Of a stretch of DNA of 64,000 nucleotides, positions 1-64,000 are shown piece after piece. The position numbers and the translations under genes were made by a program. The notes beneath the pieces were generated by a model. That model saw only the letters and a program-made list of their open reading frames with translations, was not told where the DNA came from and did not search any database. The stretch comes from Thermoflexus hugenholtzii. GTDB lineage: Bacteria > Chloroflexota > Anaerolineae > Thermoflexales > Thermoflexaceae. Numbering within the stretch: position 1 is the stretch's first letter; each line of letters opens with the position of its first letter. The stretch covers positions 682,001-746,000 of the forward strand of contig NZ_CP076326.1 in the NCBI RefSeq assembly GCF_018771565.1, written 5' to 3'.

Positions 1-866
1 GGCAGGGCTATAAGGTGCTGGTCTTCTCCGTCGACCCCCAGGCCAGCCTCTCGGACATCTTCCAGCGGGACATCTTCGGCAAGGGCCCGGTGGAGATCAT
101 GCCCAACCTCTGGGCCCAGGAGATCGACGCTGATCGCCGGATCAAGGAGTATCAGGAGGAGATCCGGCGCAAGATCCTGGACATGTATGGCCTGGATCAG
201 GTGCCCCCGGAGATCGAGGACTACATCCAGGCGGCCTCCGCCGAGCCGGCGATGGAGGAGAGCGCCATCTTCGACGCCGTGGTGGACATTGTGGTGGAGG
301 GCCGCTACGACTACTACATTTACGACCTGGTCCCCCTGGGGCATGCTCTGTATTACCTCAGCATGGCCAAGGTCTACGATGAGTGGATCACCAAGATCAC
401 GAAGCTGCGGGAGGAGATGCGGGAGTATGAAGAGATGGTGGCCCGCATCCGCCGCCAGCAGACCGAGGAGGACCGCATCCTGGAGGAGCTCCAGTATATC
501 CGGCAGCGGATCAACATGTCCTCCAGCATCCTCACCGACAGCCGCCGCACGGCCTTCTTCTTCGTGCTGATCCCGGAGGAGCTGGTGATCCTGGACACGT
601 TGAAGGCGGCCGAGCTGTTCCGTCGGTTCGACGTGCCCATCTCCGGCTACGTGGTCAACCGGGTCCTTCCGACGGAGCTGCTGGGCCAGAACATCCCCGA
701 GTATCTGCGCAACCGCATCGAGATGCAGCGGCGGCATCTGGAGGAGATCCGCGCCCGCTTCGGCGACCAGGTCCTGGCCTATGTGCCCGAGCTGGAGCGG
801 GATGTCACCGGACTGGACATGATCGCCCGGGTGGCGAAGCTGCTCTTCGGAAACGGGAAGGCGTGA
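1..866 (+). CDS. ArsA/GET3-family ATPase (5' truncated)
   Basis: The reading frame is open from the first base, so the gene begins upstream and the P-loop lies outside the window. About 288 C-terminal residues remain. The first visible residues (GYKVLVFSVDPQASLSDIF) match the switch I segment of the ArsA/GET3 SIMIBI ATPases, and the protein aligns along its length with the next gene (shared NRIEMQ.R.LEEI and FFFV.LPE segments). Where the paralogue has the usual DTAPT switch II motif, this copy reads YDLVPLGHALYYL, so the nucleotide-sensing loop is altered. In this family ATPases work as dimers that hand over membrane or metal-linked cargo; no arsenite pump or metal gene is visible nearby, so arsenic transport is not supported. 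It ends in a GTGA overlap and is probably co-transcribed with its paralogue, perhaps as a heterodimer partner. Confidence 0.85.
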   Translation, partial: QGYKVLVFSVDPQASLSDIFQRDIFGKGPVEIMPNLWAQEIDADRRIKEYQEEIRRKILDMYGLDQVPPEIEDYIQAASAEPAMEESAIFDAVVDIVVEGRYDYYIYDLVPLGHALYYLSMAKVYDEWITKITKLREEMREYEEMVARIRRQQTEEDRILEELQYIRQRINMSSSILTDSRRTAFFFVLIPEELVILDTLKAAELFRRFDVPISGYVVNRVLPTELLGQNIPEYLRNRIEMQRRHLEEIRARFGDQVLAYVPELERDVTGLDMIARVAKLLFGNGKA

Positions 867-889
867 GATCGATCCGGGAGGGGAGAGGG

Positions 890-1879
890 ATGATCCGCAT
901 CGAGAAGACGATGGTGGACTTCCTGCGGGAACATCCTCGCCTGAAGTATGTGTTCTTCGGCGGGAAGGGCGGGGTTGGGAAGACGGTGATGGCAGGGGCC
1001 ACAGCCCTCTGGTTCGCCCGGCAGGGCCGCCGCACCCTCCTGGCCTCCACCAACCCGGTCCACAGCCTCTCCGGGCTGCTGGACCAGAACGTCTTCGGCA
1101 AGCCGACGCCGGTGGCCGGGGTGCCGAACCTGTGGGCTTATGAGATCGACACCAAGGACACCATTGAGCGCTCCAAGCGGGAGATCCGGGAGAAGATCCA
1201 GTGGTTTCTCAAGTTCGCCGAGATCTCCACGCGGGCCGACGAGTTCGTGGAATCGGCCACCATGAACCCGGCCTTCGAGGAGTCGGCGATGTTCGAGAAC
1301 ATGATCGACCTCATGTTCCGGGACGAATATGAGGTCTATGTGTTCGACACCGCCCCCACAGCCAACGCCCGCCGGCTCCTCGGGATGTCCAAAGTTTACG
1401 CCCTCTGGGTGAACAAGATGATCAAGTCCCGTCAGGAGGCCCAGGCCCTCCGCAAGCTGCTCTCCTTCACCAAGAAGGAGGAGCCGGACCCTCTGATGGA
1501 TTACCTGATCAGCTTCCGGGACCGCATGGAGCGGGCGCGCCGGCTGATCACCGACCCGGAGCTCACCGCTTTCTTCTTCGTGACCCTGCCGGAGGCGCTG
1601 CCCATCGCGGTGATCCGCCGCTTCATCCACTGGTTCCACGACTTCGGCATCCCGGTGGGCGGCGTGATCGTCAACGGCCTCATCGATCGGTCCTTCCTGG
1701 GGGAGGACACGCCTGACTTCGTCCGCAACCGCATCGAGATGCAGGGGCGCTATCTCCAGGAGATCGAGGCGCTCTTCGATGGCCTGGTGCGGGGGATGAC
1801 CCCCCTCCTGGAGAACGAGGTGCGCGGCGTCCCCATGCTGGAGCGCTTCGCGGGCTATCTGTTTGCCGGCTCCTCGTGA
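890..1879 (+). CDS. ArsA/GET3-family ATPase
   Basis: A 329-residue SIMIBI-class ATPase. A deviant Walker A motif (GGKGGVGKT, about residues 25-33) follows a short N-terminal helix, and a DTAPTANARRLLG switch II motif lies near residue 155. The ATG at 890 was chosen because a purine-rich GGGAGGGGAGAGGG tract sits directly before it; a GTG at 863 would add nine residues and overlap the previous stop. Second gene of a two-gene unit with the upstream paralogue, followed by a strong intrinsic terminator. Known members (ArsA, GET3/TRC40 and chlorosome-associated ArsA-like proteins) couple ATP hydrolysis to cargo release. The cargo here is unknown, and neither ArsB nor ArsR is present. Confidence 0.9.
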   Translation: MIRIEKTMVDFLREHPRLKYVFFGGKGGVGKTVMAGATALWFARQGRRTLLASTNPVHSLSGLLDQNVFGKPTPVAGVPNLWAYEIDTKDTIERSKREIREKIQWFLKFAEISTRADEFVESATMNPAFEESAMFENMIDLMFRDEYEVYVFDTAPTANARRLLGMSKVYALWVNKMIKSRQEAQALRKLLSFTKKEEPDPLMDYLISFRDRMERARRLITDPELTAFFFVTLPEALPIAVIRRFIHWFHDFGIPVGGVIVNGLIDRSFLGEDTPDFVRNRIEMQGRYLQEIEALFDGLVRGMTPLLENEVRGVPMLERFAGYLFAGSS

Positions 1880-1903
1880 GAAACCTGGGGGTTCAGAGAC
1901 CGG

Positions 1904-1940
1904 GGCCGGGCGGCGATCAAGCCGCCCGGCCTCTTGTTTA
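1904..1940 (+). terminator. Rho-independent terminator after the ArsA pair
   Basis: Arms 1904-1914 and 1921-1931 form a perfect 11-bp GC stem (GGCCGGGCGGC with its complement) around a six-base GATCAA loop, followed by TCTTGTTT. It lies in the 85-bp gap between the converging ArsA unit and gltB, so it mainly serves the plus-strand unit. Confidence 0.8.
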
Positions 1941-1963
1941 GGAGTTCTCGAGGAGATCCCGCC

Positions 1964-4900
1964 TCAGCGAGATAGAGCCTCGATGTGCTCTGAGACCCGG
2001 AAGGGGATTCTCTGTGAATCGAGGGACGTGGGGATGGTGAGCTCCGCCGCGGGCAGTGCGTCCGGCGGAGGGAGGAGGATCCGGGCCAGGCCCCGGGGCT
2101 GCACCCGCCGGAAGCAGGCCAGGGGCTCCGGCCAGCGGGCGAGCAGCCCCTGTGCCCGCGGGCTCCCGGTGAGCCGGGCATGCCGCTCCAGGATCGCCTG
2201 CAGGAACGCGATCTCCTGTGGATCCTCCACCGGCTCGATGCGGACGAGCTGGGGGTTGTAGCGCCGCTCCAGTTCCTCCCGCTCGTCCAGGACATAGGCC
2301 ACGCCTCCGGTCATCCCCGCCCCGAAGTTGTCCCCCACCGGGCCCAGGATCACCACGCCGCCGCCGGTCATATACTCACAGCCGTGATCCCCCACGCCTT
2401 CCACGACGGCCCACGCCCCGCTGTTGCGCACCGCGAAGCGATCGCCGGCCCGCCCGGCGACGAAGAGCCACCCGCCGGTGGCCCCATACAGGGCGGCGTT
2501 GCCGATCAGCACCGGGGACGGATCCCGCAGGTCATGGGGCGGGCGGACGATGAGCTCCCCACCCCCCAGCCCTTTGCCTACGCCGTCGTTGGCGGCCCCG
2601 ATCAGGATCAGCCGCATGCCCCGATGGGCGAAGGCCCCGAAGCTCTGGCCAGCCTCCCCGATGAACAATAAGGTGACGGTGCCTTCCGGCAGCCCGGCCT
2701 CCCGATACCGCCGGGCGATCTCCCCGGCCAGCCGCGCCCCCACCGCGCGATCCACGTTGCGGATCCGGTAAATCCCCCGCACCGGCCGGCCCTCCATCCG
2801 CGCGTGGACTGCGTCGCGCACGATCTGATCGTTGAGGGCGAAAGACCAGACCCGCGGGACGGCAGGAACGGCCGGAGGCGGCGTCGCCGGGCGGAGCACC
2901 GACTCCCAGTCCACCGAATCATCCACCGCCTTCAGCAGATCCGTTCGCCCGATCACTTCTCCCAACCGGGTGTAGCCCATCGAGGCCAGGATCTCCCGCA
3001 CCTCATGCGCCACCATCCGGAAGTAGGCCATCACGTGCTCCGGGCGCCCGGCGAACTTCGCCCGGCGCTCCGGATCCTGGGTGGCCACCCCGGTCGGACA
3101 GGTGTTCTGATGGCAGACCCGGGCCATTACGCATCCCAGGGCGACGAGGGGAACGGTGCCGAAGGAGAACTCGTCCGCCCCCAGGAGGGCGGCGATCACC
3201 ACATCCCGTCCGGTGCGCAGGCCCCCGTCCACGCGCAGCCGCACGCGGTCCCGGAGCCCGCAGGCTACCAGCATCCGGTGGGCCTCCGCCAGCCCGACCT
3301 CCCACGGCATTCCCGCGTTCTTGATCGAGGACCAGGGCGAGGCCCCGGTCCCGCCGGCGTGGCCGCTGATCAGGATGATGTCCGCCCCGGCCTTGGCCAC
3401 GCCGGCCGCGATCACCCCCACCCCGATGGTGGAGACCAGCTTCACGGAGACCTGGGCCCGCGGGTGGATGGCCTTGAGGTCGTAGATCAGCTGGGCCAGG
3501 TCCTCGATGCTGTAGATATCGTGATGTGGAGGCGGCGAGATCAGGTCGATGCCGGGCTGGGCGAAGCGCAGCCGGGCGATCTCAGCCGTCACCTTGGTGG
3601 CCGGCAGGTGCCCGCCCTCGCCGGGCTTGGAGCCCTGGGCCATCTTGATCTGGAGCTCCTCGGCGGAGATCAGGTAATACGGCGTGACGCCGAAGCGGGC
3701 GGAGGCCACCTGCTTGGCCCGGCTGTTCCGCTCGGTCTCGTAGCGGTCGGGATCCTCGCCGCCCTCCCCGCTGTTGGAGCGCAGCCCCAGGCGGTTCATG
3801 GCGATGGCCAGGGCCTCGTGGGCCTCCGGGGAGAGGGCGCCGTGAGACATCGCCGCGGTGGAGAAGCGGCGGAGGATCGCCTCCTCCGGCTCCACCCGGT
3901 CCAGCGGGATCGGCGGGCGGTCGCTCTCCCAGCGCAGCCGATCCCGCAGATCCACCGACTCCCGATGGACATGGGCGGCGAAGGCTCGGTAGCGGCGATA
4001 GGCTTCAGGGAAACCCTCCCCCAGGGCCTCAGGGGTCCGAACGGCCTCCTGGAGCGCTCGGATGGCCTCCGGGTTCAGGGCGTGGAACTCCCCGCGCGTC
4101 CGGTGTTTGTAGAACCCCGGGGAGGGGAGCTCCGGGCGTTCCGAGGCGAAGGCCGCCCGATGCCAGATCTCCACACGCCGGGCGATCTCCTCCAGGCCGA
4201 CCGGGCCGAAGACCGCCGGGGTCCCCGCGAAGGCCCATTCCACCAGCTCCCGCTGCAAGCCGATGATCTCGAAGATCTGAGCCCCCGTGTAGGCATCCAG
4301 GGTGGAGATCCCCATGCGGGCCATCACTTTGAGCAGGCCCTTCTCGACCGCCTGGATGTAACGCCGGATCGCCTCCTCCGGGCTTCCGGCGCGCCCGCCT
4401 TCGCCTTCGCGCGTCGCCAGGGCGGCGACGGTCTCGAGGGCCAGATAGGGACAGATCGCCGAGGCGCCATACCCGATCAAGCAGGCGAAATGGTGGACCT
4501 CCCGGGGCTCCCCGGAGACCGCGATCAGGCTCGCCTGGGTCCGCTGACCGGTCCGAATCAGGTGATGGTGCACCGCGCCGACGGTCAGCAGGGCCGGGAT
4601 GGGGGCGTGGGCCGCGTCGACCGTTTCATCGCTGAGGATCAGCAGGGCGCATCCCTCCCGAACGGCCTGCTCGGCGGCCCGACACAGCTCCTCCAGGGCC
4701 TGTCGCAATCCCTCCGGCCCCGCAGCCACCGGCCACACCATGGGGAGCGTGGCGGAGCGGAAGCGGGGATCTGGCAAGGCCCGCAGGGCGGCGACCTGAG
4801 CCGGAGTGAGGATCGGCCCCGGGAGCTCGATGAGGCGAGCGGCCTCCTCATCCGGGTTCAGCAGGTTGCCGCGGGCGCCCAGCAGCACGGTCAGGGACAT

Positions 4901-6469
4901 CACCCGGGTCTCCCGCAGGGGATCGATGGGCGGGTTCGTCACCTGGGCGAAGCGTTGCTTGAAGAAATTGTAAAGGGGGCGGGGCCATCCGGAGAGCATC
5001 GCCAGCGGCGTGTCATCGCCCATGGAGCCGATGGGCTCTTGACCGGTCCAGGCCATCGGGCGAAGCAGGAGGGCCAGCTCCTCCGCCGTGTAGCCGAACG
5101 CGATCTGTCGCCGGAGGAGCGCCTTTGGTTCGGAGGGCGGGATATAGGCGGGGGCCTCCGGGAGACGCACCCGATGGCGGCGCACCCACTCCGCGTAGGG
5201 ACGCCGGGCGCTGAGCTCGGCCCGCAGGGCGGTGGGATCCTGCACCCGGCCGGTGCGGAGATCCGCTGTTAGCATCTGACCCGGCCCCAGGCGGTCCAGC
5301 CGCAGGATCCGTTCGGGGGGGATCTCCAGGGCCCCGATCTCGGAGCCGCAGTAGAGCAGGCCATCCACCGTCCGCAGCGTCCGCAGCGGGCGCAGGCCAT
5401 TGCGATCCAGCAGCGCGCCTATGAAGCGGCCGTCGGTGAACAGCACTGCGGCGGGACCGTCCCACGGTTCCATCAGGCCCTGGTGGTAAGCATAGAAGCC
5501 TCGCGCCGCTTCATCGAGCTCGGGGGACTTTTCCCATGCCTCCGGGATCAGCATGCGCAGGGCGTGGCGGATGTCGTAGCCGGAGTGGACCAGGAACTCC
5601 ACCACGTTGTCCAGCATGGCGGAGTCCGAGCCCTCGGAATCGATGATCGGCCGCAGGTCCTCGATGGAATCCCCCCAAAGCGGGGAGGTCAACAGGGCCT
5701 CCCGGGCGCGCATCCCGTGGATGTTTCCCTGGAGCGTGTTGATCTCCCCGTTGTGGCAGAGGGTGCGGAAGGGCTGAGCCCGGGCCCAGGCGGGCAGGGT
5801 GTTGGTGCTGAAACGCTGGTGGAAGATCACGAAGTCCGTCTCGAAGGCCGGGTCCTCCAGATCCGGATAGAAACGCGGCAGATCTCGGGAGAGGACCAGA
5901 GCTTTGTAAACGATGGTGCGGGAGGAAGCGGAGGCGACATAGAGGGAGAGTCCTTCGGCGGCCGCCTCCCGCTCGCTCCGGCGACGGGCGCGATACAGCC
6001 GACGGTCGATCCCTTCGGGGGTGTCGCCTCGTTCGTCCGCCAGCAGGGCCTGAACGATGGCCGGGCACGTGGCCCGGGCCCGAGGGCCGAGGAGCTCCGC
6101 GCGGATCGGCACGGGGCGCCACGCCAGGAGGGTGAATCCCTGCGCCTGAAAGGCGGCCCTCAGGAGCGCGCGGGCTTTCTCCTGAGCGGCGGGATCCAGA
6201 GGAAGGAAGAGCATCGCAACCGCCAGACGTTCGGGCGCCGTATGCAGGCCCTGAGCCTCCAGAAAGCGCAGGAACAGGCGGCGGGGGAGGGCGGTCAGCA
6301 CCCCTGCCCCATCGCCGGTCCGCCCATCATCTGCGGTGGCCCCGCGATGGGCCATGCGGTCCAGGGCCTGAAGGGCCATCGTCAGCAGCTCGTGATCCGC
6401 CGGGCCTCCGGGACGGGCGAGCAACCCGATCCCGCATGCGTCGCGCTCCCGTCGGTGGATTCCCTCCAT
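1964..6469 (-). CDS. gltB: Glutamate synthase large subunit
   Basis: A 1501-residue protein of full family length. It makes two glutamates from glutamine and 2-oxoglutarate in ammonia assimilation. The N-terminal class II glutaminase domain has the DACGIG motif with the nucleophile Cys12 after a short pro-sequence, which is cleaved in this family. The central and FMN domains follow, then the [3Fe-4S] ligands as C-x5-C-x4-C in GCVMARVCHQNTCPTG near residue 1120, and a C-terminal glycine-rich beta-helix. The start has an AGGAGG site (GCCAGGAGGAATCCG). No gltD small subunit lies beside it, so the electron donor (a GltD elsewhere, or ferredoxin) cannot be told from this window. It is divergent from the response regulator at 6681 across a 211-bp gap holding a large inverted repeat. 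Confidence 0.97.
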   Translation of the reverse strand: MEGIHRRERDACGIGLLARPGGPADHELLTMALQALDRMAHRGATADDGRTGDGAGVLTALPRRLFLRFLEAQGLHTAPERLAVAMLFLPLDPAAQEKARALLRAAFQAQGFTLLAWRPVPIRAELLGPRARATCPAIVQALLADERGDTPEGIDRRLYRARRRSEREAAAEGLSLYVASASSRTIVYKALVLSRDLPRFYPDLEDPAFETDFVIFHQRFSTNTLPAWARAQPFRTLCHNGEINTLQGNIHGMRAREALLTSPLWGDSIEDLRPIIDSEGSDSAMLDNVVEFLVHSGYDIRHALRMLIPEAWEKSPELDEAARGFYAYHQGLMEPWDGPAAVLFTDGRFIGALLDRNGLRPLRTLRTVDGLLYCGSEIGALEIPPERILRLDRLGPGQMLTADLRTGRVQDPTALRAELSARRPYAEWVRRHRVRLPEAPAYIPPSEPKALLRRQIAFGYTAEELALLLRPMAWTGQEPIGSMGDDTPLAMLSGWPRPLYNFFKQRFAQVTNPPIDPLRETRVMSLTVLLGARGNLLNPDEEAARLIELPGPILTPAQVAALRALPDPRFRSATLPMVWPVAAGPEGLRQALEELCRAAEQAVREGCALLILSDETVDAAHAPIPALLTVGAVHHHLIRTGQRTQASLIAVSGEPREVHHFACLIGYGASAICPYLALETVAALATREGEGGRAGSPEEAIRRYIQAVEKGLLKVMARMGISTLDAYTGAQIFEIIGLQRELVEWAFAGTPAVFGPVGLEEIARRVEIWHRAAFASERPELPSPGFYKHRTRGEFHALNPEAIRALQEAVRTPEALGEGFPEAYRRYRAFAAHVHRESVDLRDRLRWESDRPPIPLDRVEPEEAILRRFSTAAMSHGALSPEAHEALAIAMNRLGLRSNSGEGGEDPDRYETERNSRAKQVASARFGVTPYYLISAEELQIKMAQGSKPGEGGHLPATKVTAEIARLRFAQPGIDLISPPPHHDIYSIEDLAQLIYDLKAIHPRAQVSVKLVSTIGVGVIAAGVAKAGADIILISGHAGGTGASPWSSIKNAGMPWEVGLAEAHRMLVACGLRDRVRLRVDGGLRTGRDVVIAALLGADEFSFGTVPLVALGCVMARVCHQNTCPTGVATQDPERRAKFAGRPEHVMAYFRMVAHEVREILASMGYTRLGEVIGRTDLLKAVDDSVDWESVLRPATPPPAVPAVPRVWSFALNDQIVRDAVHARMEGRPVRGIYRIRNVDRAVGARLAGEIARRYREAGLPEGTVTLLFIGEAGQSFGAFAHRGMRLILIGAANDGVGKGLGGGELIVRPPHDLRDPSPVLIGNAALYGATGGWLFVAGRAGDRFAVRNSGAWAVVEGVGDHGCEYMTGGGVVILGPVGDNFGAGMTGGVAYVLDEREELERRYNPQLVRIEPVEDPQEIAFLQAILERHARLTGSPRAQGLLARWPEPLACFRRVQPRGLARILLPPPDALPAAELTIPTSLDSQRIPFRVSEHIEALSR

Positions 6470-6581
6470 CGGATTCCTCCTGGCTGCGCCCCTATGGCGT
6501 TCCCGCGAGGGATCCTTCCGCGTCCGGGTAGCCCCCGGGGTTAACGAACATTTTCACAAGGGGTGGGGGGAGTTGTCATCC

Positions 6582-6614
6582 CCCGTTTGGGCCATTTTGG
6601 CCCCCCTGAACGGG
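6582..6614. repeat. Nested inverted repeat in the gltB / response-regulator intergenic region
   Basis: An inner perfect repeat GGGCCA-TTT-TGGCCC (6589-6603) lies inside outer arms CCCGTT (6582-6587) and AACGGG (6609-6614). A third GGGCCATT copy follows at 6612. It sits between two divergent genes, about 110 bp before gltB and about 65 bp before the regulator. It could be an operator or an RNA hairpin; the sequence alone does not decide. Confidence 0.5.
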
Positions 6615-6680
6615 CCATTGATCATCTCCTTCTGCTAACCGCTCCAGGATGGGATTACAATCTCGTGTGGAGGGGCATCT

Positions 6681-7376
6681 ATGGGCGCGCGCATCCTGCT
6701 GGTGGACGATGACGCGTTGCTCCGGCGCAGCCTGGCCTTCAGCCTGGAGCAGGCGGGCTTCCGGGTGCATACAGCGGCCAGCGCGGAGGAGGCCCTGGCC
6801 GTCGCCGCCCGGGAGCGCCCTGACCTGGTCCTCCTGGACATCGGCCTGCCGGGGATGGACGGCCTGGAGGCCCTGCGGCGGTTCCGGGAGGTTCTGGGGG
6901 TGCCGGTGGTGTTCCTGACCGCCCGGCGCCGGGAGCTGGACCAGGTGGTCGGGCTGGAGTTGGGGGCGGATGATTACATCACCAAGCCGTTCGACACCGA
7001 CGTGTTGATCGCCCGCATCCGGGCGGTCCTGCGCCGGGTGCGGGGGGCATCCGCTTCCCCTCCGCCGCCGGGTCGGCTGGTCGTGGGGGACTTGGTCCTC
7101 GATCCGGAGGGCCGCACGGTCACCGTGGCTGGCCGGCCCGTCGTTTTATCCCCAAAGGAATTTGACCTCCTCTACACGCTGGCGCTGGCCCCGAATCGGG
7201 TGCTGTCGACGGAGACGCTGCTCGCGCAGGTCTGGGGGGCCGAATATGAAGGGCAGCCCGAGACCCTCTATGTTCACATCCGATGGCTGCGGGAGAAAAT
7301 CGAGGAGGATCCGGAGCATCCCCGGCGCATCGTGACCGTGCGGGGGGTGGGTTACAAGCTGGTGCCCCAGGGATAA
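6681..7376 (+). CDS. OmpR/PhoB-family response regulator
   Basis: A 231-residue two-domain regulator. The receiver domain has the acidic pocket (D9, D10, D11), phospho-acceptor D53 in LLDIGLPGMDG, T80 and K102 (TKPF). A winged-helix DNA-binding domain follows from about residue 130 and ends with the typical VRGVGYKLVPQG. The ATG at 6681 follows a GGAGGGGCATCT site. The histidine kinase begins 11 bp downstream, so the two form a two-component pair. A TACAAT -10-like hexamer lies at 6656-6661. OmpR-type proteins bind direct repeats spaced 10-11 bp; repeats of that kind occur at 9531, 33632 and 36430, but nothing ties this regulator to them directly. Confidence 0.95.
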   Translation: MGARILLVDDDALLRRSLAFSLEQAGFRVHTAASAEEALAVAARERPDLVLLDIGLPGMDGLEALRRFREVLGVPVVFLTARRRELDQVVGLELGADDYITKPFDTDVLIARIRAVLRRVRGASASPPPPGRLVVGDLVLDPEGRTVTVAGRPVVLSPKEFDLLYTLALAPNRVLSTETLLAQVWGAEYEGQPETLYVHIRWLREKIEEDPEHPRRIVTVRGVGYKLVPQG

Positions 7377-7387
7377 GGAGAACGGCC

Positions 7388-8815
7388 GTGTTCCGCACCT
7401 TTCGATCTCGTCTCCTGTGGAGCGTCTGGCTTCCGTTCCTGGTGATGGCTCCCATCCTGGGATTGATGCTGATCGGCTTGGTGGAGGAGCGCATCCTCCT
7501 GCCTGCGCTGGCCCAGGAGATGATCGACCAGGGGATCCTGATCGCCCGGCTGGGGCAGGTCCTCCCGGAGATCTGGAGGGATCCCGAGGCGGCCCAGGCC
7601 TTCCTGCGGGCGCTGGAGATCCGACAGCCCACTCAGGTGCTGCTGTTGGATCCCTCAGGGCGGTTGTTGGCGGGGCCGGAGGAGAGGGGCCTTCTGGGAC
7701 AGGCGGAGGAGGGGGCGTTGCCCGAGCGCGCCCGCGCGGGCGAGATCGTGTGGCACGCGGCTCTCCGAGGCTCTGACTCCGACGTGGTGTTGGATGTGGT
7801 CGTCCCGGTGGCGGATGAAAGTGGGGTGCGCCTGGGCTACATCCGCTTGCTCCGGCGTCTCCCGGATGTGGTGGAGGGCTTGCGGCTGGCGCGGCGGCTC
7901 ATCCTGGGAGCCCTGGGGATCGGGTTGGCGGTGAGCGGGCTGCTGGGGCTGATCTTGGCGCAATCGCTGAGCCGACCCCTCCAGGCGGTGGCCTGGGCCA
8001 TCGCGGAGTCTCCCCTGGAGGGGCCCGCGATGATCTTGCCGGAGAGCGGGCCTCAGGAGGTCCGTCAGCTCATCCGAACCTTCAATCGCCTCCAGACCCG
8101 GCGCGCGGAGCTCGAGGAAGCGCGCCGGCTGCTGTTGCGCAGCATCGTCCATGAGTTCGGCCGGCTGATCGGCGCCCTGCAGGCGGCGCTGCACGCCCTT
8201 CAGGCCGGCGCGGCCGAGGATCCTCGCTTGCGGGGGGAGCTGCTCCAGGGGATGTCCCAGGTCGCCGGAGATCTGACCCGGTTGCTGGACGATCTGGCGC
8301 AGACCTATCGGCAGACGCGGGAGCCGCTTTCTCTTCGCGCCCAGCCGCTGGATCCGGGGAGCTGGCTGCGGGCGCGGATCCTCCTCTGGGCCGGGATGGC
8401 CCGGGAGCGGGGATTGCGCTGGGAGGATGCGGTTCCGTCCGAACTCCCCTCGATCGTGGCGGATCCCGACCGGCTGGCTCAGGCGCTGGACAACTTGGTG
8501 GACAACGCCGTGAAGTTCACGCCGCCTGGGGGATGCGTGCGGATGGAGGCCGGGAGCGGGGATGGGAAGGTATGGATCCGGATTCAGGACACCGGCCCGG
8601 GGATCCCGCCGGAGGATCTGCCCCGGCTGTTCGAGCCCTTCTATCGGGGGCATCAGGAGGGACGGCCCGGCTTGGGGCTGGGCCTGTTCCTGGCCCGGAC
8701 CATCGTGGAAGCCCATGGAGGGCGTCTGGAGGTAGCCAGTGAGCCGGGGGCGGGGAGCGCTTTCACCCTGATCCTGCCGGCAGCCCATCCGGATCGAAGG
8801 GGGAGCGCATGCTGA
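7388..8815 (+). CDS. Sensor histidine kinase
   Basis: About 475 residues from a GTG at 7388, which follows an AAGGAG site just after the regulator's stop; an in-frame ATG at 7283 lies inside the regulator gene and is rejected. Order: N-terminal membrane helix, extracytoplasmic sensor of about 130 residues, second membrane helix (about 175-195), HAMP-like linker, dimerisation/phosphotransfer helix with His255, then an HATPase_c domain with N-box (NLVDNAVKFT), DTGPGIP and GLGLGLF boxes. The H-box reads IVHEFGRLIGAL: it keeps His-Glu but lacks the Arg-Thr-Pro of the common HELRTPL. It is the presumed partner of the regulator at 6681; the stimulus is unknown. Confidence 0.93.
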   Translation: MFRTFRSRLLWSVWLPFLVMAPILGLMLIGLVEERILLPALAQEMIDQGILIARLGQVLPEIWRDPEAAQAFLRALEIRQPTQVLLLDPSGRLLAGPEERGLLGQAEEGALPERARAGEIVWHAALRGSDSDVVLDVVVPVADESGVRLGYIRLLRRLPDVVEGLRLARRLILGALGIGLAVSGLLGLILAQSLSRPLQAVAWAIAESPLEGPAMILPESGPQEVRQLIRTFNRLQTRRAELEEARRLLLRSIVHEFGRLIGALQAALHALQAGAAEDPRLRGELLQGMSQVAGDLTRLLDDLAQTYRQTREPLSLRAQPLDPGSWLRARILLWAGMARERGLRWEDAVPSELPSIVADPDRLAQALDNLVDNAVKFTPPGGCVRMEAGSGDGKVWIRIQDTGPGIPPEDLPRLFEPFYRGHQEGRPGLGLGLFLARTIVEAHGGRLEVASEPGAGSAFTLILPAAHPDRRGSAC

Positions 8816-8894
8816 GCCTGGGGGTTCCTGCAGCTTCATCCGCGTGATCCCAACCAGCGGGACCATCTCTCGCATCCCCTCGTCCGATCAAGAT

Positions 8895-9380
8895 TTATTC
8901 CGGTCTCAACCCGATTACCCAGATTGGGCATGGGAGGACACGTCGATAGGTTTCCAGATCCCGTTGAACCTTACTCAAATGAGGGAGATTCTTTCCTTTT
9001 ATACTATCATCATACACGATTTCTACCGCAACATCAATAACCTCAAGATTATAGGCAAGCAAAAATTTCAAAAAATCGTTATAACAATCAGATGGATCTG
9101 AAAGTTGTATTTCTATCGCAACCTTGCTCTTCTTAAGATCAAACTTTAGGTGTTTATGTTGAGGAGTAACGGGTTGCTGGCGTTGCCAGCCTTTCCGAGC
9201 GAGCAACTCTTCCAAAATTTGTGCAGGAGTTGGACGTGCTCCTCTTCCCAACTTCGTCTTACCTAAGGATAGCAGGTATTGTAGCTGCCTAATCGAATCT
9301 TCGATCTCATCTATAAATTCTGGAAAGTGTTGGCTCAATATGGTTTTTGCGAATTTGAAATCGTATTCTGAGTAACCCAT
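8895..9380 (-). CDS. BglII-like PD-(D/E)XK nuclease domain protein (orphan)
   Basis: A 161-residue protein from an ATG at 9380 preceded by GAGGTAGGAAA; an upstream ATG at 9425 would add 15 residues but has no clear ribosome site. Residues D81, E90 and Q92 lie in FDLKKSKVAIEIQLS, reproducing the D-x8-E-x-Q spacing of the BglII active site (Asp84, Glu93, Gln95). A preceding W-x4-P, a later VAVEIVYDD strand and a closing WVIGL strand also resemble BglII order. This resemblance is from memory, not a search. BglII-type enzymes cut DNA with Mg2+. No methyltransferase is visible within several kb, so it may be a solitary or domesticated nuclease or a homing-type enzyme. The gene is much richer in A+T than its neighbours, suggesting recent acquisition. 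Confidence 0.7.
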   Translation of the reverse strand: MGYSEYDFKFAKTILSQHFPEFIDEIEDSIRQLQYLLSLGKTKLGRGARPTPAQILEELLARKGWQRQQPVTPQHKHLKFDLKKSKVAIEIQLSDPSDCYNDFLKFLLAYNLEVIDVAVEIVYDDSIKGKNLPHLSKVQRDLETYRRVLPCPIWVIGLRPE

Positions 9381-9493
9381 TTTCCTACCTCGGGCATAAG
9401 AGTTCAGGCTGTTATTTCGGAACATCAGCGCTTAAAGACCGGTGGCTCCCGCATCGCCTCCTCCGCTCCTCCGCGTCTCTGGCCCTGCTTCAA

Positions 9494-9499
9494 ATTATA
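9494..9499 (-). promoter_or_regulatory. TATAAT -10 box for the orphan nuclease gene
   Basis: On the minus strand a perfect TATAAT lies about 115 bp before the start at 9380. The hexamer 17 bp upstream (CTGCTT) is a poor -35 box, so this is a candidate promoter only. Confidence 0.3.
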
Positions 9500-9530
9500 G
9501 CCGGTCGGATCCGGAAAAGCAGCCCACGTC

Positions 9531-9569
9531 TTTAAGGTCTCCTTAAGCTTGGCTTGAGCTGCTCTTCAG
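9531..9569 (+). promoter_or_regulatory. Four direct repeats at 11-bp spacing (OmpR/PhoB-box type)
   Basis: Cores TTTAAG, CTTAAG, CTTGAG and CTTCAG start at 9531, 9542, 9553 and 9564, exactly 11 bp apart. That is the spacing at which OmpR/PhoB-family dimers bind. The array lies 65 bp before the start of the lipoprotein gene at 9634. Unlike the arrays at 33632 and 36430, no convincing -10 box lies at the matching distance. Confidence 0.5.
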
Positions 9570-9633
9570 GACAGCGGGCCTGCCTGCAGGGTAAGTTCTT
9601 TTCAGGAAATCCGGCTGAAAGGAGGAGAAGCCC

Positions 9634-10224
9634 ATGGCGCATGATGGGATCCGGCGGTTCGGCTTTGCCGTGGTCATGCTGGCCCTGGCGGCCTGCGCCC
9701 GGGCCACGCCCTCGCCGACCCCAAGCCCCACTCGGCCAGCGGCCACTCCCACGAAGGCGCCCACCTCGACGCCTACGCGGGCGCCCACTCCCACGCCGAC
9801 GCGGGCCCCGACGGCGACCCCGACGCCCGCGCCCACGGCCACTCCCACGCCCCGGCCGACCCCCAGCAAGGCGGTCACGGTGAAGCTCGGCCAGAGCGCC
9901 GCGCTGGGGAAGTTCCTGACCGATGAGCAGGGCTTCACCCTCTATGTGTTCATGAACGATCCTCGGAACACCAGCACGTGCGAGGCGGAGTGCGCCCAGC
10001 GGTGGCCGCCTTTCCTGACTGCAGGCAAGCCCCTCGCAGGCCCCGGGGTGAACGCCGCCCTGCTGGGCACCATCCGCCGCAAGGATGGCACAACCCAGGT
10101 GACCTATAACGGGCATCCACTCTATTACTTCTCCGGGGACGCCAAGCCCGGCGACACGAACGGACAGGGGTTTAACAACCTGTGGTATGTGATCGGACCG
10201 GATGGCATGCCGATCAAGAAGTGA
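9634..10224 (+). CDS. Lipoprotein with PF03640-type (COG4315) repeats
   Basis: A 196-residue exported lipoprotein. An arginine-containing N-terminus and hydrophobic stretch end in a lipobox (LALAAC), giving lipidation at about Cys21. A low-complexity Thr/Pro/Ala linker (about residues 24-78) separates the anchor from the folded part. The C-terminal region has two copies of the COG4315 motif (LYVFMNDP with Cys pair and RWPPFL; then PLYYFSGD), the 'secreted repeat of unknown function'. The ATG at 9634 follows AAAGGAGGAG. Function unknown; family members sit on the outer face of the membrane. The four 11-bp repeats upstream suggest control by an OmpR-type regulator. Confidence 0.88.
   Translation: MAHDGIRRFGFAVVMLALAACARATPSPTPSPTRPAATPTKAPTSTPTRAPTPTPTRAPTATPTPAPTATPTPRPTPSKAVTVKLGQSAALGKFLTDEQGFTLYVFMNDPRNTSTCEAECAQRWPPFLTAGKPLAGPGVNAALLGTIRRKDGTTQVTYNGHPLYYFSGDAKPGDTNGQGFNNLWYVIGPDGMPIKK
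9705..9870 (+). repeat. Thr/Pro-rich tandem low-complexity repeat
   Basis: Degenerate repeats of an ACTCCCACG/GCGCCCACT-like unit encode alternating Thr-Pro and Ala-Pro dipeptides inside the lipoprotein gene. It is probably a flexible cell-wall-spanning linker and a likely site of length variation between strains. Confidence 0.7.
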
Positions 10225-10312
10225 AGGCAAGGGGATGATGGGTGTCCATTATCCCCCGGTCTCCCACATCGCTGCGGAATCCGAATGATCGAGGGGTGAA
10301 AAGGAGGAAGAG

Positions 10313-10894
10313 ATGGGACGGTGGAAGATGTGGATCGGCGCGTTGCTGACGGCGGGTTTTCTGCTTAGCGGGTGGGCGGGCACGGCCGGCCTCCGGGTCG
10401 CCTACGCCGCCCGCGCTCCCGCCCGGGTGATCCTGCGGGGGACCATTGCGAAGGTGGATCCGGCGGCGAAGACACTCACGGTGAAGACCGCGAAGGGAGA
10501 GACGGTGGAGGTCGTCGGAACTGACAAGACGGTCCTGCTGATAGTTGGGATCCGCAAGCCGACATGGAACGATCTCCATCCGGATGGGCGGGTGCTGGTG
10601 GTGGGGAAGCGGGCGGATGGCAAGGTGGAGGCCCTGCGCATCGGGGTGCGCCCACCTGTGCGGAGCGTGCGCGGGGTGATCGCGGAGATCCGAGGGAACC
10701 AGCTGGTCGTGGACACCGGGAAGGGCAAGGTCACCCTGGTCACCGACGAGCGCACCCGCTTCCGCATCCGGGGGTTGAAGAGCCCCAGCGTGAAGGACCT
10801 CCGGGTCGGCGATCGGGTGAGCGCGGTGGCCGTCGGACACTGGGATGACCTCTGGTATGCCAACCAGGTCGCCCGGATCCGTCCCACCCGCTGA
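10313..10894 (+). CDS. Exported protein with two DUF5666-like domains
   Basis: A 193-residue protein with an N-terminal signal peptide (hydrophobic core about residues 8-30, possible cleavage after AYA). Two similar beta-rich domains follow, each with the pattern G.I..V....LTV.T..G...V..DE.T and ending in a basic segment (about residues 40-110 and 113-190), typical of DUF5666. The start at 10313 follows AAGGAGGAAGAG. The function of DUF5666 is not known. A strong hairpin directly downstream suggests this transcript ends before tatA. Confidence 0.8.
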   Translation: MGRWKMWIGALLTAGFLLSGWAGTAGLRVAYAARAPARVILRGTIAKVDPAAKTLTVKTAKGETVEVVGTDKTVLLIVGIRKPTWNDLHPDGRVLVVGKRADGKVEALRIGVRPPVRSVRGVIAEIRGNQLVVDTGKGKVTLVTDERTRFRIRGLKSPSVKDLRVGDRVSAVAVGHWDDLWYANQVARIRPTR

Positions 10895-10909
10895 AGGGCG
10901 CGACGTTGG

Positions 10910-10955
10910 CCGGTGGGGGGCATGGATACGGCCCCCCACCGGTCGATCCTTGTTT
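10910..10955 (+). terminator. Strong hairpin terminator between the DUF5666 gene and tatA
   Basis: A perfect 12-bp stem (10910-10921 with 10931-10942) around a nine-base loop, followed by TCGATCCTTGTTT. It begins 15 bp after the DUF5666 stop and ends just before the tatA ribosome site. Confidence 0.7.
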
Positions 10956-10969
10956 CGGAGGACCCTTCG

Positions 10970-11179
10970 ATGATCCGCATCGGCGCGGAAGAGCTGCTTC
11001 TGATTCTGTTCCTGGCCCTTCTGCTGTTCGGGCCGGGTCGGCTGTCGGCTATCGCCCGGGAGCTGGGCCAGAGCGTGCGGGAGTTCCGACGCGGCCTGAC
11101 GGAGAACAGCGAGAGCGCCGCGCCGGAACCGCGTGAACCGCGCGGATCCCCTCCGGAGCCCCCAGGGCCTCCCGCGTGA
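10970..11179 (+). CDS. tatA: Sec-independent translocase TatA/TatE-like protein
   Basis: A 69-residue protein with a short N-terminal membrane helix (about residues 6-21), the hallmark FGPGRL hinge, an amphipathic helix (LSAIARELGQSVREFRRGL) and a charged, proline-rich tail. This is the TatA layout for export of folded proteins. The ATG at 10970 was chosen over 10913 because GGAGGACCCTTCG precedes it. No tatB or tatC is adjacent. The following short genes may be co-transcribed. Confidence 0.85.
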   Translation: MIRIGAEELLLILFLALLLFGPGRLSAIARELGQSVREFRRGLTENSESAAPEPREPRGSPPEPPGPPA

Positions 11180-11200
11180 GCTTTCTTGCAGGAGCTTCCG

Positions 11201-11407
11201 TTGCGGACTTGGGCAGGGTGGCCGAAGCCCCTGTTTCTTTCCAAAGCCCTGGTTTTGCTGCTGCTCGTGGCCGTGGGTGGGGCCGGGTGGGCGCTCCATC
11301 GCCGGACGCAGGCCTCCGAGCTGTGGCGTATGGGGGGATGGATCCTCCTGGGCGGATGGGGACTCGCCCTGCTGGGGCTTCTCCTGTTGGGGCTATATCT
11401 GCGCTGA
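11201..11407 (+). CDS. Small two-helix membrane protein
   Basis: Probably 68 residues from a TTG at 11201, preceded by CAGGAGCTTCCG; a TTG at 11186 is the alternative. It has two hydrophobic helices (about residues 14-31 and 45-65) joined by a basic loop (HRRTQASELWR). No family is recognised. It lies between tatA and the HEAT-repeat gene, in the same direction. Confidence 0.55.
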   Translation: MRTWAGWPKPLFLSKALVLLLLVAVGGAGWALHRRTQASELWRMGGWILLGGWGLALLGLLLLGLYLR

Positions 11408-11448
11408 GCCTTGCCTTCCCGGTTTATCTCTTTACAGGAGGCTAATCG

Positions 11449-11970
11449 ATGAGCCCACAGGCATCCGCTGATCCCGAAATCAAGCGCTACCTCCGGGATC
11501 TCGGCTCCTCGAATCCAGATCGGGTGCGCGCAGCCCGGGAGGCCCTGGCCGCCCTGGGCGCTCCGGCGCTGGAAGCCTTGATCGCGGTCCTCCAGGAAGA
11601 GGAAGACTCGTTACGCTGGGAGGCTGTCAAAGCCCTCCGGGACCTGGGGGATCCCCGCGCCGCCCCACTGTTCATCCGCCTTCTCCTCGAGGATCCCAAC
11701 CCAGGGGTCCGCTGGCTGGCGGCGGAAGGGCTTCTCCGCCTCGATGAGACGGGATTGCAGGCTTTGCTGGAGGCCCTGGTTCATCATTCGGATTCTCCCT
11801 GGCTGCGGGAGGGCGCCCGTCACGTTCTGAAGGCACTCGCGGCCCGGGGACATAGGACGGAGCTCCTGCCGGTCCTGGAGGCCATGGACGGACTGGAACC
11901 TGCTTTGACGGTGCCGCCTGCTGCCCAGCGGGCCCTGGATTCCATTTTCGGCCACGGATCAACGGCGTGA
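11449..11970 (+). CDS. HEAT-repeat protein
   Basis: A 173-residue all-helical protein of about four HEAT/PBS-lyase-type repeats, seen as recurring A..AL..LG...L..LI..L and VR..A...L..L patterns. The start follows AGGAGGCTAATCG. Such repeats form protein-binding scaffolds; the partner is unknown. It contains no signal peptide and so is probably cytoplasmic. Confidence 0.8.
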   Translation: MSPQASADPEIKRYLRDLGSSNPDRVRAAREALAALGAPALEALIAVLQEEEDSLRWEAVKALRDLGDPRAAPLFIRLLLEDPNPGVRWLAAEGLLRLDETGLQALLEALVHHSDSPWLREGARHVLKALAARGHRTELLPVLEAMDGLEPALTVPPAAQRALDSIFGHGSTA

Positions 11971-12039
11971 TCGGTCCGAGGAGTTCCACATTGTTCCCCG
12001 TCGGGTCCTCTGAGAGAAGGCGTCCCTCGGCCTGAGTTT

Positions 12040-12068
12040 TTGACGCCCTTCCGCCTTGCGCATACACT
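12040..12068 (+). promoter_or_regulatory. Sigma-70-type promoter for the CDGSH/thioredoxin unit
   Basis: TTGACG (12040-12045), a 17-bp spacer, then TACACT (12063-12068). Transcription would begin near 12075, about 45 bp before the CDGSH start. Confidence 0.6.
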
Positions 12069-12118
12069 CAATACGTCCACCGGATGGACTCCATCCATGT
12101 GCGCCGGAGGGATTCGCG

Positions 12119-12322
12119 ATGGCCGACCATGAGACCACGTGGGGGGATCATCCGCGGACAACGGTGCGTCTTCGGCCCGGCGAGCGGGTCACCCTGTGCC
12201 GGTGCTTTCAGTCGAAGAACTTCCCGTTCTGCGATGGGTCCCATCGGGAGGTCGCGGGACGGGGCCCGGTGACGGTAGTCGTGCTGCAGGAGGAGCCCTC
12301 CGAGTCGAGGGGCGTCATCTGA
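12119..12322 (+). CDS. CDGSH iron-sulfur domain protein
   Basis: A 67-residue protein carrying the complete CDGSH signature: C27-x-C29, then C38-D-G-S-H42 (CRCFQSKNFPFCDGSH). The three Cys and one His bind a redox-active, acid-labile [2Fe-2S] cluster. The ATG at 12119 follows GGAGGGATTCGCG; an upstream in-frame ATG at 12056 lies inside the promoter and is rejected. Thioredoxin follows 61 bp downstream, suggesting a small redox operon. Confidence 0.92.
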   Translation: MADHETTWGDHPRTTVRLRPGERVTLCRCFQSKNFPFCDGSHREVAGRGPVTVVVLQEEPSESRGVI

Positions 12323-12383
12323 GGCGCGGCGCAGGCCCGCAGGACTGCGCATCCGAGAAAACCCCAGGGGAGGGGAACGACCG

Positions 12384-12728
12384 ATGGGTGAGCATGAGGT
12401 GACCATCACGGCACAGAATTTCGAGCAGGAAGTCCTGAAGTCCGAGAAACCGGTGCTGGTGGATTTCTGGGCGGAGTGGTGCGGGCCGTGCAAGGCCCTG
12501 GAACCCATCGTGGCCCAGATCGCCCGGGAATACGCCCAGGTCCTGAAGGTGGGCAAGTTAAATGTGGACGATTACCCCGAGCTGGCCATGCGCTATGGGG
12601 TGATGGGGATCCCCACCCTCATCCTGTTCAAGGACGGGCGGGAGGTGGCGCGGATCGTCGGCTACCAGCCCCGGGAGCGCCTGCTCCGGCAGATCCTCCC
12701 GCATCTCCAGCCAGCCCCACAACGGTGA
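12384..12728 (+). CDS. trxA: Thioredoxin
   Basis: A 114-residue thioredoxin with the active site W32-C33-G-P-C36, the buried Asp27, and the cis-proline loop (GIPTLILFKDG). It reduces protein disulfides in the cytoplasm. Co-directional with the CDGSH gene and followed by a good terminator. The name is used in the family sense; paralogues may exist elsewhere. Confidence 0.93.
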   Translation: MGEHEVTITAQNFEQEVLKSEKPVLVDFWAEWCGPCKALEPIVAQIAREYAQVLKVGKLNVDDYPELAMRYGVMGIPTLILFKDGREVARIVGYQPRERLLRQILPHLQPAPQR

Positions 12729-12740
12729 GCGGAGCCGGAC

Positions 12741-12785
12741 CCAGGGGTCGGGGGAAGCCGGAGATCCCCGATCCCTGGTTTTCTT
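12741..12785 (+). terminator. Rho-independent terminator after thioredoxin
   Basis: Arms 12741-12753 and 12766-12778 pair over 13 bp with one G-T wobble, followed by TTTTCTT. It lies between the converging thioredoxin and permease genes. Confidence 0.75.
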
Positions 12786-12788
12786 CCC

Positions 12789-14054
12789 TCATTCATAGCG
12801 CAGGGCGACGATGGGGTCGAGCCGGGCGGCGCGCCAGGCCGGGTAGAGGCCAGCGGCCAGGCCCACCGCGGAACTGATCCCCACCGCCAGCAGGATCGCC
12901 TCCGGGGTCACGATGGCCCGGAACGCCCCTCCAGCCAGCGTGGAGATCAGGAAAGCCACCCCGATCCCCAGCAATACCCCCAGGAACCCTCCGATGAGGG
13001 CCAGGAGAACCGTCTCGATCAGGAACTGGAGCAGGATGTCCCGTCGCCGGGCCCCCACGGCCTTGCGCAGGCCGATCTCCCGTGTTCGCTCCCGCACGGA
13101 AACCAGGGTGATGTTCATGATGCCGATCCCTCCCACCAGCAGGGAGATCCCGGCGATGGCGGAGAGGAAGGCGGTCAGGATCAAGGTGAGGTTGCCGAAG
13201 AGACTCAGGATCTCCTCCTGGGAGACCACGGTGAAATCCTCATCCTCCCGGAAGCGGATGCCGTGGCGCTCTCGCAAGACAGCCGTGGCCTGCTCCTGCG
13301 CCGCCCGGATGCGGTCCGGGGAGCGAGCGACCAGCACGATGGCCGAGAGGCCGGGTTCCCCGCTGCGCCCCCGCACCGAGTAGAGATACTGATGCATGGC
13401 GCTTAAGGGGATGAGGATCACCTCATCGTCGTTCCCGAAGGAGGTGCCTCCTTTGCGGCTCAGGATCCCGATGACCCGGAAGGGGACATCCCGGATACGG
13501 ATCAGCTGCCCGACGGGATCGGCTTCCCCGAACAGCCTTCGGGCGGCCTCCACGCCCAGGAGCGCCACCCGGGCCGCAGTCCGCTCGTCCTCCGGGGTGA
13601 GGAAGCGGCCTCGCGCCACCGTCCAGTTCCGGGCGACCTGATACTCCGGCGTCACCCCACGCACGGTGGTGACCATCCGCTCCCTGGCGGAGGCCACCGG
13701 GAGCGTCTGGGCCACCACCGGGGCCACCATGACGATGTCTGGCGCCCGGGCGGGATCCTGCAATGCCCGCGCATCCCCCAGGGTCAGGGCGGGCCGCAGC
13801 AGGCCGGACTGCTGGGCGGCGGCCCGGGTGAGGCCGCTCTGGGAGAACCCGCCGGGGAAGACGAACAGCACGTTGGGCCCGATGGCCTCCACCTGGCGCT
13901 GGATGTAGTCCCGGACGCCCTGGCCGGCGGCCAGCAGGGCCACGACGGCGCCGACCCCGATCAGGATGCCCAGCAGGCTGAGGGCGGTGCGCAGTTTGTT
14001 GGCCAGCAGGCTTTGAAGGGCTGTCTGCAGGTTCTCCTGAAATTGCGCGATCAT
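12789..14054 (-). CDS. MacB/FtsX-like ABC transporter permease
   Basis: A 421-residue permease with one N-terminal membrane helix (about 22-42), a large extracytoplasmic MacB_PCD domain, and three C-terminal helices forming the FtsX domain. Coupling-loop sequences (REIGLRKAVGARRRDIL) and the end motif YPAWRAARLDPIVALR are typical. MacB-type systems act as mechanotransducers that drive efflux of peptides, lipids or drugs. Third gene after the HlyD-like adaptor and a paralogous permease. No ATPase gene lies in the operon, so the motor must be encoded elsewhere. Several stretches are nearly identical in DNA to the neighbouring permease gene, indicating tandem duplication with homogenisation. Confidence 0.92.
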   Translation of the reverse strand: MIAQFQENLQTALQSLLANKLRTALSLLGILIGVGAVVALLAAGQGVRDYIQRQVEAIGPNVLFVFPGGFSQSGLTRAAAQQSGLLRPALTLGDARALQDPARAPDIVMVAPVVAQTLPVASARERMVTTVRGVTPEYQVARNWTVARGRFLTPEDERTAARVALLGVEAARRLFGEADPVGQLIRIRDVPFRVIGILSRKGGTSFGNDDEVILIPLSAMHQYLYSVRGRSGEPGLSAIVLVARSPDRIRAAQEQATAVLRERHGIRFREDEDFTVVSQEEILSLFGNLTLILTAFLSAIAGISLLVGGIGIMNITLVSVRERTREIGLRKAVGARRRDILLQFLIETVLLALIGGFLGVLLGIGVAFLISTLAGGAFRAIVTPEAILLAVGISSAVGLAAGLYPAWRAARLDPIVALRYE

Positions 14055-14093
14055 CGCTTCCGGTCCTCCCGAACGATGCGGTCGCTCCCCCCG

Positions 14094-15353
14094 TCATTCG
14101 GCGCGGAGGGCGACGATGGGGTCGAGCCGGGCGGCGCGCCAGGCCGGGTAGAGGCCGAAGAAGAGCCCGACGGCGGCGCTCACCCCCACGGCCAGGAGCA
14201 CCGTATCCAGGCCCACCGCCGCCCGCACCGCTCCGCCGCTCAGGACGTTGATCGTCGAGGCCAGGGCGATCCCGGCCCCGGTGCCCAGGACGCCGCCGAG
14301 CATCGTGATCAGGATGGCCTCGGTGAGGAACTGGAGCAGGATGTCTCGCCGACGGGCTCCCACGGCCTTGCGCAGGCCGATCTCCCGCGTCCGCTCGGTC
14401 ACCGAGACCAGCATGATGTTCATGATCCCGATGCCCCCCACGATCAGGGAGATGGCGCCCAGCGCCCCCAGGAACACCGTGAGCACGCCGGAGATCTGCC
14501 CGAAGATCGAAACCAGCTCGAACTGGGTCAGGATGGCGAAGTCGTCCTCGTCCCGGAAGCGGATGCGATGCCGCTCCCGCAGGAGCTCTGTGATCCGTCG
14601 GACGATCTCGTCGGTGTATTCCGATCGGGTGGCCTGGAGCATGATCCCGGTCACCAGCGGCTCCCCGGTTCGCGGATCCCGCGCGTCGTAGAGCATCTCC
14701 TGGGCCACCGTGATCGGGATGAAGGCTAGGTCGTTGTAGTCCCCGAAGGCGTTGCCGCCCTTATCCGACATCACCCCGATCACCCGGAAGGGAACCCCGT
14801 TGATGCGCACCGTCCGCCCCACCGGGTTGGGGACGTCCGGGAAGAGGCGGCGGGCCGGGGTGAGGCCCAGCACGATCACCCGGGAGCGGTTGAGGAGATG
14901 GGCCTCCTCGAGGAACGTGCCGTGCTGGGGAGGCCAGTTGCGGGCGGGGGCGTAGCCCGGGGTGGTCCCCAGGATCACCGTCACCGCCTCGCGGCCCTCG
15001 CTCTCCAGAGGCCCGAAACGCTGGATCACCGGGACGACGACGGTGACCCGGCCGCGCACCTCCTGCTCGATGGCGCGCACATCCCGCATGGTGAGGGAGG
15101 AGATGTCCTGCAGCGCGGCCCCTGCGGATGGGCCCTCCGCCGCTGCTCGTGGGATCACGAAGATCAGGTTGGTGCCGAGGGCGGCGAACTGGTCCTGGAT
15201 GTAGTTCTGCACCCCGCGGCCGATGGCCACCATGGCGATGACGGCAGCCACCCCGATCAGGATGCCCAGGAGGGTGAGGGCCGCCCGCAGACGGTTGGTG
15301 GCCAGAGTCTCGAAAGCTTGTTGGATGTTCTCCCTCCACAACGCCGCTCGCAT
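14094..15353 (-). CDS. MacB/FtsX-like ABC transporter permease
   Basis: A 419-residue paralogue of the next gene with the same layout: N-terminal helix, MacB_PCD domain and three C-terminal helices with REIGLRKAVGARRRDIL and YPAWRAARLDPIVALR. The start follows AAGGGGATACCGGG. Two permeases could form a heterodimeric transporter with the adaptor upstream and an ATPase supplied in trans. Confidence 0.92.
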   Translation of the reverse strand: MRAALWRENIQQAFETLATNRLRAALTLLGILIGVAAVIAMVAIGRGVQNYIQDQFAALGTNLIFVIPRAAAEGPSAGAALQDISSLTMRDVRAIEQEVRGRVTVVVPVIQRFGPLESEGREAVTVILGTTPGYAPARNWPPQHGTFLEEAHLLNRSRVIVLGLTPARRLFPDVPNPVGRTVRINGVPFRVIGVMSDKGGNAFGDYNDLAFIPITVAQEMLYDARDPRTGEPLVTGIMLQATRSEYTDEIVRRITELLRERHRIRFRDEDDFAILTQFELVSIFGQISGVLTVFLGALGAISLIVGGIGIMNIMLVSVTERTREIGLRKAVGARRRDILLQFLTEAILITMLGGVLGTGAGIALASTINVLSGGAVRAAVGLDTVLLAVGVSAAVGLFFGLYPAWRAARLDPIVALRAE

Positions 15354-15381
15354 CCCGGTATCCCCTTCTTTGCGGATCCGA

Positions 15382-16764
15382 TCAGCGCCGGAGGAAGATC
15401 CGGAACGAAGAAGCCGGTTGCACCTCGCCCAGGACGACGCGGTCGCCTTCTTGAAGCCCCTCCAGGACCTCGCTCTCGGTCTCCCCCTGGGCGCCCAGGC
15501 GAATCTCCACTTCCTCCGCCCGATCGCCGACCACCCGATACACGAAGGCCCGCCCGGTCTCCCGATCCCGCCGGACGGCGGCGTTGGGCACGAGGAGCAC
15601 GTTCTCCCGGCGCTCCACTTCGATCTCCACGTTGGCGCTCATGCCGGCGCGCAGAACGGGATCCCGCTCATCCAGCACCACGCGGACTCGATAGGTGGCG
15701 GCGCCGCCGGCTTCGGTGGCGGCGGGAGCGATGGCGTCGATGTGCCCGCGGAAGGACCGGCCCGGCAGGGCGTCCAGGGTGATCTCCACCGGCATCCCTT
15801 CCTTCAGGCGCACGACATCGACTTCATCGACGGTCAGGTCCAGATAGAGATCGCTCAAATCAGCCAGGACGATGGCCCCGCCGGGGACGCCGGCCCCGAC
15901 CACCTGGCCGATTTCGATGTTCACCGCGATGACGGTGCCATCGAAGGGAGCCAGCAGCGTCGCCTGCTCCAGGCGGCGGCGGGCCTGCTCCAGCTGCAGG
16001 CGGGCCTGCTCCAGCTGCAGCCGCGTCCGCTCCACGGTGAGAGCGTCCGGCTGAAGCCGGGCCAGGCTGGCCTGAGCCTGCGCCAGCTGGGCTCGAGCGG
16101 CCTCCAGCTGCTCCGGCCGCGCCCCGGCCTTCATCTTCTCGTATTGCAGGCGGGCGATCTCCGCCTGGAGCTCCGCCTGTCCCACCCGGGCCCGGGCCAG
16201 GTCGACGTCGATGGGGGCGGAGAGGGGAGAGCCGGCGGTTTTATCCCGGGTCAGCTGGGCCTGCCAGATGGCGTTCTTGGCCACCTCGTAGTTCAGCCGG
16301 GCGATCTCCAGATCCGTGGGATCCGGGCCCTGCTCCAGGGCCCGGAGGGCGGCTTGCGCGCTGCGCACCGCCGCGCGGGCCGCGGCCAGCTCTTCCGGCT
16401 TCGGCCCCTGAACGGTCTGGCTGTAGACCACCTGCTGGGTGAGATAGGCGACCTCCGCCTGGCGCACCGCCAGCTCCAGATCCGTGGTGTCCAGGCGGGC
16501 CAGGGGTTGCCCTTTGCGCACCGCCTCGCCTTCCCGAACGAAGATCTCGGCCACCGTGCCGGCGGTGGCGAAGTTCAGCACGGCCTGGGCGCGGGGACGG
16601 ATCTTCCCCGCCGCGCTCAGGGTGACTCGGAGGGTCCCCCGCCGGATCGTCGCAGTCTCCGGCAGGGCGGGGGAACGCCCCCGGGCTTGCGCCAAGAAGG
16701 CCCCGGCCCCGATGAGGGCGAGGAAGAGCAATCCGCCGAGGAGCCATCGAACGCGGCCTTTCAT
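15382..16764 (-). CDS. HlyD/MacA-type efflux periplasmic adaptor
   Basis: A 460-residue membrane-fusion protein. N-terminal membrane anchor (about residues 7-26), first half of a lipoyl/barrel-sandwich domain (TVAEIFVREGEAVRKGQPLARL), a long coiled coil (about 110-285) with tandem heptads such as RLQLEQARLQLEQARRRLEQA, second lipoyl half (APFDGTVIAVNIEIGQVV), then beta-barrel and membrane-proximal domains. The start follows AGGAGGACGCTTC. It links the permeases to substrate or to an outer component. A 20-base tandem duplication near 15985-16025 underlies the repeated heptads. Confidence 0.93.
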   Translation of the reverse strand: MKGRVRWLLGGLLFLALIGAGAFLAQARGRSPALPETATIRRGTLRVTLSAAGKIRPRAQAVLNFATAGTVAEIFVREGEAVRKGQPLARLDTTDLELAVRQAEVAYLTQQVVYSQTVQGPKPEELAAARAAVRSAQAALRALEQGPDPTDLEIARLNYEVAKNAIWQAQLTRDKTAGSPLSAPIDVDLARARVGQAELQAEIARLQYEKMKAGARPEQLEAARAQLAQAQASLARLQPDALTVERTRLQLEQARLQLEQARRRLEQATLLAPFDGTVIAVNIEIGQVVGAGVPGGAIVLADLSDLYLDLTVDEVDVVRLKEGMPVEITLDALPGRSFRGHIDAIAPAATEAGGAATYRVRVVLDERDPVLRAGMSANVEIEVERRENVLLVPNAAVRRDRETGRAFVYRVVGDRAEEVEIRLGAQGETESEVLEGLQEGDRVVLGEVQPASSFRIFLRR

Positions 16765-16782
16765 GAAGCGTCCTCCTGGAGT

Positions 16783-17388
16783 TCAGGTTTGGGAAGGATC
16801 CTCGATGCCTCGGAGCACAAAGGTAGCCAGCTGCTTGGCGATCTGTTCCGGCGGGAGGGCTGCCAGCTCGGGATCCAGCTCCATGCCGAAGACGGTCACG
16901 CCGTGCAGGGCGCCCCAGATGGCCCACATCACCAGGGCGGGGTGCAGCGGGCGATAGCGTCCCTGACCCAGCTCCGCCGCCAGCATGCGGCGCACTTCCT
17001 CCAGAAGCGGCTGCGCGATCTGATCCAGGAAGGCCCGGCGCACGGCTTCGTCGGTGCGGATCTCCTGATACAGGGCCTGCATGAGCGGCAGTTGCGCGCG
17101 CATCGCGACCAGGCGCTCCCGGAGGAACTCCTCCAGCCAGCGCTGCGGCTCCATGGCCGGCAGCGCCTGCAGGTGGCGCTGAATCGGCTGGACGGTCAGG
17201 GCCTCAAACATCGCCAGCAGGAGATGCCGTTTGGTCGGGAAGTAGCGGAACAGCGTGCCCTCTGCCACCCCGGCCTCCCGGGCGATCTGCCGGGTGGTCG
17301 CTCCCCGAAACCCATGCCGGGCGAAGATCCGGGCCGCCGCCTCCAGGATCTGCGCCCGCCGGATCTCCGGAGCCTTCCGTGGCCCCAT
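16783..17388 (-). CDS. TetR-family transcriptional repressor
   Basis: About 201 residues from an ATG at 17388, which is preceded by GGAGGCACCG; upstream in-frame starts at 17400 and 17415 overlap the operator. The N-terminal helix-turn-helix (TTRQIAREAGVAEGTLFRYF) is classic TetR; the rest is the variable ligand-binding helical domain. First gene of the efflux operon, 18 bp before the adaptor, so it most likely represses its own operon until it binds an effluxed compound. The 18-bp inverted repeat at 17403-17420 is the probable operator. Confidence 0.93.
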   Translation of the reverse strand: MGPRKAPEIRRAQILEAAARIFARHGFRGATTRQIAREAGVAEGTLFRYFPTKRHLLLAMFEALTVQPIQRHLQALPAMEPQRWLEEFLRERLVAMRAQLPLMQALYQEIRTDEAVRRAFLDQIAQPLLEEVRRMLAAELGQGRYRPLHPALVMWAIWGALHGVTVFGMELDPELAALPPEQIAKQLATFVLRGIEDPSQT

Positions 17389-17402
17389 CGGTGCCTCCAT
17401 GG

Positions 17403-17420
17403 AGTGAGTGCTCACTCACT
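17403..17420. promoter_or_regulatory. TetR-type operator
   Basis: A perfect inverted repeat with 8-bp arms and a 2-bp centre, AGTGAGTG-CT-CACTCACT. It overlaps the -10 box and predicted start point of the tetR operon. The position and form are those of an autoregulated TetR site. Confidence 0.75.
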
Positions 17421-17447
17421 ATAAGGCGAAGCGAGGGAGGCCTGCAA
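17419..17447 (-). promoter_or_regulatory. Promoter of the tetR efflux operon
   Basis: On the minus strand TTGCAG (17447-17442), a 17-bp spacer, then TATAGT (17424-17419). The -10 box overlaps the operator by two bases. Confidence 0.65.
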
Positions 17448-17478
17448 CTTTCGGGCGGGCCGGTCGATCCGCCCCGGG

Positions 17479-17484
17479 TATAAT
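17479..17484 (+). promoter_or_regulatory. TATAAT -10 box upstream of the YfhO-Wzx gene
   Basis: A perfect TATAAT lies about 40 bp before the start at 17526. No good -35 box is seen at 16-18 bp, so confidence is low. Confidence 0.35.
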
Positions 17485-17525
17485 GGACCCGCGATGGGAT
17501 CCTGCGTGGGAGGGCGGATGAGAGG

Positions 17526-20500
17526 ATGCGACGAGGGATGAGGTGGCTCTCCCGGCTGGGGCCGATGGGGATCTTCGCCCTGTTGCCGGTTTTGTTGCTG
17601 GGTCCCACGTTGACCGGGTCGCGGACCATCCTCCCGGCGGATAATCTTTACGAATGGCAGCCCTGGCGGGCGGCGGCCACCGCTTTCGGGATCGGGGTTC
17701 CTCACAACGCGTTGCTCTCCGACCTGGTGCTGGAGAACTACGCGTGGAAGCGCTTTCTCCTTGAGGCCCTGCGGCGGGGGGAGCTTCCCCTATGGAACCC
17801 ATATCTGTTCGCCGGCGCTCCCTTCCTGGCCAACGGGCAGCACTCCGCCCTCTACCCGTTCACCGCGCTTTTCCTGCTTTTCCCCCTCCCCCAGGCCTAT
17901 GCGCTGTTCAACGCCTTGCAACTGTTCCTGGCCGGCCTGGGGATGTATGCCCTGGCGCGGGCCTGGGGCCTGAGCCGGGCCGCAGCGACCTTCGCCGGGG
18001 TCGCCTATGAGCTGAGCGCCTTCATGGTGGTCAGCATGGTGTTCCCCATGATCATCGCCGGCGCGGCCTGGCTCCCCTATCTTCTCGCCGCCCTTCACGG
18101 GATGATCGAGCGGCGTCCGCTGCTCGGCCGCCCGGCGGCCCTCCCCTGGACGTTGCTGGCGGCCATCGCCCTGGGGATGAACATCCTGGCCGGGCACGTG
18201 GAGATCACCTACTACACCGTCTTGATCGGCCTGGGCTACGGCCTGTGGGGGGCGTGGCGTGCCCGGGCCCGGATCCGGGCCGCGCTGGAGACCCTGGGAT
18301 GGACCGGCCTGGCGGTGGGCCTGGGGTTCGCCCTGGGGGCGGCCCAGTGGATGCCGCTGTATGAGGTGGTGCGGGAGAATTTCCGCGAGGGGACGGCGAC
18401 CCTGCAGCAGGTGCTGGGCTGGGCGTATCCCTGGCGCCATCTTCTGGTCTTCCTGATCCCGGATTTCTACGGGAACCCCAGCCACCATGGGGTGCGGGAT
18501 GTGTTCAGCGGGGCCTGGGTGCCCTTCACGGTGAACGCCTACGGCCAGCCCAACCCGAACGGGGCCTTCACCAGCCACTGGGGGATCAAGAACTATGTGG
18601 AAGGAGGGGCATATCTGGGATTGTTGCCGTGGAGCTTCGCTCTCCTCGCGCTGCTCCGCTGGCGATCCCTCGCCCGCTCCCGCGTTCCCATCCTGTTCCT
18701 GGTCCTCCTCGCGGCGCTCTCGTTCTCGTTCGCCTTCGGGATGCCCACGTATGCGTTGCTGTATTACGGCCTGCCGGGCATCAACCAGCTCCACTCGCCC
18801 TTCCGCTGGATCTGGCCCTTCACCCTGGCGATGGCGGGTCTGGCAGGAGCGGGATTTGAGGTGGCGCTGCGGGAGGAGGGGAAGGCGGTGCGGTGGATGG
18901 CCCTGGGATGGATGGGAGTGGGGGCGCTCACCCTGGCCGCCCTGGTCCTGGCCCGCTGGGGGATGCCGGAAACCGCCCTGTCCCTCGCGGAGCGGGCCCT
19001 CCATGCCCTGGCCAAGGCGCCGGAGGCCTTCCCGGACGGCCGCACGTTTTTCTCGTATCAGTTCTGGAACCTGCTTCGTTTCGGCGGGGTGGCCCTGGGG
19101 AGCGGCCTGGCCCTCCGGCTGTTTCAACCCCGTCCGGTTCGCAGCGTCCTGCCCATCGGGATGCTGGCCCTGGACCTGCTTCAGGCGGGGGCGGGGTTCT
19201 ATCCTGCCGCCGATCCCCGCTGGCTGGACTTCGTCCCGCCGGTTGTTCGGTTCCTGCGCCAGGATCCCGGTCCGTGGCGGCTGACGACCTTCGATCCGCA
19301 CGGGCGCAAGACCTTCAACGCCAACGGCCCCTGGCTGTATGATCTGCAGGACGTGCGGGGATACGATTCCATCATCCTCAAGCGTTACGTGGCCTATATG
19401 TCGACCATCCAGCTCCAGCACGAGTTGCCCTTCAACCGCATCGCGCCCCTCACCGATCCGGCCGCCCTGGATTCCCCGCTGCTGGACGCCCTGAACGTGA
19501 AATACGTGGTCACGGAAGAGGAGATCCCCTCGCCCCGTTACACGAAGGTTTACGAAGGGGAAGTGCGGGTCTACCGCAACGAGGGCGCCATGCCCCGGGC
19601 GTGGACGTTGCCTCTGACCGCCACGGTCTTCCACCGGGACCCCTTCGGGGCATTGCGGCAGTTCGACCCCCGCTTCTACGTGGTGGTAGATGGTCGGGTC
19701 CCGGAGCTGGAGCGGTTCGGGGAGCGGGGGGCGTCGCGCCCGGCGACGGTCACCGTTTACGGGATCAACGAGGTGTGGGTGGATGCGGCGGTGGAGGAAC
19801 CCTCCTGGCTGGTGCTGGCGGACACCTTCTTCCCGGGCTGGGTGGCATATCGGCGGCCCATCGGGGGGAGCGAGCGGGAGGAGCAGTCGCTGGAGATCTA
19901 CGCTGCTAACGGCCTGTTCCGGGCGGTGATCCTGCCTCCGGGCCGCTGGACGGTGCGGTTCCGCTACAGCCCGCTTTCGGTGAAGTTGGGCTTTTTCACC
20001 ACCTTCATCGGTGGGATGGGGATGATCTTCCTGGCGGCCCTCTGGCTCTGGGGGCGCCTGTATCGGGAGGAGCTGGAGCACTCCACCGCCCGCCGCGTCC
20101 TCAAGAACAGCCTCACCGCCATGGCCCTCAACCTCTTCACCCGTTCCATCGACTTCGCCTTCGCCGCCCTGATGTTGCGCATCCTGGGCCCGGAGGCGGC
20201 GGGGAAGTATTACTTCGCCATCGTCCTGGTGGGCTGGTATGAGATCCTCTCGAACTTCGGCCTGAACGTCTGGCTCACGCGGGAAGGGGCGAGGCGCCGG
20301 GATCAGGTGAACCGCTATTTCGTCAACAGCTCGGCCCTGCGTCTGGTCCTGCTTGCCGCCTGGCTGCCGCTGCTGCTTGCGATCACCGGGCTCTGGATGG
20401 GGCTGTTCCGCCTGAGCGGCGACACCGCCCTGGCCATCCTGTTGCTGGCCCTGGCCCAGGTCCCCGCCAGCCTCTCCACTGGCGTCACCGCCCTCTTCTA

Positions 20501-21536
20501 CGTGTATGAGAAGGCGGAGATCCCGGCCGCCCTCACGGTGGTGACCGTCCTCCTCAAGGTCAGCTTCGGCGTGCCCATCCTCCTGATGGGCGGGGGGTTC
20601 GTCGGGCTCGCGGCCTCCTCGGTGGTCGTCAACGGGATCACCCTGGCCTTGCTCAGCGGCATCGCTTTCCGGACCTTCTTCCGCCCACGCTGGGAGGACG
20701 ATCCGGCCCTGCGGCGGGAGATGATCCGCGAATCCGCCCCTCTGATGCTGAACCATCTCCTGGCCACCCTGTTCTTCAAGATCGATGTCCCCATCCTCCA
20801 GGCGTTGAAAGGGGATGTGCAGGTGGGGTGGTATAGCACCGCTTACAAGTGGCTGGACGCGCTGAACATCATCCCTGCCTACACGACCTTCGCGGTGTTC
20901 CCGGTGATCTCCCGGCAGGCGGCCGGCTCGACAGAGGCCATGCGGCGTTCGGTGATCCTCACCCTCAAAGGTCTGGCAGCGATCGCCGTCTTCACCGCGG
21001 TGCTCTTCACCTTCCTGGCCGAGCCCCTCTCATATCTCCTGGGGGGCGCCCAGTATCTCCCCCATGCGGCCATCGCCCTGCGCATCATGATCTGGTCCAT
21101 CCCCATCGGGTGGATGAACAGCCTGATCAACTATGTGCTGGTGGCCCTGGGCCGACAGCGTTACCAGACCAAAGCCTTCCTGATCGCCCTGGGGTTCAAC
21201 GCTCTGTCGAACCTGCTGGCGATCCCGCTCTTCGGGTATGTGGCGGCGGCGGTGATCACCATCCTGTCCGAGATCGTCGAGGGGCTCGCTTTCTATTACG
21301 ACCTGCGGCGGAGGATGGGGCCGTTGCCTTGGGGGGAGATCCTGGGGCGGCCGCTTCTGGCGGGTGTCGTCATGGGTGGCCTCATGGCCGCCCTCTGGAG
21401 GACGACGCCGGTCCTCGCCCTGCCTTTAGGTGCCCTCGGTTATGGGCTCGCCTGGTGGATGCTGCAGCCCTTCACACCGGAGGAGTCGGCCCGGATCCGT
21501 GAGATGCTCCCACTGCGCCGCTCCCCCCCGGTTTAG
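17526..21536 (+). CDS. YfhO-like membrane glycosyltransferase fused to a Wzx-type flippase
   Basis: A single 1336-residue open frame. Residues 1 to about 840 resemble YfhO/GT-C polytopic proteins: many membrane helices, the LWNPYLFAGAP loop, then a large soluble region (about 570-815) and a closing helix. From about residue 850 a second polytopic module begins (RRVLKNSLTAMALNLFTRSIDFAFAALMLRILG...) with the length and pattern of a polysaccharide flippase of the MATE/MOP superfamily, about 12-14 helices. YfhO proteins glycosylate wall polymers; Wzx flips lipid-linked glycans. The fusion suggests coupled modification and flipping. A second YfhO protein without the flippase lies at 21892. The stop overlaps the converging small gene by four bases. 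The fusion is read directly; its function is inferred. Confidence 0.88.
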   Translation: MRRGMRWLSRLGPMGIFALLPVLLLGPTLTGSRTILPADNLYEWQPWRAAATAFGIGVPHNALLSDLVLENYAWKRFLLEALRRGELPLWNPYLFAGAPFLANGQHSALYPFTALFLLFPLPQAYALFNALQLFLAGLGMYALARAWGLSRAAATFAGVAYELSAFMVVSMVFPMIIAGAAWLPYLLAALHGMIERRPLLGRPAALPWTLLAAIALGMNILAGHVEITYYTVLIGLGYGLWGAWRARARIRAALETLGWTGLAVGLGFALGAAQWMPLYEVVRENFREGTATLQQVLGWAYPWRHLLVFLIPDFYGNPSHHGVRDVFSGAWVPFTVNAYGQPNPNGAFTSHWGIKNYVEGGAYLGLLPWSFALLALLRWRSLARSRVPILFLVLLAALSFSFAFGMPTYALLYYGLPGINQLHSPFRWIWPFTLAMAGLAGAGFEVALREEGKAVRWMALGWMGVGALTLAALVLARWGMPETALSLAERALHALAKAPEAFPDGRTFFSYQFWNLLRFGGVALGSGLALRLFQPRPVRSVLPIGMLALDLLQAGAGFYPAADPRWLDFVPPVVRFLRQDPGPWRLTTFDPHGRKTFNANGPWLYDLQDVRGYDSIILKRYVAYMSTIQLQHELPFNRIAPLTDPAALDSPLLDALNVKYVVTEEEIPSPRYTKVYEGEVRVYRNEGAMPRAWTLPLTATVFHRDPFGALRQFDPRFYVVVDGRVPELERFGERGASRPATVTVYGINEVWVDAAVEEPSWLVLADTFFPGWVAYRRPIGGSEREEQSLEIYAANGLFRAVILPPGRWTVRFRYSPLSVKLGFFTTFIGGMGMIFLAALWLWGRLYREELEHSTARRVLKNSLTAMALNLFTRSIDFAFAALMLRILGPEAAGKYYFAIVLVGWYEILSNFGLNVWLTREGARRRDQVNRYFVNSSALRLVLLAAWLPLLLAITGLWMGLFRLSGDTALAILLLALAQVPASLSTGVTALFYVYEKAEIPAALTVVTVLLKVSFGVPILLMGGGFVGLAASSVVVNGITLALLSGIAFRTFFRPRWEDDPALRREMIRESAPLMLNHLLATLFFKIDVPILQALKGDVQVGWYSTAYKWLDALNIIPAYTTFAVFPVISRQAAGSTEAMRRSVILTLKGLAAIAVFTAVLFTFLAEPLSYLLGGAQYLPHAAIALRIMIWSIPIGWMNSLINYVLVALGRQRYQTKAFLIALGFNALSNLLAIPLFGYVAAAVITILSEIVEGLAFYYDLRRRMGPLPWGEILGRPLLAGVVMGGLMAALWRTTPVLALPLGALGYGLAWWMLQPFTPEESARIREMLPLRRSPPV

Positions 21537-21760
21537 TCTGTGCCCTCCTCAAAGGGATCCCACGCCGGGTTCGTGTAGGCCCAGCGACAATGGATGTGAT
21601 CGTTGGCGTTGCAGATCAGATCGTGGGAGCAACGACGGGCAAGGACCCGATAGGCCATGTCGGAGAGATGATCGCTGCGGGGGTAGATCCGCTGCTCCAG
21701 CAACGCCACCTCGGTCTTCAGGATCGGACAGTAGCGGGTTTCCACCAGATACCATGCCAT
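21533..21760 (-). CDS. Small conserved-looking cysteine-containing protein
   Basis: A 75-residue protein, start preceded by GAGAGGGGGCATCC. It has four cysteines (C11, C44, C50, C58) and several His (46, 55, 57) in the C-terminal half, a possible metal site, and an acidic end. No family is recognised. It converges on and overlaps the fusion gene by four bases. The good ribosome site and Cys spacing argue for a real gene. Confidence 0.6.
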   Translation of the reverse strand: MAWYLVETRYCPILKTEVALLEQRIYPRSDHLSDMAYRVLARRCSHDLICNANDHIHCRWAYTNPAWDPFEEGTD

Positions 21761-21891
21761 GGATGCCCCCTCTCAAAAAGGATCACCCGCTTTGATCCTA
21801 TTCCGAAGCGCCCAGGGGGATGAAGTGCTTTTCTTCAGGTGTGGAGGGTGAGGATCGTCCGATTCCGGGGGGACGAAATGGGATTCGGCCC

Positions 21892-24150
21892 TCAGCGACT
21901 TCGTTTTCCTGCGACCCCAAGGACCAGACCCATCAGCCCGCCTGCCATGGCCATCCCCAGGCCGATCCGCAGGCTCCCCGGCCGGAACCGCAACGTCACC
22001 CGGTGACGTCCCGGGGGCACCTCCACGCCCCGGAAGACGGCGTTGGTCCGGTAGATGGGAACGTGGAGGCCATCCACTGTCGCTTGCCAGCCGGGGTAAA
22101 AGGTGTCCGAGAGGACCAGCAGGGCGGGAGCGTCCGTCTCCACATCCAGGATGACCTCGTTCGGGCTGTAGCGAGCGACCCCGATCCGTCCTCGACCTTC
22201 CCCGTTGAGCCGCGGCCCGTTCTGGACGACGGCGATCTCCTCCGGACGGAAGCGTTCGTCCAGCACCCGTTTCAGCGCCTCGCCGTAGTGGTCCACGATC
22301 TCCGTTCGGTAAACCAGCCAGACTCGGGGGAGGGCTCCGGTGTGGAGGTGGATGTCGATAGCCGGGTCGTCCACGAAAACAGGCCAGATCCCCTCGCCGC
22401 CGGGAGGAGCCCCTTTGGGGACCACAATGTATTTGACCCCCAGCATCCGGTAAGCAGGATGGGTCGCGGAGGGGATCCACCAGCGCAGGATGTTGAATTC
22501 CCGGAGCTCCATCGGGTTGCCTGTTCCCTGGGGGACCTCGAAGCCGGCCATCTGCAGAGCGATGGGGGGCCAGAGGTCGCGCGCCGCCGGATCCACATCC
22601 ACCCGGAACCAGCCGGGATCCGCCCGCAGGAAGCGCAGGGCCTGCGGATGAGGATCCCGGTGAGGCGGGGAGGGTTCCGCTTCGGCGGTGGCTCCCAGGG
22701 CTACCAGCTCGGCGGTCAAAAGCAGCGGCAGGGCGGGACGAAGCCATGTCCTCCCCTGTGAGATCGCCCAGCCGGACAGAGCGGTTCCCCACGCCAGGAA
22801 GGCGGCGAAACGCAGCCCGGTTACGGCGCGCGCCCGGGCGGGCCCCTCCGGGGCTTCCGCAGCCCAGCGCGGGGCGACCCCCCAGAGCACCAGCCCGCCC
22901 ATCGACAACGCCAGGGCCCAGAGAATGAGGGTCCGCGGGCACGAACGTCGAAGCTGTTCAACCCCCATGGCCCCGGCGATGGCCAGCGCGAAGGAAACCA
23001 GATAGATCGCCCGGGCGGTCTTCCAGGTCTCCGAGAACAGGGGGAGCCGAGCCAGGGCAGGGTAGAGCGGCCCCTGGTAGCCAAGGGAGAACAGCAGCGC
23101 CAGCGTGCCCAGGCCGATCAGCGCCCACGTCCGACGAAACCGCAAGGTCCCCAACAGCCCCAGCAGGGCCAGATACAGGGTCACCGATCCCACGTAGCCG
23201 CTCTCCACTCGATTTGCCGGAAGCCAGAACTGGTCAGCTCCCCGCCCGTGGAAGAGCGGGCTGAGGAGATCGATGAGCATCGCGGGTGGGAATTCATACC
23301 CCCGCCGTTGTTCAAGGGGAACGCCGGCTCGATCCGTCAGGGGGAGCCGCTCCAGACCGGGGAGGAGGGAGGGGGCAGCCAGGGCGATGCCCAGCAGCCC
23401 GGCTAAGGCCAGCCGTCCGATTCGGTAGAAGCCCCGAGGCCATCCACCCGCTGCCGCCTGTCCGAGAGCGTAAAGCCCTACAGTGAGCATCCCATACAGC
23501 GCCGCCTGACCGTGCCCGGAAAGGAGGAGCAGGGCGATGGGGAGGGCACCGAGGGGGATCCTGCGGGTTCGCCGCGCGGCTTGGTCCACACCGGCCAGTG
23601 CCCACGGGAGCCAGGCCATTGCGTCGTTGAACTGAGGGTGGCCCAGGTGGACCACAAATGGGTCCGAGAACATATAAGCGAGGGCGCCGGTGAGGGCTGC
23701 GGAGCGTCCCAGCCTCCAGATCGGCGAACGACGCAGATACACATACATCCCGACTCCGGCCAGCCACAGGCTGAAGGCACCGCGCAGCAGCACCCATCCC
23801 GGTGGGATCGGGGAAGCCATGAAGAGGGGCCAGTTGAGGGGGTTGAACAAACCATATTGCCCCTCAGAGAAGATGGGGTCCCCTCCCAGCATTCGGGGGT
23901 TCCACAGCGGAAGGACGCCGCGTCCCAGCTCTTCGGCCACGAAGGACCAGACCGGATACAGTTGCCCCCACAGATCGCCGCCTCCCTTGGGGAAGCGGTA
24001 TCCGGCGATCCAGAGGGGCCAGAAGAAGAGGGCCGTCGCGCCGATCAGGAACAGCGCCGGCATCCCGTCCCGGCGGACGGCCCGGAGGATTCCCCTCCAG
24101 CGGGCGAGCGTGGACGTTTCATCGGCGATGATCATCAAGGCTCTTGCCAC
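21892..24150 (-). CDS. YfhO-like membrane glycosyltransferase
   Basis: A 752-residue polytopic protein with the same plan as the N-terminal part of the gene at 17526: membrane helices from about residue 30, the LWNPRMLGGDPIFSEGQYG loop, a soluble region after about residue 520 and a C-terminal helix ending in basic residues. YfhO-family proteins are GT-C-fold enzymes or accessory factors using lipid-linked sugars on the outer membrane face. The start at 24150 is a GTG with a weak ribosome site; an ATG at 24135 is equally possible. Confidence 0.88.
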   Translation of the reverse strand: MARALMIIADETSTLARWRGILRAVRRDGMPALFLIGATALFFWPLWIAGYRFPKGGGDLWGQLYPVWSFVAEELGRGVLPLWNPRMLGGDPIFSEGQYGLFNPLNWPLFMASPIPPGWVLLRGAFSLWLAGVGMYVYLRRSPIWRLGRSAALTGALAYMFSDPFVVHLGHPQFNDAMAWLPWALAGVDQAARRTRRIPLGALPIALLLLSGHGQAALYGMLTVGLYALGQAAAGGWPRGFYRIGRLALAGLLGIALAAPSLLPGLERLPLTDRAGVPLEQRRGYEFPPAMLIDLLSPLFHGRGADQFWLPANRVESGYVGSVTLYLALLGLLGTLRFRRTWALIGLGTLALLFSLGYQGPLYPALARLPLFSETWKTARAIYLVSFALAIAGAMGVEQLRRSCPRTLILWALALSMGGLVLWGVAPRWAAEAPEGPARARAVTGLRFAAFLAWGTALSGWAISQGRTWLRPALPLLLTAELVALGATAEAEPSPPHRDPHPQALRFLRADPGWFRVDVDPAARDLWPPIALQMAGFEVPQGTGNPMELREFNILRWWIPSATHPAYRMLGVKYIVVPKGAPPGGEGIWPVFVDDPAIDIHLHTGALPRVWLVYRTEIVDHYGEALKRVLDERFRPEEIAVVQNGPRLNGEGRGRIGVARYSPNEVILDVETDAPALLVLSDTFYPGWQATVDGLHVPIYRTNAVFRGVEVPPGRHRVTLRFRPGSLRIGLGMAMAGGLMGLVLGVAGKRSR

Positions 24151-24268
24151 ATCCGGCGGCTTGGAGGCTCTTCCTCACATGGGATCCAGGGGATCGGCAT
24201 CCGGCTGCCGCGCGGGACGAGGATCCACGCGGCCTATGCCCTCGCGCGCTTCCCCGGTCGAGGGCCCG

Positions 24269-25498
24269 CTAAGGAAGGCGGGCCAGGGCCTGTTCCAGGT
24301 CGGCCAGCAAATCGTCCGGGTCCTCGATGCCCAGCGAGAGACGGACCAGGTTGTCCGTGATGCCGATGGCGGACCGCTCCTCGGGGTCCATCTCATAGTA
24401 GGACATCAGGGCGGGCTGTTCGATCAGGCTCTCCACCCCGCCCAGGCTGGGCGCGATATACGGGATGCGCAGGGCGTCGATGAAGCGGGAGGTGCCCTCG
24501 CGATCCGCAGCGACTTCGAAGGTGACCACCCCCCCGAACCCACGCATCAGGCGGCGGGCGACGGCGTGATCCGGATGGGAGGGCAGCCCCGGATACCAGA
24601 CCCGGCGGATGCGGGGATGGGCGCTGAGGAACTCGGCCACCCGCATGCCGTTCTCGTTCTGCCGGTGCACCCGCAGGGCCAGGGTCTTTAGGCCCCGCAG
24701 GACCAGATAAGCCGCGTGGGGATCCAGGATGCCCCCGATCATCGCCTGCATCTCCCGCAGCCCGGCGATCAGGTCGGCGGATCCTGCCACCACCCCGGCC
24801 ATCACATCGTTGTGGCCGGAGAGATACTTGGTGGCGCTGTGGATCACGAGGTCGATCCCGTAATCCAGAGGGCGCAGGTTGATGGGGGTGGCGAAGGTGG
24901 CGTCCACCACCGTGCGGATGCGGCGCCGACGGGCGATCTCCGCCAGCCGCTCCAGGTCCATCACCCGCAGATACGGGTTGGTCGGGGTCTCCGTGAAGAT
25001 GAGCCGGGTGTTGGGCCGGATCGCGGCCTCGAGGGCTTCGAAATCCCCGATGGGCACCACCGTGGCCTCCACGCCGAAGCGGCGCAAGAACTGGAGCACG
25101 AACTGGCGGGTGCGCCGGTAGGCGTCTTCCGTGACGATCAGGTGGGCTCCGCTGCGCAGGGAGGCGAAGAGGATGGCGGTGACCGCGGCCATGCCGGAGG
25201 AGAAGGCTGCCGCGGCCTCCGCCCCTTCCAGGGCAGCCACCCGGGCCTCCAGGGCGGCGACGGTGGGGTTCCCGTAGCGCCCGTAATCCACGCGGCCGCC
25301 GGCCGCGCCCCACTGCCGGGCCTCCTGGAAGGCGATCAGGTCCGCCGTGTCCCGGAACGCGTAGGTGGCGGTCTGGACGATGGGCGGGACCACCGCGTGG
25401 TAGGGGTTATGGCGCTCCGCGCCGCCATGCACCGCCCGCGTGGATGGGCCGCGGATCTCCAGCGAGGTGGCGCATCCGGTTTCCGTCTGCAGTTCCAT
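24269..25498 (-). CDS. Cys/Met-metabolism PLP enzyme (cystathionine gamma-synthase/lyase family)
   Basis: A 409-residue fold-type I PLP enzyme. Features: YGRYGNPT substrate/PLP loop, SSGMAA phosphate-binding motif, ETPTNPYL, a PLP-ring Asp in VVDATFATP, and the Schiff-base lysine in HSATKYLSGHND. The ATG at 25498 follows AAAGGAGGTGCCGGCG; an upstream in-frame ATG at 25576 is rejected. The family includes cystathionine gamma-synthase, O-acetylhomoserine sulfhydrylase, and cystathionine or methionine gamma-lyases, which cannot be separated here by eye. The SAM-I riboswitch and terminator upstream argue for a biosynthetic role in methionine supply, switched off by S-adenosylmethionine. Confidence 0.9.
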   Translation of the reverse strand: MELQTETGCATSLEIRGPSTRAVHGGAERHNPYHAVVPPIVQTATYAFRDTADLIAFQEARQWGAAGGRVDYGRYGNPTVAALEARVAALEGAEAAAAFSSGMAAVTAILFASLRSGAHLIVTEDAYRRTRQFVLQFLRRFGVEATVVPIGDFEALEAAIRPNTRLIFTETPTNPYLRVMDLERLAEIARRRRIRTVVDATFATPINLRPLDYGIDLVIHSATKYLSGHNDVMAGVVAGSADLIAGLREMQAMIGGILDPHAAYLVLRGLKTLALRVHRQNENGMRVAEFLSAHPRIRRVWYPGLPSHPDHAVARRLMRGFGGVVTFEVAADREGTSRFIDALRIPYIAPSLGGVESLIEQPALMSYYEMDPEERSAIGITDNLVRLSLGIEDPDDLLADLEQALARLP

Positions 25499-25593
25499 CG
25501 CCGGCACCTCCTTTATCCGTTGCGGAAGAAGATGATGCGATCCTTCGACCACCTCTGAGACGGATGGGAGGAGCAAGGCGAGGCCTGTAGGGA

Positions 25594-25626
25594 TAACAAA
25601 AAGGCCCCTTCTGGGAAAAGGGGCCT
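25594..25626 (-). terminator. Riboswitch-controlled intrinsic terminator
   Basis: On the minus strand arms 25626-25618 and 25610-25602 form a 9-bp stem (AGGCCCCTT with its complement) with a seven-base loop, followed by a T run. It sits about 13 nt after the SAM aptamer and about 95 nt before the start codon. Confidence 0.8.
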
Positions 25627-25638
25627 CGCGTCAGGCCA

Positions 25639-25784
25639 CCCTTATCTCCCAGAAGCGCGGCGAACGCTTCTGCCGGACTTGGCACCTTACCCGCGCGGCC
25701 GTTCGCCGGTCGGCCGCCCGCTACGGCGGGCAGGTTGCCGGGGCTTCATCGGGCCGGGTCCCTCCACCCACTCTGGATAAGAGC
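25639..25784 (-). ncRNA. SAM-I (S-box) riboswitch
   Basis: The minus-strand RNA carries the S-box core in order: CTCTTATCCAGAG at the 5' end, GGGTGGAGGGACCCGGCCC, GATGAAGCCCCGGCAACC, later GGTGCCAAGTCC, and a closing GAGATAAGGGTGG. The first and last segments pair as helix P1 (CTCTTATC with GATAAGGG). It precedes a terminator and a methionine-metabolism enzyme, so it is a transcriptional OFF switch: SAM binding holds P1 and lets the terminator form. Confidence 0.95.
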
Positions 25785-25811
25785 GGCACCTATATTCGGT
25801 TGTTTGGAATG

Positions 25812-25840
25812 ATTATAGCGAGGACCCTTCGCGGATGCAA
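25812..25840 (-). promoter_or_regulatory. Promoter of the SAM riboswitch transcript
   Basis: On the minus strand TTGCAT (25840-25835), a 17-bp spacer, then perfect TATAAT (25817-25812). Transcription would start about 20 nt before the aptamer. The -10 region is one arm of a 13-bp inverted repeat shared with the divergent promoter. Confidence 0.7.
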
Positions 25841-25911
25841 ATCTCGTCCCTCTGGCCTCATCGCCCTCCGGGCTCCGGAGAGGAAGCCGCGGCGCATAGA
25901 AGCCCATGTGG

Positions 25912-25940
25912 TTGCTGCTCCCGTTCGGCCTCGCTATAAT
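25912..25940 (+). promoter_or_regulatory. Promoter of the 26040 gene cluster
   Basis: TTGCTG (25912-25917), a 17-bp spacer, then perfect TATAAT (25935-25940). The start point near 25947 lies inside the longest open frame from 25800, which supports the downstream translation start at 26040. Confidence 0.65.
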
Positions 25941-26039
25941 CTTGTAGGATCTCGGCGCTTCGACTTGAAGATCACGGGTCCTCGTCCCTGGAGGAGCGCC
26001 GCATCGCAGGCTTCAAGGCGGATCTGTGAGGAGCAAGCG

Positions 26040-27614
26040 GTGGCGATGGCATGGCCCGGCCCGATGGATTGGGAGCACATGGAGATCACGGAAGCGGATC
26101 TGGAGGCGTTGCTGAACCGCTTCCTGGAGGATCCGCTTCCCCGCACCGATGAGGAGCTGGCTCGCATCCTGATCCGGCAGCGCCTGCAGGAGATTGAGGA
26201 GCGCCGGCGTGCCGCCCTCGCCGGCACCCGTCCCTTCCGCCCCCGGGATCGCTATGAGGTGGGGGAACGCCTCTTCTTCCCACACATGGGTTTCGCAGTG
26301 GGAACGGTAGTGGGGATCCGCGAGGGCCATAACCCCGAGATCGGCCCCTTCAAGGTGATCCAGGTGCGCTTTGAAGAGGACGGGACCGTTCGGGAGTTCG
26401 CGGCGGAGTATCCGCTTCCACATCGCCTCAACGATCTGGACGGGTGGCGGGGACCTGATGAGAAGGAGCTGCGCCCGGAGGAGATCTGGGACCGGTGGGG
26501 GCAGCGCATCCGGGAGCAGCTGCGGGCGCGGCTGGAGGCCAGCCCGGATTTCGTCCGGGTAGGGGATCACTGGTTCCCTCGGGCCTTGCTGGTGGAGCTC
26601 CATGAGGGCCACCTGAATCTGGTGGAGGCGGTCCTCGATGTCCACAACGGAGGGCCTCTCTCGCCGGAGGAGCTCCTGCCGCATCTGGAGCTCCCGGCGG
26701 ATGTTCCCCTGCCCCTGCGGGTCTTCTCCCTGAACGCGGCCCTCTACCGGGATCCTCGCTTCGATGAGGTGGGCCCAGCAGGTCAGTTCCTGTGGTTCCT
26801 GCGGCGGATGGAACCCCCGGAGGTGCAGGAGACGCCGCCCCGCCTGCAGGGTCGACCCTATGGGGGGGACCGCGCGCGCCTCGATGAGGCCCTGCGCCGC
26901 ATCGCGGCGGAGATCGATGACGAGCTCAGCGATCCGGAAGAGATCCGGCCGGGCCTGGGGGAGGCCGATGAGGTGATCTGGGTCGCTTCGTATCCCCATC
27001 TGCGGAGTGGAACGGCCCCTCTCACCCGGCGCACCGGCCAGGTCTTCCCCCTGGGCCGAACCCATCGCATCCGTTTTGAGTTTGAGGATCCGGTCAGCGG
27101 CCGACGCTGGCCCGGATGGGTGGTTCGGGAGCGGAAATACGTTTTCGGCCTCAAGGAATGGTATGAGGCCTATCAGGTCCAGCCGGGTTGCCTGGTGGCC
27201 TTCCGACGCTCCCCAGAGCCCGGTGTGATCCGGGTGGCATTGCGAGGCCGCAGCCGGCGCGACTGGGTGCGGGTGGTTCGGGCGGAGGAGGGCCAGCTGG
27301 TCTTTGAGATGCTCCGCCGGCAGATCCCGGGCGAGTTCGACGACCAAAGCCTGATCGTTGTGGATGATCCGGCGGCCCTGGAGGAGCTGTGGACCCGCTG
27401 GCGGAACCGTCCGGTCCGGGCTCTGGCCCAGCAGTTGCTTCCATCGCTGGCCCAGCTCACCCCTCAGGGCACCGTCCACGCCCGCACGCTTTACCAGGCT
27501 GTGAACCTGCTGATCCGGACGCCGCCGGAGCCGCTCTTCGAGGAGATGATGAGCCTGCCCGGGTGCCTCTACCTGGGCGATGGATACTGGCGGTGGCGGG
27601 AGGAAGAGGCATGA
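26040..27614 (+). CDS. Uncharacterised 524-residue protein
   Basis: No family is recognised. The GTG at 26040 was chosen because GAGGAGC lies seven bases upstream and a promoter ends at 25940; an ATG at 26046 is next best, and an ATG at 25800 is upstream of the promoter. An acidic N-terminal helical segment (about 10-60) leads into a small beta-rich domain around YEVGERLFFPHMGFAVGTVV (about residues 70-125), which resembles SH3-like barrels such as CarD/TRCF modules, though this is only a resemblance. The remainder alternates helical and strand segments without membrane helices or a signal peptide. First gene of a tight five-gene cluster; the stop overlaps the next start (ATGA). Confidence 0.75.
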   Translation: MAMAWPGPMDWEHMEITEADLEALLNRFLEDPLPRTDEELARILIRQRLQEIEERRRAALAGTRPFRPRDRYEVGERLFFPHMGFAVGTVVGIREGHNPEIGPFKVIQVRFEEDGTVREFAAEYPLPHRLNDLDGWRGPDEKELRPEEIWDRWGQRIREQLRARLEASPDFVRVGDHWFPRALLVELHEGHLNLVEAVLDVHNGGPLSPEELLPHLELPADVPLPLRVFSLNAALYRDPRFDEVGPAGQFLWFLRRMEPPEVQETPPRLQGRPYGGDRARLDEALRRIAAEIDDELSDPEEIRPGLGEADEVIWVASYPHLRSGTAPLTRRTGQVFPLGRTHRIRFEFEDPVSGRRWPGWVVRERKYVFGLKEWYEAYQVQPGCLVAFRRSPEPGVIRVALRGRSRRDWVRVVRAEEGQLVFEMLRRQIPGEFDDQSLIVVDDPAALEELWTRWRNRPVRALAQQLLPSLAQLTPQGTVHARTLYQAVNLLIRTPPEPLFEEMMSLPGCLYLGDGYWRWREEEA

Positions 27615-28072
27615 GCAGCCGTCCGGGTCCATCGCTGCAGCGCCTGATCAAACCTACCCTCGATACCCCTTTCCACATCGACCTGGACTGGTGGAAGCGC
27701 AAGGGCCAGGATCTGCGGGCGTATTTGATGAGCCATCTCTGCCTGGAGCATCGGGAGCGCTTCCTCGCTCACCCGGAGGAGACGGAGATCGACTGGGTGG
27801 ATCCGGAGACCGCCGAGGTGCGGCGGGTGGACGGGCTGTGGCATATCCTTCTGCAGCATTGCAGCCGCCAGCCGGATTTCATCACGCCCCAAACCCCGCT
27901 CACCGATGCGGTGTTCCGGCTGTTATTGGTGAACGGCAACCAGCCCATGACCCCGCGACAGATCGCCCAGGCCCTCCAGAAGCGCACCGGCCGGTGGGAG
28001 GACCCTCAGAAGATCCTCCAGACCATCGGCGGGCGCGTGGTGCATCAGGGGATCCGACCGGTCCTGGAGTGA
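27611..28072 (+). CDS. Uncharacterised 153-residue protein
   Basis: Not assigned to a family. It overlaps the previous gene by ATGA, indicating translational coupling and a likely shared function. The N-terminal half is acidic with many aromatic residues (FHIDLDWWKRKGQDLRAYL). The C-terminal half (PMTPRQIAQALQKRTGRW...ILQTIGG) looks like a small helix-turn-helix or winged-helix fold. No membrane helices. Confidence 0.75.
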   Translation: MSSRPGPSLQRLIKPTLDTPFHIDLDWWKRKGQDLRAYLMSHLCLEHRERFLAHPEETEIDWVDPETAEVRRVDGLWHILLQHCSRQPDFITPQTPLTDAVFRLLLVNGNQPMTPRQIAQALQKRTGRWEDPQKILQTIGGRVVHQGIRPVLE

Positions 28073-28078
28073 GCCCCG

Positions 28079-28324
28079 ATGCAGGTGACGGCGAAGCTGC
28101 ATGCGATCCTGCGCCGCTACCGCCCCGCCGGGATCCGGGATGAAGGGATCCCGGTGGAGATCCCGGAGGGAGGCACCCCTCGCGATATCGCGGCGGCGCT
28201 GGGGATCCCTCTGGAGTTGATCCACGCGGTCTTCGTCAACGAAGTCCAGGCCACGCTGGATACGCCTCTTCAGCCCGGGGATGTGGTTCGTCTCTTCCCA
28301 CCGGTGGTGGGGGGCGCCGAATGA
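28079..28324 (+). CDS. MoaD/ThiS-like beta-grasp protein
   Basis: An 81-residue ubiquitin-like protein: V.VKL.A.LR start, an internal V.IPEG.T..DIAAALGIP segment, VFVNEVQA, and a PGDVVRLFPPVVGG end, as in MoaD, ThiS and Urm1-like sulfur carriers. In those proteins the chain ends in Gly-Gly, which is adenylated by an E1-like enzyme. Here two residues (Ala-Glu) follow the Gly-Gly before the stop, so thiocarboxylation would need trimming, or the protein works another way. No E1, MoaE or JAMM protease gene is adjacent. Confidence 0.85.
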   Translation: MQVTAKLHAILRRYRPAGIRDEGIPVEIPEGGTPRDIAAALGIPLELIHAVFVNEVQATLDTPLQPGDVVRLFPPVVGGAE

Positions 28325-28352
28325 ATCCCTGGCGACACCCTGAAACAAGGCC

Positions 28353-28898
28353 ATGGCCGAGCCCATCCGGCTCTTTGTGAGCAGCAGTCCGGAGCTGGAA
28401 GCGGAGCGGGAAGTGGTCGGGCAGGTGGTGGCCGGCCTCCCGGTCCGGCTGGGATGGGAGATCCGGCACACCCCGAAACCGGGGGAGGCCCTCGCCCCCG
28501 CGCTGGAGGCCGTGGAGGCCGCGCATCTGTATGTCTTCATCCTGGGCATGGATTACGCCTCCCCCATGGGGCTGGAGTGGGGGCGGGCGGTCCGGGCACG
28601 GAAGCGAACCCTGGTCTTCGTGAAAGAGGTCCCGCACAGCCCGGCGGCGGCCCTGTGGTTGAGCGAGCACGGGGCGAAGGTCGAGCGCATCGTTTTCGAT
28701 TCGCTGGCTGCCTTCCGCCATGCCTTTGAACGTCACCTGATCCAGGCCTTGCTGGATCTGGCGGAGACGTTGCGGCTCCATCTCGATGAGATCGAAGGGC
28801 TGGCCGCACGGATGAAGGCGCTGGAGGAGGCGGCCCTTCAAGCCCCTGCCGTGGCCCGGGGCGCGGACCGCAGCGCCATCATCCTGGGGGAGCGCTGA
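28353..28898 (+). CDS. DUF4062-like domain protein
   Basis: A 181-residue protein beginning IRLFVSSSPELEAEREVV, the DUF4062 signature (V.ISS...L..ER), followed by a Rossmann-like alternation with LYVFILGMDY and RTLVFVKE strands (to about residue 125) and a C-terminal coiled segment. DUF4062 domains usually sit at the N-terminus of STAND-type NTPases or TIR-like signalling proteins and may bind nucleotides. Here the domain is free-standing with no ATPase module. The stop overlaps the DUF72 start by one base. Confidence 0.75.
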   Translation: MAEPIRLFVSSSPELEAEREVVGQVVAGLPVRLGWEIRHTPKPGEALAPALEAVEAAHLYVFILGMDYASPMGLEWGRAVRARKRTLVFVKEVPHSPAAALWLSEHGAKVERIVFDSLAAFRHAFERHLIQALLDLAETLRLHLDEIEGLAARMKALEEAALQAPAVARGADRSAIILGER

Positions 28899-29623
28899 TG
28901 GGCCCCCGTTGCTGGATCGGGACGTCCGGGTGGGTTTACCCCCACTGGCGCGGCGTGTTCTACCCCGAAGATCTCCCGCAGCGCCGCTGGTTCTCCTATT
29001 ACGCGGCTCATTTCGACACGGTGGAGATCAACAACACCTTCTATCGTCTGCCCTCCGAGGCGACCTTCGATCGCTGGCGCGACCAAGCCCCGGAAGGCTT
29101 CCGCTACGCCGTGAAGGCCAACCGGTATCTCACCCATGTCCGCCGGCTGAAAGATTGCGCGGATCCCCTCGCGCGCTTTCTGGAGCGCGCTCGGCGCTTG
29201 GGCGATCGCCTGGGGCCGATCCTCTATCAGCTTCCTCCCGGGTGGCCACCGGATCCCGGCCGTCTGGCGGAGTTCGCGGCCCTCCTCCCCTCGGATATGC
29301 TTCACGTGTTCGAGCTTCGGGATCCCCGCTGGTGGATTGAGCCGGTGCGGGAGGTGCTGGCCCGAGGCGCGCTCTCCTTCTGTCTGTTCGATATGCCGGA
29401 GCTCTCCCCTCCGCTCTGGGTGACCGGGCCGGTGGTGTATATCCGGTTTCACGGATCGACGGCCCTCTATGCGGGGCGTTACGCTCGCGAAGCGCTGGCG
29501 GCCTGGGCGGAGCGCATCCGGGGGTTCCTGCGCGCCGGCCATGAGGTCTACGCGTATTTCAACAACGACGCCTTCGGACACGCCGTGATCAACGCCGTGG
29601 AGCTGCGGGAGATGCTGGGATGA
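28898..29623 (+). CDS. DUF72 (YecE-like) protein
   Basis: A 241-residue protein of the DUF72 family: WIGTSGWVYPHWRG.FYP near the start, FDTVEINNTFYRLP, RYAVKANRYLTH and the C-terminal VYAYFNNDAFGHAVINA. These form a TIM-barrel-like fold whose biochemical role is not established. Last gene of the cluster that begins at 26040; it converges on radA with a five-base gap. Confidence 0.92.
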   Translation: MGPRCWIGTSGWVYPHWRGVFYPEDLPQRRWFSYYAAHFDTVEINNTFYRLPSEATFDRWRDQAPEGFRYAVKANRYLTHVRRLKDCADPLARFLERARRLGDRLGPILYQLPPGWPPDPGRLAEFAALLPSDMLHVFELRDPRWWIEPVREVLARGALSFCLFDMPELSPPLWVTGPVVYIRFHGSTALYAGRYAREALAAWAERIRGFLRAGHEVYAYFNNDAFGHAVINAVELREMLG

Positions 29624-29627
29624 GCGG

Positions 29628-30992
29628 TCATCCGGGGAACGCCACAGCGATCGCCTCGGCGAGGGTGCGTGCGGGTAACAGGGTGAGCTCCGGGGGGACC
29701 TCCCGCAGGCGTCGGGCGGTTCGGGGGAGGAGACAGCGCCGGAAGCCCAGCTGGGCCGCCTCCGCCAGGCGCAGCTCCATATGTCCCACGGCCCGCAGCT
29801 CCCCGGATAGCCCGACTTCCCCGATGAACACCATGTCCGGCGGGAGGGGGCGGTCCCGGGCGGAGGAGACGATGGCCATGGCGATGGCCAGGTCGGCGGC
29901 CGGCTCGTCCACCCGCAGCCCCCCCACCACGTTCACGAAGAGGTCGTGATCGTGCAGGCGCAGGCCCACCCGTTTGGTGAGCACGGCGACCAGGAGCAGG
30001 AGGCGGTAAGGATCCACCCCGTTGGCGGTGCGTCGGGCGGCCCCGGGAGGGGCTGGGCTCACCAGGGCCTGGATCTCCACCAGCAGCGGGCGGGTGCCCT
30101 CCATGGTCACGGCCACGGCGGAGCCGGAGGCCTGGATGAGGCGTTCGGCCAGGAAGAGCTCCGAGGGGTTGGGCACCTCGGCCATCCCATCCCCGCGCAT
30201 CTCGAAGACTCCCACCTCCGAGGTGGCACCGAACCGGTTCTTCACGCTGCGCAGCAGGCGGAAGGCGTGATACCGATCCCCCTCCAGGTAAAGGACGGTG
30301 TCCACGATGTGCTCCAGCAGCTTGGGCCCGGCGATCAGCCCTGCTTTGGTGACGTGGCCGATCAGGAAGATGGTGATCCCCAGGTTCTTGGCCATAGCCT
30401 GAAACCGGACGGCGCACTCGCGCACCTGGCTGACGCTCCCCGGAGGGGAAGGGATCTCCTCCACGTAGACGGTCTGGATGGAGTCCACGATCACCAGGCG
30501 GGGGCGCATCCCCTGGATGTGATCCGCCAGGGCGTCCATCCGGGTTTCGTTTAAGAGATACAGATGGGGGTTGTGCAGGCCCAGGCGGTCGGCGCGCATC
30601 TTCAGCTGGCCGAGGGATTCCTCCCCGGAGATATAGAGGACGGGGAAATCGGGGCCGGCCATGCGATCGGCCAGCTGCATCAGGAGGGTGGATTTCCCGA
30701 TCCCCGGATCGCCGGCCACCAGGACCAGGGAGCCGGGCACCACGCCGCCGCCCAGCACCCGGGCGAACTCCCCGATGGGCAGCGGCCAGCGCGTTACCTC
30801 AGCGGCCGCCACCGCCGGAAGCGGCACCGGCTGGGCCCCCGGTTTCCCGGCGAGGCCCACCGCCCGCACGGTGGGAGCGGGGGACATCTCCACCAGGGTG
30901 TTCCACTCCCCGCAGTCCGGGCAGCGCCCCATCCACTTCGGGTGCACCGCCCCGCACTTCTGACACACATATTGCGTTCGCGGTCGCGCCAC
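29628..30992 (-). CDS. radA: DNA repair protein RadA (Sms)
   Basis: A 454-residue RecA-like repair and recombination factor. N-terminal C4 zinc finger (YVCQKCG...RCPDCGEW), Walker A GDPGIGKSTL near residue 95, Walker B RLVIVDSIQT, the RadA-specific KNRFG motif (VKNRFGATSEVG) and a C-terminal Lon-protease-like domain with no visible catalytic pair. RadA promotes branch migration and processing of recombination intermediates. The GTG at 30992 follows CCGGAGATCTGTC and gives the usual MARPRTQYVCQKCG start; a TTG at 31010 is less likely. Confidence 0.96.
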   Translation of the reverse strand: MARPRTQYVCQKCGAVHPKWMGRCPDCGEWNTLVEMSPAPTVRAVGLAGKPGAQPVPLPAVAAAEVTRWPLPIGEFARVLGGGVVPGSLVLVAGDPGIGKSTLLMQLADRMAGPDFPVLYISGEESLGQLKMRADRLGLHNPHLYLLNETRMDALADHIQGMRPRLVIVDSIQTVYVEEIPSPPGSVSQVRECAVRFQAMAKNLGITIFLIGHVTKAGLIAGPKLLEHIVDTVLYLEGDRYHAFRLLRSVKNRFGATSEVGVFEMRGDGMAEVPNPSELFLAERLIQASGSAVAVTMEGTRPLLVEIQALVSPAPPGAARRTANGVDPYRLLLLVAVLTKRVGLRLHDHDLFVNVVGGLRVDEPAADLAIAMAIVSSARDRPLPPDMVFIGEVGLSGELRAVGHMELRLAEAAQLGFRRCLLPRTARRLREVPPELTLLPARTLAEAIAVAFPG

Positions 30993-31210
30993 GACAGATC
31001 TCCGGATCAATGGAAGGCCAGGCCGGCCTGGCGTATCCTCCCGCGATGAGGCCGCGGGTGAAGCAGGCCTGTTTCGTCAATCATTTTAACATAGCAAGAG
31101 GGGAGTCCTTCCCCATGGAGCTTGCTGCTTCCGGCCGTCTGTGAGAAGATCCTTTCAGGGGATCGGGCGCGCTGGGGGAGTGGGGATCTTCCACAAAGGA
31201 GATGGCTTCC

Positions 31211-32326
31211 ATGGAGGCCGATCGCGCGCACCGGGTTCTCCTGGACGGATCCCGTTTGATCGTTGAGGCCTGCGTGCAGGCCGGAGCGGACGTCTATGTG
31301 GGTTATCCCATCACTCCTGCCAACCTCATCTTCTCGTACGCCAGCCAGCGTTTTCCCGTCGCCCTGCCGGCTCCGGATGAGATCACCGCGCTTCAATGGA
31401 TGGCAGGCCTCTCCGCCGCCGGCTTTTTACCGGTGACCGCCACTTCCTTCCCGGGCTTCGCGTTGATGATGGAGTCCATCAACATGGCCTATATGATGGA
31501 GCTCCCCATGCTGATCATACTGGTCCAGCGGCTGGGGCCCTCCACAGGGACGGCTACGGTCGGCGCGCAGGGAGACGTGCTGCTTCTGGACGGCCTGATC
31601 TCCGGGGGTTATCCGCTCCCCGTTTTCTGCCCCGCGGATCTTGAGGATTGCTGGCGACTGCCGCCGATCGCTTTGCGAACCGCCGTGGACCTGCGCACTC
31701 CCGTGGTTCTTCTTAGCTCGAAAGAGATGGTGATGACGCAACACAGCTTCGACCTGCGCCGTCTCTCGCCCATCGAGCCCATCCGCCGCTCTTTCTATCG
31801 GGGATCCGCCCCATATCGAGCGTATGATCCTGGGGATGGCCTGGTCCCTCCCTTCCTCCCGGTGGGCAACGAGCGCCATCCGGTGCGGTTGAACGCTTCC
31901 ACGCACGATCGCTCGGGGATCCTGCGATCGGCTGGCGAGGAGGCGATCGCCAACACACGCCGTTTGGGGGAGAAGATCGAGGCGCTCACGCCGGCTCTCT
32001 ATGAACTGGATGAGCAGGAGGGGGCTCGGGCGCTGATCGTCAGCTATGACATCACCAGCGGAGCAGCCCGGGAGGCCGCGGCGATCCTGCGGGCCCAGGG
32101 CGTGCCGGCTTCCCTGCTTCTCATCCGCACGTTGCTGCCGATCCCCGCGATCTACTATGAAGTGCTGGCCCGATATCCCCGGGTGGTGATTGCAGAGGAA
32201 AACGCCCAGGGCCAGCTGGCCCGTCTGCTCTTCGGGTGGCGGACCCCTGACCATGTCCGCCGGGTGGGCGCGGTCGGGCGCATGGTGCGTCCGGAGGAGA
32301 TCGTTCGGGAGGTCCTGGCCCCATGA
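31211..32326 (+). CDS. 2-oxoacid:acceptor oxidoreductase, alpha subunit
   Basis: A 371-residue alpha subunit of the 2-oxoacid:ferredoxin oxidoreductase family (KorA/VorB-like). VYVGYPITPANLIFSY and SFPGFALMMESINMAYMMELPMLIILVQR are typical pyrimidine-domain segments, followed by the transketolase C-like domain II (EGARALIVSYDITSGAAREAA...). The ATG at 31211 lies nine bases after AAAGGAG; an ATG at 31202 abuts the site too closely. It pairs with the fused beta-gamma gene through an ATGA overlap. The enzyme oxidatively decarboxylates a 2-oxoacid to an acyl-CoA, passing electrons to ferredoxin; the preferred oxoacid is not clear. Confidence 0.92.
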   Translation: MEADRAHRVLLDGSRLIVEACVQAGADVYVGYPITPANLIFSYASQRFPVALPAPDEITALQWMAGLSAAGFLPVTATSFPGFALMMESINMAYMMELPMLIILVQRLGPSTGTATVGAQGDVLLLDGLISGGYPLPVFCPADLEDCWRLPPIALRTAVDLRTPVVLLSSKEMVMTQHSFDLRRLSPIEPIRRSFYRGSAPYRAYDPGDGLVPPFLPVGNERHPVRLNASTHDRSGILRSAGEEAIANTRRLGEKIEALTPALYELDEQEGARALIVSYDITSGAAREAAAILRAQGVPASLLLIRTLLPIPAIYYEVLARYPRVVIAEENAQGQLARLLFGWRTPDHVRRVGAVGRMVRPEEIVREVLAP

Positions 32327-33615
32327 GCGCCTTCCTGACCCGTCCGGATCTGCCTTTCTGTAAGGGTTGCGGGCACCACTTTGTGGTGCGCAGCACGGTG
32401 AAAGCGCTGGAGATCCTGGGGGTGGATCCCCTGGATGTGATCCTGGTCACGGACATCGGCTGTCACGGCATCGTGGATGGCCACTTCGCCACCCACACCG
32501 TCCATGGCCTTCATGGGCGGGCGGTAGCCCTGGCGGCGGGGATTGCCATGGGGCTTCCGCCCGGCAAGAAGGTCATTGTTTACGTCGGAGATGGAGGGGC
32601 CACCATCGGCTTGCAACACATCCTGGAAGCGGCGCGGATGAATGTGGATCTCACCGTGGTGGTGCACAACAACATGCTTTACGGGATGACCGGTGGCCAG
32701 CCCAGCGGGTTGACCCCCCGGGGCTTCCGCACGGCGATCACTCCGCAAGGCGTGCGGCTGCCTCCCCATGATCTCTGCCAGCTGGCGTTCGACGCCGGGG
32801 CCTCCTTCGTGGCCCGCGTCCTCGGGCAAGGGGATTTCTCCGAAGTCCTCCACCGGGCGATGAGGACGGAGGGGTTCGCGCTGGTGGAGGTCCTGGAGCT
32901 CTGTGTGGAATATGGGGTGAAGTGGAATCCGGGCCTGCGGCTGAAGGCCCTGGTCGAAGAGGCCGGCCTGGCCCTCGGGACCTGGGAGCGTCCCCCCCGG
33001 CCTGTGTTCCGCCTGCCTGAGGCGGCAGACGGATCTCCGGGTCCCCGCGGTCCGGGGTTGCTGGATCTCCCTCCGGTGGAGACGAAGTTCCACTCTACCC
33101 TGAGGGGACGCTGGGCCCTGGTCCTGAGCGGCTCCGCCGGGGAGGGGGTACAGCAGGCGGCGATGATCCTGGCCCGCGCGGCGATGGCAGCCGGGCTCCA
33201 TGTGGCCCGCCGGGGCAGCTATCCGGTGACTGTGGGGGTAGGCTTCTCCACAGCGGAGCTCATCCTCTCCGCGGATCCCATCCTGTATCCGGGGGTCCAG
33301 GAGCCGGATGCGGTGGTGATCACCTCCGAGGATGGCCTCTCCCATCAGCAGGATCGGATCCGAGGGATGCGTCGGGGGATCCTCTGGCTGGAGGCCTCTC
33401 TGCCGGTCCCGGAGACCGGAGCGGAGGTGCGGCTCCGGCGTTTCCGGGAACCGGCAGGAGCTCGCTACGCCGCCCTGTATGCGCTGGGGGTGGTCCTTCA
33501 GGAAACCGGGATCCTCCCCCTGGAGGCCCTTCAGGAGGCCATCCGGGAGAGCCCCCTGGGTTCGCAATTCCCCCTCCACCTGCTCCCGCGTGAGAACGGC
33601 GGGAGCGGTGGCTGA
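32323..33615 (+). CDS. 2-oxoacid:acceptor oxidoreductase, fused beta and gamma subunits
   Basis: A 430-residue fusion. Residues 1 to about 240 are the TPP-binding beta subunit: CKGCGHH near the start, VTDIGCHG, and the TPP/Mg motif GDGGATIG...NNMLYGMTGGQ. After a proline-rich linker, residues about 258-430 form the gamma domain (LVLSGSAGEGVQQAAMILARAA..., RGSYPVTVGVGFSTAELILS). Separate KorB and KorC subunits are the common form; here they are one polypeptide translated with the alpha subunit. No ferredoxin-like delta subunit is present, so external ferredoxin is probably the acceptor, with a single cluster in the beta domain. Confidence 0.92.
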   Translation: MSAFLTRPDLPFCKGCGHHFVVRSTVKALEILGVDPLDVILVTDIGCHGIVDGHFATHTVHGLHGRAVALAAGIAMGLPPGKKVIVYVGDGGATIGLQHILEAARMNVDLTVVVHNNMLYGMTGGQPSGLTPRGFRTAITPQGVRLPPHDLCQLAFDAGASFVARVLGQGDFSEVLHRAMRTEGFALVEVLELCVEYGVKWNPGLRLKALVEEAGLALGTWERPPRPVFRLPEAADGSPGPRGPGLLDLPPVETKFHSTLRGRWALVLSGSAGEGVQQAAMILARAAMAAGLHVARRGSYPVTVGVGFSTAELILSADPILYPGVQEPDAVVITSEDGLSHQQDRIRGMRRGILWLEASLPVPETGAEVRLRRFREPAGARYAALYALGVVLQETGILPLEALQEAIRESPLGSQFPLHLLPRENGGSGG

Positions 33616-33631
33616 TGGAACGCCTTTGTTC

Positions 33632-33665
33632 CTCTAATGATCTTCTAATAGAAGCGGCCTAAAAT
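33632..33665 (+). promoter_or_regulatory. Promoter with two 11-bp-spaced repeats for the zinc-ribbon/dnaK unit
   Basis: CTCTAA (33632) and TTCTAA (33643) repeat at 11 bp, and the -10 box TAAAAT begins 17 bp after the start of the last repeat (33660-33665). The hsp20 promoter has the same distance. The repeats replace a -35 box, as in promoters activated by OmpR/PhoB-type regulators. A small palindrome, CTTCTA-A-TAGAAG (33642-33654), overlaps the second repeat. No CIRCE element is present. Confidence 0.5.
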
Positions 33666-33960
33666 GAGGGCCGTGGAGAACAGGGGGGATCCGTGGCGTG
33701 GGTCTGCCGGAACTGCGGGATTGAGTTCGACTGGCAGCCGGTCCGGGTGGGCCGGCACGCTTACTGTTGCCTGGGATGCGCCCAGGGAGGGCCGTGCCAG
33801 TGTGATTACGCCCGGTTGCCGTCGCCCACAGCGCCGACGGCGCTGGCTCAGCGTGGGCCCTTCCCGTCGGCGCAGATGCGGATCCGGCGACCTGCCCCCC
33901 TGGTGGGCGTTTCCCATTCGGAAGGAGGGGAACCGATGAATCCTGCGGAGGAGGTCTCCG

Positions 33961-35850
<1,890 letters not shown>

Positions 35851-35863
35851 GGCCGATCGAGCT

Positions 35864-35903
35864 CCTCCCCGGCCTCCGGTCTTCTGAACGGAGGCCGGGG
35901 AGG
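35864..35903 (+). terminator. Hairpin after dnaK
   Basis: A perfect 15-bp GC stem (35864-35878 with 35889-35903) around a ten-base loop. No T run follows, so it may act as a weak terminator or an mRNA-stabilising 3' end. Confidence 0.5.
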
Positions 35904-35971
35904 ACGAACCGGCGCGCATCCTGCGTTCATCATTCCAGACCTTCTCCTCACTCCCAGCCGGAGCGGAACCC

Positions 35972-36427
35972 ATGGATCTGGACGTGATGGACGACGCGAC
36001 TCTGCAGGCGAAGGTGGAAGAGCGTCTCTACCGTTATGATCCCCTTCGCGTGAATTTCCATCTGATCCGGATCTGCGCGCGGGACGGACGGGTGATCCTG
36101 GAGGGGGTGGTGCCTTCCACTTCCATGAAGCGTATGGCGGAGACCCTCGCCCGGGCGGTGCCGGGAGTGCGGGAAGTGCAGAACGATCTGATCTCGGATC
36201 CCGAGATCGAGGCCGAGCTGGGCCTGCGCCTGGCGGCGGATCCGGACCTCAGCCCGCCGCGCGCCCGGGTGCTGGTCACCAGCGTCCAGGGCGATGTCAC
36301 GCTGGCCGGCTGGGTGCCCGATGAGGCCGCGCGCCAGCGCGCGGAGGAGATCGCCCGCTCCGTCCGCGGCGTTCGTAATGTGGTGAACAACCTGCGCGTG
36401 AAGGCGCTGGCCCGGCGGGCAGCCTGA
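35972..36427 (+). CDS. BON-domain protein
   Basis: A 151-residue protein with two BON domains (about residues 10-72 and 80-145). Each shows the pattern ...V.L.G.V......A...AR.V.GVR.V.N.L. No signal peptide or membrane helix is visible, so it is probably cytoplasmic or peripheral. BON domains bind phospholipids or small ligands and are common in stress proteins. It sits between dnaK and hsp20. Confidence 0.88.
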   Translation: MDLDVMDDATLQAKVEERLYRYDPLRVNFHLIRICARDGRVILEGVVPSTSMKRMAETLARAVPGVREVQNDLISDPEIEAELGLRLAADPDLSPPRARVLVTSVQGDVTLAGWVPDEAARQRAEEIARSVRGVRNVVNNLRVKALARRAA

Positions 36428-36429
36428 GG

Positions 36430-36485
36430 CTCTTACGAAACTCTTATGCGGCTCTTGCGCGGCTCTAACACGGCCGAATTACGAT
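36430..36485 (+). promoter_or_regulatory. hsp20 promoter with four direct repeats at 11-bp spacing
   Basis: CTCTTA, CTCTTA, CTCTTG and CTCTAA start at 36430, 36441, 36452 and 36463, exactly 11 bp apart. The -10 box TACGAT (36480-36485) starts 17 bp after the start of the last repeat. The spacing fits an OmpR/PhoB-family dimer chain contacting RNA polymerase at a promoter without a -35 box. Confidence 0.6.
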
Positions 36486-36533
36486 AGGGGGACGGAACGC
36501 CCCGATCCCAGGAACGGCACGAGGAGGCCTGCG

Positions 36534-36977
36534 ATGGCTGGCGAGATCCGCCGGTGGGATCCCTTCCAGGAGGTCCTCTCCCTTCGGCGGGCCATTGACC
36601 GCATCCTGGACGAGGCCTTCGCCCGTCCCTCCCTCTTCTTCGGCTCCGCTGATTGGCCGGCGGTGGATATTTACGAAACCAAGGACGAGGTGGTGGTGAA
36701 AGCCGCCGTCCCCGGGGTCCGGCCGGAGGATCTGGAAGTGACGGTGAGCGGGAACACCGTCACCCTCCGTGGGGAGCTCCGGGAGGAGCAGGAGGCCCGG
36801 GAGGGATCCTGGGTGCGTCAGGAGCGTCGCTTCGGCGCCTTCACCCGCTCCTTCGTGCTCCCGGTTGAGGTGGTCGCAGACAGGGCCACGGCGGAATACG
36901 AGCATGGGGTCCTGACCCTGCGGCTGCCCAAGGCCGAGGCGGTGAAGGCGCGGACGATTAAAGTCAAGGTGAAGTGA
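36534..36977 (+). CDS. Small heat-shock protein Hsp20/alpha-crystallin
   Basis: A 147-residue small heat-shock protein. The alpha-crystallin domain runs from about residue 40 (PAVDIYETKDEVVVKAAVPGV) to the end, with the A-x-x-x-n-GvL signature as YEHGVLTLRLPKAE. The N-terminal segment is short and contains the usual WDPFQE motif. It holds unfolding proteins in soluble oligomers without ATP. The 11-bp repeat promoter lies directly upstream, and groES begins 51 bp downstream, so the three genes may be one transcript. Confidence 0.95.
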   Translation: MAGEIRRWDPFQEVLSLRRAIDRILDEAFARPSLFFGSADWPAVDIYETKDEVVVKAAVPGVRPEDLEVTVSGNTVTLRGELREEQEAREGSWVRQERRFGAFTRSFVLPVEVVADRATAEYEHGVLTLRLPKAEAVKARTIKVKVK

Positions 36978-37028
36978 GCGGTCTCTCAACCCCCTAATTC
37001 TAATCTGAGTTCCCCGAGGAGGGCAGAG

Positions 37029-37331
37029 ATGGCGGAGCTCAAACTTCGACCGCTTGCGGATCGGGTGGTGGTGGAGCCCATCGAGCGGGAGGAGATGACC
37101 CCGAGCGGCATCATCCTCCCGGAGACGGCGAAGGAGCGCCCCCAGGAAGGCCGCGTGATCGCCGTGGGCCCGGGGCGCGTGGATGAGAGCGGCAAGCGGG
37201 TTCCGATGGAGGTCAAGGTCGGCGATCGCGTCCTCTTCGCCAAATACGCCGGCACCGAGTTCAAAGTGGACACCACCAAGAAGCTCCTCATCCTCAAGGA
37301 GAGCGATATCCTGGCGATCATTGAGGAGTAG
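37029..37331 (+). CDS. groES: Co-chaperonin GroES
   Basis: A 100-residue co-chaperonin: [12 protein letters not shown] at the start, the mobile loop ([17 protein letters not shown]), and [11 protein letters not shown] near the end. The start follows GAGGAGGGCAG. It caps the GroEL ring. Located 55 bp before groEL. Confidence 0.97.
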
Positions 37332-37386
37332 GGGCGAAAAACCTCTCGCCCTCAACCTTTAATCCCAGAGAAGGAGGTGATCGGAG

Positions 37387-39024
37387 ATGGCGCCCAAGCA
37401 GCTGGTTTTCGGTGAGGAGGCTCGCCGCCGCCTGAAGCGCGGCATCGACATCCTGGCCAACGCGGTGGGGACCACGCTGGGGCCCAAAGGCCGCAATGTG
37501 GCGCTGGACAAGAAGTGGGGGGCCCCCACGATCACCCACGACGGGGTGACGGTGGCCAAGGAGATCGAGCTGCCCGATCCCTATGAGAACATGGGCGTGC
37601 AGCTCCTCAAGGAGGCGGCCACCAAGACCAACGACGTGGCCGGCGATGGGACGACCACGGCGACAGTCCTGGCTCACGTGATGGTCACGGAGGGGATGAA
37701 GAACGTGGCCGCGGGGGCCAACCCGATGCTCCTGAAGAAGGGCATCGAGATGGCCGTCAAGGCCGTGGTCGAGGAGATCAAGCGGATGGCCAAGCCGGTC
37801 CAGAGCAAGGACGACATCGCCCACGTGGCTGCCATCTCCTCGGCGGACCCGGAGATCGGGAACCTGATCGCCGAGGTGATGGACAAGGTGGGCAAGGACG
37901 GCGTGATCACGGTGGAGGAGTCCAAGACCGGCCTGCCCTTTGAGACCGAGTATGTGGAGGGGATGCAGTTCGATCGGGGCTACATCTCGCCTTACTTTGT
38001 GACCAACCCCGAGACCATGGAGGCCGTGCTGGAGAACCCCTACATCCTGATCCACGACAAGAAGATCTCCGCCGCGGCCGATATCATCCCGGTCCTGGAG
38101 CGCCTTCTCCAGGAGGGCGAGACCCGCTCCTTGCTGGTCATCGCCGAGGATGTGGACGGTGAGGCCCTGGCGACCCTGGTGCTCAACAAGCTGCGGGGCA
38201 TCATCAACGCCGTGGCGGTGAAGGCCCCCGGCTTCGGCGAGCGCCGCAAGGCCATGCTCCAGGACATCGCCATCCTCACCGGCGGGCAGGTGATCAGCGA
38301 GGAGCTGGGCCGCAAGCTGGAGAACGTGCGCATCTCCGACCTCGGCCGGGCCGACAAGGTGGTGGTGACCAAGGATGACACCACCATCATCGGCGGGCGC
38401 GGCGATCCGAAGGCCATCAAGGGCCGCATTGAGCAGATCAAGGCGGAGATGGAGAAGACCACCAGCGACTACGACCGTGAGAAGCTCCAGGAGCGGCTGG
38501 CCAAGCTGGCCGGCGGGGTGGCCATCATCCGCGTCGGCGCGGCCACCGAGGTCGAGCTCAAGGAGAAGAAGCACCGCGTGGAGGACGCCCTGTCGGCGAC
38601 CCGCGCCGCGGTGGAGGAGGGCATCGTCCCCGGCGGCGGCGTGGCCCTGCTGAACGCCGCTAAGGCCCTGGATAGCCTGAAGGCCGATGGCGACGTCCAG
38701 ACGGGCATCAACATCGTGCGCCGCGCCCTGGAGGAGCCGCTCCGCCGCATCGCCGAGAACGCCGGCGAGGACGGCGCGGTGGTGGTGGAGATGGTGCGCC
38801 GCCTCCAGAAGGAGAAGAACAACCCGAACATCGGTTACAACGTGCTCACCGGCGAATACGTGGACATGGTGGAGGCGGGCATCATCGACCCGGCCAAGGT
38901 GACCCGGACCGCCCTGGAGAACGCCGCCAGCGTCGCGGCCATGATCCTCACCACCGAGGCCCTGGTCACCGAGGTGCCGGAGAAGAAGAAGGAGACCACG
39001 CCGACGCCGTCCGAGGAGTTCTGA
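37387..39024 (+). CDS. groEL: Chaperonin GroEL
   Basis: A 545-residue chaperonin of normal length. Characteristic segments are [12 protein letters not shown], the ATP-binding [15 protein letters not shown], the apical domain ([18 protein letters not shown]), and [16 protein letters not shown] in the second equatorial half. The C-terminus is TTPTPSEEF instead of the usual GGM repeats, so the flexible cavity tail is atypical. The start follows GAAGGAGGTGATCGG. A long GC hairpin lies just downstream. Confidence 0.98.
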
Positions 39025-39046
39025 TCCCGGGTCGAAGCCCGAATCC

Positions 39047-39080
39047 GACAGGGGCGGGTCCTCGGCCCGCCCCTGTCCCT
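39047..39080 (+). terminator. Terminator hairpin after groEL
   Basis: A perfect 12-bp stem (39047-39058 with 39066-39077), GACAGGGGCGGG with its complement, and a seven-base loop, followed by CCCTTTCCC. The T tract is weak. Confidence 0.6.
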
Positions 39081-39125
39081 TTCCCGGATCGCCTGACAGC
39101 CTGCCGACGCAGGAGGTGATGGCCG

Positions 39126-39362
39126 ATGCCCATCTATGAATACGAGTGCCCGGTCTGCGGCATCCGCTTCGAGCAACAGCAACGCTTCACCGATCCTCCT
39201 CTGGAGCGTTGCCCGGAGGGCCACCCGGGCGTGCGTCGGGTGCTCTCCCCTGCCGGGATCATCTTCAAAGGCGATGGCTGGTATATCACCGAGAGCCGCA
39301 AGTCCGCGAACAAGGGAAAGGAGAAGTCCGAAAGCGGGTCGTCCTCCTCGTCCTCCGAATGA
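39126..39362 (+). CDS. FmdB-type zinc-ribbon protein
   Basis: A 78-residue protein starting MPIYEYECPVCGIRFEQ, the FmdB regulatory-protein signature, with a GIIFKGDGWYIT motif and a Lys/Ser-rich tail. The first Cys pair is normal, while the second knuckle reads CPEGHPG, with one Cys and a His instead of two Cys, so metal binding may use His. Function is not settled for the family. The start follows AGGAGGTGATGGCCG. Confidence 0.9.
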   Translation: MPIYEYECPVCGIRFEQQQRFTDPPLERCPEGHPGVRRVLSPAGIIFKGDGWYITESRKSANKGKEKSESGSSSSSSE

Positions 39363-39488
39363 ACGGCCGCCCTCCCCACAGGGGCCTGGGGGCCGGGCTG
39401 GCGCGGCGGACGCCGGCCGGGCCCCCAGCGTTTTGTTTGTGGGAAAGATCTCCCACCTCGCGCTGCGACAGGCCGGCCTCGCCCGGTT

Positions 39489-39494
39489 TATACT
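39489..39494 (+). promoter_or_regulatory. Candidate -10 box (TATACT) for the DUF3048 gene
   Basis: TATACT lies 36 bp before the start codon at 39530. A weak -35 candidate (GCGACA, 39465-39470) is 18 bp upstream. Confidence 0.35.
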
Positions 39495-39529
39495 TCAAGA
39501 CATGGGAAGATCCTTCAGGAGGAGGAGAT

Positions 39530-40672
39530 ATGGGATTCAGGATGCGGCCGCCTCGATGGCTCATGATCCTCGGGGTGGTAGGGCTCAACGCCTGCGCCTT
39601 CCGCACGACGGCGGGGGAGGTCCGGCTTCCGACGCCGACCATGCCACCTCCCCTCATCGTCACGGATTCCCCATCCCGACCCCAACCCACCTCTTCTCCT
39701 GCTCCTTCGCCGACCCCCACTCCGTTGGTATGGGCGAACGAGCTCCCGCCCGATGTGAACCCCCTCACCGGCCTGCGCGTGCCGGATCCCGCCGTGCTGA
39801 ACCGACGGCCCCTGGCCATCAAAATCTCGAACTACCCTCCGGTGGTCCGACCCCAGTCCGGGGTGGATCTGGCCGATTTGGTCTTTGAACACTATGCGGA
39901 GGGCGGGGTGACGCGTTTCACCGCCGTTTTCCTGAGCCAGGACGCCGAGCCGGTGGGCTCCGTGCGCAGCGCCCGGCTCATCGATCTGGAAATCCCGGCG
40001 ATGTTCCAGGCCATCCTCGCCTACTCCGGGGCCAGCGCCGGCGTCAACGCCCGTATCCGGAACTCGGATTTCTTCGAGCGGGCCCTGAGCCCGGATTTTG
40101 GGGTCGGAGCCCCGATCTTCTGGCGCATCCCTCGCGAAGGCGTGGCCCTGGAGCATACCCTCTTCACCAGCACCCGGCGGCTTTGGGAGGAAGCCACCCG
40201 TCGCGGGATCAACACCCGTCCGAACCTGCGGGGGATGATGTTCTCAGAACAGCCCCCACCCGGCGGCCGGCCGGTCTCCACGCTGATCATCCCCTATCGC
40301 GTGGAGCCGGTCACCTGGCGCTACGACTCCGGGTCCGGACGCTGGCTTCGCTGGACGGCTGGCCAGCCCCATATGGATGCCCTCACAGGCCGCCAGCTCT
40401 CCGCCGCGAACGTGGTCGTGGTTTACGCCCATCACCAGACTACGGACATCCTGGAGGACCGGTTGGGCAACTACTCCATTGAGATCCAGATCTGGGGAAG
40501 CGGGCCGGTCCAGATCTTCCGGGACGGGCGGATGTTCGAAGGGCAGTGGCAACGCTTTCGGCGAGAGGACATGCTCCGCTTCGTGGACGCCCAGGGGCAG
40601 CCCATCCCCTTGAAGCCGGGCAACACCTGGTTCCAGATGGTCCCGCTGGATATGCGGATCCAGACGCCCTAA
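39530..40672 (+). CDS. DUF3048 (YerB-like) lipoprotein
   Basis: A 380-residue exported lipoprotein: signal helix ending in a lipobox (GLNAC), a Thr/Pro/Ser linker (about residues 30-65), then the two-domain DUF3048 module (NPLTGLRV...RPLAIKISNYPPVVRPQSGVDLADLVFEHYAEGGVTRF and later VVVVYAHHQTTDI). The start follows AGGAGGAGGAGAT. YerB-type proteins are membrane-anchored and of unknown function. Confidence 0.9.
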   Translation: MGFRMRPPRWLMILGVVGLNACAFRTTAGEVRLPTPTMPPPLIVTDSPSRPQPTSSPAPSPTPTPLVWANELPPDVNPLTGLRVPDPAVLNRRPLAIKISNYPPVVRPQSGVDLADLVFEHYAEGGVTRFTAVFLSQDAEPVGSVRSARLIDLEIPAMFQAILAYSGASAGVNARIRNSDFFERALSPDFGVGAPIFWRIPREGVALEHTLFTSTRRLWEEATRRGINTRPNLRGMMFSEQPPPGGRPVSTLIIPYRVEPVTWRYDSGSGRWLRWTAGQPHMDALTGRQLSAANVVVVYAHHQTTDILEDRLGNYSIEIQIWGSGPVQIFRDGRMFEGQWQRFRREDMLRFVDAQGQPIPLKPGNTWFQMVPLDMRIQTP

Positions 40673-40706
40673 CGGAGCGAAGGGAAACCTTGTCCGCGCG
40701 GCAAGC

Positions 40707-41345
40707 ATGGATCCTCGAACCCGGATTCGGAAAACCTTAATCCGGATGGCCCTCCGGCGCGCCCGGCCGGGGGCCGGGAGCCGGTGGGAGCTCCTCGCCC
40801 GGAGGTCGCCTTTGTCCGGCCTTCCTGACCTGCGCGCGGTTCTCGATCCGATCCCGTGGGCGGTCGTTGGCGCCATGGCGGCCCGCTATTATATGCCGGA
40901 GCGGGCAACCCGGGCTCTGGACATTGCCATCCGGGCTGCGGACGGGCCGGAGGCCCGACGGCGGTTGCAGGCGGCCGGCTTCCGGTATGAAGGGGAGCTG
41001 GCGATCCCGGGATTCTCCTGGGTTTCCCGGGAAGGATGGCGCCTCGATGTGCTGGAGCTGCACGATCCCTGGGCCGAGGAAGCCCTGGAGGCGGCCCAGG
41101 GGAATCGGGACGAGGCCGGGTTTCCGATCATGCCGCTGCCTTACCTGATCCTGATGAAATTCGAGGCGGGCCGGCTGCAGGATCTGGCGGACATCGCTCG
41201 CATGCTGGGCCAGGCGACCCCGGAGCAGTTCCGGGATGTCCGGGAGTTGTTCCGCCGGCATCGCCCGGCGGATCTGGAGGATCTGGAGAGCCTGCGGCTC
41301 CTGGGACGCATGGAGCGAATGGGCCCGGAGGAGGGCGCCTCCTGA
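40707..41345 (+). CDS. Nucleotidyltransferase-like hypothetical protein
   Basis: A 212-residue protein. The segment VVGAMAARYYMPERATRALDIAI and the late PLPYLILMKFEAGRLQDLADIARML resemble DNA polymerase beta-type nucleotidyltransferases of the AbiEii/MNT kind, in which the latter motif is typical. The usual Gly-Ser and double-Asp catalytic signature is degenerate (ALDIAI), so catalysis is uncertain. No ribosome site stands out; ATG codons at 40707 and 40746 are both possible. Confidence 0.65.
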   Translation: MDPRTRIRKTLIRMALRRARPGAGSRWELLARRSPLSGLPDLRAVLDPIPWAVVGAMAARYYMPERATRALDIAIRAADGPEARRRLQAAGFRYEGELAIPGFSWVSREGWRLDVLELHDPWAEEALEAAQGNRDEAGFPIMPLPYLILMKFEAGRLQDLADIARMLGQATPEQFRDVRELFRRHRPADLEDLESLRLLGRMERMGPEEGAS

Positions 41346-41365
41346 CCGAGGGGGAGGTGAGGGAG

Positions 41366-41782
41366 ATGGTGGTCACCGAGCGCCTGACGGTGCGAACGCA
41401 TGGGAACAACCACATCGTGGATCTGACGGAGCGGGTGGCGGAGGCCGTCGCGCGCTCCGGTCTGGAAGCGGGCATCGTCGCCCTGTTCGTCCCCGGCTCC
41501 ACAGCCGGGCTGACCACCATGGAGTTCGAACCAGGGGCGGTGGAGGATCTGCAGCGCTGGTTCGAGGAGGCCGTCCCGGCGGACCGGGAATACCGTCACA
41601 ATCTGCGCTGGGGGGACCGCAACGGACATTCCCATCTGCGGGCCTCCCTGATCGGGCCCTCCCTCACGGTTCCCTTCCGGGAGCGCCGTCTGTTGCTGGG
41701 GACCTGGCAGCAGATCGTGCTGATCGATTTCGACGTCCGCCCCCGTCAGCGTGAGATCGTGGTGCAGATCCTGGGGGAGTGA
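41366..41782 (+). CDS. YjbQ/UPF0047 family protein
   Basis: A 138-residue protein of the YjbQ family: IVDLTERV near the start, IVALFVPGSTAGLTTMEFEPG, a HNLRWGDRNGHSHLRASLIGPSL-type metal-binding segment with two His, and a final IVLIDFDVRPRQREI strand. Members show low thiamine-phosphate synthase activity and bind metal; the physiological role is unclear. The ATG at 41366 follows GGGAGGTGAGGGAG. nadE begins six bases after its stop. Confidence 0.93.
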   Translation: MVVTERLTVRTHGNNHIVDLTERVAEAVARSGLEAGIVALFVPGSTAGLTTMEFEPGAVEDLQRWFEEAVPADREYRHNLRWGDRNGHSHLRASLIGPSLTVPFRERRLLLGTWQQIVLIDFDVRPRQREIVVQILGE

Positions 41783-41787
41783 GCGGG

Positions 41788-42675
41788 ATGCGATCCTGGA
41801 AGATCATCGAGCGGGATGGGGTGCCGGATCCACAGCGGATCCGGGAGTGGGTGGATGAGCGGATGCGCATCGACCCCGAGCTGGTGCGCGGGGTGCTGGT
41901 GCGGTTCATCCGGGATGAGATCGGCAAGTTCGGCATGCGGCGGGCGGTGATCGGCCTTTCGGGAGGGGTCGACTCGTCGCTGACGTGCTTCCTGGCCGCG
42001 GAGGCCCTGGGCCCTGAGAACGTGCTGGCGGTGCGCATGCCCTATCGCACCTCCTCGCCGGACAGCCTGCTGCATGCCCATCTGGTCATCGAGCAGCTGG
42101 GCGTCCCCTCGGAAACGGTGGAGATCACGCCCATGGTGGAGCCGCTCTTCGAGCGGTTCCCGGACATGGACGCCCGGCGGCGAGGCAACGTCATGGCCCG
42201 CATGCGGATGATCATCCTCTACGACCTCTCGGCGGCGTGGGGCGGGATGGTGGTGGGCACCAGCAACAAGACGGAGATCCTGCTGGGCTATTTCACCCTC
42301 TACGGCGACGGCGCTTACGCCCTGGCCCCCCTGGGGGATCTTTACAAGAACCAGGTCCGCCAGCTGGCCCGCGCCGTCGGCGTGCCGGAGGAGATCATCC
42401 GCAAGCCTCCCACGGCGGATCTCTGGCTGGGCCAGACCGATGAGGGCGAGCTGGGGGTGACCTACGATGAGGCGGACCGCATCCTCTACCTGCTGGTGGA
42501 GGAGCGCATGACGCCGGAGCAGGTGATCCGCCTGGGCTTCGATGCGGAGACCGTCCGCCGCCTGTGGCGGATGGTCCGCGACACCCAGTTCAAGCGGCGG
42601 ACGCCGATCATCGCCAAGCTAACCTCCCGCACGGTGGGCATCGACTTCCGATATCTGCGAGACTGGGGGCACTGA
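41788..42675 (+). CDS. nadE: NH3-dependent NAD+ synthetase
   Basis: A 295-residue ATP-pyrophosphatase that amidates deamido-NAD to NAD+. It has the PP-loop SGGVDSS near residue 52, VVGTSNKTE, a GDGAYALAPLGDLYKNQVR segment and PTADLW. There is no N-terminal glutaminase domain, so ammonia is the likely nitrogen source. The ATG at 41788 is preferred; a GTG at 41779 overlaps the previous stop. One-base overlap with rsmD. Confidence 0.95.
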   Translation: MRSWKIIERDGVPDPQRIREWVDERMRIDPELVRGVLVRFIRDEIGKFGMRRAVIGLSGGVDSSLTCFLAAEALGPENVLAVRMPYRTSSPDSLLHAHLVIEQLGVPSETVEITPMVEPLFERFPDMDARRRGNVMARMRMIILYDLSAAWGGMVVGTSNKTEILLGYFTLYGDGAYALAPLGDLYKNQVRQLARAVGVPEEIIRKPPTADLWLGQTDEGELGVTYDEADRILYLLVEERMTPEQVIRLGFDAETVRRLWRMVRDTQFKRRTPIIAKLTSRTVGIDFRYLRDWGH

Positions 42676-43235
42676 TGCGGGTGATCTCGGGCTCGGCCCG
42701 GGGCCGCCGGTTGAAGAGCCTGCCGGGCTCCGCCACCCGGCCGATCACCGATCGGGTGAAGACCGCCCTCTTCGACATCCTGGGTCCCCGCATCGTCGGG
42801 GCGCGGGTCCTCGATCTCTTCGCGGGCACCGGGAGCGTGGGCATCGAGGCCCTGAGCCGCGGGGCGGCGGAGGCCGTGTTCGTGGAGAAGGATCCTCGGG
42901 CGATCCGGGTGCTGCGGGAAAACCTCCGGGAGACCGGCCTGGCGGACCGGGCCCGGGTGGTGCGGGCAGATGTTTTCACATTTCTGCGTTCCGCCCGCGC
43001 AGAGGCCTTTGATTTCATCTACGTCGCGCCCCCACAGTATCGGGGCTGGTGGCGCCGCACCCTGGAGCAATTGGACGCCCGGCCGGAGTGGATCGCCCCG
43101 GAGGGACGGGTCGTGGTCCAGATCCACCCGCGCGAGTTCGAAACGCTGACCCTCCATCACCTGGATCTGGTCGACCGCCGGGATTACGGGAGCACCCATC
43201 TCCTGTTTTACCGGTTGCATTATAATTTGGCTTAG
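42675..43235 (+). CDS. rsmD: 16S rRNA (guanine-N2)-methyltransferase RsmD
   Basis: A 186-residue SAM-dependent methyltransferase with the RsmD start (MRVISGSARGRRL...ATRPITDRVKTALFDIL), motif I DLFAGTGSVGIEAL and motif II VFVEKD. The catalytic motif IV, usually DPPY or DPPF, reads VAPPQYRG here: the Asp is replaced by Ala and an extra Gln is inserted. RsmD methylates G966 of 16S rRNA. The overall match is strong, so the change is either a lineage variant or a shift in mechanism. Confidence 0.92.
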   Translation: MRVISGSARGRRLKSLPGSATRPITDRVKTALFDILGPRIVGARVLDLFAGTGSVGIEALSRGAAEAVFVEKDPRAIRVLRENLRETGLADRARVVRADVFTFLRSARAEAFDFIYVAPPQYRGWWRRTLEQLDARPEWIAPEGRVVVQIHPREFETLTLHHLDLVDRRDYGSTHLLFYRLHYNLA

Positions 43236-43244
43236 GGGAGCAAC

Positions 43245-43610
43245 ATGCGCCTTGCTGACGTGGCTGATTCCATAGTGATTGATCCTCGAAAGCTAACGGA
43301 GTATGCCCTGGATCCGGAATCTCCCTGGGGGCGTCACAAGGCCAGAAGATTCAAGGAAAAGCTGGGATTTACTAAGGAAAATTATCAACTTCTGATGGAG
43401 CAAATCATGGAAAAAGCTTTGGATGGAGAGGCTTTTCTTCATAGAGAAGACCGATTTGGAAAGCGTTATACGGTTGATCTCCGGATCCGGGGCGTTGAGG
43501 GGCAGGAAGCGATTGTGCGAACCGGTTGGCTGATTCCCCATGGGAGTCGAGAGGCAAAGTTATTGACCCTTTATGTGCGAAAAGTTTCACGAATAGAAAG
43601 GAGCGAATAA
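43245..43610 (+). CDS. DUF6883-type protein, possible toxin partner
   Basis: A 121-residue protein: IDPRKLTEYALDPESPWGRHKARRFKEKLGFT followed by a beta-rich C-terminal half (AIVRTGWLIPHG...KLLTLYVRK), as I recall for DUF6883. The gene uses far more A- and T-ending codons than its neighbours, pointing to transfer. TATAAT at 43221-43226, just before the ATG, may be a -10 box. The next gene follows two bases after the stop, as in toxin-antitoxin pairs. Confidence 0.7.
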   Translation: MRLADVADSIVIDPRKLTEYALDPESPWGRHKARRFKEKLGFTKENYQLLMEQIMEKALDGEAFLHREDRFGKRYTVDLRIRGVEGQEAIVRTGWLIPHGSREAKLLTLYVRKVSRIERSE

Positions 43611-43612
43611 TC

Positions 43613-43945
43613 ATGCCAGATCTGTTCGATGTTATTGAGTTAATCGTAGATCTCCCGGAGCATGGGTTACGGGCGGGCATGCAGGGCACAGTTGTGCATT
43701 GTCATTCAGAAAGTGTTTGCGAGATAGAGTTTGTTAACGAAGATGGGGAAACGATCGCGCTTCTTCCTTTACATCGGGATCAGTTCATTGTGATCTGGCG
43801 TGCCCGAACCCGGGAGTGGGTTCCCCTTTCCGAACGGATGGCCGAGCTCATTGCCCGGCTCCCGGAGGATATGGCGCTGGAGGTTTTAGACTTCGCGCGC
43901 TTCCTGCATGCAAAAAGGCTTCAGAGGACCCCTTCTCCCTCTTGA
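43613..43945 (+). CDS. DUF4926 plus DUF2281-like protein, possible antitoxin
   Basis: A 110-residue two-part protein. Residues 1-65 match DUF4926 (FDVIELIVDLPEHGLRAGMQGTVV...). Residues 75-103 match DUF2281 (ELIARLPEDMALEVLDFARFLHAK), a segment common in antitoxin-like proteins. The start at 43613 follows AAAGGAGCGAATA. A+T-rich like its partner; the 3' end returns to local base composition. Confidence 0.7.
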   Translation: MPDLFDVIELIVDLPEHGLRAGMQGTVVHCHSESVCEIEFVNEDGETIALLPLHRDQFIVIWRARTREWVPLSERMAELIARLPEDMALEVLDFARFLHAKRLQRTPSPS

Positions 43946-43963
43946 ATCTTTGCCGAAAGGCTT

Positions 43964-45067
43964 ATGCCGCGCACCGGGTTCGCGGATCTTCCGCTCCATA
44001 CAGGCCGGGCGCCTCGCTGGCTCTTCGTTCGCATGACCGCCCTGGCCCGGGAGATCATCACCGTTCTGGTCGATGAGTTCGGGACGGCGGAGGTGCTCCG
44101 TCGCCTGAGCGACCCTTACTGGTTCCAGGCCTTCGGCTGCGTCTTGGGCTATGACTGGCACTCCAGCGGCCTCACCACGGTGGTCTGCGGGGCTTTGAAG
44201 GAAGCCCTGAAGGAGGCCGGGCGGGAGCTGGGCCTGTTCGTGGCCGGAGGGAAGGGGAGGGCCTCGCGGCGCACGCCGGAGGAGATCGCGGCCGCCGCCG
44301 CGCACCTCCGAAGCGACCCCGAAACCCTGATCCGGGCCAGCCGGATGGCAGCGAAGGTCGACAACCACGCCCTCCAGGATGGCTACCAGATCTACCATCA
44401 CGTGATGGTCTTCGATCGAGAGGGACGGTGGGCGGTGATCCAGCAAGGGATGAACCTGGAGAACCGCTATGCGCGCCGGTATCACTGGCTGAGCGAGACA
44501 GTCGTGGACTTCGTGAACGAACCCCACGCCGCGGTCTGTTGCGATGAGCGGACCCGTCCTCTCAACATGGTCGCGGCGGAGGCGGAGGCGGCCCGACATG
44601 CGGTGGCTGAGCTCTCCCGCGAGAAGCCCTGGCGGCTGCTCCAGGAGCTCCGGCGCCTGCAACGCCTGCGCCTCCCGCCTCACCACGAGATCCTGCTCCG
44701 GGACATCCACCCGGATCATCTGGCCTCGATCTTTGTGAAGACCTATGAGGCGCAACCGGCTTCGTTCGCGGAGCTGCTCGGCCTCCCTCAGGTTGGCGCC
44801 AAGACCATCCGGGCCCTCGCTCTCCTGGCGGAGCTGCTCTACGGCACCCCCCTGTCGTTCCGGGACCCGGCCCGCTTCGCCTTCGCTCACGGGGGGAAGG
44901 ATCGCCATCCATTCCCGGTAGACCGGGCCCTCTATGACCGTTCGATCCGGATCCTGCACGAGGCGGTGGCCCGGGCCCGGGTAGGGGATCGGGAACGCCT
45001 GGAAGCGTTGCGGCGCCTGGCCGAGTGGCAGCGCGCCCTCCTCCGGTCAGAACACCCGTCCCCATGA
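43964..45067 (+). CDS. DUF763 protein
   Basis: A 367-residue protein of the DUF763 family: TGFADLPLHTGRAPRWLF at the start, FQAFGCVLGYDWHSSGLTTVV, KVDNHALQDGYQIYHHVM, QQGMN, and a helix-hairpin-helix-like LLGLPQVGAKTIRALALLAELLYG near residue 270. The family is widespread in archaea and thermophilic bacteria and may act on nucleic acids, which the hairpin motif would suit; no activity is established to my knowledge. Confidence 0.92.
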   Translation: MPRTGFADLPLHTGRAPRWLFVRMTALAREIITVLVDEFGTAEVLRRLSDPYWFQAFGCVLGYDWHSSGLTTVVCGALKEALKEAGRELGLFVAGGKGRASRRTPEEIAAAAAHLRSDPETLIRASRMAAKVDNHALQDGYQIYHHVMVFDREGRWAVIQQGMNLENRYARRYHWLSETVVDFVNEPHAAVCCDERTRPLNMVAAEAEAARHAVAELSREKPWRLLQELRRLQRLRLPPHHEILLRDIHPDHLASIFVKTYEAQPASFAELLGLPQVGAKTIRALALLAELLYGTPLSFRDPARFAFAHGGKDRHPFPVDRALYDRSIRILHEAVARARVGDRERLEALRRLAEWQRALLRSEHPSP

Positions 45068-45142
45068 CCCGAGGCGTGAAAAACCTCCCCGGCCCCCTCA
45101 ACCCGGCGAAGGATGAACCGATCCATTCGGATGAGGTGCGCG

Positions 45143-45496
45143 ATGTCCGGCCTGCTCCATTCGGTGTGGATCCCTTTGCTCGTCCTGCTTTACCAGGGCC
45201 TGGTTGTGGTCGCTAACGTTGGATTCAAGCGCTCGGCGGAGAGCACGACGGCGACCGCTTTCCTGGCCTGGCAGGTCCTGGGCAACTTGGCGGGTTTCCT
45301 GAGCGTCCTGACCTACACCGCGCTCCTTCGCTGGCTCCCGGTCCACGTCGCGGTGGGCCTCACGATGGGGCTGGGCTTCGCCAGCGTCCAGGTGTTCACC
45401 GCCTGGCTGATCTTTCACGAGCCCATCGGGTGGTCGAAATGGCTGGGGACCGCGCTGGTGGTGCTGGGGATCACCCTGATCGCCGGGGGGCGTTGA
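45143..45496 (+). CDS. Small EamA/SMR-like membrane protein
   Basis: About 117 residues from an ATG at 45143, which follows ATGAGGTGCGCG; an upstream ATG at 45113 adds ten residues. Four hydrophobic helices with a final FHEPIGWSKWLGTALVVLGITLIAGG, typical of the EmrE/EamA drug-metabolite superfamily. The conserved Glu of EmrE helix 1 is not evident, so proton-coupled drug efflux is not assured; a lipid-sugar or metabolite role is possible. Confidence 0.8.
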   Translation: MSGLLHSVWIPLLVLLYQGLVVVANVGFKRSAESTTATAFLAWQVLGNLAGFLSVLTYTALLRWLPVHVAVGLTMGLGFASVQVFTAWLIFHEPIGWSKWLGTALVVLGITLIAGGR

Positions 45497-45499
45497 ACC

Positions 45500-46144
45500 A
45501 TGCAGACCATGGTGGAGGCCCTGGTCCACCAGCTGGATCCTCTTCTGCGGCGCGCGCATGGCGTTCGGGAGTTCACCGATGACCCGCGGTGTCTGCTCCG
45601 GGTGGCCATCGGCGCATGTCCGCGTGACCTCGTGCTTTGCGATGGCACCCAGCTTCGCCGAGGAGAGCCTATCCTTGAGCTCCATCTGTGGAACGAGAGG
45701 ATCCCCCGCATGCCCCCGGAGGGTCCGGATCTGGCTTGGGGTCTGCAGTTCTACCGGCAGGCCATCGCTTCCCTCCGGCTGATCGCGCAGTGGATGGAGA
45801 GCCATCCGGAGGCCCGGAAGGCCCGGGCGCTCCGAGGGGAGACCTCGCTGATCGATCCCATGCGAGGGCTGATCCGCGACCTGGGCTTTGAGGTGTTTCG
45901 GGTGGAACGGGGGGCGAGCGGCTGGCGATGGCTCCGCTATCGGATGGATGATCTTTACGTGTGGATGCTGATGCAGGCTTACAACCCCGCCAGCCTGCGC
46001 GGCAAGCGCCTGCATCAGCTGGAGCGGGTGGAGTTCTGGATCTCCCGCGAGCGCTTCCTGGAGCGCTACGGGAACGCGCGTTCTTTGAGAGGAGAAGCCC
46101 GGATCTCTCCTCCTCCGCCTGAGGGGACGCAGGCTGCGTCCTGA
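45500..46144 (+). CDS. YkoP-like protein of unknown function
   Basis: A 214-residue protein with the segment LVLCDGTQLRRGEPILELHLWNERIP, which recalls the YkoP family, then a helical region and a conserved-looking LYVWMLMQAYNPASLRGKRL...REFWIS-type block. No signal peptide or membrane helix. It starts three bases after the membrane protein, so the two are probably co-transcribed and may act together in the envelope. Assignment is tentative. Confidence 0.7.
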   Translation: MQTMVEALVHQLDPLLRRAHGVREFTDDPRCLLRVAIGACPRDLVLCDGTQLRRGEPILELHLWNERIPRMPPEGPDLAWGLQFYRQAIASLRLIAQWMESHPEARKARALRGETSLIDPMRGLIRDLGFEVFRVERGASGWRWLRYRMDDLYVWMLMQAYNPASLRGKRLHQLERVEFWISRERFLERYGNARSLRGEARISPPPPEGTQAAS

Positions 46145-46179
46145 GCGTTGAGCCGGAAGCGGGGGCGGGGCCCTTGCCG

Positions 46180-48972
46180 CTATGGCACCGCAGACCCCTG
46201 GATGCGCACCGGCAGGAGGATGTGGTCGCTTCCGTCCTCCGCTCGCAGGCGCTGCATGGTCTCGGGGTCATACATCACGACGATGAGGCGGCCCTCCCCG
46301 CGCAGGGGCTCCCGGAAGGTCACCGGATGCGGATCCTCGATGAACTCCCCGAAGACCCATGAGGTAGTGGGGGAGCGTCCGTCCGCCGGCGGCCGGTCGT
46401 CCTGACCGATCAGGCGTCCCTCCGCGTTCAGGGCCTGCACCGAGACCACGTAGGGACGCTCGATGGGCGTTTCGTTCAGCGCCCGCCAGACCAGCTTCAC
46501 GTTGAGGCTTTCCCCCTCCCGCAAAGTGGTCCGATCCAGAGTGACCCCCACCAGCTCCGCGACGCCGGGGAACCGACGGCCCACCGGGATGTCGAAGGGC
46601 GGGGCCTCGAACCGACGCGGGCGCCCCGCGATCTCCACCGTTCCCAGCGAGAAGGAAGCCCCCTCTCCCCAGCGCAAGCGCACTTCGGCTTTCCCCGCCG
46701 TCGCCTCGGGGGGGACCCAGAGAGTCCGGCGGTCCAGCACAGGCAGGCCCGGGATCCACCGGGAGACCGGATAGCGGCCGTAGCCCGGATCTCCTTGCTG
46801 TCGCCCGAGGATCTCCTCTCCTCGCAGGAGCTCCAGGGTCAGCGGTCGATCCGGCAGGCCGGAGTGCGTGGCCCGGAGCAGAAGCGATGCATGGAGGGGC
46901 TCCCCCGGTGCCACGGTGGAGGTGGAAAGCTGGAAGCCCAGCAGCTCCAGGCCGTCCCCCAGGGGAACAGGGGCGGGGAGCTGAGGGATCCCCGACATGG
47001 TGCCGTAGGGGTCCACCTGCATCCGGGGCGGATCCACCCGGACGGCGCCCAGGGTAAGGCTCCGCCCTCCCGGATTGCGGGCCTCGTCCAGGATGTCCAG
47101 CCCTTTGAGATCCGGCTCTCGATAGAGGGTGACGGTGAGGGTGTAGGGCCCGGGCGGCGCGCCCAGCGGGATCGGGACCACGAAATACGTGGTGGTCTCC
47201 TCGCCGGGGGTCCAGCGCGCGGTGTAGCGGTGGAGGTCGTTCATCAGCATCCAGTCCATCCCGCTGATGCGCTGCCGGCCGGCGTCCAGGAGGCTGACCG
47301 CCGCCTTCAGGTTCTCGGAGATCGGAGCCGGCATGCGCCAGCGGAGGGCGACGGCGATCCCCTCGCCGGCATGTCCCTCTGTTTCGTAGAAGACGCCGGA
47401 CAGAAGCAAGCGATCCCCGAAGTTCACCGCCGCCGGCTGCAGCGGCGGCATCGCCACCGGGCGCTCCAGCTCATACACCCGGAGGGTGTATCCCGGGAAC
47501 TCCCGGTGATCGACCAGCCGTCCGGCGTGTTCCAGAAGGAAGGGGATGAAGCGCTTGTCGTCGGTCACCGAGCGGAACCAATGCAGGAGGAAGACACGCC
47601 GTTTGCCGGCGGTGATCGCCCGGAGCTCCGCCAGCCCCTCCGCCTCCCGCCCCCGCATCTTGATCCCCTGGATGGGGGAAGGCCCTGCGTAATATTGTTG
47701 CAGCGTGTATTCCTCCGAGTCCACCACGATGGCGTCGTCCGGGGTTGTCACCCCGGTGAGATAAGCGGCCACCCCCCGCACGTCCTCCCGGAAGAAGGCG
47801 GGGTCATAGTAGACGATCCACAGCCCCTGGAGGAAGGTGGCGCCGATGGCCACGGCGAGGGCCAGCGCGAGGAGACGAGCGGGCCCGCGTCGGAGGCCCT
47901 GCGCCCGCCAGAGATCCACCATCAGGAAGGCGTCGGTGAGCAGCAGCGCCGGCGTGAGCATCAGGATGTAGCGAGGGTGGACGATGGGCTTCCAGCGGGT
48001 GATGCCGAAGACCAGCAGGAGCGGCACCGCGAAGGCGGCCAGCCACAGCGCCGGGGCGGCGGGGACGCGGCGGAGGTCCCGTCGCCGGCTCCAGAGGGCC
48101 AGCGCCAGGGCTCCGGCGAAGGCGAGCCCATAAGCGGCGGAGGCCCCGACGAAGCCGGGGCGGGGGGGCGGCTCGCCGGTCTTCCCGAGCACCTCCCGGA
48201 TGCCGATGTTGAAGAAGTGCCAGGTGAGGGAGAGGAACTCGGGCAGCGTGGGGAACGTGGCCCGCTCATCGCTGTGCTGGCCGGTCTGGCGGTAGGCGGG
48301 CGGGAGCCATGGGGCGTAAGCCAGCACCACCAGCGCCTGGGTCAGCGCCCAGCGTCGGAAATTCCATCGACGATCTTCGATAGGTTGGCGCAGGAGCAGG
48401 AGAAGGGCGGTCAGGTTCAGGAAGGCCACCGCGACCACCGAGAAATAGTGGGTATACATCATGGCGGCCTCCGCCACCCCGATGGCGGCGAGGGTCGAAG
48501 CCGGCCAGCGCCGGGTTTTCATCAGGCGGGCCAGCAGGAGGAGGGCGATGAGATATTCCAGGGCGAAGAGGGTATACATCCGGGTTTCCTGGGAGTAATA
48601 CACATAAGCGGGGGCCAGGACGGCCAGGCCGGCGGCGAGCAACCCCACGGCGCGCCCGGCCCCCTCCCGGCCCGCCCGGTAAAGCAGGGGAAGGATCAGG
48701 ATGCCGAAGATCGTGGAAAGAAAGCGCGTGGTGAACTCGGTATAGCCCGTGAAGGATCCCCAGAGGGAGAGCAGAAGGTAATAAAGCGGGGGATGGATGT
48801 CCACCGCCGTCATGCGGATGGCGGTGAGGAAGCCGTGGCGGGCCAGATAGGTGCTATAGCCCTCGTCCCACCACCAGCTCTGGACGGCGATGCGGTGCAG
48901 CCGCAAGGCGAAGGCCATCCCGATCAGCCCCAGCAGAAGGATCCAGATCCATATCCGGCGGCTTAAGGACAT
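46180..48972 (-). CDS. GT39/ArnT-like membrane glycosyltransferase
   Basis: A 930-residue protein from an ATG at 48972 preceded by AGAGGAGCGTCGGG; an ATG at 49053 is the first possible start. The N-terminal part has about ten membrane helices and the GT-C acidic first loop (WWWDEGYSTYLARHG), then DIHPPLYYLLL and YSQETRMYTLFALE, typical of dolichyl-phosphate-mannose-type transferases. From about residue 420 it is mostly soluble, with repeated beta-sandwich-like segments (PLG..L.L.GF / TVAPGEPL / L.L...LK.VWRA). It would transfer a lipid-linked sugar on the outer membrane face. Confidence 0.9.
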   Translation of the reverse strand: MSLSRRIWIWILLLGLIGMAFALRLHRIAVQSWWWDEGYSTYLARHGFLTAIRMTAVDIHPPLYYLLLSLWGSFTGYTEFTTRFLSTIFGILILPLLYRAGREGAGRAVGLLAAGLAVLAPAYVYYSQETRMYTLFALEYLIALLLLARLMKTRRWPASTLAAIGVAEAAMMYTHYFSVVAVAFLNLTALLLLLRQPIEDRRWNFRRWALTQALVVLAYAPWLPPAYRQTGQHSDERATFPTLPEFLSLTWHFFNIGIREVLGKTGEPPPRPGFVGASAAYGLAFAGALALALWSRRRDLRRVPAAPALWLAAFAVPLLLVFGITRWKPIVHPRYILMLTPALLLTDAFLMVDLWRAQGLRRGPARLLALALAVAIGATFLQGLWIVYYDPAFFREDVRGVAAYLTGVTTPDDAIVVDSEEYTLQQYYAGPSPIQGIKMRGREAEGLAELRAITAGKRRVFLLHWFRSVTDDKRFIPFLLEHAGRLVDHREFPGYTLRVYELERPVAMPPLQPAAVNFGDRLLLSGVFYETEGHAGEGIAVALRWRMPAPISENLKAAVSLLDAGRQRISGMDWMLMNDLHRYTARWTPGEETTTYFVVPIPLGAPPGPYTLTVTLYREPDLKGLDILDEARNPGGRSLTLGAVRVDPPRMQVDPYGTMSGIPQLPAPVPLGDGLELLGFQLSTSTVAPGEPLHASLLLRATHSGLPDRPLTLELLRGEEILGRQQGDPGYGRYPVSRWIPGLPVLDRRTLWVPPEATAGKAEVRLRWGEGASFSLGTVEIAGRPRRFEAPPFDIPVGRRFPGVAELVGVTLDRTTLREGESLNVKLVWRALNETPIERPYVVSVQALNAEGRLIGQDDRPPADGRSPTTSWVFGEFIEDPHPVTFREPLRGEGRLIVVMYDPETMQRLRAEDGSDHILLPVRIQGSAVP

Positions 48973-49236
48973 CCCGACGCTCCTCTTAGGTCCCATCGGA
49001 GTCCGAAGCCCGAGCAGGTCCCTGCCGGCCCGGGCTCCGGCCAGGGATCCCATGGTAAGCGGGATCGCCCCCTCCGGCGAACCGACCAGGGGGGACGAAA
49101 GTCCTATATCCGGAGTGGCGATCCTCCTTTATACTCAACTCAAAATAATTGGCGTTCGGGGTGAGCCATGAAGGGATCCGGATGGCTCTTATCTTCAATG
49201 CCCGATATGCAGACCGCAAAGGGAGAGGATCGCCCG

Positions 49237-49926
49237 ATGTCTCCTACTTTGTTGGTGATCGATGACGATCGGGGATTCATCGATCTGCTCCGCAAGCGCC
49301 TGGAAGGGGCCGGATATCGGATTCTGGCGGCCCTGGATGGAGAGACAGGGCTGCGGATGCTGGAGTCGGAGCGACCGGATTTGGTGATCCTGGACATCAT
49401 GATGCCGGGGATGGACGGCTATGAGGTCTGCCGGCGGATCCGCCAGGTCTCCGAGGTCCCGATCCTCATGCTGACGGCCAAGGGGATGACCCCGGATGTG
49501 GTCCGGGGCCTGGAGGTGGGAGCGGACGATTATGTGACCAAGCCCTATGAGACGGATGTGCTGCTGGCCCGCATCCGGGCCCTCCTGAGAAGAGCCCAGC
49601 GCCAGCCGCCGCCGGAGCAGGGGGTTTACCGGTGCGGGGAGATCGTGCTGGACCTGGATCAACATACCGTGACGGTGGCCGGGCGCCCCGTATCGCTCAC
49701 CCCCCTGGAGTTCCGGTTGTTGAGCGTGATGATGCGCAACCCCGGGCGTCTGCTCCCCCACCGTTATCTCCTCACCCAGGTTTGGGGCCCTGAATACGCG
49801 GAGGATGTGGACAACCTCAAACTGTATATTCACTATCTCCGTCAGAAAATCGAGCCCGATCCTCGTCACCCTCGTTATATCCTCACAGAGTGGGGGATCG
49901 GTTACCGGTTTCAATGTGAAGGATGA
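49237..49926 (+). CDS. OmpR/PhoB-family response regulator (orphan)
   Basis: A 229-residue regulator. Receiver: D9-D10-D11, phospho-acceptor D53 (VILDIMMPGMDGY), TAK and TKPY switch residues. Winged-helix output domain ends LTEWGIGYRFQCEG. The ATG at 49237 follows GGGAGAGGATCGCCCG; upstream ATGs at 49168 and 49198 lack good sites. No histidine kinase is adjacent, so its partner is elsewhere. It lies between the GT39-like gene and the exopolysaccharide cluster. Confidence 0.93.
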   Translation: MSPTLLVIDDDRGFIDLLRKRLEGAGYRILAALDGETGLRMLESERPDLVILDIMMPGMDGYEVCRRIRQVSEVPILMLTAKGMTPDVVRGLEVGADDYVTKPYETDVLLARIRALLRRAQRQPPPEQGVYRCGEIVLDLDQHTVTVAGRPVSLTPLEFRLLSVMMRNPGRLLPHRYLLTQVWGPEYAEDVDNLKLYIHYLRQKIEPDPRHPRYILTEWGIGYRFQCEG

Positions 49927-50213
49927 GCGCTTCATGATCTAAAATCCCGCTCCTCCCTTGAGAGCCGGGGAGAGACCTCCGGCGGCCTCCCGGGTCTTCT
50001 ATTCCTCTCCAAAGTTCGGCAGCATATCCCGCAGCGTCGATCCGTCCGGCTTACCCCCTCGCCGATGCCGCCTTCCAAATGAATTCAAACGAAAATCTTC
50101 ACCTTTTCCAACTTCTGTTGGGTAAAGTGTAAGAGGAAGAGACGGGGCGGTCCTGGGGGTGGGACACGGTCCGGTTCTCCCTGGGTCCCCAAGATAGAAG
50201 GGAGGGATATGCG

Positions 50214-50999
50214 ATGGTGAATGGGACGCGAAAGGAGCCGGCGAGAGGGGGTTTCAACGGCGATGCGGCGCTGCGGGTTCTGGTGGTGGACCCCAGTCCG
50301 GAGATGCGGCAGCTGCTTCAGCAGGCGTTGAGCGCGGAACCGATGCGGGTGTATGTGGCTTCCGGGCCCACGGAGGCCCTGGCCATGCTCCCGGTGGTGA
50401 CCCCCCATCTCATCCTCACCGAGCTCGTCTTTCCGGATCATGACGGCTTCCGTTTCTGTCAGCAGCTGCGGGCGGCCACCTCCAGCCCTATCCTCGTGAT
50501 CTCCGCAGTCCGCTCGAATCAGGACGTTGTGCGGGCCTTCGATATGGGGGCGGACGATTTCATCCCCAAGCCCTTCGCCCTGATCGAGTTGCAGGCGCGC
50601 ATGCAGGCCCATCTGCGCCGGCAGGCCTGGCAGGGGCATCAGCGGGCGCTGACCTACTATGCGGACGATCACCTGGTCATCGATCTCAACCTGCAGGAGG
50701 TGCGGGTTCAGGGACAACGGGTTCGCCTCTCCCGGATCGAATACCGGCTGCTGGCTTGTCTGCTCCAGCACGCCGGCCGCGTCGTTCGTCATGAGACCTT
50801 GCTGCAGGCGGGTTGGGCGGATCAGGGCTGGGATCCTCATTACCTCAAGCTTTACATCCGACATCTGCGGAACAAGATCGAACCGGACCCCTCCCGCCCC
50901 CGATACATTGTGACGGTGTGGGGCGTGGGCTACCGCTTCTGCCCGCATCCCTCAAAGGCTTCCTCACAACCCCAGGACTTCCAGGAGGTTGAGCCATGA
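50214..50999 (+). CDS. Atypical response regulator with Glu at the phospho-acceptor site
   Basis: A 261-residue OmpR-type protein. An N-terminal extension of about 18 residues precedes the receiver. The acidic pocket is reduced (VVDPSPE) and the phospho-acceptor position is Glu70 (LTELVFPDHDG), aligned by the conserved Pro four residues later; the KPF lysine remains. The winged-helix domain ends VTVWGVGYRFCP. A Glu can mimic a phosphorylated Asp, so the protein may be permanently active or answer to other signals. Its stop overlaps the epimerase start (ATGA), tying it to the exopolysaccharide cluster as a likely local regulator. Confidence 0.93.
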   Translation: MVNGTRKEPARGGFNGDAALRVLVVDPSPEMRQLLQQALSAEPMRVYVASGPTEALAMLPVVTPHLILTELVFPDHDGFRFCQQLRAATSSPILVISAVRSNQDVVRAFDMGADDFIPKPFALIELQARMQAHLRRQAWQGHQRALTYYADDHLVIDLNLQEVRVQGQRVRLSRIEYRLLACLLQHAGRVVRHETLLQAGWADQGWDPHYLKLYIRHLRNKIEPDPSRPRYIVTVWGVGYRFCPHPSKASSQPQDFQEVEP

Positions 51000-51916
51000 A
51001 ATGTCTGGTCACGGGCGGGGCGGGCTTCATCGGCTCCCATGTGGTGGACGCGCTGATCGCCGATGGGCATGAAGTCGTGGTGGTGGACAACCTGAGCACG
51101 GGCCGACGGGAGAACCTGAACCCGCGGGCGCGCTTCTACGAAGTCGACATCCGCAGCCCCGCTCTCGCTGAGGTGTTCGAGCGGGAGCGCCCCGAGGTGG
51201 TCAACCACCATGCGGCCCAGATGAGCGTGCGGATCTCCATGGCGGATCCCATGTATGACGCGGACGTGAACGTGCTGGGCTCGCTCAACCTGATCCGCCT
51301 CTCCCTGCAGTATGGGGTGAAGAAGTTCATCTACATCTCCAGCGGGGGCGCGGTCTACGGGGAGCCGGTTTACCTGCCGTGCGATGAGGCTCACCCCATC
51401 CGCCCGCTCTGCCCGTATGGGGTCACCAAATTCATCGTGGAGCAATACCTGGCGCTGTTCCATCACCATTATGGGCTGCGCTATACCGTCCTGCGCTACC
51501 CGAACGTGTATGGCCCCCGACAGGATCCGGAGGGGGAGGCCGGGGTGGTGGCCATCTTCATCGGGAGGATGTTGCGGGACGAGCCGGTGGTGATCAACGG
51601 CACGGGCGAGCAGATGCGGGATTTCGTGTATGTGGAGGACGTGGTGGAGGCGAACCGGATGGCCCTGGAGAACGGGGATGCGGAGGTTTTCAACCTGGGG
51701 AGCGGGCGGGGAACCACGGTGAACGAGATCTTCCAGATGCTGGCGGCCATCACCGGCTACCGTCGGGAGCCGATCTATGGCCCGCCGAAACCCGGGGAGA
51801 CCTTCCGTATCTATCTGAGCGCCAAGCGGGCGGAACAGGCCTGGGGCTGGCGGCCGCGGGTGGACCTGGAGGAGGGACTGGAGCGGACCGTGGCCTTCTT
51901 CCGGGCTCGGCGGTGA
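50996..51916 (+). CDS. NAD-dependent sugar-nucleotide epimerase (GalE-like)
   Basis: A 306-residue extended SDR enzyme: GGAGFIGSHV NAD-binding motif, VVVVDNLSTG, the SSGG-x-YG segment, and the catalytic Y-x3-K as PYGVTKF. UDP-glucose or UDP-glucuronate 4-epimerases are the closest types. It would supply a sugar nucleotide for the polysaccharide made by the downstream genes. Translationally coupled to the preceding regulator. Confidence 0.92.
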   Translation: MKCLVTGGAGFIGSHVVDALIADGHEVVVVDNLSTGRRENLNPRARFYEVDIRSPALAEVFERERPEVVNHHAAQMSVRISMADPMYDADVNVLGSLNLIRLSLQYGVKKFIYISSGGAVYGEPVYLPCDEAHPIRPLCPYGVTKFIVEQYLALFHHHYGLRYTVLRYPNVYGPRQDPEGEAGVVAIFIGRMLRDEPVVINGTGEQMRDFVYVEDVVEANRMALENGDAEVFNLGSGRGTTVNEIFQMLAAITGYRREPIYGPPKPGETFRIYLSAKRAEQAWGWRPRVDLEEGLERTVAFFRARR

Positions 51917-51928
51917 GGGGAGCCTCCC

Positions 51929-53977
51929 ATGGAGCGTTTGCAACCCTATCTGGATGCCCTCCGCCGCTGGTGGTGGTTCCCGGTGCTGTGCGCCCTCCTG
52001 GCCGGGCTGGGCGGTTACGTCTACACCCGGCAGCAACGACCGGTCTACGCCGCGCGGGTCACCCTGATGGTGGGCTCCAGCCTGATGAACCCCAGTCCGG
52101 ACCCCCAGGAGATCGGCCTCAGCCGGACCCTGGCCCAGATCTACGGGGAGATGGCCCGGCGCCGGCCGGTTCTGGAGCAGACCATCCGGCGGCTCAACCT
52201 GACCCTCTCGCCGGATGCCCTGGCCCGGGCGGTGGAGACCCGTGTGGTGTTCAACGCCTCGCTCCTGGAGATCTACGTCTACGACTTCGACCCCGAACGG
52301 GCGGCAGCGCTGGCCAACGCCCTGGCGCAAACCTTGATGGAGCAGGCGCCGGGGGCGCGGACGGCGGCGGATGAGCAGTTCCTGCAGGCGCAGCTGAACG
52401 ACATTCAGAAGAAGATCGAAGACACCGATCGGAAGATCCAGGAGCTGCGCCAGCAGATGGCCCGGATGACTTCGGCGGCGGAGCTCCGGGAGGCCCAGGA
52501 TCAGCTCCAGGCCCTGGAGCAGCTGAAACGGGACTATCAGCAGACCTACGCCCAGCTGATCGGGGTGATGAACCAGGGACGGGTGAACACGCTCCGGGTG
52601 CTGGAGCCCGCGCTCCCGCCCTCCCGACCGGTCTCCCCCAGCCTGCTGCGGAACCTGGCGCTTTCCGGTGGGGTGGGGTTGATCCTCAGCCTCAGCGTGC
52701 TGATGGCCCTGGAGCTGTTTATGGGCCGGGCGGTGCAATGGGATGGGGGGCTGACGATGTTCAACCTCCCCATCCTGGGCGCTATCCCCCACTGGCGGAA
52801 CCGGAGGGACCCCCTCATCGTCCGCAGCGCCCCGGATTCCCCGGACGCTGAGAGCATCCGCTCCCTGCGCCTCCGGGTCCTCCAGCTCCTGGGGCGGGAG
52901 GGGCCCCGGACGGTGCTGGTCACCAGCCCGACGCCGGAGGACGGCAAGTCCTTCGTGGCCAGCAACCTGGCGGCGGCCCTGGCCGAGGCCGGTGTGCGCA
53001 CAGTCCTGGTGGAGGCCGATCTCCGCGGGGGAACGGTGGCTCATCTCTCCCCTCAGGAGATCTCCCACGGGCTGGTGGATTATCTGGAGGCCGAAGGGGG
53101 GGAGCTTCGCCTGGAGGATCTCCTGATCCCCATCGATGGCGGCCTCACGATCCTCCCGATGGGACGGATCCCGCGGGACCCCGGGTGGTTGCTGAGCTCG
53201 CCCCGCTGGCAGGCGATGCTGAGGCAACTGCAAGAACGTTATGAGATGGTGGTCCTGGATGGGCCGCCGACGCTGTTCACAGCCGAGCTGGAGCTCCTGG
53301 CCCAGGCGGCGGATGGAACCCTCTTGGTGGTTCGGGATGGGGAAACCCCGCGCCGGATGGTTGGGCAGGCCCGTTACGTCCTCCGGGGCCAGCGGATCCT
53401 GGGTCTGGTCGTCAACGATGTCCCCCGGCGGAAGCTCGGCCAGCGGTATGGTTACGCATATGGTTACGGGTATGGCTATGGCCGCTATCGGGAGCGCGCA
53501 GAAGCCCGAGGGCTCGCCCATGGGATCCGGGGCTGGTGGGCGCGGCGGCGGGCTCGCCCGGCCAAGACGGCAGCCTGGGAGAAGCCAGCCCCATCGCCGG
53601 CATCTCCCGAGCCGCCGGCCGCTTCTCTCGAGACGCCTTCCAGGCCGCTCTTTCCGCCTCCTGTCTCGATGCCCGGCCCGGCCTCGGAACCGCCGGCTCC
53701 ATCTGCTGCGGAGGAGGTCCCCCCGATGGAACGCGAGGAAGCGCGCGGGCCCTTCCTGGGCCTCCAGCCGGAGGAGCTGGAAGGAGTTTTCCTGGAGGAG
53801 ACCGCCCCGGCAGCGGAGGTAGAGCCCGCGAAGGCAAAGGCCGCCGCCATGCCTTTCGTCGATGTGGATCCGGAGCTGTTGCAGGAGCTCCTCGACGGAC
53901 CGGCGGAGGAAACATCCGTGGCGCTTGCGACGTCGCAGGAGCCGGAAGAGGAGGGAAAAGAGGGTGAGGCCGGATGA
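51929..53977 (+). CDS. Wzz-type co-polymerase fused to a bacterial tyrosine kinase
   Basis: A 682-residue BY-kinase. A Wzz domain with N-terminal helix (about 18-35), coiled-coil periplasmic part (about 150-210) and second helix (about 240-260) precedes a cytoplasmic kinase: modified P-loop SPTPEDGKS near residue 335, Walker A' VLVEADLR and Walker B VVLDGPP. A tyrosine cluster (RYGYAYGYGYGYGRY, about residues 505-520) is the expected autophosphorylation site. The last 150 residues form an unusual Pro-rich then acidic tail. It controls chain length and assembly of the exopolysaccharide. Confidence 0.93.
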   Translation: MERLQPYLDALRRWWWFPVLCALLAGLGGYVYTRQQRPVYAARVTLMVGSSLMNPSPDPQEIGLSRTLAQIYGEMARRRPVLEQTIRRLNLTLSPDALARAVETRVVFNASLLEIYVYDFDPERAAALANALAQTLMEQAPGARTAADEQFLQAQLNDIQKKIEDTDRKIQELRQQMARMTSAAELREAQDQLQALEQLKRDYQQTYAQLIGVMNQGRVNTLRVLEPALPPSRPVSPSLLRNLALSGGVGLILSLSVLMALELFMGRAVQWDGGLTMFNLPILGAIPHWRNRRDPLIVRSAPDSPDAESIRSLRLRVLQLLGREGPRTVLVTSPTPEDGKSFVASNLAAALAEAGVRTVLVEADLRGGTVAHLSPQEISHGLVDYLEAEGGELRLEDLLIPIDGGLTILPMGRIPRDPGWLLSSPRWQAMLRQLQERYEMVVLDGPPTLFTAELELLAQAADGTLLVVRDGETPRRMVGQARYVLRGQRILGLVVNDVPRRKLGQRYGYAYGYGYGYGRYRERAEARGLAHGIRGWWARRRARPAKTAAWEKPAPSPASPEPPAASLETPSRPLFPPPVSMPGPASEPPAPSAAEEVPPMEREEARGPFLGLQPEELEGVFLEETAPAAEVEPAKAKAAAMPFVDVDPELLQELLDGPAEETSVALATSQEPEEEGKEGEAG

Positions 53978-55419
53978 CCGGGATGGCACGGGTGGTGCTC
54001 CGCAACACGCTGTTCTCTCTGCTCGGGCGCCTGACGGTGAAGGCCCTCGCCTTCGCCTTCTCGGTGTGGGTAGTGCGGCGCCTGGGGCAGGAGGCTTTCG
54101 GTCAATATGCCACGGCCCTGGCTTATGTGACAGCCTTCGCGGTCTTCTCCGATTGGGGGCTGGCCCCTTATCTGGTGCGGGAGATCGCCCGGGATCGAGG
54201 CCGCGGGGGGGTGCTGGTGGGGAACGCGGTGGCCCTCCGCTTCCTGCTCTCCATCGGGACCATCGGGTTGATCCTGGGTGTGGCCCGCTGGAACGGGCAG
54301 CCTCCGGTGTTGCTCGGGGGGATCGCCCTCGCCGCCCTCTCGCTGGTGCTGTATGCCTTCCAGGGGCCTCTGGAGGCGGCGCTGCAGGGGATCCGCCGGC
54401 TGGATATCGTCTCGGCTGCGGGGGTGTTGCAGCAGCTGATCTTCGTTGGGCTGGGGACGCTGGCTTTGTGGAAGGGATGGGGGTTTTACGCCCTGATCGG
54501 GGCCTCCCTGATCGGGACCACAGGAGCGCTGTTGCTCTCTTTGGGAATGAGCCGTTCCCTGGGCCTTCTCGCCCTGGAGCGTCCGGAGTGGCGATTGTGG
54601 CCCGCTCTGTTGCGGGCGGGGTTGCCTTTCGGCCTCATCGGCCTGGCGGTCAATCTCTCTTACAAAGTGGACACGATCCTGCTCAGCCTGTGGTGGCCGG
54701 CGGGGGTGGTCGGCTGGTATAACGCGGCGTATAACCTGATCTTCTCCATCGCCATCCTCTCCAACGCGGCGAACCTGGCCCTCTATCCCTCCATGGCCGC
54801 TCTTCGGGATCCTGAGGCCCTGGCCGCGGTGGTCCGACGTTCCCTGGGTTACCTGTGGATGATCTCCATCCCCTTCGCAGTAGGGGGATGGGTGCTGGGG
54901 GATCGGCTGATCCCGGGTCTCTACGGGCCCTCTTTTGTCCCCTCGGTCCCAGCCTTCCGCGTTCTGATCGGCGTCGTTCCCCTGATGTTCCTTTCGGAGT
55001 ATCTGGGCTACGTGATCCTGGTGCGGGATCGGGAGTGGATGGTGGCTCGCTCCCTGATCGTAAGCACGTCTTTTAACATCCTGACGAACTTCCTGCTCAT
55101 CCCGCGCTACGGGTTGATGGCCGCCGCGTGGGTCACGTTGCTCACGGAGGCCCTCCTGGTGGGCCAGTATGGATTCCTCCTCCGGCTGTGGCGAGGGGTG
55201 ATGGCGGATTGGAGGCTCTTTGTCAAGCCGGCCCTGGCCGCGGCGGGGATGGGCCTGGCCCTGGAGATCGCACGGGGGCTCCCCCTGGGGGCGATGCTGC
55301 CCCTCGGCGCTTTGGTGTATGGCCTAGCCCTGTGGGCCCTGGGCGCCCTCGGCCCTGCGGAATGGCATCTGCTGCGTCAGATAGTCCATCGAACTCCTGT
55401 GGCCGGCGAGGTGGGGTAA
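53974..55419 (+). CDS. Polysaccharide flippase (Wzx-like)
   Basis: A 481-residue polytopic protein with about 12-14 helices, beginning VVLRNTLFSLLGRLTVKALAFAFSVWVVRRLG, the usual RfbX/Wzx start. It overlaps the kinase gene by ATGA. It would flip lipid-linked repeat units to the outside for polymerisation by the O-antigen ligase-like gene at 58940. Confidence 0.92.
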   Translation: MTGMARVVLRNTLFSLLGRLTVKALAFAFSVWVVRRLGQEAFGQYATALAYVTAFAVFSDWGLAPYLVREIARDRGRGGVLVGNAVALRFLLSIGTIGLILGVARWNGQPPVLLGGIALAALSLVLYAFQGPLEAALQGIRRLDIVSAAGVLQQLIFVGLGTLALWKGWGFYALIGASLIGTTGALLLSLGMSRSLGLLALERPEWRLWPALLRAGLPFGLIGLAVNLSYKVDTILLSLWWPAGVVGWYNAAYNLIFSIAILSNAANLALYPSMAALRDPEALAAVVRRSLGYLWMISIPFAVGGWVLGDRLIPGLYGPSFVPSVPAFRVLIGVVPLMFLSEYLGYVILVRDREWMVARSLIVSTSFNILTNFLLIPRYGLMAAAWVTLLTEALLVGQYGFLLRLWRGVMADWRLFVKPALAAAGMGLALEIARGLPLGAMLPLGALVYGLALWALGALGPAEWHLLRQIVHRTPVAGEVG

Positions 55420-55422
55420 GCC

Positions 55423-56829
55423 ATGTTCATCGTCCTGGCCGCGCCGCACTATCCTCCGCGCAACATCGGCGGGGTGGAGTTCTTCGTCCAGGCCCTCGCC
55501 CGCGGGCTCCACCGACAGGGGCACCGGGTGGAGGTGGTCAGCGTGGAGCGCATCGAGCACGGCCCTTTCCCCCGGGTCACCGCCCAGGTGGATCGGGAGG
55601 AGGGGTTCCCGGTGTATCGCCTGACGGTGCGCTGGCGGAGGGGCCCGGCGGGCCTGCGGGATCGTTACGACAACCCGGCGATGGAGCTGTGGTTCCGGGC
55701 GTATTTCCATAGCCGCAGCCCGGATCTCTTCCACCTGAACAGCGGCTATCTGCTGACGGTTGCGCCGTTGCGGGCGGCGGCCCAGGCAGGGATTCCCACC
55801 GTGGTCTCATTGCACGATTTCTGGTTCCTTTGCGCCCATCACACCCTGTTGCGGCCCAGCGGGCAGGTCTGCCCCGGGCCGGAGGACCCGGCCGGTTGCG
55901 CCTACTGCTGGCTCAGTCAGGGCCGGCGCTACCGGTGGATGGAAAAGGCCCTGGCCGCGCTGGGCGTGGAGCGCCCCCATCGGAAGGCCGGGCGCCTTCT
56001 GCGCCCCTGGCCGTTCTTCCGTCCATGGGCCCAGGAGATGGCGGCGCGCCTGCGCGCCACGATGTCTGCGCTGAATCAGGCGACCGCCATCCACAGCCCC
56101 TCCCGGTTTCTGGTTCAGACCTATCGGACCTTTGGGATGCGCGCGGAGAGGGTCTCCGTCCTCCCGAATTTCGTCCCCCCTGATCTGAGCTCGGATATCC
56201 CGCGCCGGGAGCGGGGAGGCCCGCGTGAAGTGCACGTGGTGTATATTGGTCAGATCGCCCCTCACAAGGGGATCCACGTTCTGATCGAAGGGTTTCGGCG
56301 GGCGAAAGCCCGGCTGAGCGCATCGGGCGCTCCCATGTTGCGGCTGACGATCTATGGGAACCCTCAGGCGTTCCCTGCGTATTCGAGGCTCCTGGAGCAG
56401 CGGATCGCCGGGGACCCGGCCATCCGGCTGGCAGGGGTCCTCCCTCGAGAGCGGCTCCGGGAGGCCCTTGCAGAGGCGGACTGGTTAACTCTTCCGTCCT
56501 GCTGGCTTGAGGTAGCGCCTTTTATCGTGATAGAGGCCCTGGCCGCTGGGGTCCCTGTGCTGGCCAGCGCGGTGGGGGGCATCCCCGAAGTGGTCCATCA
56601 CGGGGTCAACGGATGGCTGGTCCCTCCCGGCGATCCGGAGGCGATCGCGCAGGCGCTGATCCGATCCGTCCGGGAACCGGAGTGGCTGGCGCAGCTGCGC
56701 GCGCACGCAGGCCCGGTTTTCTCCTTCGAGCAAGCGATGTCCGCCTGGATCTCGCTGTATGCGGAGATCGCGGGGAGGGCCCGGACGCCTGAGACGCTCC
56801 AGGAAGCCGTCCTCCATGAATCCGCTTGA
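55423..56829 (+). CDS. GT4-type glycosyltransferase
   Basis: A 468-residue GT-B enzyme: PHYPPRNIGGVEFFVQALARGL at the N-terminus, HSPSRFLVQTY, then a C-terminal nucleotide-sugar domain with VVYIGQIAPHKGIHVLIEG and EVAPFIVIEALAAGVPVLASAVGGIPE (E-x7-E). It starts three bases after the flippase stop. It adds one sugar to the repeat unit; the donor cannot be read. Confidence 0.92.
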   Translation: MFIVLAAPHYPPRNIGGVEFFVQALARGLHRQGHRVEVVSVERIEHGPFPRVTAQVDREEGFPVYRLTVRWRRGPAGLRDRYDNPAMELWFRAYFHSRSPDLFHLNSGYLLTVAPLRAAAQAGIPTVVSLHDFWFLCAHHTLLRPSGQVCPGPEDPAGCAYCWLSQGRRYRWMEKALAALGVERPHRKAGRLLRPWPFFRPWAQEMAARLRATMSALNQATAIHSPSRFLVQTYRTFGMRAERVSVLPNFVPPDLSSDIPRRERGGPREVHVVYIGQIAPHKGIHVLIEGFRRAKARLSASGAPMLRLTIYGNPQAFPAYSRLLEQRIAGDPAIRLAGVLPRERLREALAEADWLTLPSCWLEVAPFIVIEALAAGVPVLASAVGGIPEVVHHGVNGWLVPPGDPEAIAQALIRSVREPEWLAQLRAHAGPVFSFEQAMSAWISLYAEIAGRARTPETLQEAVLHESA

Positions 56830-57787
56830 GGGGGAATCTGTGGGAGGCATCCTCGTTGCCGTCCTGACCTATAACCGCCTGCATGACACCCTGGCCTGTC
56901 TGGAATCCGTGCGGCGGCTGGAGGGCCCGGTGGAGGCCATCGTGGCCCTGGACAACGGCTCGACGGATGGGACGCCGGAGGCCATCCGCCGGGCGTTCCC
57001 TGAGGTCGAGGTATGGGAGCTGGGCGGCAACCTGGGCTATGCGGCCGGGAACAACCTGGCCCTCCGCGTTGCGCAACAGCAGGGGATGGAAGGCGTGTTC
57101 CTGCTGAACAACGACACGCTGGTGGACCCCATGTGCCTGGTGGCGATGCGAGAGACCGCGCGCGTGGCGCCCCGGGTGGGAGCGGTGGGACCTCTGGTGT
57201 GGGCGTGGCCGCCCTCTCAGGGGATCTGGGCCCTGGGTGGGGAGATCCACTGGCGGCGGGCTTACACCACGCACCGGGAGGCCAGGCGCGCGGAACCTTC
57301 GCGGTGGGAGCCCCATCCGGTCGATTTCGTCCCCGGATGTGGGATCCTGTTGCTCCGGGAGGCCCTGGAGGCGGTAGGTGGCTTCGACGAGCGCTACTTT
57401 ATGTATTGGGAGGAGACGGACTGGTGTCAACGGGCCCGGCGCGCAGGCTTCTCGATCTGGGTGGATCCCCGGGCGCAGATGTGGCACAAGGCCCCGATGG
57501 ACCCCGAGGACCTCTCCCCGGGCGCGCTCTATTACATGACCCGCAATCGCATGCTCTTCTTTCGGGAGCACACCCGGGGCGTGCGGCGCTGGCTGGCCCT
57601 CGCCCACGCCTTCCACGGTGCGATCCGGCTGGCGCGGCGCTACGAGCGAAGGGATCAACCGGAGCGGGCGCAGGCGATCTGGGAGGGGTTGCATGATTTC
57701 CTCCATGGGCGGTGGGGGCCCCGGGAGGTCGAGGCTCCGGTGGGGCGGATGGGAAAGGAGGTTGCATGGCCCGCATCCTCTGGGTGA
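56816..57787 (+). CDS. GT2-family glycosyltransferase
   Basis: A 323-residue GT-A enzyme similar to rhamnosyltransferases: VAVLTYNR, VALDNGSTDGTPE, GGNLGYAAGNN, the D-x-D-like NNDTL, and FMYWEETDWCQRARRAG. It overlaps the previous and next genes, fitting a single long transcript. No membrane helices. Confidence 0.92.
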   Translation: MNPLEGESVGGILVAVLTYNRLHDTLACLESVRRLEGPVEAIVALDNGSTDGTPEAIRRAFPEVEVWELGGNLGYAAGNNLALRVAQQQGMEGVFLLNNDTLVDPMCLVAMRETARVAPRVGAVGPLVWAWPPSQGIWALGGEIHWRRAYTTHREARRAEPSRWEPHPVDFVPGCGILLLREALEAVGGFDERYFMYWEETDWCQRARRAGFSIWVDPRAQMWHKAPMDPEDLSPGALYYMTRNRMLFFREHTRGVRRWLALAHAFHGAIRLARRYERRDQPERAQAIWEGLHDFLHGRWGPREVEAPVGRMGKEVAWPASSG

Positions 57788-58971
57788 TGGGCTGGTTCCC
57801 CCTGCCGCCGGATAAGGGGGTGCGGATCCGGCTGTCGCAGCTGCTCGACACGCTGGCGGCGCATCACCGATTGACCCTGGTGGTGCTGGCCGATCCCGAA
57901 GCGGAGGTGGAGCGCTATCGGGAGGATCTGGCGGCCCGCTGTGAGGCCCTCTTCGTCTTCCGCCGCCCCGAGTTCCGGCCGACCCGATGGCGGGCGATCC
58001 GCGGCTTCTTCTCTCCCACCCCCCGCTGGCTGGTGGATGTGGAGCAGCCCGAGGTCCACGCCCGGGTGCGCCAGCTCTGTCAGGAGCGGACCTTCGATCT
58101 GATCCTGGCCTCCCAGCTGCCTTCGGCCATGTATGTCCGCTCGCTGGAAGGCGTCCCCAAGATCCTCGATGAGGTGGAGAGCGGGCTCTTCCTGGATCAG
58201 GTGCGCATGGCCTCGGATCCGATTCGGCGGGCACGGCGGGCGATGATGTGGTGGAAGTATGCGCGCTTCATGCGAGGCCTGCTCGCCGCTTTCGATGCCT
58301 GCACCGTGGTTTCCGAGGAGGAGGCGCAGATCCTGCGGCGGATCGCCCCGGGGGCGCGGGTGGCCGTGATCCCCAACGGGATCGATCTGGGGCGCTACGC
58401 GGGGGTGAAGGAGACCCCGGAGCCGGATACGCTGATCTTCACCGGGGCGCCGACCTACTGGGCGAACCGGGATGCCCTGGAGTTCTTCGCGGAGGCGATA
58501 TGGCCGGAGATCCGCCGGCGACGCCCGGGCGCGCGTTTCTTCATCACCGGCCGGACCCCGGAGGGGGTGGCCCTTCCCCGACCGCCCGGATGGATCTACA
58601 CCGGCTACGTAGAGGACGTGCGGCCCTGGGTGGCGCGGGCCTGGGCGCTGGCCGTGCCGCTACGGTTCGGCGGGGGGACGCGCGTGAAGATCCTGGAGGC
58701 GATGGCCCTGGGGACGCCGGTGGTTTCCACCCGGAAAGGGGCCGAGGGCCTCGATCTCCCACATCCGGAAGCCCTCCTCGTCGCAGACACGCCGGACGGA
58801 TTCGTCCGGGAGGTCCTGGCCTTGCTGGAGGATCCGGAGCGGCGGGCCCGACAGAGCCGCCTGGTTCGGGAGGCTGTCCGCGCCTATGACTGGCGGTCCC
58901 TCGGGGATCGTTACCTGCAACTGGTGGAGGACGTGATCGGTGAGCGGGCTGGCCTTGTTGCGCGTCATTGA
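57766..58971 (+). CDS. GT4-type glycosyltransferase
   Basis: A 401-residue GT-B enzyme. The ATG at 57766 follows AAAGGAGGTTGC and overlaps the previous gene. Segments VIPNGIDLGRY, LIFTGAPTYWANRDALEFF and AVPLRFGGGTRVKILEAMALGTPVVSTRKGAEGL identify a C-terminal GT4 domain. Related proteins transfer mannose or glucose in exopolysaccharide synthesis. Confidence 0.92.
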   Translation: MARILWVMGWFPLPPDKGVRIRLSQLLDTLAAHHRLTLVVLADPEAEVERYREDLAARCEALFVFRRPEFRPTRWRAIRGFFSPTPRWLVDVEQPEVHARVRQLCQERTFDLILASQLPSAMYVRSLEGVPKILDEVESGLFLDQVRMASDPIRRARRAMMWWKYARFMRGLLAAFDACTVVSEEEAQILRRIAPGARVAVIPNGIDLGRYAGVKETPEPDTLIFTGAPTYWANRDALEFFAEAIWPEIRRRRPGARFFITGRTPEGVALPRPPGWIYTGYVEDVRPWVARAWALAVPLRFGGGTRVKILEAMALGTPVVSTRKGAEGLDLPHPEALLVADTPDGFVREVLALLEDPERRARQSRLVREAVRAYDWRSLGDRYLQLVEDVIGERAGLVARH

Positions 58972-60373
58972 GCATCCGTTGCGGCGTCTGCAGTCGATCC
59001 CCCCTGCTGGATGGGGGATGGGGCTGGGGCTATTGCTCGCCCCGCTGATGGGCGCTCTGGTCCTTACCGCGCGGGGCCGGTGGCTGGCCCTGGGGGGGCT
59101 GAGCCTTCTGGCCTTCCCCGCCTTGCTCTTCCTCAGCCGTTATTCGGTGGAGTTGATCGTTTTCGCCTCGCTGTTCATCCCCTTCACCCTCTCCACCGGA
59201 TCCCAGAGCCCGCTGGTGGCCAGCCTGCTTCTCACGGGCCTGTTCGGGGGGATCTGGCTGCTCCGCCTGGCCTTCGAACGGGAGCGGGAGCGCTGGCCGA
59301 AGACCGCCGCCACCGCGCCGGTCCTTGGGTTCATGATCGTCTCGCTGATCTCGTTTTTCTGGGGCGAGATCTGGCGGGATCCCATGATCCCCTCGTGGTT
59401 TCTGTTCCGGGCCCGCCTGGGCGGGTTGGGGGTGATGTGGCTCTCCCCTCTGGCGTTCTGGCTGGCCGCCGCTCATCTGCGCCATCCCCGGCAGGTGGAC
59501 CGGCTGGTCGGGATGTTCCTGATCGCCGGCGTCCTGGGGGCGATTCAGATCGTGGCCGGGCGGCCGCTTTTCCCGTTTCTCAACACCGGTGGCCTCTTCC
59601 CGCTCTGGCTGTTCAGTTTCGGGGCCGCTCTCCTTTTGTTCCGCCCGATGCCGTGGGGGCTCCGCATCGGCCTGGGCCTTCTCCTGGGGATCTGGGGATG
59701 GTATGTCCTGGTCCCGGGGATCTCCTGGATCAGCGGATGGCTCCCGCCCATCGCCGCCCTCCTGGTCGTGGCCTGGTTGCGCTCCCGCAAGCTCTTCGCG
59801 CTCCTTGTGGCGCTTCTGCTGATCCTGGGGTTGCTTTACTGGGAACCCCTCCGCTTCTGGGTGTTCGATTACAACTACGAGACCAGCGGGAGCACCCGGC
59901 TCCAGGCATGGGCGCGCAACTGGCAGGTCACCCGGGAGCACTTGCTGTTCGGGACGGGGCCAGCCGGCTATGCGGCGTATTACATGACCTACTTTCCGGA
60001 TCAAGCGATGGCTACCCATAACAACTATCTCGATGTGCTCTCCCAGACCGGCCTGGTCGGCATGGCCTTCTTCCTGTGGTTCCTCATCGCCCTGGGTCGG
60101 GAGATCTATCGCATCTGGCGCTGGGCCGGTGTCTCCGACGCGCAGGCCCGGGCCCTGGCGGCGGGGCTGATCGGCGGGTTCACCGGCCTGCTGCTGGCCA
60201 TGGGTTTGGGGGACTGGTTCCTTCCCTTCCCCTACACCCAGACGATCGCCGGGTATCGCTACACCGTGTGGGGCTGGATCTTCGCCGGGGCGGCCGTGGC
60301 CATGGGCCACTACTACCGGAGCCTCCGGCTGCAACGGTTGCACGCCACCCGCATGCGGAGCCTTCGATCATGA
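58940..60373 (+). CDS. O-antigen ligase/Wzy-like polymerase
   Basis: A 477-residue membrane protein with about 12 helices and the Wzy_C/WaaL signature in the large loop: GSTRLQAWARNWQVTREHLLFGTG...HNNYLDVLSQTGLVG. The GTG at 58940 follows GGAGGACGTGATCG and overlaps the previous gene by 32 bp. It is the candidate polymerase of the Wzx/Wzy pathway encoded here. Confidence 0.9.
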   Translation: MSGLALLRVIEHPLRRLQSIPPAGWGMGLGLLLAPLMGALVLTARGRWLALGGLSLLAFPALLFLSRYSVELIVFASLFIPFTLSTGSQSPLVASLLLTGLFGGIWLLRLAFERERERWPKTAATAPVLGFMIVSLISFFWGEIWRDPMIPSWFLFRARLGGLGVMWLSPLAFWLAAAHLRHPRQVDRLVGMFLIAGVLGAIQIVAGRPLFPFLNTGGLFPLWLFSFGAALLLFRPMPWGLRIGLGLLLGIWGWYVLVPGISWISGWLPPIAALLVVAWLRSRKLFALLVALLLILGLLYWEPLRFWVFDYNYETSGSTRLQAWARNWQVTREHLLFGTGPAGYAAYYMTYFPDQAMATHNNYLDVLSQTGLVGMAFFLWFLIALGREIYRIWRWAGVSDAQARALAAGLIGGFTGLLLAMGLGDWFLPFPYTQTIAGYRYTVWGWIFAGAAVAMGHYYRSLRLQRLHATRMRSLRS

Positions 60374-62769
60374 GGCCGACGGTCTCCGTGATCCTGGCCA
60401 CCTATAACACGCGGGATCTCCTGGCCCGTTGCCTGGAGGCCCTCCCGGCGGCGCTGGAGGGGGTGGACTACGAGGTATGGGTGGTGGACAACGGCTCCCA
60501 GGATGGCACGGCGGAGTGGCTGCGGGCCGCGCACCCGGAGGTCCGGCTGATCCGCAACCCGGACAACCGGGGGTTCGCGGCCGCGAACAACCAGGCCATG
60601 GCGCAGGCCCGGGGACGTTATTTCCTGCTGCTGAACACGGACACCATCCCCCTCCCGGGTTCCCTCACGGCCCTGGTGGATTACCTGGAAAGGCATCCCG
60701 AGGTCGGAATGGCGGGGGGGAGCCTCCTGAACCCGGACGGCAGCCCTCAGGGGTGCGCCGCGGATTTCCCCACCCTGTGGACCGAGCTGCTCCTGCTGAC
60801 GGGCCCTCTGGGGCGCCGGCTCCTCGGTCCTTCGTTCCCCTTCCATCCTCCGGTGGAATCCCCGATGCCGGTGGATTGGGTTTCCGGGGCGTGTCTCCTG
60901 GTCCGCCGGGAGGTCGTGGAGGCCATCGGGGGTCTCGATGAGGGCTATTTCATGTATTCCGAGGAGGTGGACTGGTGCTGGCGGGCCCGACGGGCGGGAT
61001 GGGCGGTCGTGGTCATCCCTCAGGCCCGGGTGATCCATCTGGGGAGCGCCACGGCGCGGCGGATGGACGGCTGGCGTCGGCGCTGGCTGTATGCCAGCAA
61101 GGCCCGCTTCCTCCGCCGGGCATATGGGCCGATCCCGGCGGCCTGCTATGAGACCGCAGTGTGGCTCACCACGCTCCTCAAATGGCTGGGGATGAAGTTG
61201 ATGGGGCGTCCGGGGCCGGCCGAGGCCTATGGAGCGGTGATCTTCCCCGAAGGAGGGCTACGCTGGGCCCGGGCCTTCCTCACCCCCACCGGCGGGTTTC
61301 TCGCCCTCCTCCTCTTCCTCAGCGCGATCTACACGTTCCCCCGGTGGGCGGACTGGAACCAGAACTCCCGTCTGGATCTGGTGCTGGCCCTGGTGGAGCA
61401 GGGGACGTTCCGCATCGATGCGTTCGTGGAGAACACCGGGGATTACGCCCTCGTGGACGGGCACTATTACAGCGACAAGGCGCCGGGCCTGGCCTTCGCG
61501 GCCGTCCCGCTTTACGCGCTCCTGCACCGCGCGCTGGTCCACCCCCTGGCCGAACCCCTCGCCCGGTATCTGGAGGGATCCCCGGCTTTCCGGGCCACGC
61601 TGAACCCGGCCGGCACCGGGGTTTCCCCCTGGAAGGTCCGGTTCGCCATCGCCCTGGTGATCCTGAGCGCGCTGGTGGTGGCGCTGCCCTCGGCGACGAT
61701 CGCCCTCTGGCTTCATGGGCTGCTGCGCCAGCGATGGGGGACGCATCCGGCCACATGGATCGTCCCCCTGGCTTACGGTCTGGGCACGCCGGCCTTCGCA
61801 TACGCCAACCTCTTCGTGGCCCACCAGTTCGTGGCCGCGCTGCTGATGGCCGCCTTCGCCATGGCCTGGGGAATCCGGAGGGGCTTGCTCGGGGATGGCG
61901 GGCGGATCCTCCTGGGCTTCCTGCTGGCCTACGCCGGGATCTCGGAGTATCCGGTCATCCTCATCGCCGCAGGGATCGCAGCGTATAGCATCGGGGAATG
62001 GGGAGGGTCACCTCGCTGTCTTGCACGTCAGGTGCTGATGCTGGCTTTAGGGGGGCTCCCGCCGGCCCTCCTCGCCGCCTGGCATAACGCCGTGGTGTTC
62101 GGATCCCCCTTCCAGCTCGGCTACGCTTACTCTGCTCTCTGGCAGGATGTCCACCGACAGGGGTTTTTCAGCCTGCGCGGGCCTTCCCTGGAGGCGCTGT
62201 GGGGGATTACCTTCAGCCCGTATCGGGGGCTGTTCTTCCGCTCCCCCTTTCTGCTCCTGGGCCTCCCCGGGATATGGCGGATGATCCGGGATCCGGGATG
62301 GCGGGCGGAGGGATGGCTGGCGGCGTGGGCGGTCCTCAGTTTCATCGCCTTTAACGCTTCCTCGGTGATGTGGGACGGAGGCTATGCGGTGGGGCCTCGG
62401 TATCTGCTCCCGATGGTGCCGTTCCTGGCCCTGGGGGTGGGCTGGATCGCGCCGTCCTGGATGCGGAGCCGCGTCGGTGGCGGGCTGTTCCTGCTCTCCG
62501 TGCTCTGGAGCATTGGGATGGTGATGCTGGAGAGCCTGGCCGGCCAGCAGTTCCCCCAGTATCAGCGGTTCCCGCTGGTGGACTACGTCTGGCCCCGCTG
62601 GCGGGAGGGGGACCTGGCGCGGAACTGGGGGGTGTTGCTCGGCCTGCGGGGCCTCTCCAGCCTGATCCCGCTGGTTCTCGTCTGGGGGTTCGGCCTCTGG
62701 CGGCTGATCCGCCCCGCCGGGCCCGCGCTTCAGACGATGGCGCCAGGGATCCCGGGAGGCTCCCAATGA
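60370..62769 (+). CDS. GT2 glycosyltransferase fused to a GT-C-like membrane domain
   Basis: A 799-residue protein from the ATG at 60370 that overlaps the previous stop (ATGA). Residues 1 to about 285 are a cytoplasmic GT2 domain (VSVILATYNTRDLL, VVDNGSQDGT, LLLNTDTIPLPGS, FMYSEEVDWCWRARRAG). From about residue 295 a polytopic module with about ten helices follows, with an acidic-rich first loop (WNQNSRLDLVLALVEQGTF...DYALVDGHYYSDKAPGLAF) and a VGPRYLLPMVPFLALG segment, like GT-C membrane transferases. One protein could thus act on both membrane faces. Confidence 0.9.
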   Translation: MRPTVSVILATYNTRDLLARCLEALPAALEGVDYEVWVVDNGSQDGTAEWLRAAHPEVRLIRNPDNRGFAAANNQAMAQARGRYFLLLNTDTIPLPGSLTALVDYLERHPEVGMAGGSLLNPDGSPQGCAADFPTLWTELLLLTGPLGRRLLGPSFPFHPPVESPMPVDWVSGACLLVRREVVEAIGGLDEGYFMYSEEVDWCWRARRAGWAVVVIPQARVIHLGSATARRMDGWRRRWLYASKARFLRRAYGPIPAACYETAVWLTTLLKWLGMKLMGRPGPAEAYGAVIFPEGGLRWARAFLTPTGGFLALLLFLSAIYTFPRWADWNQNSRLDLVLALVEQGTFRIDAFVENTGDYALVDGHYYSDKAPGLAFAAVPLYALLHRALVHPLAEPLARYLEGSPAFRATLNPAGTGVSPWKVRFAIALVILSALVVALPSATIALWLHGLLRQRWGTHPATWIVPLAYGLGTPAFAYANLFVAHQFVAALLMAAFAMAWGIRRGLLGDGGRILLGFLLAYAGISEYPVILIAAGIAAYSIGEWGGSPRCLARQVLMLALGGLPPALLAAWHNAVVFGSPFQLGYAYSALWQDVHRQGFFSLRGPSLEALWGITFSPYRGLFFRSPFLLLGLPGIWRMIRDPGWRAEGWLAAWAVLSFIAFNASSVMWDGGYAVGPRYLLPMVPFLALGVGWIAPSWMRSRVGGGLFLLSVLWSIGMVMLESLAGQQFPQYQRFPLVDYVWPRWREGDLARNWGVLLGLRGLSSLIPLVLVWGFGLWRLIRPAGPALQTMAPGIPGGSQ

Positions 62770-64000
62770 GCTCCACGGCGACCGCGGTGGGGAGAGCGCT
62801 TCAGCGGTGGGGGGCGGCAGCCCTCCGGGGAATCGGACGGCCGGAGGGATGGCTGATCCTCCTGGCTGTGGCCAGCCGGTGGCCGCTGCGGGGCCGCTGG
62901 CTGTATCACTGGGATTCGGTCAACTTCGCCCTCGCTCTGGACCGCTTCGACGTGGCCCGGGGACAACCGCATGTCCCCGGCTATCCCCTGTATGTGGGCT
63001 TGGGGTGGATCAGCCGCCGGATCTTCGGAGATCCCCAGACGGCTCTGGTCGCCCTCAGCGTCGCGGGCACCGCCATGGCCGCGGTCCTGCTCTATCGGCT
63101 GGGGGAGGAGTGGATCGGGCGTGGGGCCGGGAAATGGGCCGCCCTCTTCTGGCTGAGCAGCCCGCTGGTCTGGTTCTATGGGGAGATCGCGCTCCCCCAC
63201 GCCCTGGACGCCGGATTCGTGCTGCTGGTGGTGTGGCTGGCGGGGCGGTGCGCCCGAGGGGAGCGGTGGCATCTCCCCCTCGCCGTGGCCCTGGCTGCCT
63301 CCTCGGGGCTTCGACCGCAGAACCTGCTTTTCCTCGGCCCGATCTTCCTCTGGGGGCTCCAGAGCCAGCGATGGCGGGCGCGGGCGGAGGCGCTGATCAG
63401 CCTGGGCGGGTTGACCTTGCTGTGGCTGATCCCTCTGCTGGCGCTCAGCGGAGGGCCCGGGCGTTACCTGGAGATCTCGCGGGCATACAATGCCCACTTC
63501 TGGTCCTCCACGCTGGTCTTCGGGCCCGCAGGCCTTTCCGCGCTCCAGCGGAACCTGGGCAAGCTGGCCGCTTACACCGCCTATGGGGTTGCCGGAGCCG
63601 GTTTGCCCCTGATCGGGGGGCTTCCTGCCCTTCTCACACTGTTCCGGCGGCTCCCCCAACGATGGCTGGCTGCAGTGGGATGGGGGCTCTGGGTGGCGCC
63701 TGCCCTGATGTTCTACACGTTCATCCACATGGGGCAACAGGGATTGGTGCTGGTGTTCCTCCCCGCATTGCTTCTCCTGGCCGCGGCCCTCGCTGCGCGG
63801 GACGGGCGGAGGGGGTGGAGGCTCGGCCTCGCCGGCCTGGCCCTCAATGTCGTCCTGTTCCTGGCCGCCCCCGAGCGCCCCCTGGGCCCGGAGGGGATCC
63901 GATTGCTCAATTTCTCGACGCTGCGCCGCCATGATGCGACCATGGCGGGCCGGTTCGCCCTCCTGCGCGCGGAGTTCCCACCGGACCGAACCCTGATCGT
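62766..64000 (+). CDS. GT-C-type membrane glycosyltransferase (3' truncated)
   Basis: Open from the ATG at 62766 (ATGA overlap with the previous stop) to the window edge, about 411 residues so far. It begins with a short cytoplasmic stretch, then YHWDSVNFALALDRFDVARG and HVPGYPLYVGLGW, an acidic loop and HPPGYP-like motif typical of GT39/DUF2723-type enzymes, with about nine further hydrophobic helices. It continues the exopolysaccharide cluster. Confidence 0.88.
   Translation, partial: MSSTATAVGRALQRWGAAALRGIGRPEGWLILLAVASRWPLRGRWLYHWDSVNFALALDRFDVARGQPHVPGYPLYVGLGWISRRIFGDPQTALVALSVAGTAMAAVLLYRLGEEWIGRGAGKWAALFWLSSPLVWFYGEIALPHALDAGFVLLVVWLAGRCARGERWHLPLAVALAASSGLRPQNLLFLGPIFLWGLQSQRWRARAEALISLGGLTLLWLIPLLALSGGPGRYLEISRAYNAHFWSSTLVFGPAGLSALQRNLGKLAAYTAYGVAGAGLPLIGGLPALLTLFRRLPQRWLAAVGWGLWVAPALMFYTFIHMGQQGLVLVFLPALLLLAAALAARDGRRGWRLGLAGLALNVVLFLAAPERPLGPEGIRLLNFSTLRRHDATMAGRFALLRAEFPPDRTLI

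Follow-up and report, generated by a model that had tools for sequence, protein, structure and literature searches.

A BglII/BstYI-family restriction endonuclease gene without a linked methyltransferase, kept by purifying selection in Thermoflexus hugenholtzii

Gene and composition of the locus

The window, the whole stretch of 64,000 nucleotides that we analysed, holds on its minus strand a gene for a putative restriction endonuclease, coincident with an AT-rich island. The features of the locus are as follows.

8895..9380, minus strand: coding sequence of 161 aa, predicted solitary BglII/BstYI-family restriction endonuclease (PF09195, structure model, dN/dS)
8895-8897, minus strand: stop codon of the 161-aa coding sequence
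9075..9101, minus strand: SDPSDCYND (residues 94-102), the subfamily segment that immediately follows the active site and stands where BstYI-type enzymes have GKY (alignment)
9105..9140, minus strand: active-site segment D81-LKKSKVAI-E90-I-Q92 (position from the translation; family alignment)
9381..9390, minus strand: Shine-Dalgarno-like stretch AGGTAGGAAA before the ATG at 9380 (sequence; conserved in the congener G004)
8950..9450, no strand: AT-rich island, 30-54% GC per 50 bases, coincident with the gene (composition)

The reading frame remains open upstream to an ATG at 9425, which would give a product of 176 aa. We accepted the 161-aa form that begins at 9380, since the Shine-Dalgarno-like stretch precedes this ATG and is kept in the sister species; the coordinates and strand first proposed for the gene are borne out. 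At 41.4% GC (GC3 38.5%), the gene differs as sharply from its surroundings of about 67% GC as had been claimed. Such a gene within a region of that composition was probably acquired horizontally. It lies outside any intron, intein or conserved gene.

Family and fold

The original prediction recognised a BglII-like enzyme by the spacing of D81, E90 and Q92, which reproduces the D-x8-E-x-Q arrangement of BglII. This pattern occurs once in the 161-residue protein. It also appears in 4.3% of shuffled versions of this sequence, so we rejected the pattern alone as proof of family, and it turns up in 3 of the 49 sizeable open reading frames of the window. Family identity is instead supported by the Pfam profile, a profile-profile match, the fold and residue conservation. 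The Pfam family PF09195 (Endonuc-BglII) matched with an E-value of 9.2e-18 and 64.9 bits against a cut-off of 26, over profile positions 2-162 of 163, and a profile-profile comparison against 13 BstYI-type proteins gave an E-value of 4e-14 over 149 columns. A search of the protein against NCBIfam returned no match, PADLOC reported a weak match to a Type II nuclease, and phmmer against PDB sequences found a single borderline match, to BstYI, over the active site.

A structure model built from four subfamily sequences alone reached a pLDDT of 43 and was discarded. With 18 viral BstYI-type homologues added, the model reached a pLDDT of 91.3 and a pTM of 0.89. The accepted model thus relies on an alignment with many BstYI-type sequences. 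It superposes with BstYI at Z 21.3 (1.8 Å over 151 residues), with BglII at Z 20.8 (1.8 Å over 146 residues) and with BamHI at Z 16.5, the next fold being far below at Z 5.9. Structure prediction, proposed at the outset as a check, has thus returned the BglII/BstYI/BamHI fold. Matches to Can2, PspGI, BspD6I, PaqCI and McrBC (Z 4-6) were set aside as general nuclease-fold likeness only. By profile and model, then, the gene encodes a restriction endonuclease core of the BglII/BstYI family, with predicted activity.

BglII (PDB 1d2i, 1es8; AGATCT) shares the fold and the D-x8-E-x-Q spacing, but the protein described here is a shorter, minimal core that lacks the C-terminal extension; the alignment ends at BglII residue 173 of 223. 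BstYI (PDB 1sdo, 2p0j, 1vrr; RGATCY) likewise has the same fold and the same active-site spacing at approximately 24% identity, but carries an insertion before the active-site strands that is missing here. BamHI and OkrAI (PDB 1bhm, 3odh) belong to the same fold group at Z ~16 and are more distant, with 14-22% identity over the superposed residues.

Active site and subfamily segment

The active-site residues are conserved among homologues, contrary to what would have spoken against the original prediction: D81 and E90 are invariant in 19 of 19 aligned family members and Q92 is found in 17 of 19, the two exceptions having E-x-W instead. The active site is also invariant in five subfamily members and in genome G646. 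Separately, at L077:672-1947 and L080:280-1601 we observed BglII-like nucleases with E-x-W that abut small DPPW methylases resembling the MT-A70 type.

Directly after the active site, LSDPSDCYND forms a hallmark of the subfamily, with LSDP and the residues following it standing in place of the FGKY of BstYI-type enzymes. In the BglII and BstYI complexes this segment contributes base contacts, and by analogy SDPSDCYND is likely to be the base-contact segment here. Because FGKY has been replaced, DNA specificity likely differs from that of BstYI-type enzymes and is common to the subfamily.

Selection on the gene

Between the host (G000) and its congener G004, the gene shows a dS of 0.25 and a dN of 0.05, giving a dN/dS of 0.21. 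Genes of the same region gave similar values (gltB, 0.16; thioredoxin, 0.21), and Fisher's exact test, with approximate site counts, spoke against neutrality at p ~2e-6. The ratio being close to that of neighbouring housekeeping genes, the gene is not decaying but is kept by purifying selection. Apart from approximately 120 additional bases that G004 has at the 3′ edge of the gene, the two genomes are collinear across it, which places the acquisition before their split.

These results bear on the possibility that the gene is a leftover, inactive or silent, from a restriction-modification system whose methylase was lost, a reading we consider unlikely. A homologue in Cloacimonadota adjoins a truncated methylase, the copy in genome G653 is truncated at its 5′ end, and the AT-rich composition of the host gene looks foreign, all of which would suit such a leftover. 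However, both the frame and the active site are intact in two species under a dN/dS of 0.21, intact copies occur in four more genomes from other phyla, and in G646 the composition of the gene matches its genome, as expected of an old resident. The suggestion of a decayed restriction gene is therefore contradicted by purifying selection, by the intact active site and by the intact homologues.

Homologues and distribution

Among 60 relatives, only the host and G004 carry the gene (89% identity); it is present in two of the nine genus members and absent from the seven others. More distant homologues were found in an Armatimonadetes MAG (L004, 69% identity), a Fimbriimonadales MAG (L005, 62%) and a Cloacimonadota MAG (L006, 59%), and a search of the phylum of L004 added G646 (64%) and the 5′-truncated copy of G653. 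Homologues of the solitary subfamily thus span three bacterial phyla, in a small sample of six intact members. A single origin of the subfamily has weak tree support (63/86), owing partly to the long E-x-W branch that joins it. Phages, plasmids and viral contigs were also searched, and no relative of this subfamily was found among them. At L113:1-1770, the truncated nuclease copy of G653 lies close to a gene resembling a phage portal protein.

The copies of L005, G646 and G653 each lie just upstream of gatA, separated from it by gatC in G646. The GC content of the G646 copy (63%) matches that of its locus (66%), and the gene is accordingly a long-standing solitary resident of that genome. The position is fixed only in these three Armatimonadota-group genomes; no neighbours are conserved between phyla, and from one host to another the gene occupies unrelated locations.

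A homing or otherwise selfish nuclease, or a DNA-repair enzyme with no part in defence, could also account for a single-gene insertion that is patchy among relatives and has no conserved neighbours between phyla. Such a role, raised in the original prediction, is very improbable. The host gene interrupts no intron, intein or conserved gene; a constant site upstream of gatA is confined to the Armatimonadota group; presence in two of nine genus members is too patchy for a core repair gene; and no fold of a repair or homing enzyme matches nearly as well as that of BglII/BstYI/BamHI.

Solitary state

The original prediction noted that there was no methyltransferase nearby, and this was confirmed: four DNA-methyltransferase Pfam families had no match within the window, and the closest one elsewhere in the genome lies approximately 580 kb away. 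By contrast with this gene, the BstYI-type genes in the genomes that we examined abut a methylase. At other family loci, a methyltransferase open reading frame abuts the nuclease in 36 of 39 cases, with gaps of -13 to 58 bases, and the remaining three are accounted for by a single degenerate copy and by a second lineage of solitary genes. None of the six intact subfamily members has an intact linked methylase. The locus accordingly lacks the linked, intact cognate methyltransferase of a classical Type II restriction-modification system.

In L006 the gene lies 12 bases after a 191-aa N6/N4 methylase (L006:3944-4519, directly upstream of the nuclease), which ends before motif I and covers profile positions 1-167 of 221. 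The nearest relatives of this methylase, found in viral contigs (57-74% identical, 260-276 aa), are complete, from which we conclude that the L006 methylase is a truncation. The methylase loci of the other carriers held no close relative of it.

Solitary restriction enzymes have been described before. Ershova et al. (2012; PMC3488263) surveyed 272 of them, defined by the lack of an intact methylase gene within 4 kb, as is the case here; 57 were assigned distant methylases, 99 were fragment-like and 116 were left unexplained. Separated systems, inactivity, sites missing from the host (as for PacI) and dependence on modification were discussed as explanations (PMC3488263). High identity to a known restriction enzyme does not ensure activity, as the example of HindVP illustrates, and BglII is not named in the main text of the survey (PMC3488263). 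Like the surveyed ones, our nuclease gene is intact and has no intact methylase gene linked to it. PacI, cited in the same survey, is also a nuclease without a methylase and its site is absent from its host, whereas we could connect our gene with no such absent site. Among the papers that we searched, none dealt with solitary BglII-type enzymes. What is new is the addition of the BglII fold, together with documented selection and a solitary subfamily present in three phyla.

Host sites and unlinked methylases

An intact restriction enzyme without its methylase is expected to be lethal. We counted potential sites in 464 kb of the 3.3-Mb host genome, and in samples of other genomes. The host sample contains 1840 RGATCY sites (approximately 4 per kb) and 115 AGATCT sites, so that, in contrast to the situation of BglII, the AGATCT site is common in a host with no linked methylase. 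The observed-to-expected ratio of GATC is 1.01 in the host and 1.00 in G004, showing no depletion. Dam-like (PF02086) and m5C (PF00145) methylases were sought in the host and none was found. Because the sites are abundant, GATC is undepleted and we found no methylase either linked to the gene or shared by all carriers, it is excluded that the host enzyme cuts BglII/BstYI (GATC-core) sites that are unmodified and unprotected.

One way to avoid self-damage would be a separated restriction-modification system, in which an ordinary Type II nuclease has its site methylated by a methyltransferase encoded elsewhere in the host. This arrangement was predicted for the 57 surveyed enzymes with distant methylases (PMC3488263), and the genome-wide search did recover unlinked methylases in the host: an MjaI-type m4C enzyme at 107 kb, a gamma N6A enzyme at 2.597 Mb, a permuted enzyme at 2.605 Mb and a Type IIG enzyme at 2.706 Mb. 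Two carriers, G481 (71%) and G646 (66%), have orthologues of the MjaI-type methylase that lack a neighbouring MjaI nuclease, which at first suggested separation. On the other hand, among the distant carriers only G481 has a close orthologue of the gamma methylase, and no methylase is common to all carriers. On the assembled sequence, the MjaI-type methylase was rejected as the protector: the host copy has a frameshift in motif IV (C8, where G004 has C7), and the G004 copy is accompanied by an intact nuclease of its own. Taken together, we regard a separated system as an alternative worth keeping in view, though a rather unlikely one.

The host MjaI-type system (L047:6190-7934, host ~107.2-108.9 kb) is broken on both sides, its nuclease having an in-frame deletion of approximately 65 residues that removes the catalytic part, while both genes are intact in G004; these lesions are as read from the assembly, where a sequence error is possible. 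At L034:997-2259, the C-terminus of the MjaI-type methylase of the genus weakly resembles staphylococcal nuclease (PF00565, E 0.007, below the cut-off).

No palindrome was depleted in step with the gene in the genomes sampled. GTAC stands at 4-17% of expectation in the host genus (G000, G004, G001, G005 and G008), with a similar value in G481; it was rejected as the site, since genus members lacking the gene are depleted of it too and carriers G482 and G646 are not. GTAC depletion goes with the gamma N6A methylase (2.597 Mb) and not with the BglII-like gene. CTAG was likewise rejected, as it is depleted in nearly every genome sampled.

Proposed role

On balance, and with modest confidence, we favour a stand-alone defence nuclease, horizontally acquired and selected, whose target does not occur unprotected in the host. 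Of the solitary defence nuclease put forward in the original prediction, the solitary state was confirmed and the reading gives the best fit, while the defence role is one that we infer. The gene would act as a single unit, probably acquired horizontally and held by selection with no linked methyltransferase. Its product would be a BglII/BstYI/BamHI-fold core with a metal-dependent D/E/Q active site, presumably a homodimer like its relatives, and would cut incoming DNA by acting alone. The host would escape damage because its own DNA holds no unprotected target: the enzyme may need a modified base, its site may be altered and rare, or its site may be methylated by an unlinked enzyme.

Many known restriction enzymes without a methylase are still unexplained. 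The value of this case lies in its minimal 161-residue core, its homologues in three phyla, the measured selection and a host rich in BglII/BstYI sites.

Among the ways in which a stand-alone defence nuclease could spare its host, we lean slightly towards dependence on DNA modification, for two reasons: the carriers have no methylase in common, and in G423, a distant lineage, a BglII-family gene has an SRA-HNH neighbour. A more specific version, in which the subfamily cuts only modified DNA in the manner of Type IIM or Type IV enzymes and the conserved DPSDCYND is the altered site reader, seems to us doubtful. We know of no modification-dependent member of the BglII/BstYI/BamHI fold group; an enzyme of this kind that did read a modified base would put the BglII fold to a new use. 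The G423 locus (L078:122-1373) carries a second, distant solitary BglII-family gene, 40 bases from the SAD/SRA-HNH gene and on the same strand. The SRA-HNH architecture is typical of modification-dependent enzymes, and the two genes could possibly form a two-nuclease modification-dependent unit.
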